Positions 1 through 64,000 of a stretch of 64,000 nt of DNA are shown piece by piece (positions within the stretch are counted from its first letter, which is position 1; each line of letters opens with the position of its first letter). The DNA is from Methylomarinovum tepidoasis (GTDB taxonomy: Bacteria > Pseudomonadota > Gammaproteobacteria > Methylococcales > Methylothermaceae): contig NZ_AP024718.1 in assembly GCF_030294985.1 (NCBI RefSeq), positions 558,001 through 622,000 of the forward strand, in the 5' to 3' direction. The position numbers and the translations under genes are program-made. The notes beneath the pieces are model-generated. The model was not told where the DNA came from, made no database searches, and worked only from the letters and a program-made list of their open reading frames with translations.

Positions 1-330
1 CACCGCGGCCTCGAACGGCTTGACCAGGTAATCGTTGGCCCCGGCACGGATCACTTCCACCGCCTGCTCGATGGTGCCGTAGGCGGTCATCAGCAGCACC
101 GGCAGGTCCGGCCAGCGGCGCCGGATGTTCTCCAACAGGGCGCGGCCGTCCATGCGCGCCATCTTGATGTCGCTGATCACCAGACGCACCGGCCCGCGTT
201 CCAGACACGCCAGGGCCTCGACGCCGTCCGCAGCGGTGGCGACCCGCCATCCTGAAAGCGTCAGGGTTTCCCGAAGCGCTTCGCACAGTGCCTGGTCGTC
301 TTCGACAATCAATACATCCCAGTCAGACAT
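1..330 (-). CDS. flrC: Sigma-54 response regulator FlrC/FleR, N-terminal part
   Basis: Reads leftward off the window edge; only the first 110 codons are present. They encode a response-regulator receiver domain: an acidic pocket near the N-terminus (VEDD), a phosphoacceptor in LVISDIKM, and the conserved lysine in LVKPFE. The start is ATG at 330 with AGAAGGT just upstream. It lies 20 bp downstream of the FlrB-type kinase and in the same operon, the usual flrBC/fleSR order, so it should be the NtrC-type activator of mid-class flagellar genes. The AAA+ and DNA-binding parts lie outside the window, so the FlrC identity is inferred from context. Confidence 0.8.
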   Translation of the reverse strand, partial: MSDWDVLIVEDDQALCEALRETLTLSGWRVATAADGVEALACLERGPVRLVISDIKMARMDGRALLENIRRRWPDLPVLLMTAYGTIEQAVEVIRAGANDYLVKPFEAAV

Positions 331-350
331 CTTACCTTCTCCTGTCATCG

Positions 351-1565
351 TCACAGCATCGGCAGCGGCCGGCTTTGAAAATCCTTACCGCTGGCCAGCG
401 GCACCGCCTGCGAGGCCAGCGGCAGATGAATGCGGAAGGTCGTGCCCCTGCCCGGTTCGCTGTCGCAGCTCACCCGCCCACCGTGGGCCTTGACGATGCC
501 GTCGACCACCGCCAGCCCCAGACCGGTGCCGTTGGGGCGGGTGGTGTAGAACGGCTCGAAAATGCGCGTTCTGACCGCCGCTTCGATACCGGGGCCGTCG
601 TCGCTGACGCTGAGACACAATCCGTCCACGCCGGCCAGTCCGGCTTTGACCTGGACCCGCCCCCGTCCCTTGAGCGCCTCCAGGGCGTTGGTGAGTAGGT
701 TGAGGCAGGCGCCCGACAGCGCCTCGGCGTTGCCGAGGAAAATCTCGTCGTCACAGTCGCTGACGATTTCCAGCTGCACGTCGGTGGTGGCGAAATGCGG
801 TTCTGCGGCCTCACGCAACCGGCGCAGGAAATCCCCCACCCGGATCCGGTCGGTCACGAAGCGTCCCTCGCGGGCGAAGATCAGCATGTCGTTGACCTGG
901 CGTTCCAGATGGCGCAGCCGTTCCAAAATCCGCCGGCTGAAACGCTGGCGCTGGCTTTCGTCCAGACAGGGACTGCCCAATTGTGAGGCGTACAGCATCG
1001 CCGCCGACAGAGGGGTGCGGACCTGATGAGCCATGCTCGCCACCATTTCCCCCATCGCCGACAGACGTTTGTGTTGATCCACCAGATCCTGGAGGGCGCG
1101 CATTTCGCTGATGTCGGCAAGCAGCAGGATCTGCCCCGGCATTTCTCCCAGGGAACGCGCCGAGATGCTGACGATACGGCCGTTGCGAAGACGGCGCTCG
1201 TGGGGATTGTCGCAGCCGGCGGCGAAACTGCGGGCGATGATGTCGTCCCAGCGTTCCCCCAGCAGCGGTTCCCCCAGCAATTGCACCGCGGCCGGGTTGC
1301 ACTCGACCACCACCCCCTTGTCGTCGATCACCACCACCCCGCCGGGCAGAGCCTCCAGCAGGCGCTGCAGCTTGTTGGCAAGCTGCTCCTTCTCCATCAA
1401 AGTCTTGAGACGCTCGCTGCGGGCGGCAGCCAGCTCCCGGTTCAGGCGCGCGACCTGGTTCTCCAGTTCGCGGTAGGAGTCCGTCAGGGTCTGGGACAGC
1501 TGGTTGAAGACCTCGAAGGCCTGCTTGAGCTTTTCCGGACTGTTCAGGGTGTCAAGATCGATCAC
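351..1565 (-). CDS. flrB: Soluble PAS histidine kinase FlrB/FleS
   Basis: Cytoplasmic sensor kinase, 404 aa with no membrane segment. A coiled coil (about residues 10-70) is followed by a PAS domain (about 68-155), a HisKA domain with the H-box MAHQVRTPLSAAM (His180), and an HATPase with NALEAL, DDGPGI and GTGLGL boxes. The MAHQ(V/I)RTPLSAA signature is typical of the FlrB/FleS flagellar kinases. The start is GTG at 1565; no nearby ATG is in frame. It would phosphorylate FlrC, encoded 20 bp downstream, to switch on sigma-54-dependent flagellar genes. A sigma-54-type promoter sits about 40 bp upstream. Confidence 0.88.
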   Translation of the reverse strand: MIDLDTLNSPEKLKQAFEVFNQLSQTLTDSYRELENQVARLNRELAAARSERLKTLMEKEQLANKLQRLLEALPGGVVVIDDKGVVVECNPAAVQLLGEPLLGERWDDIIARSFAAGCDNPHERRLRNGRIVSISARSLGEMPGQILLLADISEMRALQDLVDQHKRLSAMGEMVASMAHQVRTPLSAAMLYASQLGSPCLDESQRQRFSRRILERLRHLERQVNDMLIFAREGRFVTDRIRVGDFLRRLREAAEPHFATTDVQLEIVSDCDDEIFLGNAEALSGACLNLLTNALEALKGRGRVQVKAGLAGVDGLCLSVSDDGPGIEAAVRTRIFEPFYTTRPNGTGLGLAVVDGIVKAHGGRVSCDSEPGRGTTFRIHLPLASQAVPLASGKDFQSRPLPML

Positions 1566-1605
1566 GGCTCACTCACAGCGGTTCATCCGTTTCCACAGGG
1601 ATGAA

Positions 1606-1622
1606 TGCAGGAGTGATGCCAA
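1606..1622 (-). promoter_or_regulatory. Sigma-54 (-24/-12) promoter of flrBC
   Basis: On the minus strand the sequence TTGGCATCACTCCTGCA carries the -24 GG and -12 GC dinucleotides exactly 10 nt apart, as sigma-54 promoters require. It lies about 40 bp before the flrB GTG and 40 bp after the end of flrA. In Vibrio and Pseudomonas flrBC/fleSR is transcribed from a sigma-54 promoter activated by FlrA/FleQ, which matches this layout. Confidence 0.75.
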
Positions 1623-1662
1623 AAATTGGCCTTTTATAGATCAGCCGGTTACGAAAAGGCCG

Positions 1663-3063
1663 TCAAATTTCCGCCGCGTCCTCGCCGCGAAGACCGTATT
1701 TGCGCAGCTTCTCCACCAGGGTGGTGCGGCGCATTTTCAGGCGCTTGGCGGCGTGGGCGACGACACCGCCGGTCTCCTCCAGGGCCTGGCGGATCAGCGC
1801 CTTCTCCAGACTGCTGATATGCTGCTTGAGATCGAGCCCTTCCTCCGGCAGGGTCGCTGCAGGCGCGGCGGACGGCCGCGGGGACTCCATCGGCGTCTTC
1901 GGTTGTGGCGCGGCGTCGACTTTACGCAGGATCTTCTCCGGCAGGTCGGAGACATCGACCACGCCGTAGGGATAGAGAACCGCCAAGCGCTCGATCAGAT
2001 TGGCCAGCTCACGGACGTTGCCGGGCCAGTCGTAGCGCTTGAGGACTTCCAGGGCCGCGGCGGTGAGGCGCACCGAGCCACGCTTCTCGTTTTCGATCCG
2101 TGCGATGAGATCGGCGACCAGTGCCGGGATGTCCTCACTCCGCTCACGTAAGGCCGGCACCTCGATGGGGAAGACGTTGAGACGGTAATAGAGGTCCTCA
2201 CGGAAGCGGCCGGCGCGGATCTCCTCCTCGAGATTGCGGTGGGTGGCGGCGATCACCCGCACGTCGCACTGGATGCTGCGGTTGCTGCCGACCCGCTCGA
2301 AACAGCGCTCCTGCAGCACCCGCAGCAGCTTGACCTGCATGCTGAGGGGCATGTCACCGATTTCGTCGAGAAACAGGGTGCCGCCTTCGGCCATCTCGAA
2401 GCGCCCCTGGCGGGCACTGAGGGCGCCGGTAAAAGCCCCCTTCTCGTGACCGAACAACTCGCTTTCCAGCAGTTCCGCCGGGATGGCGCCGCAGTTGACG
2501 GGGACGAAGGGCTTGTTGCGCCGTGACGAGTGATAGTGCAGGTTGCGCGCGACCACTTCCTTGCCGGTGCCCGACTCCCCCAAGATCAACACCGTCACGT
2601 CGGTGTCGGCTACCTGCTCGATGAGACGCCGGGTCTGGCGGATGGCCGGACTGTCGCCGGAGAGGCTGCGGAACAGTTCCATCGGACGGCGCGGTTTCTT
2701 CGTTCCCCGCTCGCGCAGCAGGCGTTGCAGCAGTTCGGTCAGGAGCGGATACGTGGTGGGCCAGTCCAGCGTCGCGGTCACGTCTGCCGCCACCCCGGTC
2801 GGCAGAACCCCTCCCTCCCCGCGGCGGCGCAGCACCACCACCGGGGTGGCAGGGCTGTGGCGTTTCAGGGCCTGGACCGTCTTGGCCAACCCCTGGGAAG
2901 TGGCGATGATGGCGGTACGGAAGTCTCCGGCTTCAGGCAGGGTTTGCTCGAGCTCGTCGGGAGCCGCGGCGACCACCGGATATTCACAGAATTCCAGGAT
3001 AGCCTGGATCTGGCGGCGGTCCTCCGTCTCGGGCGCCACCAACAGTATCGATTGCAAATTCAT
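1663..3063 (-). CDS. flrA: Flagellar master regulator FlrA/FleQ
   Basis: Sigma-54-dependent activator of 466 aa. The N-terminal FleQ-type receiver-like domain (about 1-120) is divergent and lacks a clear phosphoacceptor. The AAA+ domain follows, with Walker A GESGTGKE (162-169), the sigma-54 contact loop GAFTGA (209-214) and a Walker [13 protein letters not shown] Fis-type helix-turn-helix lies near 415-460. FleQ proteins head the flagellar hierarchy and often respond to cyclic di-GMP. It is upstream of flrB on the same strand, consistent with flrA-flrB-flrC order. The start ATG at 3063 has a sigma-70-like promoter 37-65 bp upstream. Confidence 0.9.
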
Positions 3064-3099
3064 AGCCGGCTAACAGAATGACTCGTTCGCAGCGGGCAA

Positions 3100-3128
3100 A
3101 GTAAAGCATCCCGAACCGGCAAAGTCAA
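3100..3128 (-). promoter_or_regulatory. Probable sigma-70 promoter of flrA
   Basis: On the minus strand, TTGACT (3123-3128) and TTTACT (3100-3105) are separated by exactly 17 nt and lie just upstream of the flrA ATG. The match is 5/6 for the -35 and 4/6 for the -10 box. Confidence 0.55.
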
Positions 3129-3210
3129 AAATCCGTCACCCAAAACTTCGCCATCTATTCCAGCTGCCTCCTCAATCAATCCCTATGCTTGTCCGATCAC
3201 ACGGCAAAAC

Positions 3211-3239
3211 TTGACATCACTCCCACCGCGCCTTAGAAA
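3211..3239 (+). promoter_or_regulatory. Probable sigma-70 promoter of the CorC-type gene
   Basis: A perfect -35 box TTGACA (3211-3216), a 17-nt spacer and TAGAAA (3234-3239) lie about 25 bp before the gene. With the flrA promoter it fills the 200-bp divergent intergenic region. Confidence 0.6.
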
Positions 3240-3263
3240 ACAGATTCCCTTTGTTTTCATGGA

Positions 3264-4523
3264 GTGGCCCCGCCTTTGTTGAACGACCTTCCTTTGAGCG
3301 TATTGTTCAGCGCCTTGGGGGTTCTGATCCTGCTTTCGGCCTTCTTCTCCGGTTCGGAAACCGCCCTGATGGCCCTCAACCGCTACCGCCTGCAGCATCT
3401 GGCCAAGCAGAAGCACCCCAGCGCCCTGCGCGCTCAGAAACTGCTGCAACGTCCCGACCGCCTGATCGGGCTGATCCTGCTGGGCAACAATTTCGTCAAC
3501 ATTCTCGCCTCCTCTCTGACCACGGTGATCGCCCTGCGGCTCTACGGTGAGGCCGGCATCGCCATCGCTGCCGGAATTTTGACCCTGGTGATCCTGATCT
3601 TCGCCGAGGTGGCCCCCAAGACCCTGGCCGCCACCCACCCGGAAAAGGTGGCCTTCACTGCGGTCTGGATCCTGCTGCCGCTGCTGCGGCTGCTGTATCC
3701 CCTGGTGTGGCTGGTCAATCTGATCACCAACCTCTTTCTACGCCTGCTGGGGATCCGCCTGAAGCAATCCCCGGCCAACGTGCTGTCGGCGGAGGAGCTG
3801 CGTACCGTGGTCGCCGAGGCCGGCGCCCGTCTGCCGGAGCGGTATCACAACATGCTCCTGACCATCCTGGATCTGGAAAGCGCCACGGTGGAGGACGTGA
3901 TGATACCGCGCCAGGAGATCTGCGGCATCGACCTCGACGACCCCATCGAAACCATCATCGAACAGATCAAAAACAGCCGCCATACCCGCCTGCCGGTTTT
4001 CAAAAAGAGCATCGACAACGTCGTCGGCCTGCTTCATCTCCGCAAACTGCTGCCGAAGATCCCGGCCGACGCCTTCGACAAGGAAACCTTGCGCCAGAAC
4101 CTGGACGAGATCCATTTCGTGCCGGAAAACACGCCCCTGCACCAGCTGCTGGTGGATTTCAAGAAGCACCATCAGCGCTTCGCCCTGGTGGTGGACGAAT
4201 ACGGCGACGTCATCGGCCTGGTGACCTTGACCGACATCATCCAGGAACTGGTGGGCGAGCTGACCGAGGACGCGAGTCTGGTGCAGCAGCAGAAAGACGG
4301 CAGCTACATCGTCGATGCCGGCATCTCGATCCGGGAACTCAACCGCATCACCGGCTGGGAGCTGCCCACCACCGGCCCCAAGACCCTCAACGGTCTGATC
4401 ATGGAACACCTGGAAACCATCCCCAGCCCCGGCACCAGCCTGCGTCTGAACGGATTCAAGGTCGAAATCCTGGAGATGGAAGGCAACGTGGTCGGCAAAG
4501 TGCGAATCTACCCGCAGAAATGA
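3264..4523 (+). CDS. CNNM/CorC-HlyC family membrane protein (DUF21-CBS-CorC_HlyC)
   Basis: Polytopic inner-membrane protein of about 415 aa. An N-terminal DUF21 domain with hydrophobic segments (about residues 10-150) includes the signature AFFSGSETALMALNRYRL. A CBS pair follows (about 205-325, with VEDVMIPR and VDEYGDVIGLVTLTDI), then a C-terminal CorC_HlyC transporter-associated domain. Relatives (YfjD/CorB, YtfL, CNNM) act in magnesium or cobalt efflux, or are poorly defined. The open frame begins at GTG 3264; TTG at 3276 or 3279 would suit the GGAG at 3261-3264 better and gives the family-typical short N-terminus. The exact ion is not predictable. Confidence 0.85.
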   Translation: MAPPLLNDLPLSVLFSALGVLILLSAFFSGSETALMALNRYRLQHLAKQKHPSALRAQKLLQRPDRLIGLILLGNNFVNILASSLTTVIALRLYGEAGIAIAAGILTLVILIFAEVAPKTLAATHPEKVAFTAVWILLPLLRLLYPLVWLVNLITNLFLRLLGIRLKQSPANVLSAEELRTVVAEAGARLPERYHNMLLTILDLESATVEDVMIPRQEICGIDLDDPIETIIEQIKNSRHTRLPVFKKSIDNVVGLLHLRKLLPKIPADAFDKETLRQNLDEIHFVPENTPLHQLLVDFKKHHQRFALVVDEYGDVIGLVTLTDIIQELVGELTEDASLVQQQKDGSYIVDAGISIRELNRITGWELPTTGPKTLNGLIMEHLETIPSPGTSLRLNGFKVEILEMEGNVVGKVRIYPQK

Positions 4524-4600
4524 GCGGATAGCGGCCCGCATCGCCGGCATGGTCTATACTTTTCGAAAAAAAGCCAACACCTGCCAGTTAAGGGGCACGC

Positions 4601-5182
4601 ATGGCGAAGCTGACCGTCAGTTTCCACGGCAATCCGCTCGAGATCCATCATTGCCACGAAGGCGTCCTGACCATCGGCCGGGATCCCGACAACACTATCC
4701 GCATCGACAGCCCGGCGGTGGCCGGCAAACAGATCATCATCGACCTGGAACACCCCTCCGGTCCGCAGCTGTTCTGCGAAGCGGGCACCCAGCCGGTCAA
4801 GGTCAACGGCCATGTCGTCGATCAACATTCCCTCCGTGACGGCGACCACATCCAGCTAGGGGAACACACGCTGCTGTTCCACGACGACGGCCCGGCGGAC
4901 ACCCATGCTCCGAAGCCGCCTCCGGAGGCCACCCTGCAGTTTCTCAACGGCAAGAACATCGGCCGCATCGTCCCCCTGAAACGCGCCCTCACCCGTCTCG
5001 GCAAGGCCGGCGACAGCATCGCCGTGGTCGCCCGCCGCAAACAGGGCTTCTATCTCTCCTGCCTGGAGCAGGGCGAGGCCATCTGTCTCAACGGCGAGCC
5101 GCTGGGAGACCGGACCGTCGCCTTGAGGCCGGGCGATGTCATCGAGATCAACGGCAACCGGCTGCTGTTCGATGTCATCTGA
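4601..5182 (+). CDS. Two-FHA-domain protein
   Basis: Cytoplasmic protein of 193 aa made of two forkhead-associated-like folds. The first (about 1-90) has the canonical core (LTIGRDPDNTIRID, then NGHVVDQHSLRDGDHIQLGE). The second (about 108-193) is more diverged (TRLGKAGDSIAVV, LNGEPLGDRTVALRPGDVIEING). FHA domains bind phosphothreonine peptides, so a regulatory or scaffold role is likely. Its last 11 bases overlap the start of the PilZ gene, implying translational coupling. No kinase or phosphatase gene lies beside it. Confidence 0.75.
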   Translation: MAKLTVSFHGNPLEIHHCHEGVLTIGRDPDNTIRIDSPAVAGKQIIIDLEHPSGPQLFCEAGTQPVKVNGHVVDQHSLRDGDHIQLGEHTLLFHDDGPADTHAPKPPPEATLQFLNGKNIGRIVPLKRALTRLGKAGDSIAVVARRKQGFYLSCLEQGEAICLNGEPLGDRTVALRPGDVIEINGNRLLFDVI

Positions 5183-5528
5183 AGACAAACGGCGTTATCA
5201 CCGTATCCTGTTCCAGGCCCCCGCCCGCTTCCACGACGAGGGACGGGATTTTCCCTGTACCATCGTCGATCTTTCCCTGCAGGGCTGTCTGCTGCAGGCC
5301 GACGCCGCCCTCCCCCAACGCGGGCGCCTGGAAATCCAGCTGGCGCCCGGCCACCGCATCACTCTGCACCTGCGCCGGGTTCACCACCAGGGCGGGCGGA
5401 CCGGTTTCGCCTGTGACCATATCAGCCTGGAGGATCTGAGCGCGTTGCGCCGCCTGGTGGAACTGAATCTCGGCGACAGCGCGCTGCTGGAACGCGACTT
5501 CAAGGCGCTTTGTCCGGCACCCGGGTAA
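5172..5528 (+). CDS. PilZ domain protein, probable cyclic di-GMP receptor
   Basis: Single-domain PilZ protein of 118 aa. The cyclic di-GMP-binding signatures are both visible: an arginine-rich RRYHRILF (RxxxR-type) near the N-terminus and DLSLQGCLL (DxSxxG) about 25 residues later. The start chosen is the ATG at 5172, inside the tail of the FHA gene, because the RRYHR motif then sits at the usual distance from the N-terminus. The 3' end overlaps the convergent cca gene by 29 bp. Its target is unknown. Confidence 0.8.
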
Positions 5529-6774
5529 GCACGTCGTCCCGGCGGCTCGCCTGCAACCGCCGCTTTTCCACCGCCACCGCCCGGATACGCGCCTGACGTA
5601 GCTCGATTCCCAGCGCCTCCCCCTTGAGCCCCTTGGCCACCAGCTCACCGGCCCTGACCGCCAGCGCCGCCCGCCGCAGCGCCCGCCACCAGTCGGCCTG
5701 GGGATAGGGTTTGTCCTCCCAGCCCTTGCGGCCGCGCACGTCTGCCTCGCAGGCCTTGAGAAACGGTTCGAAATCCCGATCCTCGTGCAGGACATCGAGC
5801 TGATAGAGCACCTCGACGATAGTGGCGGGCTTGAGCTCGAAGACCCGGTGGCACAGACCGTGATACTGCATGACCTTGCGGGCGAGACGGTGGTAGGCAC
5901 GCGGCGCCTTCAGGCGTTGACACAACTGCGCCAGCGGCTCGAGGCCGCGCTGTTCGTGGCCGCGATGACTGGGCCACATCTCCGGCGGGGTCAGACCCTT
6001 GCCCAGATCATGGGTCAGGGCGGCGAAACGGGTGACAGTGTCGGGCGTCAGCCGCGCCGCGGCGGTCAAAGCCATCAGGGTATGGATGCCGGTGTCGATC
6101 TCCGGATGCCACTGCACTGGCTGGGGCACCCCGAAAAGCCGCTCGATCTCGGGAAACAGGCGGGCGTTGGCGCCGCACTCGCGCAGCACCTCGAAAAACC
6201 GCGCCGGCGTCCTTTCCGCCAGCGCCTTGACCAGCTCCTGCCAGACCCGCTCCGGGGTCAGGGCATCCACCTCGCCGGCGGCCACCATCTGCCGCATCAG
6301 CGCCATGGTTTCCGGCGCCACCCGGAATCCCAGATGGGCCAGCTTGGCGGCAAAGCGCGCCACCCGCAGCACCCGCAAAGGGTCTTCCACGAACGCCTCG
6401 GACACGTGGCGCAGCACGCGGTTCTTCAGATCCCGAAGCCCCCCGTAAGGATCGATGAGACGGCCGTCCGGCGTCATCGCCATGGCGTTGATGGTCAGGT
6501 CCCGACGCTTTAGATCCTCCTCCAGGGTCACTTCCGGCGAGGCGTGGACCACAAAGCCACGATGGCCTGGAGCCACCTTGCGCTCGGTCCGGGCCAGGGC
6601 GTACTCCTCGTGGGTCTCGGGGTGGAGGAAGACGGGAAAATCCCTCCCGACCCGCTTGAAGCCACGCCTTTCCATACTTTCCGGAGTTTCGCCGACGACC
6701 ACCCAGTCGCGTTCCTTTACCGGCATCCCCAGCAGCTTGTCGCGCACCGCCCCCCCGACCAGATAGACTTCCAT
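5500..6774 (-). CDS. cca: CCA-adding tRNA nucleotidyltransferase
   Basis: Adds or repairs the 3' CCA end of tRNAs. The 424-aa protein begins with the class II nucleotidyltransferase signature [17 protein letters not shown] follows, and the RRD/NINAMA motif is present ([12 protein letters not shown]). The C-terminal part has an HD domain ([11 protein letters not shown], then HRGHEQRG), as in the E. coli multifunctional Cca (412 aa) with phosphohydrolase activity. The frame stays open upstream, but ATG 6774 has AAGGG at 9-nt spacing, whereas ATG 6783 would overlap that site. It is convergent with and overlaps the PilZ gene. Confidence 0.93.
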
Positions 6775-6849
6775 TTGTCGCATCCCTTTGCAGCCGACCT
6801 CACATCCAGATATTCTAAACCGCCTTGCAGCAGCCGACGCCGCCCATCC

Positions 6850-7059
6850 ATGCAACCCGTCTACGAAGCCGGCGACATTCTCGAAGCCCACATCGTCAAG
6901 GGATTCCTGGAACAATGGGGCATCGAGGTCCACATCAGCGGCTATTATCTCCAGGGCGGCATCGGTGAATTGCCGGTCAGCGGCCTGGTGCGCCTGTGGG
7001 TTGCCGACGAAGCGGTGGCACGCGCCCGGCAAGCGCTGGCGGCCTATCACGACACCTGA
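6850..7059 (+). CDS. Small DUF2007-type signal-transducing protein
   Basis: A 69-aa protein resembling the DUF2007 (putative PII-like or DsrE-like small domain) family: [19 protein letters not shown], a central variable loop with a glycine-rich segment, then a C-terminal [16 protein letters not shown] helix. Such proteins often stand beside metabolic or envelope genes and have no defined reaction. The start ATG 6850 lies 75 bp from the divergent cca start. Its stop ends 1 base before the tamA ATG, so the two are probably co-transcribed. Confidence 0.65.
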
Positions 7060-7060
7060 A

Positions 7061-8800
7061 ATGCGATGGTGGATCCTGGTTCTGGCCGTCTGGTCCGGCC
7101 TTGCCAACGCGGCAGCACGCCCACGCCTGCACATCGCCATCGAAGGTGAAGCGGTGCCCGAACTGCAGGCGAACATCCGCGCCCATCTGTCAGTAGCGCA
7201 GCTACCCTGTTCCACACCGCTCGCCCGACTGCAAAGCCTGCGGCGTCGTACCGAACGCGAAGTAAATGCCGCAGCCCGCGCGCTGGGCTACTATCACGCC
7301 CGAATCACAATGTTGCGATTCTTTCGTAATGAGGGATGCTGGCAGCTGAAACTTGGCATCATACCCGGTCCCAGAACCCGATTCGGCCCTATTCACATTG
7401 AACTCATCGGGGAAGCCGCCAACGACCCGGCATTCGACCAGCTACGTCGCTTTCCTCCCATCCATCCCGGCCAACCGTTGGATCACGCAGACTATGAAAA
7501 ACTGAAACTGGCATTCAGGATGCTGGCGCTAAAACGGGGTTATTTCGATGCCCGCTTCATCGTTCACGAACTGAAGGTCGATCCTGCCAAAAATCTGGCG
7601 ACAGTCCACCTGTGCTTTGATTCCGGCCCCAGGTATCACATCGGGCCGATCAAAATCGAACAGGATTTTTTGGCGCCGAACTTCATCCGTCGCTACTTGA
7701 CGATCAAGCCTGAACAACCTTATGAGTCGCAAGCAATCGCGGAGCTCCATAAAACTTTACGCCAATTGGATCTTTTCGAGGAGATTAAAATATACACAGA
7801 ACCTGTATCCGAGCCCACACCCCAAGTACCGATCAACATCGTCTTGACTCCCAGGAAACGCCATCGATACAACTTTGGCATCGGGTACAACACCAATACC
7901 GGGCCCTGGGTAAAATTCGGTTATGAAAACCGTCGCCTCAACCGTTATGGACACCGCTTCGGCGCTCATCTCAAGCTCTCGTTCATAGATCCATCAGCGG
8001 CTCTCAGCTATTTCATCCCGTTGGGGAACACGCCCAATGAGAATCTACGCCTCAATGCCGGTTACCGAAACGAGCGACTCAGCACTTATACTTCCCACCA
8101 AGGCACCTTAAACGCCATATACAATCATCCCCGTGGTCACTGGCAGGAAAGCCTGAGCCTGGGAATAGAATTCGAACATTCGGATTTCAAAGACGGCAAG
8201 CCTTTCTCGACCCTGCTATTGACACCTGCGGGGCACTGGGTCGGACGCAAGCTCCAACAGGACGGTCACATCGTCACCCATGGACACCGGCTCGATCTTG
8301 GTCTAAGTGGAGGCATGAACTTATATGAAAGAAGCGGTTATCTCAAATCCGATCTGTGGGGTAAATACATTTTCTCGCTACCCTGGTCAGCCCGCCTTCT
8401 CCATCGCTGGCAAATAGGAGCCATTTATGCGCCGAACTTCGAGCATGTTCCTGCCAGCGTACGCTTCTATGCCGGGGGCAACGATTCTCTGCGCGGTTAC
8501 CGTTATCGCAGTCTAGGCCCGAAAGACGAACAAGACAAAACTGTTGGCGGCCGTTTTCTTGGCCTTTTGAGCCTGGAATACGAACAGCGAGTCTATAAGC
8601 AGTGGGGCGTTGCCGTTTTCTTCGACGCTGGCAACGCTTTCGATCGACTGACAGACATTGAAACACTGAGCCGCTTCGGGACCGGTATCGGCATCCGCTG
8701 GTTCTCACCCGTGGGTGTCGTCCGGCTTGATTTCGCCACCCCGGTCATTCGTGACACCCCCCAGTTGCGCTTTCACTTTAGCGTCGGTCCAGAACTGTGA
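7061..8800 (+). CDS. tamA: Outer-membrane translocation protein TamA
   Basis: Omp85-family protein of 579 aa, nearly the length of E. coli TamA (577). An N-terminal signal peptide ends near [13 protein letters not shown] domains occupy roughly residues 25-270, and the rest is a C-terminal 16-strand barrel; the L6-loop signature shows as [16 protein letters not shown], and the last strand ends with [11 protein letters not shown]. With TamB it forms an inner-to-outer membrane bridge for autotransporter insertion and/or phospholipid transport. The start ATG 7061 precedes a proper signal sequence. Its stop overlaps the tamB GTG. Base composition falls from about codon 60 onward. Confidence 0.92.
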
Positions 8801-11800
8801 AACGGGTTCTTTTTTCCATTCCTGTATTTTTGATTATAACCCTGCTCACTTTGCCAATGACCGAGACTGGCACCCGACTGCTGTTCCTGGTGTTGCAACG
8901 CATTCACCCGTCCCTGAAGGTACACGACGTACGTGGCACCTTGACAGGGAAACTACGACTTGAAGGCGTACGTTACATCACCGAGGATTTTCATTTTGAA
9001 TCCAAAATTTTGGCGCTTGTCTGGCATCCCCGTGCTCTGATACAAGGGCGGCTTCACATCGTCACAGTAGCGATGAATCGGGTAACGCTAACACTCCCAC
9101 CCAACAGGAGGTCCAACCCACCCTCAGCTGTTGAGGAGCTGCCCCAGGTCAGTCTACCCCTCCGTGCCACTCTGGAACACTTTACGATCTCCGACCTGCG
9201 CATTCGTCAGGGAAACGACAAACCGTTGACGATAAAGCGCTTCACCCTAAGCGCCAGTTTCGATGGCCCTCACCTCACTCTTGCCCGCAGCAATCTCGAC
9301 CTGAGAGACTTTCATCTTGCCGCCCATGGAAAAATAACCTTAGAAGCGCACTATCCCCTGCTTGTCCAATTCAAGTGGCGCCATTGCCTTGACACGTGCG
9401 ACTGGCAGGGAGAGGGCCACCTAGACGGCGACCTGACTCGGCTGGTATTACGGCACCAACTCACTACTCCATTCCGAGTCGATACCAGAGGCATTTTGAC
9501 CCACCTACTGACTCCAGCACCTGGTTTCGATATCGCAACACGCTGGCAAGCATTTTCCTGGCCTCTGGACAAAAAAATTTGGCACACCCATGATGGGCAG
9601 ATCCATCTTGTCGGAACCCATGCCGCCTACCAGCTACGACTGACAACGCGATTAGAAGGTCCCAGCCTGCCACCGGCCACCGTGATACTGAACGGGAACG
9701 GCAGCACCCAATCCCTCCAGATCACTCGATTGAACATACGGGGAGATATCGGTGATCTATCACTTCAAGGCAAGATTTCCTGGCAACCCCTATTGGCCTG
9801 GCACCTTACCATTCAGGGGCAGCATATCAATCCTGCAACGTGGCAGCCGGAATGGCCTGGCGAATTGACTACGGCAATAGAAACCTCGGGTCAAGCACCA
9901 CTACCGCTTGCCTGGCAACGGCTTGAAGCCACGATTGATGTCAACCAGCTCAAGGGACGTCTGCGTGGCCAATCCTTGGAAGCGACCGGACGTCTGCAGA
10001 TTCGGGGACACATCATACGTACCGACGACTTCCAATTTGGATGGGGACAGAACCGGATCGAAGTGTACGGCAGCAGCACTGCCAAACAGCTGAATCTAAG
10101 CTTTCGTCTCCACCTGCACCAACCACAACTTTTCACCAGTGGGCTTCAGGGGCATCTGGATGGCATTGGGCGTATAACCGGGATTTCAGACAATCCGGAA
10201 ATTGCCCTGCATTTGCGCAGCCGCGGCCTGGCATGGCAACAAGAAAACATGCACCTTTCAATACATTCCCTGAAATTGCACGCCAAACTGCGCCCGGACG
10301 ATCCTGACTCCTATTTTCAGCTGACACTGGATAGGGTACGTATGGATCGATTGGAATTGCATCGTTTAATCGTAACCGGTCAAGGTTCGCTGACACAACA
10401 TCACGCAAGCCTCCAGGCCATTGACGATCAGGCCAGAAAGGCTCTCGTCACTGTCCATGGCGGCTATCGCGACGGTGTCGCGCAATGGGAAGGAAAAATA
10501 CAAAAACTGCCCTTGGCGATGGGGCAACCGTTTTTGCCCTCCACCTTCAAACTAGGAGGATCATTTGAGGCGGAGTTTTTTTATCAACAACGTGGCGAAC
10601 AGCGCAGCGCGTGGCTTCAATGGCACATTCCCCGGGCCACCCTTACCCCCCAGGCCGAAAGCCACACACCCTTACGCTTGTACTTGCATGACGGTCATGG
10701 CCATATACAGGTCGACCAGACGATCCTGCAAGCGGACCTGCTCCTTCCCTTTCCACAACGAGGGCAAATCCAAGCCAAATTGCGTACCGACCTCGACAAC
10801 CGTATCCTGGCAGGAACGACGGAATTCCATATTACCGACCTGAAAGAGATACAAATTTTCATACCCCAACTGGAGACAGTTCAAGGTCGTGTGGAGGGCC
10901 ATCTTCAAGTGGCCGGTAACTACGACCACCCTCAGATCAAGATCGATTTGCATTTGACCGATGGCAGCGCCAAGGTGCCGGCAGCCGGACTCGCACTCGA
11001 CCAAATTGAACTTCATCTCAACAGCGATTCGGACAAAAGCTTAATAATCAACGGACTTGCCCATTCCGATCCTGGCATACTGCGAATCAATGGTCACCTA
11101 ACACTAGAGGATGTCCCCCTCTTGACCTTGGTACTGACAGGCAAACGCTTCACTATCTCCAACCTGCCTGAGGCTCAGATACAAATTTCTCCCTCACTCG
11201 AAATCAAGGCTCGAGAGCGACACATCAACGTCCAAGGCAAAGTTGAACTGCCTTACGCCCGCTTGGAAATAAAAAAAGCACTACTGCCCGAACAAAACCC
11301 AGACCTGGTAACAGTTTCAGAAGACGAGATCATCATCGGCCAAGAACCCAGAAAAAAATCACTGCCATTCTTCCTGGATGCCAAGATACAAGTTCGGCTT
11401 GGCGATGTGGTTTTTAAGGGTTATGGCGTCAAAACCAAGCTGGCTGGCGAATTTCGCTTGAGACAGCATAATCTCGTTACCCACGCGGAAGGTGAAATCC
11501 AGATGGTAAAAGGAAAATTCGAAGCCTATGGCCAAAAACTGCAAATATCACGGGGCCGTTTGATTTTTAACGGCCCGGTTCAAAACCCTATGATTGACCT
11601 GCATATCGTCAGACAAATCAAAAACAAAGACATTACAGTAGCGATGGAAATTTCCGGTTTCGCCGACGATCCCAAGCTCATGCTGCACAGCACCCCTCCG
11701 TTGCCGGATCAGGAAATCCTATCTTACCTGCTCACCGGCCGAAGCACATGGGGTGAAGGACAAGAGCCAAATACGGAAGCAGCACTCACCAAGGCGGTTG

Positions 11801-12051
11801 CATCGCTTGGCATCAGCTACCTCAATCGTCTTGGATTGGTCAAAATTGCCCGGATTACCATGGAAGAAAATTCTCTGATTCTTGGGAAATATTTAGTTCC
11901 AGACCTTTATGTCGGTTATGCCGTCGATATTTTTACCGGCCTGGGAGAGGCAATCATCCGTTATCGGCTTTATCGTAATCTGGAATTAGAAGCCCGTTCA
12001 GGTCGTGGCCAAGAAAGCTTATCAATCGATTACAGTCTTGAAACCGACTGA
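8797..12051 (+). CDS. tamB: Translocation and assembly module protein TamB
   Basis: Large periplasm-spanning protein of 1084 aa (E. coli TamB is 1259). One N-terminal membrane anchor (about residues 5-25) is followed by a long run of beta-rich, AsmA/VPS13-like repeating sequence. The C-terminal DUF490 domain includes GRLIFNGPVQNP, LHSTPPLPDQEILSYLLTG and the terminal LEARSGRGQESLSIDYSLE. It starts with GTG in a GTGA overlap with the tamA stop, indicating translational coupling. The sequence is much less GC-rich than neighbouring genes. Family members form a hydrophobic groove that carries lipids or substrates towards TamA. Confidence 0.92.
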   Translation: MKRVLFSIPVFLIITLLTLPMTETGTRLLFLVLQRIHPSLKVHDVRGTLTGKLRLEGVRYITEDFHFESKILALVWHPRALIQGRLHIVTVAMNRVTLTLPPNRRSNPPSAVEELPQVSLPLRATLEHFTISDLRIRQGNDKPLTIKRFTLSASFDGPHLTLARSNLDLRDFHLAAHGKITLEAHYPLLVQFKWRHCLDTCDWQGEGHLDGDLTRLVLRHQLTTPFRVDTRGILTHLLTPAPGFDIATRWQAFSWPLDKKIWHTHDGQIHLVGTHAAYQLRLTTRLEGPSLPPATVILNGNGSTQSLQITRLNIRGDIGDLSLQGKISWQPLLAWHLTIQGQHINPATWQPEWPGELTTAIETSGQAPLPLAWQRLEATIDVNQLKGRLRGQSLEATGRLQIRGHIIRTDDFQFGWGQNRIEVYGSSTAKQLNLSFRLHLHQPQLFTSGLQGHLDGIGRITGISDNPEIALHLRSRGLAWQQENMHLSIHSLKLHAKLRPDDPDSYFQLTLDRVRMDRLELHRLIVTGQGSLTQHHASLQAIDDQARKALVTVHGGYRDGVAQWEGKIQKLPLAMGQPFLPSTFKLGGSFEAEFFYQQRGEQRSAWLQWHIPRATLTPQAESHTPLRLYLHDGHGHIQVDQTILQADLLLPFPQRGQIQAKLRTDLDNRILAGTTEFHITDLKEIQIFIPQLETVQGRVEGHLQVAGNYDHPQIKIDLHLTDGSAKVPAAGLALDQIELHLNSDSDKSLIINGLAHSDPGILRINGHLTLEDVPLLTLVLTGKRFTISNLPEAQIQISPSLEIKARERHINVQGKVELPYARLEIKKALLPEQNPDLVTVSEDEIIIGQEPRKKSLPFFLDAKIQVRLGDVVFKGYGVKTKLAGEFRLRQHNLVTHAEGEIQMVKGKFEAYGQKLQISRGRLIFNGPVQNPMIDLHIVRQIKNKDITVAMEISGFADDPKLMLHSTPPLPDQEILSYLLTGRSTWGEGQEPNTEAALTKAVASLGISYLNRLGLVKIARITMEENSLILGKYLVPDLYVGYAVDIFTGLGEAIIRYRLYRNLELEARSGRGQESLSIDYSLETD

Positions 12052-12140
12052 TCTGCTAATTTCCGGGCCAGGGATGTTCTGAGTGAGAGGATGACAGGAT
12101 TCCGAGCCAGAAAGATGATTCTTGACAAACACCGGACCGG

Positions 12141-12148
12141 TCTTGAAC
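12141..12148. repeat. Target-site duplication, left copy
   Basis: TCTTGAAC directly outside the left inverted repeat; repeated at 13606-13613 outside the right one. Confidence 0.85.
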
Positions 12149-12170
12149 CCACCCTATTACCCACATCTCC
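12149..12170 (+). repeat. Left terminal inverted repeat of the IS
   Basis: Twenty-two bases beginning CCACCCTATTACC and ending ACATCTCC. It is the exact reverse complement of 13584-13605. Confidence 0.9.
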
Positions 12171-12185
12171 TGCAACTCATAGAAA

Positions 12186-13540
12186 TCAATGTCTTATCCG
12201 TTTTTTCTGCGGGAACTTGATCTCGGCCGTCTGGATGGCAGTCACGGCCTCCACGTAGGCGCTCAGTTTGGTCATGCCCTGCCACAAGGCTTTGGGGCCG
12301 GGCGGGGGATCGTTCTTGCGTCCCAGCCAGCCGCCAAAGCCAGCTACGAGACGGACGATCGTGCCCAAATCCGGCGGCTTCGAGGGTGGTGGGGTGCGAT
12401 GGTGGATGGCCCAGGCGGTCTGCCATTCTTCGACAGAAAACACCACTTCACAACACCACTCGGGATGTTCCCGCCCGAGCGTCATCAGCATCAGGATGCG
12501 CCAGGCGACGATCAGATACAGCACCAGGGCCCGTTCCAGGCGTTCCCGGGTGCGAAGTTGCAAGGCTTCGATGCGGCAGCCGCTTTTGAGAATACGGAAG
12601 TAGACTTCGATCCACCAGCGTTTGCGGTACCATTCGATGCGCGCTCTGGCCTGTTCCAGGGTGGTGATTGGCTCATTGGTGATCAGACACCATTCGACCG
12701 CTTCCCGTCCTTCGGGGGGCGCCTCTTCCCAGGCCAGGATGACGGTGACTTTTGGACCTGGGCCGTTTCGGGTTTTCAGTTCGAGCCGGGCGACTCGGAG
12801 CGTCTGTGTGACCTGCCGGGCCGGGCGGTTGCCGCTGGCCGGAAGGTCGAAGGCGATCGTCCCCAGCACCGGCTGGGCTTCGACCGCGGCCCGCAGTTTG
12901 CCATCCAGGGGGTCGTTGAGCTTGCGGTCGTGTCGTACCCGGATCAGGTAATCGGCGGCAAAGCCCAGTTGTTCGGCCCGGTCGATCAGGGCCCGAAGGT
13001 CGCCTTCCCGGTCGGCGACATACACCAGCCGGGTCTCAGGCGCCAGGGCGGCCAGCTCGGCCACCCGCTCATAGCCTTCCACCCAACGCAGGCTCTCGGC
13101 CAGGTCCGGCTCCCCCTTGGGAAGACGCGCCCAGTGCCAGCAGTCGGTCACCCCCAGGGCCACCCCCGCCTCACTGATCACCAACGTCGGATGCAGGTAC
13201 AACCCCTGGCGTTTCTCATAGTTCAACCGTCCCAACCCAGCCATTGACGGCCGCCCGGAATAATCCAGCTCGGTGGTATCCTGCAGGCACAGCACCCGCG
13301 ACTGCTGCCGGATCCGTTCCAGGGTGGGCACGCTGTGGGCCCGCAACACCTCCCGAAAATCCAGCCTGGGATTGTCCAGCAACCGGTAGGCTGCCTTGGT
13401 CTCCGCCCAACCGCCCCCGCAAACGCTGGGAATGCTCGCCATCGGGTCGCTTGCCATCGCTTCTATCACCTGACACAGCCGCCGGTTCAGGCGGGCATCG
13501 CCCAGCGCCAGGTAAAAAATTCTTGTTCAGCCCAGCTCAT
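12186..13540 (-). pseudogene. IS4-family transposase, frameshifted near its N-terminus
   Basis: DDE transposase of the IS50 branch. The long intact part (12186-13469 and a little upstream) has the Tn5-like N-terminal segment SIPSVCGGGWAETKAAYRLL, the first catalytic Asp in LQDTTELDY, the second in VADREGD, and the YREK-type motif around WYRKRWWIEVYFRILKSG. Translation from ATG 13540 gives MSWAEQEF and then stops 10 codons later in a wrong frame. A -1 shift at the six-T run (13514-13519) joins it to LALGDARLNRRL, which aligns with the Tn5 N-terminus (WAKSVF...ALGDPRRTARL). So either one T has been lost, a frameshift is programmed there, or the base call is wrong. Confidence 0.8.
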
Positions 13541-13583
13541 GTCAACGCTTATCCAGAAAAATCAACATCTTACTACAGGGGTG

Positions 13584-13605
13584 GGAGATGTGGGTAATAG
13601 GGTGG
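13584..13605 (-). repeat. Right terminal inverted repeat of the IS
   Basis: Exact reverse complement of 12149-12170; it ends directly at the second copy of TCTTGAAC. Confidence 0.9.
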
Positions 13606-13613
13606 TCTTGAAC
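13606..13613. repeat. Target-site duplication, right copy
   Basis: TCTTGAAC directly outside the right inverted repeat, matching 12141-12148. Confidence 0.85.
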
Positions 13614-13748
13614 CGTTCAAGCAACCCGGTCAGATTCTCCTCCAAATTGGTTTCGCATGCTTTCGTTGTCACACTGTCCGTCCCATCTGTGCGGGTATGC
13701 CACCTCCACCACCCTTCCCTCATACACCAACTTCGATCATAGCGCCTT

Positions 13749-13767
13749 CGCCAGGCTTGGCCTGGCG
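13749..13767. other. Short perfect hairpin upstream of dapA
   Basis: CGCCAGGC and GCCTGGCG (8-bp arms, 3-nt loop TTG) stand about 25 bp before the proposed dapA -35 box. No T-tract follows on either strand, so it is not a clear terminator. The rest of 13614-13850 holds no gene that I can support. Confidence 0.45.
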
Positions 13768-13791
13768 CAACGAACGGGCACATCCGCTGTC

Positions 13792-13820
13792 TTGTCTTTT
13801 CCAGCCCGCTCCAGTACTAT
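13792..13820 (+). promoter_or_regulatory. Possible sigma-70 promoter of dapA-bamC-purL
   Basis: TTGTCT (13792-13797), a 17-nt spacer and TACTAT (13815-13820) lie 30 bp before the dapA ATG. Each box matches 4/6. Confidence 0.4.
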
Positions 13821-13850
13821 TTCCTATTTTCATCTTAGGGTCGAATCGCC

Positions 13851-14726
13851 ATGATCCAAGGCAGCATCGTCGCACTGGTCACGCCCATGAATCCCGACGG
13901 CAGTCTCGACGAGGTCAGCTTGCGGGAGCTGGTGGAATGGCATGTTGCCGAAGGCACCGACGCCATCGTCGCCGTCGGCACCACAGGCGAGTCGGCCACC
14001 CTCGATGCCGCCGAGCACTGCCGGGTGATCCGCTGGACCGTGGAGCAGGCCAAAGGCCGGATCCCTGTCATCGCCGGCACCGGCTCCAACTGCACCCGTG
14101 AGGCCATCGAACTGACCCGCGAAGCCAGGGAAGCCGGCGCCGACGCCTGCCTGCTGGTAACGCCCTACTACAACAAACCGACCCAGGAAGGTCTTTACCG
14201 CCACTATCGGGCCATCGCCGAGGCGGTGGCCATTCCCCAGATTCTCTACAACGTGCCCGGCCGCACCGCCTGCGACCTGCTGCCGGAAACGGTCGCCCGC
14301 CTGGCGAAAGTTCCCAACATCGTCGGCATCAAGGAAGCCTCCGCCGACACCCCCACACGGGCGCGGCAAATCCGCACCCTGTGCCCGGATTTTCCCATCT
14401 ATTCCGGGGACGACGCCACCGCCCGGCAGGTCTGCCTCGAAGGCGGGGCCGGGGTGATCTCGGTGACCGCCAACGTCGCCCCCCGTAAGATGCACGAAAT
14501 GATCGCCGCCGCCTGCGCCGGGGACGCAGCTGCCGCTGAACGCCTCGACGCACCGCTGGCCGGTCTGCACCGCAGCCTGTTCATCGAATCCAACCCTATC
14601 CCGGTCAAATGGGCGCTGCACGAAATGGGAAAGATTCCGGCCGGCATCCGCCTGCCTCTGACCTGGCTCTCCGCCTCCTGTCACGACGAGGTACGTCAGG
14701 CCCTGTGCCAGGCAGACGCGCTCTGA
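13851..14726 (+). CDS. dapA: 4-hydroxy-tetrahydrodipicolinate synthase
   Basis: Condenses pyruvate and aspartate-semialdehyde in the first step of the diaminopimelate/lysine branch. The 291-aa TIM-barrel protein shows VGTTGESATL (pyruvate pocket), the proton-relay tyrosine in VTPYYNKPTQEG, YNVPGRT, and the Schiff-base lysine in IVGIKEAS (about residue 161). Length is normal for the family (E. coli 292). It is followed 4 bp later by the BamC-like lipoprotein gene, the same dapA-bamC (nlpB) order as in enterics. The aspartokinase gene lysC of the same pathway lies at 51.5-52.7 kb. Confidence 0.96.
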   Translation: MIQGSIVALVTPMNPDGSLDEVSLRELVEWHVAEGTDAIVAVGTTGESATLDAAEHCRVIRWTVEQAKGRIPVIAGTGSNCTREAIELTREAREAGADACLLVTPYYNKPTQEGLYRHYRAIAEAVAIPQILYNVPGRTACDLLPETVARLAKVPNIVGIKEASADTPTRARQIRTLCPDFPIYSGDDATARQVCLEGGAGVISVTANVAPRKMHEMIAAACAGDAAAAERLDAPLAGLHRSLFIESNPIPVKWALHEMGKIPAGIRLPLTWLSASCHDEVRQALCQADAL

Positions 14727-14730
14727 GGCC

Positions 14731-15309
14731 ATGACGCGCCTTTTCCTTGTCCTGCTGATCCCCCTCGCTTTTGGTAGCTGCAGCTGGCTGGTCTCGGACA
14801 AGGAAAAGGAATTGCTGGCGGTTCGCCCCCTGCCCCCTCTCAAATTACCGCCAGCCTCCCGCGCCGTTCCCACCCTGGAAGCCGTCAAACCGCCGCCCGC
14901 GGTTCCGAAACCGCCTCGGGCCGATGCCGCAGCCACACTCGACACGCTTTACCTGGATCTGCAGCAACCTTTCGCCGACGCCTGGATCCACATCCTCCAG
15001 GCACTCGACCAGCTGCAGCTGGAAATCATCGGCCGCGACCCGGAGCGGGGCGTGCTTCGCATCATCGAAAGCGCGGCCGAGACTGAACTGGCACAGGACC
15101 GGGGTCTATGGGAGGACCTGCTGTACTTCTTCGGCAAAGGCGCAAAATTGCGGGAACGGGAATATCAGTTGGTTCTGCAGCCGGCTGATGGCCATACCCG
15201 CTTGTTCCTTCTCGATGCCGACGGCCATCCGCTGCAGGACGAACGCGCCCGCCGACTGCTGAAGCGCCTGCAACGAACCCTGGCCACGATAGAAATAGAA
15301 ACAACATGA
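14731..15309 (+). CDS. bamC: BamC-like outer-membrane assembly lipoprotein
   Basis: A 192-aa lipoprotein candidate. The signal sequence [16 protein letters not shown] ends at Cys17, an imperfect but plausible lipobox. A proline-rich linker follows (about 35-70), then one helix-grip-like domain with [21 protein letters not shown], which resembles the first BamC/NlpB domain. E. coli BamC is 344 aa with two such domains, so this version is short. Assignment rests on this similarity and on the conserved position directly behind dapA. It would associate with the BamABDE complex. The stop overlaps the purL ATG by 4 bp. Confidence 0.72.
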
Positions 15310-18300
15310 TCGTACTGGAACTGCCGGGCGCCGCCGCCCTCTCCCCTTTTCGCCGCGACAAGCTGCTGCAGACCCTGCAGGCACGGATCCCGTCCATCCG
15401 CCACCTTGCCGCCCGCTACGTGCACTACCTCGAATGCCAGCGGGAACTGCTTCCCGAAGAACGCAGCCGCCTGGAGCGGCTGCTGAGTCCCCAACCTGCC
15501 GCCGAGGCAGGTTTCGACGGGCGGCATTTCTGGGTGCTTCCCCGCCCCGGGACCATTTCCCCCTGGTCGAGCAAGGCGACCGACATCCTACACACCTGCG
15601 GCCTGACGGTGGTGACCCGCGTCGAACGCGGCGTGGAATACTGCATCGACGCCGACCAGCCGCTGACCAAACCCCAACTCCAGCCCCTCTACGACCGTAT
15701 GACCGAAGTGCTGCTGGCCGAAGGCGAGGAAGCGGAAATCTTTTCCCACCGCCCGCCGGCGCCCCTGGTCGCCATTCCCCTGCTAGCCGAAGGCCGCAGC
15801 GCGCTGGATCGCGCAAACCGGGAGATGGGGCTGGCGTTGTCCGCCGATGAAATCGATTATCTGCTGGAGCGCTTCACCGAGCTTGGCCGCGATCCCACCG
15901 ACGCCGAACTGATGATGTTCGCTCAGGCCAATTCGGAACATTGCCGCCACAAGATCTTCAATGCCTCCTGGACCATCGACGGCCGGCCGCAGGATAAATC
16001 CCTGTTCCAGATGATCCGCAACACGACGGAAAAAAGCCCAGCCGGCATCCTCTCCGCCTACAAAGACAACGCCGCGGTCATCGAAGGGGCGGTCACGCCA
16101 GTCTTCCTGCGCGATCCCGAGGGCCATTACCGCTATCGTGAGGAAGCGGCCCACATCCTGATGAAGGTGGAAACCCACAACCATCCCACCGCCATTTCTC
16201 CGGACCCAGGCGCAGCCACGGGCGCCGGTGGGGAGATCCGCGACGAAGGGGCCACCGGCCGCGGCGGCTATCCAAAAGCAGGGCTGACCGGTTTTTCCGT
16301 CTCCCATCTGCGCATCCCCGGCTGGCATCAGCCCTGGGAAGAAAACGACCCCGGCAAACCCGGCCGCATCGTCTCCGCGCTCGAGATCATGATCGAAGGT
16401 CCCATCGGAGCGGCCCGCTTCAACAACGAGTTCGGCCGCCCCAATCTGGCCGGTTACTTCCGCACCTTCGAACAGCAGGTGCCGGACAGCGATGGCCGGG
16501 AGTGGCGCGGTTATCACAAGCCCATCATGCTTGCCGGCGGGATGGGCAACATCCGCCAGGAACACATCGAAAAGCAGGAAATCCCTCCCGGAGCACTGAT
16601 CATCGTTCTCGGGGGACCTGCGATGCTCATCGGTCTGGGGGGCGGTGCGGCTTCCTCCCAGTCCTCCGGGGAATCGGCCGAGGAGCTGGATTTCGCCTCG
16701 GTGCAGCGGGCCAACCCGGAGATGCAGCGCCGTTGCCAGGAGGTCATCGAACATTGCCGCGCCCTGGGGAAGGACAACCCGATCCTCTCGGTCCACGACG
16801 TCGGCGCCGGCGGCCTGTCCAACGCGGTCCCCGAAATCATCCACGACTGGGACCGGGGTGGTAAATTCGAGCTGCGCCAGATCCCCTGCGCCGATTCCAG
16901 CCTGTCGCCGATGCAGATCTGGTGCAACGAGTCCCAGGAACGCTACGTCTTCGCCATTCATCCCCAGTCTCTGGCACGTTTCGAACAGATCTGCGCGCGC
17001 GAACGTTGTCCCTTCGCGGTCATCGGCTGCGCCACGGGCAAGGAGATCCTGCGGGTCCACGACAAGCTGTTCGACAATTATCCGGTGGACATCCCCATGG
17101 ACCTGCTGTTCGGCAAACCGCCGCAGATGCACCGTGATGTCCGCCACTTGCCGACCCGCGCCCGAACGCTCGACACCCCTCCACCTGACATCCGGGAAGC
17201 GGCCTACCGAGTGCTGCGCTTTCCCACCGTGGCCAGCAAAAGCTTTCTGATCACCATCGGCGACCGTTCCATCACCGGCCTGGTGGCCCGCGACCAGATG
17301 ATCGGACCGTGGCAGGTGCCGGTGAGCGACGTGGCGGTCACCGCCGCCGGTTTCCGCACCTACCGGGGCGAGGCCATGGCCATGGGGGAACGCACCCCGG
17401 TGGCGGTGCTCGACGCCCCGGCCGCCGGTCGTCTCGCCATCGGCGAAGCGTTGACCAACATCGCCGCCGCCCTGATCGAGCGTCTGGGCGACGTCAAGCT
17501 CTCAGCCAACTGGATGGCCGCCTGTGGTCATCCGGGCGAAGACGCCGCTCTGTTCGACACCGTCAAGACCGTCGGCATGGCGCTGTGCCCGGAACTGGGC
17601 ATCGCCATTCCGGTGGGCAAAGACTCACTGTCGATGAAGACCGTCTGGCGCGATGAGGGGGGGGAGAAGGTGATGACCGCACCGGTTTCCCTGATCGTCT
17701 CCGCTTTCGCGCCAGTCAGCGACGTGCGCCGTACCCTTACCCCCCAATTACGGCGTGATCCCGACACCCATCTGCTGCTGCTCGATCTGGGGGGCGGCAA
17801 GAACCGCCTCGGCGGTTCGGTGCTGGCCCAGGTTTACGACGCCTTGACGCTGGAAAACCATCCTGCGGCGGATCTTGACGATCCGGCCCGTCTGCGGGCC
17901 TTCTTCAGCGCCATCCAGGCGCTCAACCGCCAGGGCCTGCTGCTGGCCTACCACGACCGTTCCGATGGCGGACTGTTGGCCTGCCTGTGCGAAATGGCCT
18001 TCGCCGGCCGTTGCGGTCTCGACATCGACTTGACACCCCTGGGAGACGCCCCCCTGGCGATCCTCTTCAGCGAGGAACTGGGGGCAGTGATCCAGGTCCG
18101 CAGCATCCACCTCGACGCAGTCCTTGAAATCCTGACGTCCCACGGTCTGATTGATCACTGCCATCCATTGGGCACCCCGAACCTGGAAGGACGGATACGC
18201 TTTCGACATCAGGGCCAAACGCTGCTGGAAGAGAACCGCCGCGATCTCCACCAGGCCTGGACCGAGACCAGCTACCGGATGCAGGCGTTGCGCGACAATC

Positions 18301-19172
18301 CCCAATGCGCCCGCCAGGAATTCGAGAACCTTACCGATGACCAAGACCCCGGTCTTCACGTCAGGCTCAGTTTCGATCCGGCCGAGGACATCTGCGCCCC
18401 GTTCGTCCATACGCGCCGTCCCAAAGTGGCGATCCTGCGGGAACAGGGCGTAAACGGCCACGTCGAGATGGCGGCGGCTTTCGAGCGCGCTGGTTTCGAG
18501 GCCGTCGACGTCCACATGACCGATATTCTCGGCGGCCGCGGTCTGGACGCGTTTTCAGGGCTTGCCGCCTGCGGCGGTTTCTCCTACGGTGACGTTCTGG
18601 GTGCCGGTTCCGGCTGGGCCGCTTCCATTCTGTTCAACCCTCGGGCCCGTGACACCTTCCAGAACTTCTTCGCGCGAGAGGAAACCTTCAGCCTGGGTGT
18701 TTGCAACGGCTGCCAAATGCTGTCCCAGCTCAAGGAGCTCATTCCCGGCGCACAGCACTGGCCCCGCTTCCACCGCAATCTGTCGGAACAGTTCGAAGCC
18801 CGCCTGTCCCTCGTGGAAGTGCTTCCCTCGCCTTCCATCCTGCTGCAGGGAATGGCAGGCTCCATTCTCCCTGTGGCCGTCGCCCATGGAGAGGGGCGCG
18901 CGGTATTCGATCCGCAGGATCAGACCCAAGCCCCGGTATCGCTGCGTTATGTGGACCATTACGGCAACCCGACCGAAACCTATCCCTTCAATCCCAACGG
19001 TTCTCCAGGCGGCATCACCGGCCTGACCACCACGGATGGCCGTGTCACCATCATGATGCCCCACCCCGAGCGCTGCTTCCGTAGCATTCAGCATTCCTGG
19101 CATCCCGAGGACTGGGGAGAAGATGGGCCCTGGCTGCGCCTGTTCCGCAACGCCAGGAAGTGGCTCGGATAA
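15306..19172 (+). CDS. purL: Phosphoribosylformylglycinamidine synthase
   Basis: Large single-chain FGAM synthase of 1288 aa (E. coli 1295). The synthetase half has [31 protein letters not shown] and [19 protein letters not shown]; the C-terminal class I glutaminase has the catalytic cysteine in [11 protein letters not shown] and the His/Glu pair in MPHPERCFR. It catalyses the ATP- and glutamine-dependent fourth step of purine synthesis. The start ATG 15306 lies inside an ATGA overlap with bamC. A good intrinsic terminator follows 20 bp after the stop. Confidence 0.97.
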
Positions 19173-19192
19173 GATCGATTCATTTTCTATCG

Positions 19193-19217
19193 AGCCGGTG
19201 TTTCTGCCGGCTTTTTT
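19193..19217 (+). terminator. Intrinsic terminator of dapA-bamC-purL
   Basis: Stem AGCCGG/CCGGCT with an 8-nt loop followed directly by TTTTT, 20 bp beyond the purL stop. Confidence 0.8.
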
Positions 19218-19229
19218 ATACCCACTAAA

Positions 19230-19255
19230 AAAGCCCCCTCATCAGAGGGGGCTTT
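19230..19255 (-). terminator. Terminator of the pmoCAB operon
   Basis: A perfect 11-bp stem (AAAGCCCCCTC/GAGGGGGCTTT) with a 4-nt loop. On the minus strand it is followed by a T-run, about 50 bp beyond the pmoB stop. Confidence 0.85.
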
Positions 19256-19307
19256 GAGTTGGGTATTGTTGTTATTGTTATGCGGTGACCGCGCCGCGGT
19301 CCCTTCC

Positions 19308-20552
19308 TTACATGAAGGTCGGGATCAGCGGAGCGTCAATCATCACCATCTGGCGGTTGCCGGCATCGTCATAGAAGAACAGCATACCACCCATCCGGCT
19401 GTCCGGGTCGTAGATGATGTCGGCCAGACGATACACTTCCCAGGCAGCGTCCGATGCGGTCACTTCGAGCGTCTTGGTTTCGCCCGGAGCGATCGGATCG
19501 TTCGGCACCACGGTCAGACCTTCGTCCGCCAGCAAGTCTTCCGGATAGCCGGTGTCGTCTTCGCAAACTTCCGGATTCATGAAACGCACGTTGGCGGTCA
19601 TGAATTCGCACAGCTGGACCGGACGATCACCATTGTTGGTGACGGTCAGCACCATCTTCATGGCACGGCCCGGTACACGGTAGGTGGCTTCGTCCACCTT
19701 GACGTCCACAGTCGGGGTGGGCATCTGGATCGGCTTGATGCCACGCAGCACACCCGCCTGCAGCGGAATGGTCACCGGATACTTGCTCTGGGTGCTGCTG
19801 TAGCCGAAGATCACCAGCAGAAGGGTGGCGGCGCCAAACAGCATGCCCACCTTCTTTTCGGTCGGGGTGATCAGTTCGTCACCACGGCCGGCATTGACCA
19901 TCACCATGCGCGGCAGGAACACCGGCTTGCGCACGAAGTAGAGGATCCACGCCAGACCGATGGCATACCACAGCACGTGCCAGAACACGGTGTTGCCCGT
20001 GTTGTAGGTTTCCAGGTCGACGGTCTGTCCGGTCAGGGTGGTGATCGGGTTCTTGAACTCGCTCAGCTTCCCTTCAACGATCACCCATTTACCCGGACCG
20101 ATGATCGGACCACCGCCTTCGACGTTCAGCATCGGGTGAACGTGCCATTCACCCCCGCGGCGGGCTTTGAGCACCACGCGGAAGGCATAGGTGTTGCCGA
20201 TTTCCAGCCGCACCGAACGCGGCACAAAGGTGTCGCCGATGTAGGATTCCTTGCGGATGAACACAGGCCCAGGAATCCCGACGTTCAGGAACGACACTTC
20301 GGGCGGATCCACGGACTCAGGCCAGCCTGAAAAAACGTGGAATTTGCCACTGATTTCCATCTCTTCGTTGACCTTGACCTGGTCAGTAGACCAGTTGAGG
20401 TCGAACCAGTGGATGGTACGCATACGCAGGAACGCCGCCTGCGACTTTTCACCGTGGGCAGAAGCCGCCGGGGTGTACATCACCGCCGCCGCCAGGGTCA
20501 TCAGCAGGCCGACCAGCGACCAGCGGGTGAGCCTATCTCTTATCGTTTTCAT
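19308..20552 (-). CDS. pmoB: Particulate methane monooxygenase subunit B
   Basis: The 414-aa copper-binding subunit of the membrane methane monooxygenase, the same length as Methylococcus capsulatus PmoB. The signal peptide is cleaved after SAASA-type residues, leaving His33 at the mature N-terminus (HGEKSQAAFLRMRT). The CuB ligands His33, His137 and His139 (GEWHVHPM) are all present, as are His48 and His72. Two cupredoxin domains are separated by two membrane helices (about 185-205 and 233-252). The start ATG 20552 has GAGGAGG upstream. It is the last gene of pmoCAB. Confidence 0.98.
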   Translation of the reverse strand: MKTIRDRLTRWSLVGLLMTLAAAVMYTPAASAHGEKSQAAFLRMRTIHWFDLNWSTDQVKVNEEMEISGKFHVFSGWPESVDPPEVSFLNVGIPGPVFIRKESYIGDTFVPRSVRLEIGNTYAFRVVLKARRGGEWHVHPMLNVEGGGPIIGPGKWVIVEGKLSEFKNPITTLTGQTVDLETYNTGNTVFWHVLWYAIGLAWILYFVRKPVFLPRMVMVNAGRGDELITPTEKKVGMLFGAATLLLVIFGYSSTQSKYPVTIPLQAGVLRGIKPIQMPTPTVDVKVDEATYRVPGRAMKMVLTVTNNGDRPVQLCEFMTANVRFMNPEVCEDDTGYPEDLLADEGLTVVPNDPIAPGETKTLEVTASDAAWEVYRLADIIYDPDSRMGGMLFFYDDAGNRQMVMIDAPLIPTFM

Positions 20553-20601
20553 CTATTTCCTCCTCAGATGTGTCTGTCGATGTCGATGCGCGCAAAATCC
20601 A

Positions 20602-21345
20602 TCAGGTCTTCTTGATGAATTTCACGGTGCCGAACCAGCGGCCCACAAAGTGCCACATGAAGTAGATCAGAATGGACATGAACCCGGCAAAGAAGGCAGA
20701 CACCGGAACCACGTCCTTACCGAAAGTACGCAGGGTACCCTTTTCCACCATGCGGATGTATTCCGGCGTACCGGTACGCACATAGTGGTAACCCTGAATG
20801 TCGGCAATCGACATCAGCATGCCGTTGTATTCCACCGGCACGTGCAGCGGGCCAATGACCGGCCAGTTGCCCGGGTACATCAACAGACCCCAGCCCAGAC
20901 CACCAATCACGGCGGTGAACAGGAAGCTGCCGGACATCATCAGCACAACATCAAGGAAAATCGCCATGTGGACCGCGGCGGTCGGGAAGCAGAAGTTGAT
21001 CGGGAAATAGGTCCAACCCCAGAAGTTGAAGTAGCGGTTGATCCATTCACCGAGCAAAATCCCCAGAACACACACCGTGGCACCCCACGGCAGACGCAGG
21101 CGCTCCCACAAAACAGCCTGAACCGCCGCCGGGAAGGTGATCATGACGATCGGATACACCGTCACCCACAGACGACGGTCTTTCCAGTCGGACCAGAAGT
21201 CCCAGTCACCCATGGTCAGCATGCCATGGATGTGGTAGGAACCGGTCAGTACCATAAACAGGATGAACAGGCCCAGGTAGTCTACCCACCTGGAGGCCTG
21301 GACTGCTTCGGCGTGTGACCGAACAACAGATGCAGCAGTGCTCAT
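20602..21345 (-). CDS. pmoA: Particulate methane monooxygenase subunit A
   Basis: Integral membrane subunit of 247 aa, identical in length to M. capsulatus PmoA, with about seven hydrophobic segments. Diagnostic pmoA segments are present: GDWDFWSDWKDRR (the usual forward-primer region), NFWGWTYFPINFCFP, and the C-terminal region around MWHFVGRWFG. The methane type (not ammonia type) is suggested by the overall Type I PmoA-like sequence. The start ATG 21345 has GGAGGTAAATA upstream. Confidence 0.98.
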   Translation of the reverse strand: MSTAASVVRSHAEAVQASRWVDYLGLFILFMVLTGSYHIHGMLTMGDWDFWSDWKDRRLWVTVYPIVMITFPAAVQAVLWERLRLPWGATVCVLGILLGEWINRYFNFWGWTYFPINFCFPTAAVHMAIFLDVVLMMSGSFLFTAVIGGLGWGLLMYPGNWPVIGPLHVPVEYNGMLMSIADIQGYHYVRTGTPEYIRMVEKGTLRTFGKDVVPVSAFFAGFMSILIYFMWHFVGRWFGTVKFIKKT

Positions 21346-21419
21346 TATTTACCTCCAAAGTCGCTTGTTGTTGCTTTACCACCAGCCTTTAAGACCGGCT
21401 TCTCTTCGCCTCCCTGGCA

Positions 21420-21449
21420 GGGAGGCCACCAGCGCCCCGGCGGCCTCCC
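21420..21449 (-). other. Intercistronic hairpin between pmoC and pmoA
   Basis: GGGAGGCC (21420-21427) pairs with GGCCTCCC (21442-21449) around a 14-nt loop, in the 134-bp gap between pmoC and pmoA. There is no T-tract. A processing, stability or partial-termination role is possible. Confidence 0.6.
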
Positions 21450-21479
21450 TCAACAAACATCCAGCAAGCTAGATGTCGA

Positions 21480-22301
21480 TCAGTCCATCCACTGAGCCTG
21501 GTCTTCGCCGACGCGGGCGACCGCCTGGTCGTAAACCTCACCGCACAGCGGCTTGCCAATCAGATTCAGGAAGCTGGCAAACACCTGAAGCAGCAGCCCC
21601 AGAATCGCCAGCGCAAACCACCCAAACACCACAAATCCGTAGTGCAGCGGCGCCACAAACAGCTCTTCCATGAACCAGAAAGTGTGACCCCATTCGTTCA
21701 GACCCACGTTCGGCAGAATCATGAACGGCCCCACCACCGAAATCAGATACGGCAGCGACAGACCCTTCTTCTGGTAATTCCAGTACGGAAGACGGGTGTG
21801 CGCATAAATAAACGCCGCAAAGCCAGTGATGATGTAGATCGGGTAGCTCAGATAGAACTCGATAATGTGGCTCGGCGTGAAGTCCGTGTCACGAACGATG
21901 GTCTGATGCCAGGTGCCGTCCTGTTCGGTGAAGTAGCTCGCACCCCAGTAAATCGCCCACGCATAGGCCACCAGCCAGACAAGATGGGTGAAATTGCGGC
22001 GCAGCTCTTCTCGCGTCCCGGCAATCGCTTCCACATTGCGATCACGGGTCCGCCACAGATAGCCCCACAGCACCGAGGCCGTAATAACCTCAGCCACAAT
22101 CTCGATGTACAGGAAGTTCATCCAGTAAGTCTCAAATTCCGGCGCAAAAGAGTCCAGGCCAGCACTCCAGCCGTAAACCCCTTCGTACCATCGGACCCAG
22201 GCGTAAAACACCGAATAAATCGCGATCGCAAACACCAGCCAGCGCACGTTCAGAAGCGGGGCTTCCTGCTCTGCGCCAACAGCTTGAGTCGTTGCAGCCA
22301 T
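21480..22301 (-). CDS. pmoC: Particulate methane monooxygenase subunit C
   Basis: Membrane subunit of 273 aa, first gene of pmoCAB. The start is ATG 22301 (MAATTQAVGAEQ), which has an ideal AAAGGAGG 7 nt upstream and matches known PmoC N-termini; an upstream in-frame ATG at 22328 would precede that ribosome site. The metal-site region is intact (RDTDFTPSHIIEFYLSYP, with the Asp and His ligands assigned to the CuC/CuD site in known structures). WYEGVYGWSAGLDSF and NEWGHTFWFMEELFVAP are also characteristic. A strong-looking sigma-70 promoter is present upstream. Confidence 0.98.
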   Translation of the reverse strand: MAATTQAVGAEQEAPLLNVRWLVFAIAIYSVFYAWVRWYEGVYGWSAGLDSFAPEFETYWMNFLYIEIVAEVITASVLWGYLWRTRDRNVEAIAGTREELRRNFTHLVWLVAYAWAIYWGASYFTEQDGTWHQTIVRDTDFTPSHIIEFYLSYPIYIITGFAAFIYAHTRLPYWNYQKKGLSLPYLISVVGPFMILPNVGLNEWGHTFWFMEELFVAPLHYGFVVFGWFALAILGLLLQVFASFLNLIGKPLCGEVYDQAVARVGEDQAQWMD

Positions 22302-22419
22302 TGAGTTACCTCCTTTAAGTTCACTCAATCTAAGTTTTCGTTGGGTTTCGCTCCATCCCTAAACGCTCCACCTGCAAACCCTAAAGCTCACAGGCGACCT
22401 CCTTCCTTCGGTATCCGCC

Positions 22420-22447
22420 AGTCTAGCATCGGCTTGGGGGTTGTCAA
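22420..22447 (-). promoter_or_regulatory. Sigma-70 promoter of pmoCAB
   Basis: On the minus strand, a perfect TTGACA (22442-22447), a 16-nt spacer and TAGACT (22420-22425) lie about 120 bp before the pmoC ATG, giving a long leader. The -35 box is 10 bp from the palindrome at 22457-22490. Confidence 0.75.
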
Positions 22448-22456
22448 GAGGCTCTG

Positions 22457-22490
22457 CGGCATATCCCACAGCCGTCTGCGGGATATGCCG
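22457..22490. promoter_or_regulatory. 34-bp palindrome between fhs and the pmo promoter
   Basis: Perfect 11-bp arms CGGCATATCCC and GGGATATGCCG. Inside them a further CAG/CTG pair surrounds a CCGT centre (one A/C mismatch). It lies 7 bp after the fhs stop and 9 bp upstream of the pmoC -35 box. It lacks a T-tract in either direction, so it may be an operator for pmo, a terminator-like end of fhs, or both. Confidence 0.7.
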
Positions 22491-22497
22491 GCACGGA

Positions 22498-24168
22498 TCA
22501 GAATAGCCCGCTGATCTGCCCGTTTTCATCGATGTCTATGCGCTCTGCCGCCGGCGATTTCGGCAACCCCGGCATGGTCATGATGTTGCCGCAGATAACG
22601 ACGATGAATTCGGCCCCGTAGGCCGGACGCACTTCGCGGATGGTGACCGTGTGGCCGGTGGGCGCCCCCCGCAGCTCCGGGTCGCAGGCGAAGGAGTACT
22701 GGGTCTTGGCCATGCAGATGGGGAAATGGCGGCACTCCCGGTCCAACGCCTCGATCTGGCGTCTGATTCTGGAATCGGCGCTGACGCCGGCGGCGCCATA
22801 GAGTCGGGTGGCGATGGTTTCGATCTTTTCCCATAAGGGAAGATCGTCTTCATAGAGGAAACGGAACTGATTGGGTGCGCTTACCAGATTCACCACCTCG
22901 CGGGCCAGCGCCTCCACGCCTGCGCCGCCTTCGGCCCAGTGCCTGCAGACGACGGCTTTTCCGCCGATGGCGGCCACTTTTTCCGTCAACAGACAAATCT
23001 CGGCCTCGGTATCGCTGACGAAATGGTTGATGGCCACCACGCACGGCAGGCCGAACTGTTCGCGGATGTTGCGGAAATGGCGCTCCAGATTGGTGAAACC
23101 GGCCTCCAGGGCCGCAAGGTTCTCCTCCTGGAGTGCATCCTTGGACACACCACCGTGCATCTTCAGCGCCCGCACGGTAGCGACCAGCACTACGGCATCG
23201 GGGCGCAGCCCGGTCTTGCGGCATTTGATGTCGATGAACTTCTCCGCCCCCAGATCGGCGCCGAAGCCGGCCTCGGTGACCACATAGTCGGCCATTTTCA
23301 GGGCGGTTTTGGTGGCGATGGCGGTGTTGCAACCGTGGGCGATGTTGGCGAACGGCCCGCCGTGGACGAAAGCCAGATTGTTCTCCAGGGTTTGGACCAG
23401 ATTGGGACGGATGGCGTCCTTGAGCAGGGCCGCCATCGCTCCCTGGGCCTTCAGATCGCGGGCGAAGACCTTGCCACCGTCACGGGCGTAGCCGACCAGC
23501 ACCTTTCCCAGCTGGCGCTTGAGCTCACCGAGATCGTTCACCAGACACAGGATGGCCATGACCTCGGAGGCGACCACGATGTCGAAACCATCCTCCCGCG
23601 GCACACCGTTGACGCGCCCTCCCAGACCTTCGACGATCTGGCGCAGATTGCGGTCGTTCATGTCGATGACCCGCTTCCATGCCATCTGCCGCACGTCCAG
23701 ATCCAGAGCGTTGCCATGGTGAATGTGGTTGTCCGCCAGCGCCGAGAGCAGATTGTGGGCCACGCCGATGGCGTGAAAATCCCCGGTGAAATGCAGGTTG
23801 ATGTCCTCCATCGGCACCACCTGGGCCCGGCCACCGCCGGCCGCCCCGCCCTTGATGCCGAAACAGGGCCCGAGGGAAGGCTCGCGCAGACAGATCAGGG
23901 CTTTTTTGCCGATCCGGTTGAGGGCATCGCCCAGCCCCACGGTGGTGGTGGTCTTGCCTTCTCCGGCCGGCGTCGGGCTGATGGCGGTCACCAGGATCAG
24001 CTTGCCGTCGGGACGGTCATGCAGGGACTTGATGTAATCGAACGACAGCTTGGCCTTGTAATGGCCGTAGGGATCGAGGTGCTGAGGTGCGATGCCGAAC
24101 CGATCCTGCGCCAGTTCGACGATGGGCCGCAGGGTGGCCTGGCGGGCGATTTCGATATCCGAAAGCAT
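22498..24168 (-). CDS. fhs: Formate-tetrahydrofolate ligase
   Basis: ATP-dependent formyl-THF synthetase of 556 aa (family about 557), called ftfL in methylotrophs. It feeds formate carbon into the tetrahydrofolate pool and hence serine. The P-loop-like [34 protein letters not shown], the HLNLT-like [12 protein letters not shown] region and [19 protein letters not shown] are all family signatures. The start chosen is ATG 24168 (MLSDIEIA) with GGGAGG upstream, instead of the extended frame to 24225. It lies directly upstream of pmoCAB on the same strand, but the palindrome and a separate promoter intervene. Confidence 0.96.
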
Positions 24169-24253
24169 AAACGGCGTGCCTCCCGAACAGGGTCTGATAA
24201 TTGGACGAATTGCCTGGAAGCGCACAGGGTAGGGGATGACCGCCCAGAACGCA

Positions 24254-24283
24254 ACGGGCCCGTCCGGCGGCGGACGGGCCCGT
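24254..24283. other. Strong hairpin between the DUF5335 gene and fhs
   Basis: Perfect 13-bp arms ACGGGCCCGTCCG and CGGACGGGCCCGT around GCGG. It lies 25 bp after the DUF5335 stop. There is no T-tract, so it is a hairpin with possible termination or mRNA-end protection, not a proven terminator. Confidence 0.6.
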
Positions 24284-24308
24284 CTGGGTCATCGGCAGGA
24301 AACGGAAA

Positions 24309-24656
24309 TCAGACGCACTTGTCGGGCGGCGGCAGCTTGAGCACTTCCTTCAGCTTGGCGATGTGGCGCACGCCGTCAGCGCCGACCACCTCGATGCTGC
24401 GCAATCCTTCGACACTGTCATCGACATAGACCTCTTTGGGATGAGGAACCAGATGATCGACGCCTTCGAGCACGAACTCGATCACATCGTCCTTGGGATC
24501 GTAGCTGACGCCGTAGAAAGGCACCCATTCCGCCTCGATCTGATCGCCCAGGTTGATCGAGGCCACTTCGATTTCCGCCGTCTCCGCCTTCAGGTGTTTG
24601 GAAACGTGATCGAAATACGCTTCCCACTCGGATTTGGGTAAAGCACGCGTTGCCAT
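24309..24656 (-). CDS. DUF5335 family protein
   Basis: A small acidic cytoplasmic protein of 115 aa with the DUF5335-type sequence (RALPKSEWEAYFD, EVASINLGDQIEAEW, YDPKDDVIEF, LDHLVPHPKEVYVDD-like). The function of this family is not established. The start ATG 24656 is preferred because GGAGG then lies 9 nt away; ATG 24662 would be too close. It lies 68 bp after the dsrC/tusE gene on the same strand and may be part of the sulfur relay operon, which is only positional evidence. Confidence 0.7.
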   Translation of the reverse strand: MATRALPKSEWEAYFDHVSKHLKAETAEIEVASINLGDQIEAEWVPFYGVSYDPKDDVIEFVLEGVDHLVPHPKEVYVDDSVEGLRSIEVVGADGVRHIAKLKEVLKLPPPDKCV

Positions 24657-24724
24657 CTTCATTTTCCTCCGTTGATGAAGCTCATCTGCAAACATGGGGG
24701 CACGCCGCTGAAAACCCAACCCCG

Positions 24725-25057
24725 TCAAAGACAGTGGGGCGGCTTGGGCAAACCGGCCAGCTTGCAGGCGTATTTCAGCGGCCCCCGGGGAAACAGCCGG
24801 TGCAGATAACGGCTGTTGCCTTTTTCCTCCCCTAACACCTGAGCCACCGCCTTGACGAACACCCGCATGTTGGGGAAATGCCCGTATGCCAGATAATGCT
24901 TGCGCACGAAACGGACGATCTCCCACCGAGCCGCGTCCAGCTCGATGTCCTCCGCGGCGGCCAGCTGCGCCGCCACCGCTTCGTCCCAGTCGTGCAGGTC
25001 CACCAGAAACCCTTCCTCCGTGGTTTCGACGACTCGTCCCGTTTTTTCGATCACCAT
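24725..25057 (-). CDS. tusE: DsrC/TusE sulfur-carrier protein with two C-terminal cysteines
   Basis: A 110-aa DsrC-family protein. The C-terminal arm ends YACKLAGLPKPPHCL, carrying both Cys98 and the penultimate Cys109. Both cysteines are known to be needed in DsrC of dissimilatory sulfur metabolism, whereas strict TusE proteins keep only the penultimate one. WDEAVAAQLAAAEDIEL and the HYLAYGHFPNMRVFVKA segment are family-typical. The ATG 25057 overlaps the end of tusB. With TusBCD it would pass persulfide sulfur towards tRNA 2-thiouridine synthesis or another acceptor; no dsrAB is in the window. Confidence 0.85.
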   Translation of the reverse strand: MVIEKTGRVVETTEEGFLVDLHDWDEAVAAQLAAAEDIELDAARWEIVRFVRKHYLAYGHFPNMRVFVKAVAQVLGEEKGNSRYLHRLFPRGPLKYACKLAGLPKPPHCL

Positions 25058-25335
25058 GACAGAATACGCATGCAGGCTACCGTCAAATCGACGAATTCCT
25101 CGTAATCGATCACCCTGACAGCCTCCGCACCGGGCGGTTCGACCCCACGGGCGACCAGATCCGGCGCCAGGGCGGCGATCCCGGCGCCGGTGTCCTGCAG
25201 CCGTCCCAGCAGCGGGTGCCTCAGGCCATACACCCCGTCTCCCAGCAGCAGCACCCGATCCCCGTCCCCCAGGCGCGGGCACAGGCTTTCCCAGACCGGA
25301 CCCGGCGGCTGTGACAACAGATGCAGCACCCCCAT
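25051..25335 (-). CDS. tusB: TusB/DsrH sulfur relay subunit
   Basis: A 94-aa DsrH-family protein (MGVLHLLSQPPGP...LLLGDGVYGL). A cysteine in SLCPRLGDGD stands near the position of the conserved DsrH cysteine. The start ATG 25335 follows GGGGGACTGAG. It forms the third subunit of the TusBCD heterohexamer that hands sulfur from TusA to TusE. It overlaps dsrC by 7 bp and sits 1 bp from tusC. Confidence 0.8.
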   Translation of the reverse strand: MGVLHLLSQPPGPVWESLCPRLGDGDRVLLLGDGVYGLRHPLLGRLQDTGAGIAALAPDLVARGVEPPGAEAVRVIDYEEFVDLTVACMRILSW

Positions 25336-25336
25336 C

Positions 25337-25690
25337 TCAGTCCCCCACGATCCGATCGTAACCGCCCCACCATTGCGCCAGCGCTCCCTCGGCAACGAGG
25401 CCGACCGGCAGGATCAGCCGCTCGGGCGTCAACCCCCGCCGTTGCAGCGATTCCTGCCCCACCCAGATTTTTTCGATCCCGTAAAGGCCGAGCCCCTGCC
25501 ACAGGTCCGGCAGCCGACGCTGACCGATCCGCGCCGGCTGCTGCCCGGGCGCCAGGTGCCACACCCCGTCGTCCAGCAGCAGCACTTCCACCGTCTGGTC
25601 GAAAGCCGCCAGGGTCAGGAGCAGATCCAGCGCCTCTCCGCCGCCGCTGTCGGCATAGGGGGGATGACGGAACACGTACAGAAAGCGCAT
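25337..25690 (-). CDS. tusC: TusC/DsrF sulfur relay subunit
   Basis: A 117-aa DsrE/DsrF-like protein. It starts MRFLYVFRHPPYADSGGGEALDLLLTLAAFDQTVEVLLLDDGVW, the canonical TusC opening (here split by a GGG segment), and closes with AQWWGGYDRIVGD. It lacks a catalytic cysteine, as expected for TusC. The start ATG overlaps the tusD stop by one base and the stop is 1 bp from tusB, so the cluster is tightly coupled. Confidence 0.82.
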   Translation of the reverse strand: MRFLYVFRHPPYADSGGGEALDLLLTLAAFDQTVEVLLLDDGVWHLAPGQQPARIGQRRLPDLWQGLGLYGIEKIWVGQESLQRRGLTPERLILPVGLVAEGALAQWWGGYDRIVGD

Positions 25691-26097
25691 CAGCCGAAAC
25701 TCAGCCAGCGGTCGCTATCCAGCACCGACTCGGCCAGCAACGCCAACCCCGCCACCCGGAATCCCGGTGCCAGGCCCCTTGCCCCCCGGGCCCGCCAGAC
25801 CCCCCGGCGCTGGGCAGCGGCGGAGCAGACCACCAGATCCACGCCGTGACGCTCGGCCAGCACCGACCAGCGTCCGATGCGGTCGGGCTCGTCCGCCGGC
25901 GGCTCGGCGCCGGCGAGGGCATGATACACTCCGTCCCGATAGAAGAACACCCGCCGCAACCGGTGCCCCCTGCGCAGCAGGGCCTCGGCGAAGCAGAACG
26001 CCCGGTCGGCGGCCGCCGTGTAAGGTGGCGTGTTGACCTGCAGGGTGTAGGTCAGGAACCGATCGGTTTCGGCGCAGGTCTTTTGGTCATCCAGCAT
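25690..26097 (-). CDS. tusD: TusD/DsrE sulfur relay subunit
   Basis: A 135-aa DsrE-family protein with the sulfur-accepting cysteine in VVCSAAAQRRGV (equivalent to TusD Cys78) and FFYRDGVYHAL upstream. The family usually begins close to the TYTLQVNTPPYT strand; here the only ATG is 14 residues earlier (26097), and no good ribosome site is visible, so the start is uncertain. First gene of tusDCB-dsrC. The divergent bepA start is only 17 bp away. Confidence 0.82.
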   Translation of the reverse strand: MLDDQKTCAETDRFLTYTLQVNTPPYTAAADRAFCFAEALLRRGHRLRRVFFYRDGVYHALAGAEPPADEPDRIGRWSVLAERHGVDLVVCSAAAQRRGVWRARGARGLAPGFRVAGLALLAESVLDSDRWLSFG

Positions 26098-26114
26098 CGC
26101 TCGTCTCGATTCTT

Positions 26115-27542
26115 ATGGCGCGAATCATGATCCTCTGGCTGCTGCTCGCCGGCCAGGCGTCGGCCAACCTGCCGCCCCTGCCCGACATGGGAGCGGCTTC
26201 CGATGCCCTCATCAGTCCGGCCGAAGAGCGCCGCCTGGGGCAAGCCTTCTTCCGCAGCCTGCACCAGCACCTGGACATCAGCACCGACCCGGAAATTCAA
26301 GATTATATCGCTTCCCTGGGGACACGGTTGACCCGCGCCAGCGACGCCAGCGGGCGGCCGTTCCACTTTTTCGTGGTGATGCAACCGGAAATCAACGCCT
26401 TCGCCGGCCCCGGCGGCTACATCGGCGTCCACTCCGGCCTGATCCTGGCGACCCGCAACGAGAGCGAGCTGGCTTCGGTGATGGCCCACGAAATCGCCCA
26501 CGTCACCCAGAATCACCTCAAGCGCGCCATCGCCGCCGCCAAGCGGCTGACCCTGCCGATGGCGGCGGCGATGCTGGCGGCCATTCTCATCGGCACCCAG
26601 TCGCCCCAGGCGGCTCAGGCGGCGCTGATCGCGCTCCAGGCCGGCAGCCTGCAGCACCAGATCAACTTCACCCGCAGCCACGAGCAGGAAGCCGACCGCA
26701 TCGGCCTGCAGATCCTCGCCGAAAGCGGCTTCGACCCCCGGGCGATGCCGAGCTTCTTCGAACGTCTGCAGCAAAACACCCGCTTTAGCGGCGCCCACGT
26801 CCCCGAATTCCTCCGTACCCACCCAGTCACCAGCAGCCGCATCGCCGACACCCGCGCCCGTGCGGCGGAATTCCCCTATCACCAGTACACGGATTCCTTC
26901 GCCTATCAGCTGACCAAGGCAAAACTCCAGGTTCTCAGCAGCGACGACCTCGACGCCTTGCGCCGGGCGTTCGCCAACCACGCCCGCCAGGGAACGATCT
27001 GGCAACGCGCCGCCGCCCGCTATGGCATGGCGCTGATCGACCGGCGCCAGCATCGGTTCTCCCGCAGCGCCAGAATTTTTGCCCAACTGCTGGCCTGGTT
27101 CCCGGAGCAGCCCCGCTTTATCCATGGTCTGGCCAGCGTGGAGCTGGCCCAAGGCCGGACGGAAGCGGCTCTGGCGCGCTACCGCCAGGCGTTGCGGCGC
27201 TTTCCCGCCTCTTCCGTGCTCCGGCTGGAATACGCCAAGGCGCTGCTGGAAAGCGGCCGCTTCGAAAGCGCCCGCCAGATCCTAGGCGACCATATCCTGG
27301 AACGGGGCCAGCGTCATCCCGTTCTTTTCAAATATCTGGCCCAGGCGTATTCGGGGCTGGAACAAAGGGCGGAAGCCCGCCGTTACCTGGCCGAGTACGC
27401 CTATGCCCGCGGCGATCTGGAGGACGCCCTGCGGCACATGCGGGCCGCGGTCAGACTGGCCCGCGGCGACCGCATCCTCAGCGCCATCACCCGTCAGCGG
27501 CTGCGCGAGTTCCTGGCCGAGAAGCAGGCCCGCGAGCGTTAG
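26115..27542 (+). CDS. bepA: Periplasmic M48 metalloprotease/chaperone BepA
   Basis: A 475-aa protein with a signal peptide (MARIMILWLLLAGQASA). The M48 peptidase domain carries the zinc motif HEIAH and the downstream glutamate in SHEQEADRIGL. A C-terminal TPR region (about 300-470) contains helical repeats such as RYRQALRRFP and YRRYLAEYAYARGD-like units. BepA (YfgC) assists or degrades LptD and works with the BAM complex at the outer membrane. No clear ribosome site precedes the ATG. It is convergent with and overlaps the next gene by 4 bp. Confidence 0.92.
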   Translation: MARIMILWLLLAGQASANLPPLPDMGAASDALISPAEERRLGQAFFRSLHQHLDISTDPEIQDYIASLGTRLTRASDASGRPFHFFVVMQPEINAFAGPGGYIGVHSGLILATRNESELASVMAHEIAHVTQNHLKRAIAAAKRLTLPMAAAMLAAILIGTQSPQAAQAALIALQAGSLQHQINFTRSHEQEADRIGLQILAESGFDPRAMPSFFERLQQNTRFSGAHVPEFLRTHPVTSSRIADTRARAAEFPYHQYTDSFAYQLTKAKLQVLSSDDLDALRRAFANHARQGTIWQRAAARYGMALIDRRQHRFSRSARIFAQLLAWFPEQPRFIHGLASVELAQGRTEAALARYRQALRRFPASSVLRLEYAKALLESGRFESARQILGDHILERGQRHPVLFKYLAQAYSGLEQRAEARRYLAEYAYARGDLEDALRHMRAAVRLARGDRILSAITRQRLREFLAEKQARER

Positions 27543-28756
27543 GTCGTCAGGGACTCTCCCCGCGCCAGGCGCGGCAGGTTGCCGTCCAATCCCATGGCGT
27601 AACGCATCACCGCCAACCGTGCCGGATAGAGACGCTGGGCCAGAGACAGGCCGAGATTGCGCACCAGCTTCAGCGGCAGCGAGGCGTTGCTGAAGACCCG
27701 GTAGAACAGATCCATCGTGGTCATCATGGTCAGGTTGTCGCGCCGGCGCATGGCCTCGTATTCCTGCAGTACCTTGAGGGCGCCGATGTCCCGGCCGGCC
27801 TGATGAGCGGCCGCCAGCACCTGGGCCAGCGCGGCGGCATCGAGCAGGCCGATGTTGACCCCCTGGCCCGCCAGGGGATGGATGGTATGGGCGGCGTCGC
27901 CGACGAGCGCCACCCCAGGCTTGACGTAACGCTGGGCGTGCTGGCGCCGCAACGGGAAACTGCCGCGGTCGAGGATCCGCACCACATCACCCAGCTCCCG
28001 GGGGAAGGCTGCGTACAGGGCATCGAGCAGCTCCCCGTCACCGAGCGCCTGCAGCCGGCGGACCTCTTCTGGCTTCTGATACCACACCAGCGAGGCGTGC
28101 GGTCCCGGCAGCGGCAGGAACGCCTGGGGGCCCTCGGGGGTGAAACGCTGCCAGGTGATGTCCTGCTGGCCATAGGCGGTTTCCACCGTCAGCACCAAGG
28201 CCGACTGTTCGTAATCCCAGGCGGTGACCCCGATGCCGGCCGCCTGGCGCGCCTGGGAACGGGCGCCGTCGGCGGCCACCAGCAACCGTCCCTGCAGCGA
28301 CCGTCCGTCTTCGAGCACGATCTCGCAGCCTTCGGGGCCGTAATCGATGCGCCGGGGGCGGACCGGACACAGGCGTTCCACGTTGTCCAGCGCTGCCAGG
28401 CGCTCCCATACCCCCAGTTGCACCAGGCGGTTCTCGATGATGTAGCCCAGTTCCGGATACTGGACGTCGCGGCTGCGGAACTCGGTGCCATCGGTCATCT
28501 CCCAGACCTTCATGCGCCGGAATGGACACAGGCGCATGGCGGCGATGTTCTCCCACGCACCGATCCCTTCGAGGATGCGCCGCGAGGCGATGCTGATCGC
28601 CGACACCCGCAGGTCCAACGGCTGCGCCGGATCGAACGGCTGGGGACGGCGGCCCTCGATCACCGCCACTTTCAGGGGTGTCTGCCCCAGGGAGGCGGCC
28701 AGCGTCGCCCCGACCATCCCGCCGCCCACGATGATGACGTCATAGGTATCGGCCAT
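27539..28756 (-). CDS. UbiF/UbiH-family FAD-dependent ubiquinone hydroxylase
   Basis: A 405-aa FAD monooxygenase. It shows the N-terminal dinucleotide motif VIIVGGGMVGA, the second FAD motif LVAADGARSQ, and GDAAHTIHPLAGQGVN near the C-terminus. The sequence follows E. coli UbiF closely in CPFRRMKVWE, GYIIENRLVQ and TWQRFTPEGPQAFLPL, suggesting 2-polyprenyl-3-methyl-6-methoxybenzoquinol hydroxylation in ubiquinone synthesis. UbiH, UbiI and UbiM are close relatives, so the ring position hydroxylated is not certain. It is convergent with bepA. Confidence 0.85.
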   Translation of the reverse strand: MADTYDVIIVGGGMVGATLAASLGQTPLKVAVIEGRRPQPFDPAQPLDLRVSAISIASRRILEGIGAWENIAAMRLCPFRRMKVWEMTDGTEFRSRDVQYPELGYIIENRLVQLGVWERLAALDNVERLCPVRPRRIDYGPEGCEIVLEDGRSLQGRLLVAADGARSQARQAAGIGVTAWDYEQSALVLTVETAYGQQDITWQRFTPEGPQAFLPLPGPHASLVWYQKPEEVRRLQALGDGELLDALYAAFPRELGDVVRILDRGSFPLRRQHAQRYVKPGVALVGDAAHTIHPLAGQGVNIGLLDAAALAQVLAAAHQAGRDIGALKVLQEYEAMRRRDNLTMMTTMDLFYRVFSNASLPLKLVRNLGLSLAQRLYPARLAVMRYAMGLDGNLPRLARGESLTT

Positions 28757-28817
28757 GTTTCCTCACCTTGTTCGATGTTGCCCGTCCGCAGCCTACCCAA
28801 GCCCGCCCCCCAATGCA

Positions 28818-28853
28818 ACAGGCCCGCAGCGGACGAACCGGCTGCGGGCCTGT
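28818..28853. other. Strong hairpin between the RRM gene and the ubi gene
   Basis: Perfect 13-bp arms ACAGGCCCGCAGC and GCTGCGGGCCTGT around a 10-nt loop. It lies 60 bp beyond the RRM gene stop. No T-tract follows on either strand, so a terminator role is possible but unproven. Confidence 0.55.
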
Positions 28854-28912
28854 CTGGGCGCCATCCCGGGATCAGGACAGCAAAGCGTCTGAATCGCCTA
28901 AAGCATCAGCTT

Positions 28913-29188
28913 TCAGGAGAATTCGCGGCGCGGACGGAAGTCGTCGCGGGGACGGGCTTCGTTCACGCGCAGCGAACGACCTTTGAGATCCTGGCCGTTC
29001 AGACTCTGGATGGCGGTTTCTGCTTCCGAGTCCACCGGCATTTCCACGAAGCCGAAGCCTTTGGAACGGTCAGTGTAGCGATCCTTGATGATGCGAACCG
29101 AAGACACTTCGCCGAACTGGGCGAACGCATCGCGCAGCTCATCTTCGCTCAACTGATAGGACAGATTGCCAACATAAATATTCTTCAT
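28913..29188 (-). CDS. RRM-type RNA-binding protein
   Basis: A 91-aa single RNA-recognition-motif protein. RNP2 is IYVGNL near the N-terminus and RNP1 is KGFGFVEM. A short arginine-rich tail (RPRDDFRPRREF) follows. Similar small RRM proteins occur in cyanobacteria and many proteobacteria, often cold-inducible and RNA-chaperone-like; this is family knowledge, not shown here. Upstream lies about 320 bp without a convincing gene, including a hairpin close to the start codon that could regulate it. Confidence 0.9.
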   Translation of the reverse strand: MKNIYVGNLSYQLSEDELRDAFAQFGEVSSVRIIKDRYTDRSKGFGFVEMPVDSEAETAIQSLNGQDLKGRSLRVNEARPRDDFRPRREFS

Positions 29189-29510
29189 TGCTATACCCTT
29201 AACGGAAAAAGCGCACCATTTTCGTCATGATTCGCCAGACCGGCCAATGGTGCGAAGACCGGCCTGCCGAGTTCCGGGCGGTCGCCCGTGAGCAGACGCA
29301 TACGACCCGGCCCGCGCCCGGCGGGGGCAGTGAGCGAAGACGCAGCGAAAAACGGATGCAAAAACAGGATTCCTCTCGCGGAGGGGGCGGGCCCAACGGG
29401 GGCCACGGGAAGTCCGGTCTGCGAACCGGAGAAGGCGGGGGAAAGACTCATAAAACGCAAAATCGAACGTATGGGCACAGCCTAGTGAACAACCGGGGAA
29501 AAGGCAAGGA
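29189..29510. other. Gene-poor 322-bp region, probable leader of the RRM gene
   Basis: No ORF here looks real: one 95-codon minus-strand frame (29191-29478) has no recognisable domain and ends at the RRM start. CGCACCATT (29212-29220) and AATGGTGCG (29246-29254) form a 9-bp perfect stem with a 25-nt loop, ending 24 bp before the RRM ATG. The rest looks like unassigned leader or spacer. Confidence 0.45.
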
Positions 29511-30002
29511 TTATTTTGCCTCCCGCAGCAAAATTTCCTTGGCGCGGTTGATCTGGGCGGCGAGAAAGTCGGAACCGCCGCGGTCGGGATGGACCTTCTG
29601 CATCAGACGCCGATGGGCGGCGACGATCTCTTCCCGGGATGCGCCGGGCCGCAATCCCAGGATTTCATAAGCCTGGGCCACGGTTTCCGGCATCGCCTGC
29701 CCGCCCGCCGCATCGGCGGTTTCCGGGCCGGCCCACCGTTGCAGCAGACGCTCGATGAGCGGCCAGAGACGCGGCAGATACGGCAGTATCCGCGCGGCCA
29801 ACGCCGTCAGCGCCCCCAGCAGGGGCAGCAGCCAACTGTGAGCCAGCAAGGCTAGCAGGAGCAACAATCCCAGCGCCGCCAGCCCGCCCTTGCCCTTCAG
29901 GGTCTGCGCCACTTCCTGCGGCGGGGTGCGCAGGAACCAGCGCAGCCCCCACAGCAGCGCGCCCAAAACCAACAGCAGCAGCAACGCCCGGATCACGGCC
30001 AT
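29511..30002 (-). CDS. Membrane-anchored J-domain (DnaJ-like) protein
   Basis: A 163-aa protein with two N-terminal hydrophobic stretches (about 5-22 and 42-70) and a C-terminal J-domain with the HPD motif in KVHPDRGGSDFLAA. The arrangement resembles Tim14/Pam18-like or DjlC-type small J-proteins that recruit DnaK to the membrane. No Gly/Phe or zinc region is present. The stop is far from the RRM gene. The start ATG 30002 faces the divergent transporter operon, 36 bp away. Confidence 0.8.
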   Translation of the reverse strand: MAVIRALLLLLVLGALLWGLRWFLRTPPQEVAQTLKGKGGLAALGLLLLLALLAHSWLLPLLGALTALAARILPYLPRLWPLIERLLQRWAGPETADAAGGQAMPETVAQAYEILGLRPGASREEIVAAHRRLMQKVHPDRGGSDFLAAQINRAKEILLREAK

Positions 30003-30038
30003 CCTCCCTCAGTCGCGGCGATGGTATAGTAGCGGCCC

Positions 30039-32201
30039 ATGAAGCTCACCCATTTGCTGTTGATCGCCCTGTGGATTATAGCGGCCCCGGGCTGTCAGGG
30101 GCCGCTCAACGATCCCTATCCCGCCCGCGAATGCCGGGCCAACATTTTCTACACCTCCTTCAGCGAGCGCCCCAAGCACCTGGATCCGGCGGTGGCCTAC
30201 AGCAGCGACGAATACCGCCTGATCGCCCAGATCTACGAACCGCCGCTCCAGTACCATTACCTGAAGCGGCCCTACACCCTGGCGCCGCTGGCGGCCAGCG
30301 AACTGCCGCAGGTGCGCTATTTCGACGCCACCGGCCACGAACTGCCCGCCGACACCCCGGCGCGGCGCATCGCCTACAGCGAATGGCGCATCCGCATCCG
30401 CCCCGGCATGCGCTACCAACCGCATCCGGCCTTCGCCCGCGATGCTGAGGGGCGGTTGCGCTACCGCCGCCTCAGCGAGGAAGATCTGGAAGACATCGCC
30501 TTGCCGGCCGACTTCCCCCATCAGGCCAGCCGCGAGGTCACGGCGGAAGATTTCGTCTATCAGATCAAACGCCTGGTCCACCCCCAGATCCACTCCCCCA
30601 TCGCCGGGCTGATGCAGACCTACATCGTCGGCCTCAAAGATTTCGCCCAGGCCATGCGGCAACGCTACGAGCGGGAAAAACCGGCCGGTTTCTTCGACGT
30701 CCGCCCCTATGCCATAGAAGGCGTGAAGGTGGTGGACCGCTACACCTACACCATCCGCATCTACAGCAAATATCCCCAGTTCAAGTATTGGCTGGCGATG
30801 CCGTTCTTCGCCCCCATACCCTGGGAGGCGGATGTGTTCTACCACCAGCGACCGCTGATCGAGCGCAACCTGACCCTGGACTGGTTCCCGGTGGGCAGCG
30901 GCCCTTACCTGCTGCTGGAGAACAATCCCAACCGCCGCATGGTGCTGGCCAGGAATCCCAACTTCCACGGCGAGACCTATCCCACCGCCGGGGAAGCGGG
31001 CGATGCCGCCCGGGGCCTTCTCGCCGACGCCGGCCGCCCCCTGCCCTTCATCGACCGCATCCACTACATCCGCGAACGAGAATCGATCCCCGCCTGGAAC
31101 AAATTCCTCCAGGGCTACTACGAAGGCTCGGGGATCGGCTCCGACAGTTTCGAGCAGGCGATCCGCTTCTCCAACGGCGGCCAGGCGGAACTGACCCCGG
31201 CGATGCAGGCCAAGGGGATTCAGCTGCGGACTGCGGTGGCGCCGTCGATCTTCTATCTGGGCTTCAACCTGCTCGACCCGGTGGTCGGCGGCCTCGACGA
31301 GGCCCACCGCAAGCTGCGCCAGGCCCTTTCCATCGCCATCGACTACGAGGAATACATCGCCATCTTCGCCAACGGCCGCGGCATTCCGGCCCAGGGGGTG
31401 CTGCCGCCGGGGATCTTCGGCTACCGCCCTGGCCCCGAGGGCATCAATCCCTACGTCTATCGCTGGCAGGACGGCCGCCCGGTGCGCAAACCCATCGCCG
31501 AGGCCAAGCGCCTGCTGGCCGAGGCCGGCTTCCCCAACGGCCGCGACCCGAAGAGCGGCGAGCCGCTGCTGCTCTATTTCGACGTTCCCGGCGGCGGACC
31601 TGATGACAAGGCCCGCCTCAACTGGTACCGCAAGCAGTTCGCCAAACTGGGCATCCAGCTGGTGGTACGCGCCACCGACTACAACCGCTTCCAGGAAAAG
31701 ATGCGCACCGGCGCCGCCCAGATCTTCACCTGGGGCTGGAACGCCGACTACCCCGACCCGGAGAACTTCTTCTTTCTGCTCTACGGCCCCAACGGCAAGG
31801 TCAAGTCCGGTGGCGAAAACGCCGCCAACTACGAAAACCCCGAGTTCGACCGCCTGTTCGAACGCATGCGGACCATGGACGACGGCCCCGAGCGCCAGGC
31901 GATCATCGACCGGATGCAGAACATCGTCCGCCGCGACGCCCCCTGGGTGTTCGGCTTCCACCCAAAGAACTTCGCCCTGTACCATCAGTGGCTTTACAAT
32001 CTGAAACCGAACCTGATGGCCAACAACACCGTCAAATACCTGCGTCTGAATCCGGACCTGCGCGCCGAACTCAGGGCCCGCTGGAACCGTCCCCTGTGGT
32101 GGCCGCTGCTCGTGCTCCTGGCGGGACTGGTGCTGGCGGTGATCCCCGCCTGGCTGCGTTACCGCAAACGAATGCAAGCGACCGCGTTGCCGAAGAATTA
32201 A
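30039..32201 (+). CDS. Peptide-type ABC transporter substrate-binding lipoprotein
   Basis: A 720-aa family 5 (OppA/DppA/YejA-like) solute-binding protein. The signal ends in AAPGC, a clear lipobox with Cys19. The body has YSEWRIRIRPGMRYQ, EVTAEDFVYQIKRL, GSGPYLL, and a C-terminal ADYPDPENFFFLLYGPNG segment. Unusually it also ends with a hydrophobic helix (about 686-706, WWPLLVLLAGLVLAVIPAWL) and a basic tail, so the protein may be held at both ends. The substrate could be a peptide, as for YejA/OppA, but is unknown. It heads an operon with the permeases and ATPase downstream. Confidence 0.85.
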   Translation: MKLTHLLLIALWIIAAPGCQGPLNDPYPARECRANIFYTSFSERPKHLDPAVAYSSDEYRLIAQIYEPPLQYHYLKRPYTLAPLAASELPQVRYFDATGHELPADTPARRIAYSEWRIRIRPGMRYQPHPAFARDAEGRLRYRRLSEEDLEDIALPADFPHQASREVTAEDFVYQIKRLVHPQIHSPIAGLMQTYIVGLKDFAQAMRQRYEREKPAGFFDVRPYAIEGVKVVDRYTYTIRIYSKYPQFKYWLAMPFFAPIPWEADVFYHQRPLIERNLTLDWFPVGSGPYLLLENNPNRRMVLARNPNFHGETYPTAGEAGDAARGLLADAGRPLPFIDRIHYIRERESIPAWNKFLQGYYEGSGIGSDSFEQAIRFSNGGQAELTPAMQAKGIQLRTAVAPSIFYLGFNLLDPVVGGLDEAHRKLRQALSIAIDYEEYIAIFANGRGIPAQGVLPPGIFGYRPGPEGINPYVYRWQDGRPVRKPIAEAKRLLAEAGFPNGRDPKSGEPLLLYFDVPGGGPDDKARLNWYRKQFAKLGIQLVVRATDYNRFQEKMRTGAAQIFTWGWNADYPDPENFFFLLYGPNGKVKSGGENAANYENPEFDRLFERMRTMDDGPERQAIIDRMQNIVRRDAPWVFGFHPKNFALYHQWLYNLKPNLMANNTVKYLRLNPDLRAELRARWNRPLWWPLLVLLAGLVLAVIPAWLRYRKRMQATALPKN

Positions 32202-32249
32202 CCCAGGAATATACTCTCCGGTATATACGCATTCTGTGAGGCCAGATAC

Positions 32250-32501
32250 ATGAAAACCACGAAAGTTTTTCGGAGCGGCAATTCCCAAGCCATTCGCCTG
32301 CCCAAAGAGTTTCGTCTCGACTGCGACACCGTCACCATCCACCGCGAGGGACGCCGTCTGATCATCGAGCCTGTGGAAGACTGGGCCGGGCGGTTGTATG
32401 CGGTCCTGGAAGATTTTTCCGACGATTTCATGGCGGAAGGCCGTGATCACCCCCAACCCCAGGTGCGCCCGGAACTGGAAAGCCTGTTCGACGATAACTG
32501 A
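32250..32501 (+). CDS. vapB: VapB-type AbrB/MazE antitoxin
   Basis: An 83-aa antitoxin with an N-terminal SpoVT/AbrB DNA-binding fold: KTTKVFRSGNSQAIRLPKEF is a classic VapB start. The C-terminal acidic tail (FSDDFMAEGRD... LESLFDDN) would wrap and neutralise the toxin. It lies 48 bp after the substrate-binding protein stop. The vapC toxin follows in a second frame right after the stop. The pair occupies the space between transporter subunits. Confidence 0.85.
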   Translation: MKTTKVFRSGNSQAIRLPKEFRLDCDTVTIHREGRRLIIEPVEDWAGRLYAVLEDFSDDFMAEGRDHPQPQVRPELESLFDDN

Positions 32502-32508
32502 CTACCTA

Positions 32509-32904
32509 TTGGATACGGACACCTGCATCTTTCTGATCCGCCACCATCCGCCGGAAGCGCGGGAACGTTTCCAGGCCATCGGGCCGACGCATCTGTTCAT
32601 CTCTACCGTCACGCTGTTCGAACTGGCTTACGGCGCCGAACGCAGCCGCAGGCAGGCGCACAACCGCGCCTGCCTGCAGCGCCTGGTGGCGCTGTTGAAT
32701 CTCGTTCCCTTCGATACCGAAGCCGCCTGGACGGCAGCCCGTCTCCGGGCCGAACTGGCCGCAGCCGGCACCCCCATCGGCCCTTACGACGTTCAGATCG
32801 CCGCCATCGCCCTCAGCCGCAACATGACGCTGGTATCCAACAATCTGCGGGAATTCCGCCGTATCGCCGACCTGCGCAGCGAAACCTGGGTATTGCCGGC
32901 ATGA
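32509..32904 (+). CDS. vapC: VapC-type PIN-domain toxin
   Basis: PIN ribonuclease, about 131 aa. The catalytic acids are visible: the N-terminal LLDTDTCIFLI, the FELAYGAERS glutamate, and the C-terminal PIGPYDVQIAAIAL aspartate. No ATG stands at the expected place; homology-like sequence begins at about 32494 with ATA (ITDYLLDTD). The first canonical start downstream is TTG 32509; GTG 32443 and ATG 32398 are further upstream in the same frame. So the start is unsettled. The stop overlaps the next permease ATG (ATGA), linking toxin and transporter translation. Confidence 0.8.
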   Translation: MDTDTCIFLIRHHPPEARERFQAIGPTHLFISTVTLFELAYGAERSRRQAHNRACLQRLVALLNLVPFDTEAAWTAARLRAELAAAGTPIGPYDVQIAAIALSRNMTLVSNNLREFRRIADLRSETWVLPA

Positions 32905-33878
32905 CCGCCTACCTGCTCCGCCGTCTGCTCAACGCCGTCCCCATCCTCATCGGCGTCAATCTCATCACCTTCGTGCTGTTCTTCGTGGTCAACCCGCCGG
33001 ACGCCATGGCGCGGATGCAGCTGGGACAGAAATACGTCACTCAGGAAGCCATCGAGCAGTGGAAGCACGATCACGGCTACGACCTGCCGCTGCTCTACAA
33101 CGAGCGGGCCGAAGGGACGGCGCGCTTCACCCGCACCATCTTCTTCCAAAAGTCGGTGAACCTGTTTCTGTTCCGCTTCGGCCGCTCCGACAGCGGCCGC
33201 GACATCGGCGCCGACATCCGTCAGCGCATGTGGCCGTCGTTGGCCATCGCGGTGCCGACCCTGGTCCTCGGGCTGGCGGTCAACATCACCTGCGCCCTGC
33301 TGCTGGTGTTCTTCCGCCGCACCTATCTGGAATGGAGCGGGCTGGCTCTGTGCGTGGGATTGATGTCGATCTCGGCGCTGTTCTACATCATCGCCGGCCA
33401 GTACCTGTTCGGCAAACTCATGAAGCTGGTGCCGATCTCCGGTTACGACACCGGGCTGGCGGCGCTCAAGTTCCTGATCCTGCCGGTGACGGTGGGCGTG
33501 GTGTCGGGCATCGGTTCCGGGGTGCGCTGGTACCGCACCCTGTTTCTGGAGGAGATCGAGAAGGACTACGTCCGCACCGCCCGCGCCAAAGGGCTGTCGG
33601 AGCCCCGGGTGCTGTTCGGTCACGTGTTCCAGAACGCCCTAATCCCCATTCTCACCGGGGTGGTGACCATTCTGCCGCTGCTGTTCATGGGCAATCTGCT
33701 GATGGAGTCGTTCTTCAGCATTCCAGGACTGGGCAGCTACACCATCGAGGCCATCCAGCGCCAAGATTTCGCCATCGTCCGCGCCATGGTGTTTCTGGGC
33801 TCGGTGCTGTACATCGCTGGCCTGATCCTCACCGACATTTCCTATACCCTGGTGGACCCGCGGGTGCGGCTGCAATGA
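32901..33878 (+). CDS. Peptide ABC transporter permease (OppB/YejB-like)
   Basis: A 325-aa inner-membrane permease. The N-terminal helix is followed by a large periplasmic loop and five further helices. The EAA cytoplasmic loop appears as DYVRTARAKGLSEPRVLFGHVFQNAL, the usual ATPase contact. MESFFSIPGLGSYTIEAI is characteristic of OppB-type permeases. The ATG lies inside the vapC stop. The following permease gene also starts in a 4-base overlap. Confidence 0.9.
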   Translation: MTAYLLRRLLNAVPILIGVNLITFVLFFVVNPPDAMARMQLGQKYVTQEAIEQWKHDHGYDLPLLYNERAEGTARFTRTIFFQKSVNLFLFRFGRSDSGRDIGADIRQRMWPSLAIAVPTLVLGLAVNITCALLLVFFRRTYLEWSGLALCVGLMSISALFYIIAGQYLFGKLMKLVPISGYDTGLAALKFLILPVTVGVVSGIGSGVRWYRTLFLEEIEKDYVRTARAKGLSEPRVLFGHVFQNALIPILTGVVTILPLLFMGNLLMESFFSIPGLGSYTIEAIQRQDFAIVRAMVFLGSVLYIAGLILTDISYTLVDPRVRLQ

Positions 33879-35206
33879 CCTGGGTGCCGCTGTGGACCGA
33901 TGCCCTGCTGTATCTGCTGCTGGCCGCGCTGGCGGCCCTGGCGCTTTACGCCCGGCGCCAGGAACATCTGCGCCGTCCCTGGCGCCGGGTGGTCCGCAGC
34001 CGGGTGGCGATGGTGTCCCTGGTGGTCCTGGCGGCCTTCAGCGCCATCGGCCTGCTCGACTCGCTGCATTTCCGCGCCCCGGACAGCGGCGAGGTGCTGA
34101 GCCTGTTCGACCGTCTGGCCACGCCGCTGCGCACCCACATGGAGAAGACCTATTCGGCGCCCTTCGCCACCCATCTCTACAGCCGCGAGTGGCTCGTGGT
34201 CGAGGGCAGGCGGGTCTGGACCCATCCCCGCTTGCGCTACGGCGGCGCCCATCTGCGCGACCCGGCGGAGAAATGGCCCGACATCGCCCGCACCGCCGCC
34301 ATCGGCGCGCTCAAAGGGTTGGTGGTGTGGAGCGGGGCTTTCCTCGCCGTCGCCCTGGCCCGCCGCGGCCGCCCATCCCGGGATTTTCCCTGGAAAACGG
34401 TGGCCGCTACCGTCGCCGTGCTGTCGATCGGCGGTTTCGCCGTTGCCGGGCTGAGCCTCAAATACCACGTCCTGGGCACCGACAAGGTGGGTGAGGACGT
34501 GCTCTACCAGAGCCTCAAAAGCATCCGCACCGGGCTGGTTCTCGGCACCCTCACTACCCTGGTGATGCTGCCCTTCGCCATCGCCCTGGGGGTGCTGGCG
34601 GGCTATTTCCGCGGCTGGGTGGACGACGTGATCCAGTACCTCTACACCACCCTCAACTCCATCCCCGGCGTCCTGCTCATCGCCGCCGCCATCCTCATGC
34701 TGCAAGTGTACATGGCCACCCACGCCGAGTCCTTCACCAACGTGGCGGTGCGGGCGGATCTGCGCCTGTTCTTCCTATGCCTGATCCTGGGCGTGACCAG
34801 CTGGACCGGCCTGTGCCGCCTGCTGCGGGCGGAAACCCTGAAGCTACGGGAGATGGAATACGTCCAGGCGGCCCGCGCCTTGGGCGTGTCCCACGGGCGC
34901 ATCCTGGTGTGTCACATCGTCCCCAACCTGTTCCATATCGTGCTGATTTCCGTGGTGCTGGATTTCAGCAGTCTGGTGCTGGCCGAGGCGGTGCTCGCCT
35001 ATGTCAACATCGGCGTCGATCCCACCACCTACAGCTGGGGCAACATGATCAACAGCGCCCGCCTGGAACTGGCGCGCGAGCCGGTGGTCTGGTGGACCCT
35101 GGCCGCCGCTTTCCTGTTCATGTTCAGTTTCGTGCTCGCCGCCAACCTGTTCGCCGACGTGGTGCGCGACGCCTTCGATCCCCGCCGCGCGGAGGAAAGC
35201 GGATGA
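33875..35206 (+). CDS. Peptide ABC transporter permease (OppC/YejE-like), extended
   Basis: A 443-aa permease, longer than usual (YejE about 340). An N-terminal helix, a second segment near 44-62, an extra hydrophobic region near 155-190 and the core permease from about 200 are visible. The EAA loop is EMEYVQAARALGVSHGRIL. The chosen ATG 33875 overlaps the previous stop (ATGA). Together with the permease upstream and the fused ATPase at 36.2 kb it forms the transporter core. Confidence 0.88.
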   Translation: MTWVPLWTDALLYLLLAALAALALYARRQEHLRRPWRRVVRSRVAMVSLVVLAAFSAIGLLDSLHFRAPDSGEVLSLFDRLATPLRTHMEKTYSAPFATHLYSREWLVVEGRRVWTHPRLRYGGAHLRDPAEKWPDIARTAAIGALKGLVVWSGAFLAVALARRGRPSRDFPWKTVAATVAVLSIGGFAVAGLSLKYHVLGTDKVGEDVLYQSLKSIRTGLVLGTLTTLVMLPFAIALGVLAGYFRGWVDDVIQYLYTTLNSIPGVLLIAAAILMLQVYMATHAESFTNVAVRADLRLFFLCLILGVTSWTGLCRLLRAETLKLREMEYVQAARALGVSHGRILVCHIVPNLFHIVLISVVLDFSSLVLAEAVLAYVNIGVDPTTYSWGNMINSARLELAREPVVWWTLAAAFLFMFSFVLAANLFADVVRDAFDPRRAEESG

Positions 35207-35370
35207 CGCAGGCAGGCGGCCCACAAAGCTCGTTCAGGGTTCCGGGGGCCGGGCCGCGGGGCATACCCGGCCCGGATGGCCGATTACCGAGCGCCCAGGG
35301 AGGGGTTCACAGCGTCCCCGCCGCCCAGGCCCCGGCTCCCCATCCATCCGTTCCACAACGATAACCACCC

Positions 35371-36201
35371 ATGCACCGAACCACCCTGATCCACACCGAC
35401 ACCCTCACCCCGGACCAGCGCGCCCGGCTCCAGTCCCTCGGCAGCCTGACGTCCCGTGGCGACCACTTCCTGCTGCGCCACCAAACTCCACTGGATCCGG
35501 AAGCCCTGGCCGGCGAACTGGGCTGCGACGTCAACACCCTGCCGCCTGACTTCGACCCGGAGCGGGTCAGGCTGGTGGTCAGCGATCTGGATTCCACCCT
35601 CATCGGCATCGAAACCATCGACGAGCTGGCCGCCGAACTGGATCTCAAGGAACGGGTCGCCGCCATCACCGAACGCGCCATGGCCGGCGAACTGGATTTC
35701 ACCGCCGCCCTGCGGGAACGGGTGGCGCTGCTGGAAGGGCTGGCGCGCGAACGCCTGGAACAGGTGTTCGCAACCCGGATGCTGCCGGCGATCCAACCCG
35801 GCGCCCGCGAAACCCTGGCCTGGCTCAAACGCAAGGGGATCACCTTCGCGGTGGTGTCGGGCGGTTTCACCTTCTTCCTGGAACGCCTGCAGCGCCATCT
35901 GCCCATCGACGACTTCCGTGCCTGCCGCCTGGAAATCCGCGACGGGCGCCTGACCGGCCAAGTGATTCCGCCCGTGGTCGACAAACACGTCAAGGCGGCC
36001 TACGTGGAGGAACTGCGCCGGCGACTGGGACTGAGCCCACAGCAGGTGGTGGCGGTGGGAGACGGCGCCAACGACGTCCCCATGCTCCGGCAGGCCGGCC
36101 TCGGCATCGCCTATCACGGCCACCCCATCGCACGCGCGCACGCCGATGTCCGCATAGATTACGGCGACTGGCACACCCTGCGGCAGTTATTGACGCCATG
36201 A
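35371..36201 (+). CDS. serB: Phosphoserine phosphatase
   Basis: HAD-superfamily phosphatase of 276 aa, last step of phosphorylated serine synthesis. Motif I is SDLDSTLIG, motif II is in VVSGGFTFF, the lysine lies in VDKHVKA, and motif IV is GDGANDVPML. An N-terminal region of about 75 residues resembles the short ACT-like extension of bacterial SerB. Its stop overlaps the transporter ATPase start (ATGA), so serB is wedged in the transporter operon between the permease and ATPase genes. A 164-bp region ahead (35207-35370) holds no convincing gene. Confidence 0.93.
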   Translation: MHRTTLIHTDTLTPDQRARLQSLGSLTSRGDHFLLRHQTPLDPEALAGELGCDVNTLPPDFDPERVRLVVSDLDSTLIGIETIDELAAELDLKERVAAITERAMAGELDFTAALRERVALLEGLARERLEQVFATRMLPAIQPGARETLAWLKRKGITFAVVSGGFTFFLERLQRHLPIDDFRACRLEIRDGRLTGQVIPPVVDKHVKAAYVEELRRRLGLSPQQVVAVGDGANDVPMLRQAGLGIAYHGHPIARAHADVRIDYGDWHTLRQLLTP

Positions 36202-37817
36202 ACGACGCGGTGCTGCAGGTTCAGGACCTGGCCATCGCCTTCCGCCAGGAAACCGTGGTGGACCGGATCGGCTTCCAGGTGCGGCGGGGCGAGACCTTCG
36301 CCCTGGTGGGGGAATCGGGCTCGGGCAAGTCGGTCACCGCTCTGGGGGTGATGCGTCTGCTGCCGCCGGCGGCCCGTTATCTCGACGGCCGCGCTCATCT
36401 CCACGGCGAGGACCTGCTGCGCCTGCCGGAATGGCGCATGAACCGCATCCGCGGCCGCCGCATCGCCATGATCTTCCAGGATCCCATGACCTGCCTCAAC
36501 CCGGTACGCACCGTGGGGGAACAGATCGGCGAGGTGCTGACGCTGCATTTCGGCCTGCGCGGTACCGAGCGCCGCCGCCGGGTGCTGGAACTGCTGCACC
36601 AGGTGGGCATTCCCGAACCCGACCGCCGCATCGACAGCTATCCCCACCAGCTGTCCGGCGGCCAGCGCCAGCGCGTCATGATCGCCATCGCCCTGGCCGG
36701 GGAACCGGACCTGCTCATCGCCGACGAGCCCACCACCGCCCTTGACGTCACCATCCAGGCCCAGATCATGGCCCTGCTGACCCGTCTGCAACGGCAGCGG
36801 CAAATGGCGCTGTGGCTCATCACCCACGATCTGGGACTGGTGGCGGACGTGGCCGACCGCGCCGCGGTGATGCAGCGGGGACGGATCGTGGAGACCTTCG
36901 AACGCCGGGGCGATGAACTATTCGAACGGCCGCAGCATCCTTACACCCGCAAACTGCTGGCCGCCCTGCCGCAGCTCGAGGCCGCCCGCAGCCGCCGTGT
37001 GGAAACCACCCCGCCGCTGCTGCAGGTGCGCGATCTCAGGGTATGGTATCCGATCCGCAAGGGCCTGCTGCGGCGGGTGAAAGGCTATGTCAAGGCGGTG
37101 GACGGGGTCTCCTTCACTCTGGAACAGGGGCGCACCCTGGCGCTGGTGGGCGAATCCGGCTGCGGCAAGACCACCCTGGGGAAGGCGATCCTGCAGCTGA
37201 TCCCCGTCACCGGCGGACGGATCTACTTCGACGGCGAGGAGATCTCGACGCTGCCCCGCAAACGCCGCTGCCGTGACCTGCAGATCGTGTTCCAGGACCC
37301 GTTCTCGGCCATGAACCCGCGGCTGCTGGTGGGAGACATCGTCGCCGAGGGCCTGATTTCCCTGCGGCCGGAACTGTCCCGCCAGGAACGCATCGACCGG
37401 GTGGAGACCCTGCTGACCCAGGTCGGCCTGCCGCCGAAGGCCCGGCTGCGCTACCCCCACGAGTTTTCCGGCGGCCAACGCCAGCGCATCTGCATCGCCC
37501 GCGCCCTGGCGGTGGAACCCAGGCTGATCGTCTGCGACGAACCCACCAGCGCCCTGGACGTGTCGGTCCAGCGTCAGATCCTCGACCTGCTACGGGACCT
37601 GCAGCGGCGTTTCCGGGTCAGTTACCTGTTCATCAGCCACGACCTGGCGGTGGTGGCGGAGATCGCCCACCAAGTGGCAGTGATGCGGCAGGGGAGGATC
37701 GTCGAGCTGGGCGAGACCGGCCAGGTACTGTTCGAGCCCCGCCATCCCTACACCCGCACGCTGCTGGAGGCGTTGCCGGGCAAGGGGCTTCTGCCCCGGT
37801 CAGCTCCTGACGCCTGA
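36198..37817 (+). CDS. Fused peptide ABC transporter ATPase (OppDF/YejF-like)
   Basis: A 539-aa double ATPase with two complete nucleotide-binding domains: Walker A GESGSGKS and GESGCGKT, signature motifs LSGGQRQR and FSGGQRQR, and Walker [14 protein letters not shown] and [13 protein letters not shown]. The half-domain order matches YejF-type fused OppD-OppF proteins, which energise peptide or microcin C uptake. It starts in an ATGA overlap with serB and ends overlapping the convergent receiver gene by 18 bp. Confidence 0.92.
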
Positions 37818-38681
37818 AAAGCCGCGCCGGGCGAGCAGCTCGGCCAGCAACGCGGCGACTGTCCGCAGGAACGCCAACTGCGAGGCATCCCAGCGGCAGC
37901 GGGGGACACAGGCCAGCACCAGCGCCCCGTACAGAACGCCGCACTTTTCCAGCGCGACGGCACAAAGATCGTGCGGCAGGCGACTTACGCCGGTACCCCC
38001 TGAATCCGGACACACCGGATGCAGCACCCGGCGTTCGACCAGCTGGCCCAGATCGAGTCCCGACGGCCGACCGTCCTCCCATTCCAGATCGATCCGGGCC
38101 AAAGGCCGCAGCGCCGCGGTCTCCCCCGCAACCGCGAAGATCCCGCCTCCACGCAGCGTCGCCCAGGGCAAGGTCAACAGCCGCTGCAGGACGATCCGAC
38201 CGGTCCGGGGCAAAGGGGCCGGATCGTCCAGCAAACGCACCAGTTCGTACAGACAATCCTGCTCAGCAATCAACCGGGCATGCTCCCGCTCCAGCCGTTG
38301 GTGCCGCAACGCCTGCCGCCAGCGCACCCCCAGCCATTCCCATGCCACCGGCTTGACGATGAAATCCACCACCCCGAGGCGGAAAAAGGCTTCCAGCTGC
38401 GCCGCCGTCACCTGCCTTTCGGTCAGGACGACGAGCGCCGGTGGGACGGCGGCGGCCGCCCGGATCGCCGCCAAGGCATCGCCGTCCGGAAGCTCCGGGT
38501 TAACCAGAATCCCGTCGGGTTGGAGTTGGACGATGCTTTCCCGCAGCGCCTGGCAGGTCTGCACCCCGTACGAACGAAAACCCGCCTCGCGCAGGCTTTC
38601 CTCCGCCAGCAGGCAGGTCATGGGATCGACATCCGCAACCAGGATCAACGGCACAGGGGCACCAACCTCCGCCTCAGCCAT
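37800..38681 (-). CDS. Degenerate receiver-GAF protein
   Basis: A 293-aa protein: an N-terminal receiver-like domain (about 10-125) and a C-terminal GAF-like domain (about 135-285). The receiver keeps the acidic pocket (VADVDPM) and the conserved lysine (IVKP, about 110), but the phosphoacceptor position is Asn61 in ILVNPELPDG instead of Asp. So phosphotransfer to this domain is unlikely, and it may act as a docking or output module. It overlaps the upstream hybrid kinase by 8 bp and probably works with it. No DNA-binding domain is present. Confidence 0.75.
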   Translation of the reverse strand: MAEAEVGAPVPLILVADVDPMTCLLAEESLREAGFRSYGVQTCQALRESIVQLQPDGILVNPELPDGDALAAIRAAAAVPPALVVLTERQVTAAQLEAFFRLGVVDFIVKPVAWEWLGVRWRQALRHQRLEREHARLIAEQDCLYELVRLLDDPAPLPRTGRIVLQRLLTLPWATLRGGGIFAVAGETAALRPLARIDLEWEDGRPSGLDLGQLVERRVLHPVCPDSGGTGVSRLPHDLCAVALEKCGVLYGALVLACVPRCRWDASQLAFLRTVAALLAELLARRGFSGVRS

Positions 38682-40953
38682 GGCGGGCCACTCCGAACAG
38701 GCAACAAACCCGACGATAACCCGCCCAAAGCCGGGCCAGGCAAGCAGGATCGGCCGCTGCCGTATCTTTTTCCAGTTCGGTCAGAATCGCCACCAGATCC
38801 CGAATGCCGAGATGGACACAAGCCGAGCGGAAGCCGTGCGCCACCTGCCGGACCCCGGCGTCGTTCCCCTCTCTGCGGGCCTGCTCCAGGGTCTGCAACC
38901 ACTGCCGCCCCTGCAGGCGGAACAGGGACAGCAGACGTTCGAGCAGCCCGGCCTGACCGGCTTCCAGGCGCTGCAGCTGGGCCAGGGTATCCGGATCGAA
39001 CAGGGCTCCCTGAGCCTGCCCGCGCCCGGCTTCGGCGACCTCCGCAAGCACCGCCTTCTCCGCCAACCAGCGCTCCAGGCAGGCCCGCAGGCGCTCCAGC
39101 GTCACCGGCTTGTGGAGGCAACCATCCATGCCGGCACGACGGCAGCGAGTCTCGATACCGTCGCTCACGTCGGCGGTCACCGCCACGATCGGCGTGTTCC
39201 GCCCGGGATAACGCTCGCGCAACGTCCGGGCGATTTCGAAACCATCGACACCGGGAAGCTGGCAGTCCAGCAACACCAGATCGTAACGGCCGCGCTGCCA
39301 GCGGGGCCAGAGGGTATCGGCGTCCGCCACCGCCTCCGCCTCACAACCCAGATGCTTCAGCATCTCCGTCAGCAGCGCCCGGTTGAGGCGGTCGTCCTCC
39401 ACCACCAGCACACGTCCTTGAAGACATTGCGATGGCGCTTCGGCATCTGTTCTCGTGGGCGTTCGGGCGGGCGGCGCTTCCGGCAACGGCAATACCACCG
39501 TAAAACAGCTGCCCCGGTGCAGTTGGCTGGTCACCGAGATCGTTCCGCCCATGGATTCGACCAGCTGCCGACAGATGCTCAGGCCCAGACCGGTACCACC
39601 GTGGCGCCGGGTCGAGCCACCGTCCACCTGGGTGAAGGGCTCGAAGATACGTTCGCAGTCTTCCGCCTGCAGGCCGATGCCGGTATCGCGGACTTCGAAA
39701 CGCACCCGATCGCCCTCTCCGGCCACGGTCACTTCCACCTTTCCCCATTCGGTGAACTTGAGGGCATTGTGCACCAGATTGCTGAGAACCTGGCGGATCC
39801 GCCCCGCATCACCGTGGTGCCAGGCGGGCAAATCCGCCGGATAGCGGTAACTCAGGGCCAGATTCTTGGATTCCGCCAGGGGCCGGTGCAGTTCGACCAC
39901 CGAAGCCACCAGGGCGGACAGATCGAAAGGGCGGCAGCGAAGTTCCAGGCGACCGGCCTCGATCCTGGCTACGTCGAGCAGGTCTTCGATCAATTGGAGC
40001 AGCGCCTGGGCGGCCTCCCGGGCCAGACGGACGTAATGCCGGGTTTCGCTGCGAAGCTCTCCGGCCAGCAACAGTTCCATGAAACCGAGGATGGCGTTGA
40101 GAGGAGTGCGCAATTCGTGACTCACGTTGGCCAAAAAACGGGATTTGGCCTGACTGGCCGCCTCCGCTTTCTGCGCCAGCGTGTGGGCATGGCCGATCAT
40201 CTGACGCAGGGACTCGGTCCGCTGCGCTACCTGAGCTTCCAGATCGGCCCGCGCCCGTCGTTCCTGTTGGAGATCGTGCTGCAGACGGCCGAGCGCCTCG
40301 GCCAAGCGGCGTATCTCCACGGGACACCTGGGCGGCAGCGGTGGCACGGCCCGCTCTGTGGTCATAGCGAATGCCAGATGTTGCAGCGGCTGGCGGAGGC
40401 GACGGGCCAGCCACAGGACCAGACAGGCCGCCAGCAGCGACGCCGCCGCACTCGCCAACAGAGCGACGGCCAGATAGTGCCGGGCGTGACGATGGAATTC
40501 CGCCAGCGACATCCCCAGTTCCAGATACCCGGCGATCTGCCATGGCATCCCGGAACGAGCGGCGAAGACCGGCAGGCGCAGCGGCAGCCGATCCTGCCCG
40601 GAGAGCAATGCCTGCCACCACGCAGGCACCCCGGTCTGTTCCCGGGGGATCAGACGGGCAGGCGCCCCCTCCGTGCGGACGAGCGCTCGGCCCTCGGTAT
40701 CGTAGACTCCGGCATAATCCAATTGCGAGGACTCCGTCAGAACGGTCAGGACGCGGCTCAAGGAGGCCGCCTCCTCCTGGCGCAGGACCGTGGCGGCCAG
40801 AGCGGTGACGGCCGTGCCCAAGGTGCGTGTATTTTCCAGGGTGCGGCGATAGTCGTCACGCAGCGCGCTCATCCCCATGCCCCCCGCCACGGTCAGGGTA
40901 ATGCAGATCACCAGAAGCAAAATCCGGGCCAGGAGGTACGATGCCAGTCTCAC
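38674..40953 (-). CDS. BarA/GacS-like hybrid sensor kinase with HPt
   Basis: Membrane hybrid histidine kinase of 759 aa. One helix near 7-27 and one near 160-183 flank a periplasmic region of about 130 residues. The cytoplasmic part has a coiled coil, HisKA with His279 in NVSHELRTPLNAI, HATPase boxes (NALKF, DTGIGL, GTGLGL), a receiver with Asp563 in LVLLDCQLPG, and an HPt-like domain with His706 in VAHGFRSACVHLG. This His-Asp-His layout is that of BarA/GacS and ArcB. It overlaps the downstream receiver-GAF gene and begins 25 bp after mltD ends. A possible partner is the GacA/UvrY-type regulator at 44.66 kb. Confidence 0.85.
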   Translation of the reverse strand: MRLASYLLARILLLVICITLTVAGGMGMSALRDDYRRTLENTRTLGTAVTALAATVLRQEEAASLSRVLTVLTESSQLDYAGVYDTEGRALVRTEGAPARLIPREQTGVPAWWQALLSGQDRLPLRLPVFAARSGMPWQIAGYLELGMSLAEFHRHARHYLAVALLASAAASLLAACLVLWLARRLRQPLQHLAFAMTTERAVPPLPPRCPVEIRRLAEALGRLQHDLQQERRARADLEAQVAQRTESLRQMIGHAHTLAQKAEAASQAKSRFLANVSHELRTPLNAILGFMELLLAGELRSETRHYVRLAREAAQALLQLIEDLLDVARIEAGRLELRCRPFDLSALVASVVELHRPLAESKNLALSYRYPADLPAWHHGDAGRIRQVLSNLVHNALKFTEWGKVEVTVAGEGDRVRFEVRDTGIGLQAEDCERIFEPFTQVDGGSTRRHGGTGLGLSICRQLVESMGGTISVTSQLHRGSCFTVVLPLPEAPPARTPTRTDAEAPSQCLQGRVLVVEDDRLNRALLTEMLKHLGCEAEAVADADTLWPRWQRGRYDLVLLDCQLPGVDGFEIARTLRERYPGRNTPIVAVTADVSDGIETRCRRAGMDGCLHKPVTLERLRACLERWLAEKAVLAEVAEAGRGQAQGALFDPDTLAQLQRLEAGQAGLLERLLSLFRLQGRQWLQTLEQARREGNDAGVRQVAHGFRSACVHLGIRDLVAILTELEKDTAAADPACLARLWAGYRRVCCLFGVARHG

Positions 40954-40977
40954 TCGCGCTGGGGCCGCCGTCTCCGC

Positions 40978-42519
40978 TCAGCTCGAAGCCTGTTCGACGT
41001 AGAGCTTGAGGCGCTGACCAGGGTGAATGGTACGGTGGACCTGATTCCACGAACGCAGATCCTGCAGCCGAACGCCGAAACGGCGGGCGATCTCATACAG
41101 GGAGTCCCCCTTGCGCACGGTATAAAGGACAGGGGCGGTACCGCCGCGGATCTTCAACCGCTGCCCCGGCCGCAGGGGAGCGCGGGGATCGAGGCCGTTC
41201 CAGCGCGCCAGCTGCCTGACCTTGACGCCGTAGCGGCGGGCGATCTGCCACAGCGTGTCGCCACGGCGGACCACGTGCACCCGGCGCACCGGTGCGGAAC
41301 GTCGCTTCAGCGGCGGCGGCCGCAGCCGGGCCAGCACGGCCGACTTGGGCGCGACCGGAACCAGCAGCTGCTGCCCCGGATAGATCCGGTGACTGCGCAG
41401 GCGGTTGGTCTGCTTGATCACCGCCACCGGGGTGCCATAGCGATGGGCGATCTGGCTGAGGGTCTCGCCGCGCCGGACCTGGTGGCGGGCCCAGCGCACC
41501 CGCTCCGATTGCGGCAGTTCGGCCAGCCGTGCCTCGAACAGCTCGACCTTCTCCAACGGCAGGATCAGGCGGTGGGGACCGCCGGGAGCCGTCACCCAGC
41601 GCCGGTAACCGGGATTGAGACGGTAAAGCTCCTCTAGGGGCATCTCCGCCAGTTTCGCCGCCAGGGTCAGATCCAGCTGGGAGTCGAGTTCCACGACCGC
41701 GTACAAGGGGCGGTTGGGAATCGGCTCCAGGGCGATGCCGTAATCCCTGGCATGGGCGAACAGACGCGCCACCGCCAGCAGTTTGGGCACGTAAGCCCGG
41801 GTTTCCCGGGGCAGGCGCAGGTGCCAGAAGTCCGTCGGCCGGTGCAGGCGGCGGTTGCGGCGGATCGCCCGCATCACCGTCCCTTCGCCGGCGTTGTAGG
41901 CAGCCAGGGCCAGGAACCAGTCCCCGTGAAAATCGGTGTGGAGCTTCTTCAGGTAACGGATCGCGGCGCGGGTGGAGGCATGGACGTCCCGGCGCAGGTC
42001 GATCCACCAGTTCTGCTTCAGGCCGTACAGGCGCCCGGTGGAGGGAATGAACTGCCACAGCCCGGCGGCACGGCGGTGGGAATAGGCATCGGGCTTGAAG
42101 GCGCTCTCGACCACCGGCAGCAGCGCCAGTTCTCCGGGCAGATGCTGGCGTTCGATCTCGGTGACGATGGTGTAGAGATACGGCCGGGCCCGGCGCTGCA
42201 CCCGGTCGACGTATTCCGGATGGGCCAGGTACCAGCGCAGCTCGGCGTCGATGCGCGGATGGTCGATCTCCGGAAGGCGGTACAGCGAGAACAGGCGGCG
42301 CCAAAGATCGTCCGGCGCCTGCGCCGCCGCCCCTTCCCCCGCGGCCGCTTCCCTGGCGGGTTCGGCGACCGGCTCGCGCAGAGTGACCCGCAACGGTGGA
42401 ATCTCAGGTTTCCCGGCAGCAGCAGACGGCGCCGCCGGCTCGGGTTTGATCGCCTGCTGACTGCAGGCGGTCAGCAGCAGGCCGGCACAACCAGCTGCGA
42501 CAACCCCCAACCTTCTCAT
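40978..42519 (-). CDS. mltD: Membrane-bound lytic transglycosylase MltD with three LysM domains
   Basis: Lipoprotein murein hydrolase of 513 aa. The signal ends LLLTAC with a good lipobox. The SLT domain has the catalytic glutamate in LPVVESAFKPDAYSHRRAAG, plus GLWQFIPSTG and ALAAYNAGEGTV. Three C-terminal LysM repeats follow (near 347-390, 412-455 and 467-510, with RRGETLSQIA, RRGDTLWQIA and RKGDSLYEIA). The start ATG 42519 has GGGAGG at 7-nt spacing and gives a proper lipoprotein signal; the longer frame to 42705 does not. mltD next to yafS-rnhA-dnaQ is the enteric order with gloB missing. Confidence 0.93.
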   Translation of the reverse strand: MRRLGVVAAGCAGLLLTACSQQAIKPEPAAPSAAAGKPEIPPLRVTLREPVAEPAREAAAGEGAAAQAPDDLWRRLFSLYRLPEIDHPRIDAELRWYLAHPEYVDRVQRRARPYLYTIVTEIERQHLPGELALLPVVESAFKPDAYSHRRAAGLWQFIPSTGRLYGLKQNWWIDLRRDVHASTRAAIRYLKKLHTDFHGDWFLALAAYNAGEGTVMRAIRRNRRLHRPTDFWHLRLPRETRAYVPKLLAVARLFAHARDYGIALEPIPNRPLYAVVELDSQLDLTLAAKLAEMPLEELYRLNPGYRRWVTAPGGPHRLILPLEKVELFEARLAELPQSERVRWARHQVRRGETLSQIAHRYGTPVAVIKQTNRLRSHRIYPGQQLLVPVAPKSAVLARLRPPPLKRRSAPVRRVHVVRRGDTLWQIARRYGVKVRQLARWNGLDPRAPLRPGQRLKIRGGTAPVLYTVRKGDSLYEIARRFGVRLQDLRSWNQVHRTIHPGQRLKLYVEQASS

Positions 42520-42601
42520 CGTAACCTCCCCCGTTCGACGATCGCTTATTTTCAAACGCTTTCCGGGTATTATAGGGTAAACGACTTCCGCCGCCACCTC
42601 C

Positions 42602-43342
42602 GTGCCGAACCAAAATTCCCGTCTCAGCGCCCTGCGCGCCTGGTACCGGGCCCCGCTGGGACGCAAGATCCAGCGCCTGGAAAGCCAGTACCTCAGCCGC
42701 GCCATTCAGGTTCCCTACAGCTTCACGCTGGTGCAGCTGGGGGCGACAGGCTGGGAGAAGCGTTATCTGGACAGCGGTTACTGGCGCCGCTTCGTCATCG
42801 TCGATGAAGGCGTCTTTCCCCGGACCCCCTTTCGCACCATTGCCGCCCATCTGGACTCCCTGCCGCTGGCGAGCGAATGTGTCGATGTTCTCATCCTTCC
42901 CCACACCCTGGAGTTCACCACCGACCAGCACCAGCTCTTGCGCGAGTCCGAACGGGTGTTGAAGCCGGAGGGACAGTTGTTCGTCCTCGGCTTCCACCCC
43001 TGGAGCTTCTACCGCCTCTACCGCTGGCTGCCCGGGCGGCGCCACGCGATCCCCTGGAGCGGCCGGGCCATCACCCACCGGCGCTTGCTGGACTGGCTCA
43101 GTCTGCTCAATTTCTGCTGCGAGGTCACGGCGTGGTACGATTTCCGCCTATTGCACCCCTGTGAGGAAACGGGCCGCTGGCACAGCCTCGGGGCCCCGCT
43201 GTGGGCGGTCGCCTACGCGGTCCGTGCGATCAAACGCACCTACACGGCCATCCCGCTCGAGCCGGCCGCGGAATCCAGCCTCAGCTGGGTTCCCGGTATG
43301 GTCGAGCCCACCATCCAGAGAAGGAAGAATGCCCGACGCTGA
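42602..43342 (+). CDS. YafS-like SAM-dependent methyltransferase
   Basis: A 246-aa class I methyltransferase-like protein. Residues RALEAxLxPH-like [21 protein letters not shown] and [25 protein letters not shown] belong to this family. The glycine-rich SAM loop ([13 protein letters not shown]) is weak. The start is GTG 42602. It sits directly upstream of rnhA, exactly as yafS does in E. coli, but the substrate is unknown for the whole family. Its stop overlaps the rnhA start region by 14 bp. Confidence 0.8.
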
Positions 43343-43811
43343 TGCCGAAGTCGTGGAAATCTTCACCGACGGGGCCTGCCGCGGCAACCCCGGCCCCGGC
43401 GGCTGGGGCGCGATCCTGCGTTACCGCGGCCGGGAAAAGGAACTCTACGGCGCCGAACCCCACACCACCAACAACCGCATGGAGCTGATGGCGGCGATCC
43501 GGGCGCTGGAGGCGCTGAAACGCCCCTGCAAGGTGGTCCTCAGCACCGACTCCCGGTACCTCCAGAAGGGCATCAGTGAGTGGCTGCCCAACTGGGTCCG
43601 GCGTAACTGGAAGACCGCCTCCGGCACGCCGGTGAAGAACGTCGACCTGTGGCAGCGCCTGCGGGAGGCGATGGCGCCGCACGAAGTGTGCTGGGAATGG
43701 GTCCGCGGCCACAGCGGCCACCCGGAGAACGAGCGTGCCGACCGGCTCGCCAACAAGGCCATCGACGAACTGTTACGGCAAGGAGAATCCCGTGCGCCAG
43801 ATCGTGCTTGA
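43329..43811 (+). CDS. rnhA: Ribonuclease HI
   Basis: A 160-aa enzyme that removes RNA from RNA-DNA hybrids. The catalytic residues are in [16 protein letters not shown] (Asp), NRMELMAAI (Glu), [14 protein letters not shown] (Asp) and [12 protein letters not shown] (Asp). The start ATG 43329 follows AAGGAAG and overlaps the yafS-like gene by 14 bp; the longer frame from 43161 is a shadow. The 3' end overlaps dnaQ by 20 bp. Confidence 0.96.
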
Positions 43812-44499
43812 CACCGAAACCACCGGCCTCGATCCCGCCCAGGGCCACCGCATCATCGAGATCGGCTGCGTGGAACTGGTGGACCGCCGCCTGACCGACA
43901 ACCGTTACCACGTCTATCTCAATCCGGAGCGGGAGATCGACCAGGGGGCCGTCGACGTCCACGGCATCGACAACGCCTTCCTCGCCGACAAGCCTCGATT
44001 CGCCGACATCGTCGACGACTTTCTCGCCTTCGTCAAAGACAGCGAGGTCATCATCCACAACGCGCCCTTCGACGTCGGCTTCATCAACGCCGAGCTCGCG
44101 CGCCTGGGATCGGACTACGGCCGCCTGGAGGACTACTGCACCATCTTCGACACCCTCACCCTCGCCCGGCGCAAGCACCCCGGCCAGCGCAACAGCCTCG
44201 ATGCCCTCTGCAAGCGCTACCAGATCGACAACAGCCACCGCGAGCTCCACGGCGCCCTGCTCGACGCCGAGATCCTCGCCGCGGTCTATCTGGCCATGAC
44301 CGGCGGCCAGGTCACTCTCGGCCTCGACACTCTGCCGGCCGACACCGCCGCTGCGGGCAGCGCTTCCCGGGCCAGCCGCCCGCGGCCGGCTTTGAAACGC
44401 GTCACCTGCCCCGAGCCCGAACTGGAAGCCCACCGCCAGCGCCTTCAGGCCATCGACCAGGCCAGCGGGGGCAACTGCCTGTGGCTCAGGTACGGGTGA
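43792..44499 (+). CDS. dnaQ: DNA polymerase III epsilon subunit (3'-5' exonuclease)
   Basis: A 235-aa proofreading exonuclease. Exo I is [11 protein letters not shown], Exo II is [16 protein letters not shown], and Exo III epsilon has the HXXXXD-type [11 protein letters not shown]. The C-terminal tail should contact the alpha subunit. The start is GTG 43792 with AAGGAGA just upstream, because the residue before it is out of the family pattern. Overlapping rnhA-dnaQ genes are typical but usually divergent in E. coli; here they run in the same direction. Confidence 0.94.
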
Positions 44500-44544
44500 G
44501 ACTGGCGCATCCCGGGGGCTTGGGATATGCTTATGTGCGAAATC

Positions 44545-44632
44545 GGAGAGGTGGCTGAGCGGTTGAAAGCACCGGTCTTGAAAACCGGCGAGGGGAGACC
44601 CTCCGTGGGTTCGAATCCCACCCTCTCCGCCA
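44545..44632 (+). tRNA. tRNA-Ser (anticodon UGA)
   Basis: An 88-nt tRNA including encoded CCA. The acceptor GGAGAGG/CCTCTCC pairs fully, the anticodon loop CTTGAAAA holds TGA, a long class II variable arm (CGAGGGGAGACCCTCCG) is present, and the T loop GTTCGAATC is canonical. It lies 45 bp after dnaQ and 27 bp before gacA, all on the plus strand. Confidence 0.97.
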
Positions 44633-44659
44633 AATAAGAATTACAACTCCTCCATCCCC

Positions 44660-45301
44660 ATGATCAAAGTCATCGTTGCGGACGATCACGAACTGGTCCG
44701 CAGCGGCATCGAATACATCCTCGGCGAGGATCCAGAAATCCAGATCGTCGGCAGCGCCGCCACCGGAGAGGAACTACTCCGGCAGGTCAGGGAAAAGGCC
44801 CCCGACGTCGTGATCGTCGATGTCAACATGCCCGGCATGGGTGGGGTGGAAGCCTGCCGCCGGATTCGCAGCCATCATCCCGACGTCCGTCTCATCGCCC
44901 TCAGCGTCTACACCGGCGGCCCCATTCCCCGTCACCTGATCGAAACCGGCATCGACGGCTACCTCTCCAAGCATTGCCCGCCACAGGAAATGATCCAGGC
45001 GGTCAAGAGCGTGTACCGTGGCAAACGCTATCTGAGCGCCGATGTCGCCACCCACCTGGCCCTGGAAAACGCCGACAGCCACCCCTCCCCTTTCAGCCTG
45101 TTGTCGAAGCGGGAGATGGAGGTGACGCTTCTGACCCTGCAGGGAAAATCCATCCAGGAGATCGCCGACCTCCTGTCCGTCAGTTCCAAGACCGTCTGCA
45201 CCTACCGCTACCGCATCTTCGAAAAGCTGGGCATCCGCAACGACGTGGAACTGACCCGCCTGGCGGCCAAATACGGCTTGCTAAACGGCAATAGCGGCTG
45301 A
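44660..45301 (+). CDS. uvrY: GacA/UvrY-type response regulator
   Basis: A 213-aa NarL-family two-component regulator. The receiver has DDHELVR at the pocket and the phosphoacceptor in [11 protein letters not shown]; the output domain is a LuxR helix-turn-helix ([25 protein letters not shown]). Close to UvrY/GacA in length and in [20 protein letters not shown]. Such regulators activate Csr small RNA genes. It is packed between two tRNA genes. Its partner kinase is likely the BarA-like protein at 38.7-40.95 kb, but that pairing is inference. Confidence 0.85.
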
Positions 45302-45317
45302 AATAATAAACGGTCGC

Positions 45318-45404
45318 GCCTCGGTGGTGGAATTGGTAGACACACGGGACTTAAAATCCCGAGGGGGCAACCCCGTGCCGGTTCGAGTCCGGCCCGAGGC
45401 ACCA
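45318..45404 (+). tRNA. tRNA-Leu (anticodon UAA)
   Basis: An 87-nt tRNA including encoded CCA. The acceptor is GCCTCGG/CCGAGGC, the anticodon loop ACTTAAAAT contains TAA, the variable arm (GAGGGGGCAACCCCGT) is long, and the T loop is GTTCGAGTC. It starts 16 bp after the gacA stop and ends 34 bp before the sga ATG. Confidence 0.97.
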
Positions 45405-45438
45405 CCGTTTCTCACCAACCAACAAGGACTGACAATCA

Positions 45439-46623
45439 ATGGCAGGTCGTAACCATCTCTACGTTCCCGGCCCCACCAACGTGCCGGATTCCGTCCTCAG
45501 CGCCATGCACGTGCCGATGGAGGACCATCGTGCCCCCGATTTCCCCAACCTGGTCAAGCCGCTGCTGGAGGATCTGAAGAAGATCTTCCGCACCGAGACT
45601 GGTCAGGCGTTCATCTTCCAGGCCACCGGCACCGCCGGCTGGGAGGTGGCGATGTGCAACACCCTCTCCCCGGGCGACAAGGTGCTTTCCTACCGTTTCG
45701 GCCAGTTCAGCCATCTGTGGATCCAGTCGGCCCAGCGTATGGGGCTGGACGTGGAATACCACGAAGTGCCCTGGGGCGAGGGCGTCCCCCTGGATCACCT
45801 GGAACAGCGGCTGCGCCAGGACGCGAACCACGAGATCAAGGCCCTGCTGATCTGCCACAACGAGACCGCCACCGGCGTCACCAACGATCTCAAGGCGATC
45901 CGCGACGTGCTCGACCGCACCGGCCATCCGGCCCTGTTCATGATCGACGGGGTCAGCGCCATCGGCAGCATCGAATTCCGCATGGACGACTGGGGCATCG
46001 ACGTGGCCCTGACCGGGTCCCAGAAAGGCATGATGCTGCCGGCCGGCAACGCCTACGTCTGCTTCAGCCAGAAGGCGCTGGAAAAACGGCACGAGGCCAG
46101 GCTGCCGCGAAACTTCCTCAACATCGAGGACATGATCCAGCAGAACAAGGACGGCTACTTCCCCTACACGCCCAGCACCCCGATGCTCCACGGCCTGCGC
46201 CGGGCCATCGACCTGATGCTGGAAGAAGGACTGGACAACGTTTACGCCCGCCACCACCGTCTGGCCGAAGGGGTGCGCCGCGCGGTGCTCGACGGCTGGG
46301 GTTTGGAGCTGTGCGCCCGCGATCCCAAGTGGTATTCCGACACCGTCTCCGCCATCGTCGTCCCCGAGGGCTTCGACGCCCGCGACGTGATGAAGGTGGC
46401 CTACTACCGCTACAACCTGTCCCTGGGCGGGGGGCTTTCGGAAGTGGCCGGCAAGGTGTTCCGCATCGGTCACCTGGGGGACGTCAACGAGCTGATGCTG
46501 GCCAGCGCCATCGTCGGCGCCGAGATGGCGATGCGCGACGTGGGCATCGACGTCAAGCCCGGCAGCGGCATCGCCGCGGCGATGGAATACTGGCGCGACA
46601 CCGCCCCGCCGCTGGAGGCATGA
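45439..46623 (+). CDS. sga: Serine-glyoxylate aminotransferase
   Basis: PLP enzyme of 394 aa that converts serine and glyoxylate to hydroxypyruvate and glycine. The PLP lysine is in TGSQKGMMLPAG, the aspartate in FMIDGVSAIGS, and the N-terminus GRNHLYVPGPTNVP is that of methylotroph SgaA. It heads the sga-hpr-glyk group, three consecutive steps from serine to phosphoglycerate. In methanotrophs of the Methylococcales these genes mark a partial or full serine cycle. AAGGACTGACA provides the ribosome site. The tRNA-Leu gene lies just 34 bp upstream. Confidence 0.95.
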   Translation: MAGRNHLYVPGPTNVPDSVLSAMHVPMEDHRAPDFPNLVKPLLEDLKKIFRTETGQAFIFQATGTAGWEVAMCNTLSPGDKVLSYRFGQFSHLWIQSAQRMGLDVEYHEVPWGEGVPLDHLEQRLRQDANHEIKALLICHNETATGVTNDLKAIRDVLDRTGHPALFMIDGVSAIGSIEFRMDDWGIDVALTGSQKGMMLPAGNAYVCFSQKALEKRHEARLPRNFLNIEDMIQQNKDGYFPYTPSTPMLHGLRRAIDLMLEEGLDNVYARHHRLAEGVRRAVLDGWGLELCARDPKWYSDTVSAIVVPEGFDARDVMKVAYYRYNLSLGGGLSEVAGKVFRIGHLGDVNELMLASAIVGAEMAMRDVGIDVKPGSGIAAAMEYWRDTAPPLEA

Positions 46624-46644
46624 TGCCGGCCCGATCCTGTCACC

Positions 46645-46669
46645 GACAAGCCGCCTCGTGCGGCTTGTC
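46645..46669 (+). other. Intercistronic hairpin between sga and hpr
   Basis: Perfect 10-bp arms GACAAGCCGC and GCGGCTTGTC around CTCGT, in the 64-bp gap after sga. It is followed by only TCGCTTTG, so it could lower transcription into hpr or protect the sga mRNA end. Confidence 0.6.
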
Positions 46670-46687
46670 TCGCTTTGGGCGACCGTC

Positions 46688-47653
46688 ATGACCCGCATTC
46701 TTCTGACCGCCCGCTGGCCACAAGCGGTGGAGGCCGAACTGGCCCGGCGCTTCGAGGTCGCTTTCAATCCGGACGACCATCCCTTCAGCCGCGAGGAACT
46801 GAAACAGGCCCTGCAGAACTACGAGATCGTCTGCCCCACGGTGGTCGATCCCCTCGACCGGGAGATGCTGAGCGTCGAGCCGCTGCGCTGCCGCCTGCTG
46901 GCCAACTTCGGCGTCGGCGTCAACCACATCGACCTGGAGACGGCCCGGAAACGCGGTATCACGGTCACCAACACCCCCGGCGTGCTGACCGACTGCACCG
47001 CCGATCTGGCCATGACCTTGCTGCTGATGACAGCTCGCCGCGCCGGCGAAGGGGAACGCCTGGTGCGCGCCGGGCGCTGGCAAGGCTGGCGTCCCACCCA
47101 GCTGCTCGGCACCAATGTCACCGGCAAGACCTTGGGGATCGTCGGCATGGGCCGCATCGGCCGCGCTGTGGCCCGCCGCGCCCGGCACGGCTTCGGCATG
47201 CGCATCCTGTACGTCCATCCCCGCCCCCTGGCGCCGGAAGATCTGGCCGGCCTGGAAGCACAGGCCTGCGACAGCCTCGATGCGATGCTGCCCCAGTGCG
47301 ACTTCGTCTCCATCCACTGTCCCGGTGGGGCCAAAAATTACCACCTGATCGATGCCGACCGCCTGTCGCGGATGAAACCCGGCAGCTTCCTCGTCAACAC
47401 CGCCCGTGGCGACGTGGTGGACACCGACGCCCTCATCGCCGCTCTCGACCACGGCCCCCTGCGCGGCGCCGGCCTCGACGTTCACGAAAACGAACCCAAC
47501 GTCGATCCCCGCCTGCTGCAGCGTGAGGATGTGGTCCTCCTGCCCCACCTGGGCAGCGCCACGCAGGAAACCCGCGAGGCCATGGGGAGGCGGGTGCTGG
47601 CCAACCTGACGGCCTTCCTCGCCGGCCGCGAGCCCCCGGACCGGGTGGTGTGA
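46688..47653 (+). CDS. hpr: Hydroxypyruvate reductase / glycerate dehydrogenase
   Basis: A D-2-hydroxyacid dehydrogenase of 321 aa reducing hydroxypyruvate to glycerate with NAD(P)H. NAD-binding GIVGMGRIGRAVA, the catalytic Arg in FLVNTARGDVVD, the Glu in DVHENEP and the His in LLPHLGSAT are all visible. The start ATG 46688 gives the expected N-terminus; the earlier ATG at 46658 lies within the hairpin region. It follows sga, whose product is its substrate, and overlaps or abuts glyk. Confidence 0.93.
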   Translation: MTRILLTARWPQAVEAELARRFEVAFNPDDHPFSREELKQALQNYEIVCPTVVDPLDREMLSVEPLRCRLLANFGVGVNHIDLETARKRGITVTNTPGVLTDCTADLAMTLLLMTARRAGEGERLVRAGRWQGWRPTQLLGTNVTGKTLGIVGMGRIGRAVARRARHGFGMRILYVHPRPLAPEDLAGLEAQACDSLDAMLPQCDFVSIHCPGGAKNYHLIDADRLSRMKPGSFLVNTARGDVVDTDALIAALDHGPLRGAGLDVHENEPNVDPRLLQREDVVLLPHLGSATQETREAMGRRVLANLTAFLAGREPPDRVV

Positions 47654-47658
47654 TACCT

Positions 47659-48612
47659 ATGTGGCCCCCCGACCGCCTGCCCCTGCCGCTTGCGCGTCTG
47701 ACCGAACTGGCGCGAAGGCTCGAGCCGGTCTTCCGCCGCCGCTGCACCGAGCTACAACTGGAAACCGACCTGACCCCGCAGCTTGGCCCGGTCTATCTAC
47801 CCCTGGCAGCCTGGATCGCCAAACACCATACCCTGGGTGCGCAGGTGATCGGCATCAACGGCGCCCAGGGAACCGGCAAGTCCACCCTCACCCGGCTGCT
47901 GCAGACCCTGCTGGAGGCAGGCTTCGGCCTGCGGGCCGCAGGCCTTTCCATCGACGACATCTATCTGACCCGCGCCGAACGCGAACGCCTGGCCCGCACC
48001 GTCCACCCCCTGCTGATCACCCGCGGCGTCCCCGGCACCCACGACGTGGCGCTGGGCATCCGCACCCTCGAGACCCTGAAAAACGCCGGTCCCGGCGACC
48101 GGATTCCGATTCCCGCCTTCGACAAAGCCATCGACGACCGCAAACCCCGGGAGCACTGGCTGGTGTGGGAGGGACGGTGCGATCTGGTGCTGTTCGAGGG
48201 CTGGTGCGTCGGCGTGGTGCCGGAGCCTGAGGATCGCCTCGAGGAACCCGTCAACGATCTGGAGCGCGAGGAAGACCCGGACGGCCGCTGGCGCCGTTAC
48301 GTCAACGACCAGCTCAAGGGACCGTACCAGGCGCTTTTCGCCCTGCTCGACCGTCTCATCATGCTCAAGGTGCCGAGCATGGAATGCGTGTTCCGCTGGC
48401 GGGCGCAGCAGGAGCGGCAGCTGGCCCAGATGCGCAAAGGCCGGCCGGAAACTGAACTTCGAATCATGGACGAGGCCCGGCTGCGCCGTTTCATCCAGCA
48501 CTACGAACGGTTGACGCGCTGGATGCTGGCGGAAATGCCGACCCGCGCCGACATCGTCCTGCACCTGGGGGAAGACCATCAGATCCACCGCATTCAACTC
48601 AATCGCCCATGA
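47659..48612 (+). CDS. Plant-type D-glycerate 3-kinase
   Basis: A P-loop kinase of about 317 aa of the GLYK/YGR205W type. The P-loop is GINGAQGTGKST, the catalytic region shows SIDDIYLTRAER and PAFDKAIDDRKP, and LFEGWCVGVVP follows. This family makes 3-phosphoglycerate, whereas GckA of the serine cycle makes 2-phosphoglycerate. ATG 47659 is preferred; GTG 47650 would make a GTGA overlap with hpr. The 4-base overlap with psd at the end suggests a coupled operon. Confidence 0.85.
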   Translation: MWPPDRLPLPLARLTELARRLEPVFRRRCTELQLETDLTPQLGPVYLPLAAWIAKHHTLGAQVIGINGAQGTGKSTLTRLLQTLLEAGFGLRAAGLSIDDIYLTRAERERLARTVHPLLITRGVPGTHDVALGIRTLETLKNAGPGDRIPIPAFDKAIDDRKPREHWLVWEGRCDLVLFEGWCVGVVPEPEDRLEEPVNDLEREEDPDGRWRRYVNDQLKGPYQALFALLDRLIMLKVPSMECVFRWRAQQERQLAQMRKGRPETELRIMDEARLRRFIQHYERLTRWMLAEMPTRADIVLHLGEDHQIHRIQLNRP

Positions 48613-49460
48613 AAGCCCTCAAAGACACCCTGTTCGTCCTGCTCCAATACCTGCTGCCCCACCACGCCCTGTCGCGCCTGGTGGGGAAAATCACCCACTG
48701 CCGCTGGCGGCCGCTGAAGAACATCCTGATCCGGTTGTTCATCCGGGCCTACGGCATCGACCTGGAAGAAGCCGCCAGCGCCGACCCGGACGACTATGCC
48801 TGCTTCAACGATTTTTTCACCCGGGCCCTGAGATCCGGAGCCCGCCCCCTGCCGGACGATCCCAATGCCGTCGTCAGCCCCGCCGACGGCAGAATCAGCC
48901 AGATCGGCCGGCTGACCGGCCAGTGGCTGATCCAGGCCAAGGGCCGGGATTTTTCCGCCGCCGCCCTGCTGGGGGACGAAGCGCTGGGCGCCGCCTTCAC
49001 CGACGGGGAATTTGCCACCGTCTATCTGTCCCCGCGCGACTACCACCGGGTTCACATACCCTATCGCGGCCGCCTGCGGGAGATGATCCACATTCCCGGA
49101 CGGCTGTTCTCGGTCAACGACGCCACCGCCGAGGGGATGGATAACCTTTACGCCCGCAACGAGCGGGTGGTGTGCCTGTTCGACACCGACGCCGGTCCCA
49201 TGGCGGTGGTGCTGGTGGGAGCGCTGCTGGTAGCCAGCATCGAAGTGGTCTGGCACGGGGTGGTGACGCCGCCCACGGGACGTGACATCCGCCGCTGGCG
49301 CTACGACGATGAGGAGATCGTCCTGGAACGGGGCGCGGAACTGGGACGGTTCAACATGGGCTCGACGGTGATCGTGCTGTTTCCCCAAGATGCGGTCGAG
49401 TGGGTGCGGGAGGCGGGACAGGCCGTCCGCATGGGGGAAATCCTCGGTCGAAGGTGCTGA
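48609..49460 (+). CDS. psd: Phosphatidylserine decarboxylase
   Basis: A 283-aa proenzyme that makes phosphatidylethanolamine at the inner membrane. The autocleavage motif is MGST (usually LGST) in GRFNMGSTVIVLFP, which places the pyruvoyl serine near residue 255. PADGRISQIG, DYHRVHIPYRG and EVVWHGVVTPP match the family. It starts inside an ATGA overlap with the glycerate kinase, so a lipid gene is part of the serine-pathway operon. Confidence 0.94.
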   Translation: MKALKDTLFVLLQYLLPHHALSRLVGKITHCRWRPLKNILIRLFIRAYGIDLEEAASADPDDYACFNDFFTRALRSGARPLPDDPNAVVSPADGRISQIGRLTGQWLIQAKGRDFSAAALLGDEALGAAFTDGEFATVYLSPRDYHRVHIPYRGRLREMIHIPGRLFSVNDATAEGMDNLYARNERVVCLFDTDAGPMAVVLVGALLVASIEVVWHGVVTPPTGRDIRRWRYDDEEIVLERGAELGRFNMGSTVIVLFPQDAVEWVREAGQAVRMGEILGRRC

Positions 49461-49487
49461 AAAAAAGCCCCGTCCTGGGACGGGGCT
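49460..49487 (-). terminator. Terminator of the porin gene
   Basis: Stem AGCCCCGTC/GACGGGGCT with a CTGG loop. On the minus strand it is followed by a seven-T run, about 30 bp beyond the porin stop. It may also pause psd transcription from the other side. Confidence 0.8.
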
Positions 49488-49516
49488 GGAATTTCCGGAG
49501 AGGATGACTGGAAAGA

Positions 49517-50824
49517 TCAGAAGGTCAGCTGGGTGCGGACCTGGAAGATGTCCAGATCCTCGGCCTGCTTGATGCGGCTGTTGTTGAGCTGGTGGGTCCA
49601 GTCGAACATCAGGCGAATGTTGGGATTCAGGTACCAGTTGAGGGCCATGGTGAAGTCCTGAGCCCGGCCGCCTTTGATGTCCTGATCGTTGAGATCGATC
49701 CAGGCGTAACGGGCCGCCAGTTCCCAGGCGCCAAGGCCACCCTGGCTAAGACTGAAGTACCGATGGGGCTTCAAGCGTTTGAACTCGCCATCCTTGAGCT
49801 TGTAAGCCGCTGCCCGCGACTCCCCCGTCAAGGACCAGGTGGCCTGGACGTGGAAACCATCGAAATCCAGGTCGCTCAGACCCTTTTTACGTTCCACCAT
49901 GGCATGGGTATATTCCCCTTCCAGGGCGACCGGACCGTAAACGAACGCCGCCTCGGCGCCCACCAGGGCCGTGTTGTCCACGTTGTCCATCGTTCCGGAA
50001 TCGACAAGTTTAAGATCGGATTGGTGGGTGCTTTCATAGTTGAAACGCTGTTGACGGTTATCGTTGGGCTCACGATAAGCCCCGCGCACCCCCAGATGCA
50101 CTACCTTTTCCTGGTCGTGAAGCGGCGCAAGAATAAAGCGTCCCGCGGTTCCCCAGCCTTCGTCATTGCCCTTGCCGATACTCTCGCCATACAAACCGGC
50201 CGCGGCAAACCAGTAATGGCCGTGGGTCTGCATACGCACCCCCAGGGCACGGTCGACCACCGCTTCTGCAAAACCGTAATCCAGCGCCCTTTCGATGAAG
50301 GGGATGTCGTTGGAACTCATCTCCACTTCCAGGCTGTAAGGCTGTTTCTGGTGACCGAAGCCGATGAAGTCCAGACCATAGGATTTCAGGCCGGTGTAAG
50401 CCACCCATAAGTCTTTGATATGGGTCTTGTTGCCGGCGAAGTCGTATTCGGCGGTGTACTTCCAGTCGTGGTAGAGCACCCCTTTGGCATAGAGACGGCC
50501 GCGGCGGATTTCCAGACCGTCGTTGGGGTCCACACCATTGACACGCCCCTCATCATGATAGGCGGCCTGGGCGTGAAGCCGTCCACCGATTCTCATCTTG
50601 AAATCACCGTCGGCGGTTTTGAACTGCAGCCCTTTTTTCAAGCTGACCTCCACGTCGTTCTTGGTCAGCGGTTCCTGCTTCTTCAACAGGCGGTCGTATT
50701 GATCACGGGTAATGGCGCCGTTGGCGAGCAAGATGTCGAGCAGTTCCCGATCCGCCGCCACCGCGCTTTGGCCTGCCAACACCAGTCCCAACATGGCGGT
50801 GACCCCGGTTTTCTTCAATCGCAT
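49517..50824 (-). CDS. OprP/OprO-type phosphate-selective porin
   Basis: Outer-membrane porin of 435 aa. The signal MRLKKTGVTAMLGLVLAGQSAVA is followed by a short helix-like region (AITRDQYDRLLKKQ) and a barrel with the family start FKTADGDFKMRIGGRLHAQ and GLEIRRGRLYAKGVLYHDWKY. The last strand ends VRTQLTF, with C-terminal Phe. The start ATG 50824 gives a good signal; the longer frame starts 10 residues upstream. The promoter has clear Pho-box repeats, so the porin is probably phosphate-starvation induced and phosphate or polyphosphate selective. Confidence 0.88.
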   Translation of the reverse strand: MRLKKTGVTAMLGLVLAGQSAVAADRELLDILLANGAITRDQYDRLLKKQEPLTKNDVEVSLKKGLQFKTADGDFKMRIGGRLHAQAAYHDEGRVNGVDPNDGLEIRRGRLYAKGVLYHDWKYTAEYDFAGNKTHIKDLWVAYTGLKSYGLDFIGFGHQKQPYSLEVEMSSNDIPFIERALDYGFAEAVVDRALGVRMQTHGHYWFAAAGLYGESIGKGNDEGWGTAGRFILAPLHDQEKVVHLGVRGAYREPNDNRQQRFNYESTHQSDLKLVDSGTMDNVDNTALVGAEAAFVYGPVALEGEYTHAMVERKKGLSDLDFDGFHVQATWSLTGESRAAAYKLKDGEFKRLKPHRYFSLSQGGLGAWELAARYAWIDLNDQDIKGGRAQDFTMALNWYLNPNIRLMFDWTHQLNNSRIKQAEDLDIFQVRTQLTF

Positions 50825-50864
50825 GAAAATCCCCCTGTCGTCGTCGGATAACAAATGCGCGACA

Positions 50865-50920
50865 AGGATAGGGGGGGATTGTTAAGAACAGGTGACGATC
50901 TTGTGACGGTTTTGTGACAA
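50865..50920 (-). promoter_or_regulatory. Pho-box promoter of the porin gene
   Basis: On the minus strand three 7-bp units TTGTCAC, CCGTCAC and TCGTCAC (50914-50920, 50903-50909, 50892-50898) recur every 11 bp, matching PhoB boxes (CTGTCAT-like, 4-nt gap). A weaker fourth unit TCTTAAC (50881-50887) ends exactly 10 nt before a -10-like TATCCT (50865-50870). PhoB control of this porin is thus strongly suggested. Confidence 0.85.
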
Positions 50921-50961
50921 CGGCCAGACCGGGCGGCCGCGAATCAAATCATAGGGACATA

Positions 50962-50997
50962 AAAAACCCCGCGGGCAAAGGGACCAACGGGGTTTTT
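50962..50997 (-). terminator. Terminator after csrA and tRNA-Ser
   Basis: AAAAACCCCG (50962-50971) pairs with CGGGGTTTTT (50988-50997) around a 16-nt loop. It lies just past the tRNA-Ser 3' end on the minus strand. Confidence 0.7.
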
Positions 50998-51007
50998 CCA
51001 TAGTTTA

Positions 51008-51098
51008 TGGCGGAGAGGGAGGGATTCGAACCCTCGATGGGCTTTTGACCCATACTCCCTTAGCAGGGGAGCGCCTTCAGCCGCTCGGCCACCTCTCC
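51008..51098 (-). tRNA. tRNA-Ser (anticodon GCU)
   Basis: A 91-nt tRNA with encoded CCA. The acceptor GGAGAGG/CCTCTCC pairs fully; the anticodon stem-loop CCCCTGCTAAGGG carries GCT; the extended variable arm and GTTCGAATC T loop are present. It follows csrA, as the serine tRNA does in E. coli (csrA-serV). Confidence 0.97.
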
Positions 51099-51112
51099 GG
51101 GATTGCGTGCGG

Positions 51113-51373
51113 TTATTCGACTTCCGGACCGGCCTCCAGATCGGAGGAATCGACGTCCGGCGTCTCCGGCTCGGAAGAAGGCGACTGCTGGACAGCGGCT
51201 TCCGATCCCTGTTCACGCTTGATGCGTTCGTAGATTTCCTCACGGTGGACGGCGACGTCCCGGGGGGCGTTGACGCCGATACGAACCTGATTGCCTTTGA
51301 CGCCCAACACGGTGACGGTGATGTTGTCACCGATGACCAGCGTTTCCCCTACTCTGCGGGTCAGTATAAGCAT
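51113..51373 (-). CDS. csrA: Carbon storage regulator CsrA with acidic tail
   Basis: RNA-binding translational regulator. The first 55 residues are canonical ([37 protein letters not shown]). CsrA proteins are usually 60-65 aa; this one is 86 aa with an extra acidic, Ser/Pro-rich tail of about 30 residues. The alaS-lysC-csrA-tRNA-Ser order resembles the gammaproteobacterial recA-alaS-csrA locus. It could act downstream of a Gac-type two-component system through decoy small RNAs, which I did not find here. Confidence 0.93.
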
Positions 51374-51480
51374 ACGGATCGTCCTTTCTGTTGCCTTTGG
51401 GCCAGCTCCTGGCGTGACGCGTCCAGCGCGACCGCAGTCCGAAGCCGATTATAACACCGCCATTTTCTACGGCAAGGCCG

Positions 51481-52704
51481 CTATGCCTGCGCCTTGTCCA
51501 ATTCGAAGGCATCATGCAAGGTGCGTACCGCCAGTTCCAAGTATTTCTCGTCCAGGACCACGGAAATCTTGATCTCGGACGTGGAGATCATGCGGATGTT
51601 GATCCCCTCCTGGGCTAGGGCCCGGAACATCTTGCTGGCGATGCCGGCGTGGGAGCGCATCCCCACCCCCACCAGGGATACCTTGACGATGCGGTCGTCG
51701 CCGGTGACCTTGCGGGCGTTCAGGTCTTGCCGCACCCGCTCCAGAATCTCCAGCGCCTTGGGATAGTCGTTGCGGTGCACGGTGAAGGTGAAGTCGGTGG
51801 TGTCGTCCTCGGCGACGTTCTGGACGATCATGTCCACCTCGATGTTGGCGTCGGCGACCGGGCCGAGAATAGCGGCGGCGATGCCGGGACGGTCGGGCAC
51901 GCCCTCCACGGTCAGCTTGGCCTCGTCGCGGTTGAAGGCGATGCCGGAAATCAGGGCCTGTTCCATGTCCTCTTCCTCGTAGGTGATCAGGGTTCCGGGG
52001 CCGTCGTCGAAAGTGGACAGCACCCGCAAGGGAACGTTGTACTTGCCGGCGAACTCCACCGCGCGGATTTGCAGCACCTTGGAGCCGAGGCTGGCCATCT
52101 CCAGCATCTCCTCGAAGGTGATGCGGTCCAAACGGCGGGCCTTGGGCTCCACCCGCGGATCGGTGGTATAGACGCCGTCCACGTCGGTATAGATGCGGCA
52201 TTCGTCGGCCTCGAGGGCGGCGGCCAGGGCGACGGCAGTGGTGTCGGAGCCGCCGCGGCCGAGGGTGGTGATGTCCCCTTCTTCGCTCACTCCCTGGAAA
52301 CCGGCCACCACCACCACCCTGCCCTGGTCGAGATCGCGGCGGATTTTGGCGGTGTCGATGTCGAGAATCCGCGCCTTGGTGTGAGCGGCGTCGGTGAGGA
52401 TGCGCGCCTGAGCGCCGGTGTAGGACACCGCAGGACAATCACGGGCCTCCAGCGCCATGCACAGCAGGGCGATGGTGACCTGTTCACCAGTGGACAGGAG
52501 TACGTCCAGCTCGCGGGGGTTGGGACGTTCCTGCATCTGTTTGGCCAGACCCAGAAGGCGGTCGGTCTCGCCACTCATGGCCGACACCACCACGACGATG
52601 TCGTCGCCACTGCGGCGGGCTTGGACGATCTTGTCGGCAACGTGCTGAATCCGCTCCACGGTACCGACGGAGGTGCCGCCGTATTTGTGTACGTACAATG
52701 CCAT
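51481..52704 (-). CDS. lysC: Aspartate kinase
   Basis: A 407-aa aspartokinase, the first step of the aspartate family pathway. The ATP-binding segment KYGGTSVG opens the protein, GRGGSDTTAVALAA and DVDGVYTTDPR are conserved, and two ACT domains follow (near 265-335 and 345-405), the usual lysine/threonine feedback sites. The start ATG 52704 lies 9 bp after the hicA stop. Aspartokinase is also upstream of dapA functionally, though that gene is 38 kb away. Confidence 0.94.
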   Translation of the reverse strand: MALYVHKYGGTSVGTVERIQHVADKIVQARRSGDDIVVVVSAMSGETDRLLGLAKQMQERPNPRELDVLLSTGEQVTIALLCMALEARDCPAVSYTGAQARILTDAAHTKARILDIDTAKIRRDLDQGRVVVVAGFQGVSEEGDITTLGRGGSDTTAVALAAALEADECRIYTDVDGVYTTDPRVEPKARRLDRITFEEMLEMASLGSKVLQIRAVEFAGKYNVPLRVLSTFDDGPGTLITYEEEDMEQALISGIAFNRDEAKLTVEGVPDRPGIAAAILGPVADANIEVDMIVQNVAEDDTTDFTFTVHRNDYPKALEILERVRQDLNARKVTGDDRIVKVSLVGVGMRSHAGIASKMFRALAQEGINIRMISTSEIKISVVLDEKYLELAVRTLHDAFELDKAQA

Positions 52705-52713
52705 AGGAATCCT

Positions 52714-52941
52714 TCAGAGCAAGGTCTTGAATGTCTCCACGTCGATGCGTGCTTGCTTGAGAATATGAGCCAGGGTGGAACGTTTGATCGGTTTATGCGC
52801 CGGCACGGTCAATCTGAGCACATCACCTTGAATGTGTTTTTGCAACCGGATATGGCTGCCACGCTGACGCACCACGATCCAACCATCGCGCTGCAACGCA
52901 GCGATCACCTGCGGGTAGCCCAGGCTGGGCACCTTGGTCAT
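52714..52941 (-). CDS. hicA: HicA-type mRNA interferase toxin
   Basis: A 75-aa YcfA/HicA protein with the double-stranded RNA-binding-like fold. The catalytic histidine lies in RQRGSHIRLQ, and VPAHKPIKRSTLAHILKQA is typical of the family. It overlaps hicB by 4 bp (ATGA) and lies 9 bp before lysC. HicA toxins cleave mRNA and are neutralised by HicB. Confidence 0.85.
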   Translation of the reverse strand: MTKVPSLGYPQVIAALQRDGWIVVRQRGSHIRLQKHIQGDVLRLTVPAHKPIKRSTLAHILKQARIDVETFKTLL

Positions 52942-53137
52942 AAGGCAATCTCAGCCACTTCCGCATAGGGATGCTCGAGCCGGTCGTCCTCCAGCGGTTC
53001 TAGATACAGCTCGATGGCTTCACGAATGTTTTTCAGGGCTTCTTCCTTGGTCTCGCCTTCACTGATACAGCCGGGCAAGGCAGGTACATAGACGGTATAA
53101 CCACCTTCCTCACTTGGTTCGAGCACGACTTTCAATT

Positions 53138-53141
<4 letters not shown>
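52938..53141 (-). CDS. hicB: HicB-type antitoxin
   Basis: A 67-aa partial RNase H-like HicB protein ([45 protein letters not shown]). It lacks a C-terminal DNA-binding domain, so autoregulation by this protein alone is doubtful. Its ATG overlaps the alaS stop (ATGA) and its stop overlaps the hicA ATG (ATGA). The long frame to 53771 is a shadow of alaS. Confidence 0.85.
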
Positions 53142-55740
<2,599 letters not shown>

Positions 55741-55744
<4 letters not shown>

Positions 55745-56193
55745 GGTTTGTCCAACACGCTGCGAATCTGCTCGCTGTCGAAGCCGCGCTGGGCCAGAAA
55801 ACGCCAGCGGCGGGCATACTCGTTGCGGTCCGAAGCCGGCCCGTCACCGAACTTGTGCCGGCAGGCGCGCGCGGCGGCCTCGAACCAGTCGGGGGCCAGC
55901 TCGGCCAGCACCGCCTCGATCACGGCGTCGTCCACCCCCTTGCCGCGCAGCTCGAAGCGCACCTTGAGCGGCCCGTGACCACGCTGGAGGCGGCTGCGCA
56001 CGAAGCTCTCCACGAAACGGGCATCGTCCTGCCAGCCGCGGGCCTGGAGCGCGTCGATGACCTCCCGGGTCAATCCGGCATCGAAGCCCCGCGCCGTCAG
56101 CTTCTGCAACAACTCCTGAGCGCTGTGCTCGCGGCGTGCCAGCAGCCTCAGGCAAAGATCGACTATTTTAGCGCGATCCTCGCTTCGACTCAG
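55741..56193 (-). CDS. recX: Recombination regulator RecX, probable CTG start
   Basis: A 150-aa regulator that limits RecA filaments. It has the three-helix RecX repeats: [44 protein letters not shown], and [20 protein letters not shown]. No ATG, GTG or TTG gives the first repeat; the frame must begin near CTG 56193, which overlaps the recA stop as CTGA, with GGAG 8 nt before it. TTG 56112 is the first canonical start but would lose the first repeat. The stop overlaps the alaS ATG by 4 bp. Confidence 0.85.
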
Positions 56194-57230
56194 CCTTCTT
56201 TCTCCTCGGCCCGGGCCGCTCCACCGGTTTCGGCAGGCACCCCGAACACCTTCTCGCGGATCTGCCGCTCCAGGGTCTCGGCCAGTTCCGGATGCTCCTT
56301 CAGGTACTGACGGGCATTGTCCTTGCCCTGGCCGATGCGTTCCTTGCCGATGCTGTACCAGGCGCCGGACTTCTGCACCAGGCCGTGCTCGACCCCCAGA
56401 TCGATCAGCTCGCCCAGCTTGGAGATGCCTTCGTTGTAGAGGATCTCGAACTGGGCGGTGCGGAAAGGCGGCGCCACCTTGTTCTTGACCACCTTGACCT
56501 TGGTCTCGTTGCCGAGAATCTCATCGCCCTTCTTGACGGCGCCGGTGCGGCGGATGTCGAGGCGCACCGAGGCATAGAACTTGAGGGCGTTGCCGCCGGT
56601 GGTGGTTTCCGGGTTGCCGAACATCACGCCGATCTTCATGCGGATCTGGTTGATGAAGATCACCAGGGCGTTGGAGCGCTTGATGTTGGCGGTGAGCTTC
56701 CTGAGGGCCTGGGACATCAGCCGCGCCTGCAGCCCCACGTGGGCGTCGCCCATGTCCCCCTCGATCTCGGCCTTGGGGGTCAGCGCCGCCACCGAATCCA
56801 CCACGATCACGTCCACCGCGCCGGAGCGCACCAGCATGTCGACGATCTCCAGGGCCTGCTCGCCGGTATCGGGCTGGGAGATCAAAAGATCGTCCAGGTT
56901 GACGCCCAGGCGCTCAGCGTAAGCCGGATCGAGGGCGTGCTCGGCGTCGACGAAAGCCGCCACCCCGCCCTGCTTCTGGGCCTCGGCGATGGTGGACAGG
57001 GCCAGGGTGGTTTTCCCTGAAGATTCAGGACCGTAGATCTCGACGATCCGCCCCTTGGGTAGGCCGCCGATGCCGAGGGCGATGTCCAGGGCCAGGGACC
57101 CGGTGGGGATGGCCTCGATGTCGCGCACCAGCCCGGCATCGCCCATGCGCATCACCGACCCCTTGCCGTATTGCTTCTCGATCTGCTGCAAGGCGGCGCT
57201 CAGGGCCTTGCGTTTGTTTTCGTCCAGCAT
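56190..57230 (-). CDS. recA: Recombinase RecA
   Basis: A 346-aa strand-exchange and SOS co-protease protein. Walker A is GPESSGKTT, and [52 protein letters not shown] are characteristic. The start ATG 57230 ([10 protein letters not shown]) has GGAGACTGAC upstream; ATG 57242 is 4 codons earlier. Only 29 bp separate it from thpR, and I see no CTGT-N8-ACAG LexA box there, so its SOS control may be absent or further upstream. Confidence 0.97.
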
Positions 57231-57259
57231 GTCAGTCTCCATAGCAGGAAATGGGGGAA

Positions 57260-57814
57260 TTATGGCACAGCCTCGCGGCTGCGGGGCCAGCGGCCGAGGA
57301 TAGTGTAGCGGGAACCCTGGTCGTCGCGGTCCGATTTGACCAGGACGAAATCGCGCACCGGCCAGCGGACCGGTTCGATCTGCCGTTCCCCCACCCGGCG
57401 TCGCACCTTGCGCGCCAGGGTCAGATGGGGGCGGAAGGGACGCTTCTCCGGTTTGAACCCCAGCTTGCGCACGCCGCGTTTGAGCTGGTTCACCAGTTCG
57501 GCCACCGGCTCCGGCACCTCGGAGGCGGTCAGACATAGGACGGCGGGGCGGACCCAATGTTCCAGGCGGTCGAGGACGATTTCGCAGGACGCCAAGGCAA
57601 GGCGGTCGGCCAGGGCCTTGAGGTCATCGAGGGTCTCGTCGGGGACGTCTCCCAGAAACAGCAGGGTGATGTGCAAGTTCTCCTGCGGCACCGGCCGCCC
57701 CTGATCCAACCCCAGCTCCCCGCGCATCCGCTCGACCGCCTCAATCACCGCCTCGTCGGGCCAGAGGGCGAAGAACAGGCGGTTTTTGGAGGGTTTATTC
57801 GCTTCGGCAGACAT
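57260..57814 (-). CDS. thpR: RNA 2',3'-cyclic phosphodiesterase ThpR (LigT)
   Basis: A 184-aa 2H phosphoesterase with the paired HxTx motifs HITL (in [11 protein letters not shown]) and HLTL (in [10 protein letters not shown]). The family opens RNA cyclic phosphates or makes 2'-5' RNA links. It lies between pncC and recA, overlapping pncC by 20 bp. It is likely part of the pncC-thpR-recA transcription unit. Confidence 0.9.
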
Positions 57815-58280
57815 CCAGAATGCCCTGCAAGGCGGTCGCTACCGCCTGGCGGCGCACCGCCTCACGGTCACCGTTGAAATGATACCAACGGGCTACCGGT
57901 GCCTGTCCCTTCATCTGCCAGGCCAGCCATACCGTGCCCACCGGCTTGTCCGGCGTCCCCCCCGAAGGTCCCGCGATCCCGCTGACCGCCACCGCCACTC
58001 CAGCGCAGCTGTAGGCCAGCGCTCCGGCGGCCATCTCCCGCACCGTCTCCTCGCTCACCGCCCCGAAACGTCCCAGCGTCTCCGCCCTCACGCCCAGCAT
58101 CTCCATTTTGGCCGCGTTGCTGTAGGTGACGAAACCGCGGTCGAACCAGCCGGAGCTGCCGGGCACGTCGGTGATGCACTTGGCGATCCAGCCGCCGCTG
58201 CAGGACTCGGCCGTGGCCAACAGCAATCCTCGGCCGCGCAGCCGCTCCCCCACCAGCCGGGAAAGTTCGGAAAGGTTCAT
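57795..58280 (-). CDS. pncC: Nicotinamide-nucleotide amidase PncC (CinA C-terminal type)
   Basis: A 161-aa amidohydrolase that turns NMN to nicotinate mononucleotide in pyridine salvage. ATAESCSGGWIAK (nucleotide/catalytic Ser-Lys region) and VSGIAGPSGGTPDKPVGTVW are diagnostic. ATG 58280 (MNLSEL) gives the usual N-terminus; the longer frame to 58289 adds only three residues. A pncC-recA linkage is common in bacteria. Confidence 0.93.
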   Translation of the reverse strand: MNLSELSRLVGERLRGRGLLLATAESCSGGWIAKCITDVPGSSGWFDRGFVTYSNAAKMEMLGVRAETLGRFGAVSEETVREMAAGALAYSCAGVAVAVSGIAGPSGGTPDKPVGTVWLAWQMKGQAPVARWYHFNGDREAVRRQAVATALQGILDVCRSE

Positions 58281-58353
58281 TACCCACAAACACTATGAAA
58301 CGAAAAGCAAGGTAGAATGGTACATCTAGGTTAACAAATCTTGAACCGATCTT

Positions 58354-58728
58354 ATGAAGCATCTCCTCCTTGCTTTCTGCCTGCTCATGCCCCTGTTCAC
58401 ACAAGCGGACGAATCCATTTATCCCGCGCGGACTTATCCATTGGCACCCCCCCCGGCTGCCCAGCAGCATACGGACCGCCACGACACCAACGTCGCCACC
58501 GAGCTCCTTGCCGGCTTTGCTAGCTTTCTGGTCACGCCGGTCTATGGGGCGTTCAAGCTTACCTTCGCCGGGCTGGGGGCGTTGACCGGCGGACTGGCCT
58601 GGGCCTTCACCGGCGGGGATGAGCGGGTCGCCCGGGAAATCTGGCAAACCACCATGGGCGGCACCTACGTCATCACCCCCGATCATCTGGCCGGGCGCAA
58701 ACCGGTGCGTTTTATCGGTGATCCCTGA
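58354..58728 (+). CDS. Small secreted or membrane-associated protein of unknown role
   Basis: A 124-aa protein with a likely signal peptide (KHLLLAFCLLMPLFTQA). After a variable 30-residue segment it has a hydrophobic, glycine-rich core (VYGAFKLTFAGLGALTGGLAWAFTGGDE) and a polar end (TYVITPDHLAGRKPVRFIG). I recognise the pattern of a conserved hypothetical but no domain of known function. It is divergent from pncC, 73 bp apart. Confidence 0.7.
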   Translation: MKHLLLAFCLLMPLFTQADESIYPARTYPLAPPPAAQQHTDRHDTNVATELLAGFASFLVTPVYGAFKLTFAGLGALTGGLAWAFTGGDERVAREIWQTTMGGTYVITPDHLAGRKPVRFIGDP

Positions 58729-58796
58729 GCTCTCTTCCCGGCAAATGGAACGCTAGACTTATGGTTTTGTGTCCGGCCAGACAAGTTCTGTGACCG

Positions 58797-59405
58797 ATGA
58801 GCTCTTCCGTTCTCGACCTGTATGACAGACTCCGCACCGCCCCCAACGATGAGGCGCGGGCCAGGATCATTGCCGAGGCCTTCGAGGCGCTGGAGGAGCG
58901 TTATCCCCATCTTGGGGACATGGCCACCCGCACCGATCTGGGCAAAACGGAACTGCGCCTGGTCAAGGAGATCGAGCAGGTGCGACTGGAGACGGAGACG
59001 ATCCGTTCCGAACTGAAGGAAACCGAGCTGCGCCTGATCAAGGAAATCGAACAGGTGCGCACGGAAACGGAGACGGTCCGTTCCGAACTGAAAGAAACCG
59101 AGCTGCGCCTGATCAAGGAAATCGAGCAGGTGCGTGCGGAAACGGAGGCGGTCCGCTCCGAACTGAAGGAAACCGAGCTGCGCCTGATCAAGGAAATCGA
59201 GCAGGTGCGTGCGGAAACGGAGGCGGTCCGCTCCGAACTGAAGGAAACCGAGCTGCGCCTGATCAAGGAAATCGAACAGGTGCGCGCGGAGCTGAAGGTG
59301 GACATCGCCAACAGTCACACGGCCTGGTTGAAATGGAGTTTCCTGTTCTGGCTGAGCCAGTTCGGCGCCATCGTGTTGCTGCTGTGGCGGATATGGCCAC
59401 GGTGA
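58797..59405 (+). CDS. Tail-anchored coiled-coil protein with 25-residue repeats
   Basis: A 202-aa protein, mostly one long coiled coil. Residues 51-165 contain four near-identical 25-residue units (SELKETELRLIKEIEQVRTE and five more residues), with the first unit diverged. A C-terminal hydrophobic helix (about 177-198) ends WRIWPR, so it probably anchors in the inner membrane. It resembles DUF1640/CCDC90-like proteins in layout. The function is unknown. mutS starts 26 bp later. Confidence 0.8.
   Translation: MSSSVLDLYDRLRTAPNDEARARIIAEAFEALEERYPHLGDMATRTDLGKTELRLVKEIEQVRLETETIRSELKETELRLIKEIEQVRTETETVRSELKETELRLIKEIEQVRAETEAVRSELKETELRLIKEIEQVRAETEAVRSELKETELRLIKEIEQVRAELKVDIANSHTAWLKWSFLFWLSQFGAIVLLLWRIWPR
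58947..59291 (+). repeat. 75-bp tandem repeat inside the coiled-coil gene
   Basis: About 4.5 copies of a 75-bp unit; the inner copies are nearly identical at the DNA level. The 25-residue period equals 7+7+11, compatible with a coiled coil mixing heptads and a hendecad. It is a site of possible length variation between strains. Confidence 0.85.
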
Positions 59406-59431
59406 GTTCCGATTCTTAGCCGTCCGGGCGC

Positions 59432-62008
59432 ATGACCCCGACCCTTCCCCTCGAACGCCATACCCCCATGATGCAGCAGTACCTCCGCCTCAAGGCGGCG
59501 TACCCCGACACGCTGCTGTTGTACCGTATGGGGGACTTCTACGAGCTGTTTTTCGACGATGCGGTCAAGGCCGCCCGCCTGTTGGATCTGACCCTGACCT
59601 CCCGGGGCGAATCCGCCGGCCAGCGGGTACCGATGGCCGGGATTCCCTATCACGCTCTGGAGAACTACCTGGCCCGCCTGCTGAAACTGGGCGAGTCGGC
59701 GGCGATCTGCGAACAGATCGGCGATCCGGCCAAATCGAAGGGGCCGGTGGAACGCAAGGTGGTGCGGGTGGTGACGCCGGGCACCGCCACCGACGAGGCC
59801 CTGCTGGAGGAGCGCCGCGACAATCTGCTGCTGGCCGTCGCCCCCGCCGGGAACGGCATCGGCTTGGCCCACCTGGAACTGAGCTGCGGCCGCTTCGCCG
59901 TGCAGCAGGTGGAAAACGAGGCGGCCCTGGCGGCGGAACTGGAGCGTCTGGATCCGGCGGAAATCCTGGTGCCGGAGGACTGGAACCTGCCCGCCTGTCT
60001 GGCCGAACGCAGCGGCATCACCCGCCGCCCGCCGTGGCACTTCGACCCCGCAGGCAGCCGCCGCCTGCTGCTGGCGCAGTTCAAAACCCGCGATCTGGCC
60101 GGCTTCGGCTGCGAAGGGCTGGATCTGGCGGTGGCCGCCGCCGGCGCCCTGCTGCAGTACGTGCAGGAAACCCAGCGCAGCGCTCTGCCGCATCTCACCG
60201 GACTGCAGGTGGAAAGCGCCGCCGACACCATCGGCCTGGACGCAGCCAGCCGCCGCAACCTGGAACTGGACCGGCATCCCTCGGGCAAACGGGAATTCAC
60301 CCTGCTGGGAGTGCTCGACGCCACCGTCACCGCCGCCGGCGGCCGTCTGCTGAAGCGCTGGCTCCACCGCCCCCTGCGCGACCGCGCCGCCATCGAGGCC
60401 CGTCTGGACGCGGTCGAAATCCTGATCGAAACCGAGCGCTACGAGACCCTACGCGAAGCGCTGCGCCGGACCGGCGACATCGAACGGGCGGCGGCCCGGA
60501 TCGCCCTGGGAACCGCCCGCCCCCGGGATCTGGTGCTGATCCGCCAGACCCTGGAGACCCTGCCGGACCTGCGCAGCCTGCTGGCCGACTCCGACCCCAC
60601 CCGCCTGCACCAGCTGCGGGCTGAGTTGGTAGATCTTCCGGAAGTGCAAACGCTGCTGGAACGGGCCCTCGTCGCCGAACCGCCGGCCCTGATCCGCGAC
60701 GGCGGCGTCATCGCCCCCGGCTACGACGCCGAGCTCGACGAGCTGCGGCGCCTGAGCCAACACGGCGACGACTGGTTGCTGGAACTGGAGCGGCGCGAAC
60801 GCGAACGTTCCGGCATCGCCAGTCTCAAGCTGCGCTACAACAAGGTCCACGGCTATTATCTGGAAATTCCCCGTACCCAGAGCGAGCGGGTGCCGGCCGA
60901 CTACGTCCGCCGCCAGACCCTCAAGAACGTCGAACGCTTCATCACCCCGGAGCTGAAAGCCTTCGAGGACAAGGTCCTGAGCGCCCGGGAGAAAGCGTTG
61001 GCGCTGGAAAAGGCCCTGTACGAACGGCTGCTGCAGACCCTGGCGCCCCAGGTGCCGGCCATCCAGGCCCGCGCCCGTGCCCTGGCGGAGCTGGACGTGC
61101 TCGCCAACCTGGCCGAACGGGCCGTCGCCTGCGACTGGCACCGGCCCCAGCTGACGGAGACACCGGGCATCCACATCGAAGCCGGCCGCCATCCGGTAGT
61201 GGAACGCCAGGTAGAGAATTTCGTGCCCAACGACCTGGAACTGAATCCCCAGCGCCGCCTGCACATCGTTACCGGCCCGAACATGGGCGGGAAGTCCACA
61301 TATATGCGCCAGAACGCCCTCATCGTGCTGATGGCGCACCTGGGCAGCTTCGTCCCCGCCGGGCGGGCGCTCATCGGCCCGGTGGACCGCATCTTCACCC
61401 GCATCGGCGCTTCCGACGATCTGGCCTCGGGACGTTCCACCTTCATGGTGGAGATGACCGAAACCGCCAACATCCTTCACAACGCCACCGAGCACAGCCT
61501 GGTGCTGCTGGACGAGATCGGCCGTGGCACCAGCACCTTCGACGGCCTGTCGCTGGCGTGGGCGGTGGCCGAAAGGCTCTTGGGAAAAAACCGGGCCTTG
61601 ACCCTGTTCGCCACCCACTATTTCGAACTCACCGCCCTGGCCGGGCAGCTGGAAGGCGCCGTCAACGTCCACCTGGAGGCGGCCGAATACGACGGCCACA
61701 TCGTGTTTCTCCACAGCGTGCGCGAGGGCCCGGCGAGCCAGAGCTACGGCCTGCAGGTGGCGGCCCTGGCCGGAGTGCCGCAGGATGTGATCGAGCGGGC
61801 GCGGCGCAAACTGGCAGCGCTGGAAAACCGACGTGGCGATACGGCAACCCCACCGCCGCAGCTGGATCTTTTCACCCAGCCGGTGGACGCCTGGCTCAGC
61901 GAGCAGCTGCGACGGCTCGACCCGGACGACCTGACCCCGCGTCAGGCTCTGCAGCTGTTGTACGAATGGAAAGAAAGGCTGGAGAAAACCGCCGGCGCCC
62001 GTTCCTGA
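59432..62008 (+). CDS. mutS: DNA mismatch repair protein MutS
   Basis: Mismatch recognition ATPase of 858 aa. The mismatch-binding wedge appears as [12 protein letters not shown] (Phe-X-Glu), and the ATPase has Walker [30 protein letters not shown] and the ATHYFELT helix. Length matches E. coli MutS (853). The C-terminal end ([10 protein letters not shown]..., [17 protein letters not shown]) is the oligomerisation region. It is 26 bp after the coiled-coil gene and may be co-transcribed with it. Confidence 0.97.
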
Positions 62009-62029
62009 CGAGCGCCGGGATCTGGAGAA

Positions 62030-62653
62030 TCAGCGCCGCCGGGTGCGTTTGGTCTTGTTGGCGCGCTGGCGGTTCAGATGGCTCAATTGCGCTTCGGCCT
62101 CCTCGGCCAGCTCCTCGATCACTTCTTCTTCCGCCTCGGCTGCAGCGGCTTCGGCCTCCGGATCGGCAGCCGCCTCCGTCTCGCCTTCTTCAAGGGCTTC
62201 TTCCGCCTCGACCGGCGCTTCGCCAGCCTGCGCTTCCTCGCGCCGCGACCACCAGAAAGCCAGGGCGATGGCCCCCAGGGCGATCAACAGGGCGGTGTAA
62301 GGCGGGGAAACGTCGCCCGGCGTGCCCTGGGGACGGGGCGTGCGCTGCGCTACCCGTTCCCCGGAGGCTTTAGGTGCTGCGGGTGTCACCGGCGCCGCCG
62401 GGGTTTCCTGCACCATCTGAGGTCCGACCTTTTCGATCAACTCCGGGTCCTGATAGATCACTTGCGGCGTGAACGTGGCCGCCGGATAGTCGGGATCGGC
62501 TTCGGTGGCGGGGGCAACGGGCCCGGCCGCGGCCGTTTCCGCCTGGTAGATCACTTCGGGTTCGAAATGGGCCGCTGGGTATTCCCCTTCGGCCGCCATC
62601 GACGGCGAACCTGCGACGAGCAGGGCCGCCAAACACAGGATCTCGTGACGCAT
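62030..62653 (-). CDS. Membrane protein with duplicated YPAAxFxPxVIYQ motif
   Basis: A 207-aa protein of unknown function. A signal peptide ends near SMAAEG. The motif YPAAHFEPEVIYQ (25-37) recurs as YPAATFTPQVIYQ (56-68), followed by an alanine/proline linker, one membrane helix (about 117-136), a long acidic Glu/Ala-rich stretch and a basic C-terminus (NRQRANKTKRTRRR). So the repeats would face the periplasm and the charged tail the cytoplasm. I cannot place it in a known family. It is convergent with mutS (21 bp between stops). Confidence 0.75.
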   Translation of the reverse strand: MRHEILCLAALLVAGSPSMAAEGEYPAAHFEPEVIYQAETAAAGPVAPATEADPDYPAATFTPQVIYQDPELIEKVGPQMVQETPAAPVTPAAPKASGERVAQRTPRPQGTPGDVSPPYTALLIALGAIALAFWWSRREEAQAGEAPVEAEEALEEGETEAAADPEAEAAAAEAEEEVIEELAEEAEAQLSHLNRQRANKTKRTRRR

Positions 62654-62796
62654 GAATTCGTTCTCCTTGTGTCTTGGTCTTTATCGTTATCGACATCCCA
62701 AGGATAAGCTCCCCAACGCCCGGACGCAACGCCGGCAGGCGGCGGATTTTGGACTACACTTGCCAGTAAACGCCTTTTCAAGGGAGAGCAATCACG

Positions 62797-63324
62797 ATGC
62801 GCGAACGACCGACCCCCAAAAACCACGAGATCAAACTCGGGGAAGAGGAATTCATCGTCAGCAAGACCGATACCAGCGGCAAGATCACCTACGCCAACCG
62901 GGTGTTCATGGAGATCTGCGGCTATAGCGAGCGGGAGCTTTTGGGGGTGCAGCACAACATCATCCGCCACCCCGACATGCCGCGGGCGGTGTTCCGGCTG
63001 CTGTGGGACACCCTCAAGGAAAAGAAGGAGTTCTTCGGCTTCGTCAAGAATCTGTGCAAAGACGGTTCCTACTACTGGGTGTTCGCCAACGTCACCCCCG
63101 ACATCGATAACAACGGCCAAGTGGTGGGTTACTACTCGGTGCGGCGTCAGCCGCCGATTTCCGCCATCCGCACCGTCGAGCCCATCTATCAGGAAATGCT
63201 GCGGATCGAGAAAAGCGCCGGCGGCATCAAGCAGGGTATCGTCAAGGCCCAGGCCTATCTGCAAGACCTGCTTGCCGCCAAGGACACCGATTATGAAAAA
63301 TTCGCTCTGGAACTCTACGGTTGA
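62797..63324 (+). CDS. Aer-like PAS protein
   Basis: A 175-aa cytoplasmic PAS protein. KTDTSGKITYANRVFMEICGYSERELLGVQHNIIRHPDMPRAVF is the Aer/PAS signature with the FAD-binding Aer-type region, and KNLCKDGSYYWVFANVTP follows. The C-terminal helix resembles the linker to a signalling domain, but no HAMP or MCP domain is in the same frame. The MCP-type gene starts 10 bp later, so the sensor and signaller are separate proteins here. Confidence 0.85.
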   Translation: MRERPTPKNHEIKLGEEEFIVSKTDTSGKITYANRVFMEICGYSERELLGVQHNIIRHPDMPRAVFRLLWDTLKEKKEFFGFVKNLCKDGSYYWVFANVTPDIDNNGQVVGYYSVRRQPPISAIRTVEPIYQEMLRIEKSAGGIKQGIVKAQAYLQDLLAAKDTDYEKFALELYG

Positions 63325-63334
63325 AGGAAAAGCC

Positions 63335-64000
63335 ATGACCGACAAAAGCCAACGTTACCAATACCAACCGTTTCTGCGGACCCAGATCGCCTTGCTGAGT
63401 GCGGCCGTCGTGCTGCTGCCGCTCGTCTTTGCGATCTGGCAGGGATTCAGCCGGGGCTGGGACTGGACACTGGCGCTGCTGCCGCTCGCCATGGCGGCCG
63501 TCGCCTGGTTCTGCCATCGCACCATCAAACGTTATCTAGATGCCATCATTCAAGTTCATCAGATATTGAAGCGCTGCCGTCGGGGTGAATTTCATCACCG
63601 CGTCACTCACGTCCATGCCCTGGGAGAGGTGGGGCAGATGGCCTGGGAACTGAACGAGTTCCTCGACCTGTGCGAGGCCTATTTCCGCGAGATGACCACC
63701 GTGTTCACCCGTGCCGGCAACGGCGATTTCCACCGCCGCGCCTTCGGCCACGGGCTGCCGGGACAGATGCGCCGGAGCCTGAAGTACGCCAACCTGGCGC
63801 TGGAGACGATGCAGAAGAACCACGAGCACCAGCTGGCCACCCGCCTGTCCCATAATCTCCACGACCTCAACACCGGCAATCTGGTCAGCAACCTCAAACT
63901 GTGTCAGAACGACATGGTCCAGGTCACCCAGATCCTCGAAGACGTGGTGAAGATCGCCGACGAGAACGCCACCGCCGCTTCCGAGAGCAAGGCGGGGGTG
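63335..64000 (+). CDS. Methyl-accepting chemotaxis protein, N-terminal part
   Basis: Reads off the window edge after 222 codons. Two hydrophobic helices near the N-terminus (LLSAAVVLLPLVFAIW and WTLALLPLAMAAVAWF) with a very short loop between them are followed by HAMP-like sequence (YLDAIIQVHQILKRCRRGEFHHRVT) and a second similar segment. A downstream region with ATAASESKAGV is typical of the methyl-accepting helix. It lacks a periplasmic ligand domain, so the neighbouring PAS protein may be its sensor. The start ATG 63335 follows AAGGAAAAGCC. Confidence 0.75.
   Translation, partial: MTDKSQRYQYQPFLRTQIALLSAAVVLLPLVFAIWQGFSRGWDWTLALLPLAMAAVAWFCHRTIKRYLDAIIQVHQILKRCRRGEFHHRVTHVHALGEVGQMAWELNEFLDLCEAYFREMTTVFTRAGNGDFHRRAFGHGLPGQMRRSLKYANLALETMQKNHEHQLATRLSHNLHDLNTGNLVSNLKLCQNDMVQVTQILEDVVKIADENATAASESKAGV

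Follow-up and report, generated by a model that had tools for sequence, protein, structure and literature searches.

A dyad upstream of pmoCAB in Methylomarinovum tepidoasis as a probable pair of sigma-54 activator sites

What is the role of the 34-bp palindrome which separates fhs from the promoter of the pmoCAB operon in Methylomarinovum tepidoasis? The first-pass annotation of this 64,000-nucleotide stretch (contig NZ_AP024718.1, positions 558,001 to 622,000; hereafter the window) proposed a regulator-binding operator, perhaps concerned with copper. Larsen and Karlsen state that the copper control of pMMO and copper uptake in the gammaproteobacterial methanotrophs are not fully worked out (PMC4831470). 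We consider it probable that the dyad is a pair of enhancer sites (UAS) for a sigma-54 enhancer-binding protein heading a copper-limitation regulon in the Methylococcales, and that it acts in the manner of an operator at this operon (pmoCAB-1).

The dyad at the fhs-pmoC junction

The features of the junction, with the basis of each assignment, are as follows.

22498-24225, minus strand: fhs (formate-tetrahydrofolate ligase), the upstream gene, stop TGA at 22500-22498 (open reading frame; name from the first-pass annotation)
22457-22490, no strand: 34-bp dyad as first reported, perfect 11-bp arms, overlapping both UAS (sequence, fold and arm analysis)
22442-22447, minus strand: -35 hexamer TTGACA of the sigma-70-type promoter of pmoCAB-1 (invariant in eight genomes and in second pmoCAB copies)
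22420-22425, minus strand: -10 hexamer TAGACT, with TG upstream and a 16-nt spacer (conserved in eight genomes and in second pmoCAB copies)
21480-22301, minus strand: pmoC of pmoCAB copy 1, ATG at 22301 (open reading frame; earlier name and gene order pmoC-pmoA-pmoB)
20602-21345, minus strand: pmoA of copy 1 (open reading frame)
19308-20552, minus strand: pmoB of copy 1 (open reading frame)

The minus strand reads fhs, 7 nt, the dyad (22490-22457), 9 nt, TTGACA (22447-22442), 16 nt, TAGACT, a leader of about 110 nt, and then pmoC, pmoA and pmoB. The palindrome is present at 22457-22490 as annotated, with its perfect 11-bp arms and inner CAG/CTG pair, and it lies between the fhs stop and TTGACA; its distance from the latter is 9 nt rather than the 10 originally given. 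Read from the window, its sequence is CGGCATATCCC-A-CAG-CCGT-CTG-C-GGGATATGCCG. Inverted-repeat analysis gives 15-nt arms (93% complementary) and a 4-nt loop. In the transcript (minus strand) the sole A/C mismatch becomes G-U, and the RNA folds into a continuous 15-bp stem (-34.6 kcal/mol, z -4.9). Inverted repeats of this strength (15-nt arms, at most one mismatch, loop of 3-10) number four in the 64-kb window versus a total of one in 12 Markov shuffles, and the exact arm-gap-arm pattern occurs a single time in the genome. The dyad is real and not a chance occurrence. The three other long inverted repeats, at 28818-28853, 32645-32680 and 33951-33989, also have 15-nt arms with one mismatch; they are GC-rich and none is followed by a T-tract. 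A search against known RNA families found tRNAs alone.

Lying 7 nt past the fhs stop, the dyad could be the 3'-end hairpin of the fhs transcript, that is, a U-less terminator or an RNA-stability stem. The uninterrupted 15-bp stem, with its one G-U pair and z of -4.9, speaks for such a reading, and several other genera also possess a strong hairpin soon past the fhs stop, but with other sequences. No T-tract follows the dyad in the window sequence, however. The stem is not kept in two genomes of the genus (G005 and G009, 10-11 of 15 pairs at most) though the promoter-proximal half is, while three others (G001, G006 and G008) have A.A and G.G mismatches in common, disruptive to a stem yet compatible with the DNA motif. 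Moreover, these 16-mers turn up again in front of unrelated genes. We regard this reading as improbable, although a dual role in this species, as fhs 3' hairpin and UAS pair, is possible. An intrinsic terminator was rejected: the stem is GC-rich, but the T-tract is absent and the RNA stem is not conserved in all relatives, in agreement with the earlier judgement that a simple terminator is not the best interpretation.

Paired 16-bp sites and their sigma-54 promoters

The dyad reads best as a tandem of two 16-bp palindromes with the consensus TGYGKSAWATSMCRCA, each half together with its two flanking bases forming a near-palindrome. Two side-by-side copies of a palindromic site necessarily resemble a long hairpin, which accounts for the 34-bp dyad of the first-pass annotation; the natural units appear to be the two sites, spanning 22455-22492, and the dyad edges at 22457 and 22490 would not be natural ones. 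The centres of the sites are 22 bp apart.

22455-22470, minus strand: proximal UAS, 16-bp palindrome TGTGGGATATGCCGCA, 7 nt upstream of the -35 box (no mismatches to TGYGGSATATSCCRCA; 25.5 bits)
22477-22492, minus strand: distal UAS, half-degenerate 16-bp palindrome GCCGGCATATCCCGCA (two mismatches; 12.7 bits)

Only five exact matches to TGYGGSATATSCCRCA are found in the genome, the proximal UAS being one of them. Together with partners bearing one or two mismatches they make up four paired loci, namely the fhs-pmoC junction, C1:546367/546388, C1:848256/848275 and C1:1543636/1543656. One additional match, at one mismatch, is unpaired. The three non-pmo pairs are all upstream of genes. Two further candidates were discarded at this point. 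A REP-like dispersed repeat does not fit a dyad which occurs once as a whole and as a 16-mer pair at four loci; and the idea that the dyad belongs to fhs, raised by a second pmo copy without it, was dropped on finding the same 16-mer pairs before unrelated genes.

Allowing at most one mismatch, the motif was found at 67 sites, versus three for a reversed-pattern control, and is present in all ten genomes of the genus; order-wide, 118 of 161 Methylococcales genomes contain it. This search was seeded with the pmo site, and the likeness of the other sites is therefore partly by construction. The evidence independent of the seed is the sigma-54 spacing and the MCA0424 promoter discussed below. Spacing within pairs is strict (19-22 bp). 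A sigma-54 -24/-12 promoter of the form TGGCAC-N5-TTGCW is located 63-67 nt downstream of 24 of the 31 non-pmo pairs, where 0.17 would be expected at the background rate, and 29 of the 31 have one at either 50-53 or 61-67 nt. Because this distance is fixed, we take the pairs to be enhancer sites (UAS) of a sigma-54 activator. That paired sites might stand to each other as inverted repeats was rejected as a special signal, the counts (13 versus 6, with 12 ties) being unconvincing.

A PWM trained on 62 sites from the 31 non-pmo pairs only ranks the two dyad halves first and second among all 16-mers in the 64-kb window, at 25.5 and 12.7 bits with the next at 9.4. By eye, the 16-bp TGYGK-N6-MCRCA also recalls a CRP/FNR-type site, having the length of TGTGA-N6-TCACA and the same outer TG..CA; strict pairing at 19-22 bp, a fixed sigma-54 promoter distance and a linked sigma-54 activator are, however, non-CRP features, and this very remote reading was dropped in favour of the sigma-54 activator. 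A regulator-binding site is, from the sequence comparisons, much better supported than a terminator. The operator proposed initially is thus supported by the top two PWM matches, the regulon and the eight junctions described below, with the amendment that two tandem sites replace a single 34-bp operator.

The targets in the genus genomes comprise a TonB receptor gene with a divergent regulator gene, a Cu P-type ATPase operon with a divergent DsbD_2 protein gene, and a multihaem cytochrome gene. Some genomes add more TonB receptors, a multicopper oxidase, a PepSY protein and prepilin-like genes. Against NCBIfam, the ATPase scores above the threshold of the Cu-translocating model; the best NCBIfam model for the TonB receptor is TIGR01778 TonB-copper, at a score below the cut-off. 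Prepilin-type genes lie behind a UAS pair and sigma-54 promoter in three records (L129, L132 and L158), and their place in a copper regulon is puzzling.

The candidate regulator and copper

The divergent regulator gene (C1:546375-548138; L105:7376-9142) lies outside the window, 32 kb from pmo, and encodes an N-terminal DsbD_2 membrane domain followed by a soluble half (about residues 265-588) with the AAA+ and HTH domains. Its product (P0001) matches Sigma54_activat (1.9e-69), HTH_8 (Fis-type, 9.2e-16) and DsbD_2, the AAA+ domain carrying GAFTGA and the DsbD_2 domain an HCxGMCG motif. A UAS pair is situated between this gene and that of the TonB receptor in eight of the ten genus genomes. The sigma-54 promoter at this intergenic pair points to the TonB gene and no good one was found toward the regulator gene, as would be expected if the candidate represses its own promoter.

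Close homologs, either fused or consisting of the AAA+/HTH part alone, are encoded in most of the 161 Methylococcales genomes, and the fused form also occurs in records of Thiothrix (L294) and Thiocapsa (L321). The DsbD_2 and activator parts are separate adjoining genes in some genera (e.g. L186). Among the Methylococcales, the motif is present in 115 of 136 genomes with a close homolog versus 3 of 25 without, most of the latter coming from one family and therefore not constituting 25 independent events. Each genome encodes several other sigma-54 activators. The DsbD_2/AAA+(GAFTGA)/Fis-HTH fusion is likely, and on good grounds, the protein which binds the UAS pairs. Searches of openly accessible literature on sigma-54, copper and the regulator found neither the motif nor the fusion protein described.

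Methylococcus provides the connection to copper. In all five genomes the motif, followed at 63-64 nt by a TGGTATCGAAYTTGCC promoter, precedes a CCP_MauG gene and mopE (SACCP-mopE), one or both sites being degenerate in some; mopE was identified by PDB 2vov (E 3.5e-219). This places the sites before genes of the low-copper-induced MCA2590 type: Larsen and Karlsen report that in copper-limited M. capsulatus Bath MCA2590 is up 12-fold and pmoB down sevenfold (PMC4831470). Orthology of the L273-L277 genes to MCA2590 is our surmise, based on the CCP_MauG domain and the mopE neighbour rather than the Bath sequence itself. They also print a sigma-54 promoter before MCA0424, ATGGTTCGCATTTTGCT (PMC4831470). 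The position of this promoter owes nothing to the motif; paired sites lie upstream of it, at distances of 62 and 82-83 nt in four Methylococcus genomes and of 53 and 73 nt in the fifth. Given targets of copper type and the low-copper induction of MCA2590, the regulon is most likely switched on by copper limitation, with copper as the presumptive signal. The copper link was marked as conjecture in the first-pass annotation; the target genes and the published copper response of MCA2590 (PMC4831470) now back it independently.

The pair at pmoCAB-1 and its likeness to known systems

The UAS pair occurs at all eight fhs-pmoC junctions among the genus genomes in which fhs is beside pmoC, with PWM sums of 25-44 bits. 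The proximal site (15-25 bits) is always 6-8 nt from TTGACA; the distal site is degenerate in most (6.5-19 bits), and drift is evident in both the promoter spacer of 16 nt and the linker between the sites. In genome G002 pmoC does not follow fhs, and the dyad is absent from both places. Within the Methylococcales, a pair linked to pmo turned up in this genus alone. Searching other genera for the motif beside TTGACA, with no mismatch allowed, gave matches at other genes and none at pmoC. Another conserved element, TGCGACAATATGCCACATT with TTGACA 5-7 nt further on, precedes non-pmo genes in genomes from two other families of the order (L229, L230, L234, L235 and L241).

The pmo pair has sites of the UAS family but not their usual promoter. 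No conserved -24/-12 element at canonical spacing was found at pmoC in any of the eight genomes; the best scores, 12-15 of 21, are at background level and do not fall at one aligned place. A sigma-54 promoter for pmoC on either strand was accordingly rejected, which leaves the regulator without its known mode of action at that gene. The best sigma-54 match toward fhs is, in most genomes, TGGTCATGATGTTGCC or a close variant, within the fhs coding sequence and 78-92 nt away. The pmoC leader (22302-22413) is long, with conserved blocks GAAGGAAGGAGGTC and AAGGAGGTAACTCA, and is common to the genus members and the second pmoCAB copy.

That second copy (C1 ~2351500-2354860, L062) is 99.7% identical to window positions 19308-22452 over 3134 bp. 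The homology begins at the -35 region and nothing is shared upstream; a similarly sharp boundary is seen in six or more of the other genus genomes, and the two operons resemble a recent duplication or ongoing gene conversion. The region before the second copy scores at PWM background here and in six other genus genomes, that is, the UAS pair is absent, and it therefore distinguishes the two pmoCAB copies. Other genera, like the second copy, do without the pair. The start of homology right at the -35 box and the degenerate distal site could mean that the pair served an earlier gene, beside which a pmoCAB cassette landed. Such a relic, to which we give little probability, sits badly with the proximal site, which in eight genomes still scores 15-25 bits and lies 6-8 nt from the -35 box although the neighbouring spacer has diverged.

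At its usual targets the regulator would bind the pair and activate a sigma-54 promoter about 65 nt downstream. The pair at pmoCAB-1 is directly upstream of a sigma-70 -35 box, where alpha-CTD would touch the DNA, the sites being centred near -50 and -72 given a start at ~22413. Here the regulator may serve as an operator-type factor, most likely repressing when copper is scarce: low copper would engage the activator and reduce the synthesis of copper-demanding pMMO from copy 1, leaving the UAS-free second copy outside its control. Repression of the sigma-70 promoter by the bound activator seems the simplest fit. We rate repression slightly more probable than all other outcomes combined, activation at roughly one chance in four, and little effect as a shade less probable.

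Activation might come about by RNA polymerase contact from -50 and -72, or from an unrecognised sigma-54 start in the leader. It is the usual mode of the regulator, and in four genomes the aligned leader contains a weak GG-N10-GC; yet the best sigma-54 scores at canonical offsets (12-15) are background and share no single aligned place, and low copper lowers pMMO transcripts in Methylococcus (PMC4831470). We consider these routes unlikely.

Returning to repression, we tentatively suggest, at somewhat less than even confidence, that a membrane-embedded, DsbD_2-sensor sigma-54 activator is the copper-starvation master regulator of the Methylococcales (TonB uptake, Cu-ATPase, SACCP-MopE), and that in the Methylothermaceae it has also come to repress a single member of a pair of otherwise identical pMMO operons, acting at a sigma-70 promoter by way of sites that have no sigma-54 promoter. 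pMMO would thereby be divided into a copper-controlled and a copper-independent copy. This offers a concrete candidate for the copper control of methane oxidation, with protein, DNA motif, promoter geometry and order-wide targets named, and suggests that a sigma-54 activator has been reused as a sigma-70 operator protein. Two 99.7% identical operons with and without the sites are a natural experiment, which makes the question directly testable.

The paired palindromes upstream of -24/-12 promoters resemble the UAS of the NtrC, NorR and PspF type, as do the AAA+ activator with GAFTGA and a Fis-type HTH and the location of a pair between an activator gene and a divergently oriented target. Unlike those systems, the pmoC pair abuts a sigma-70 -35 box with no sigma-54 promoter, and the sensing part is a DsbD_2 membrane domain where theirs is a receiver, GAF or PAS domain.

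TyrR at its TYR boxes and NtrC at glnAp1 are activators of this family acting at sigma-70 promoters. The likeness lies in a Fis-HTH protein and in paired boxes next to a sigma-70 promoter, with roughly two helical turns separating the boxes. TyrR is not known to have GAFTGA, whereas the candidate regulator keeps it and serves sigma-54 promoters elsewhere. MmoR, the sigma-54 activator of the sMMO genes in the methanotroph copper switch, is likewise tied to the copper response; it controls sMMO and not the targets listed here, and to our knowledge has no DsbD_2 domain.

For the copper clusters of M. capsulatus Bath, sigma-54, IHF and Fur sites have been proposed, the sections cited here naming neither a UAS pair nor its activator (PMC4831470). 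The SACCP and MCA0424 promoters of these clusters carry the same pair and the same sigma-54 spacing.
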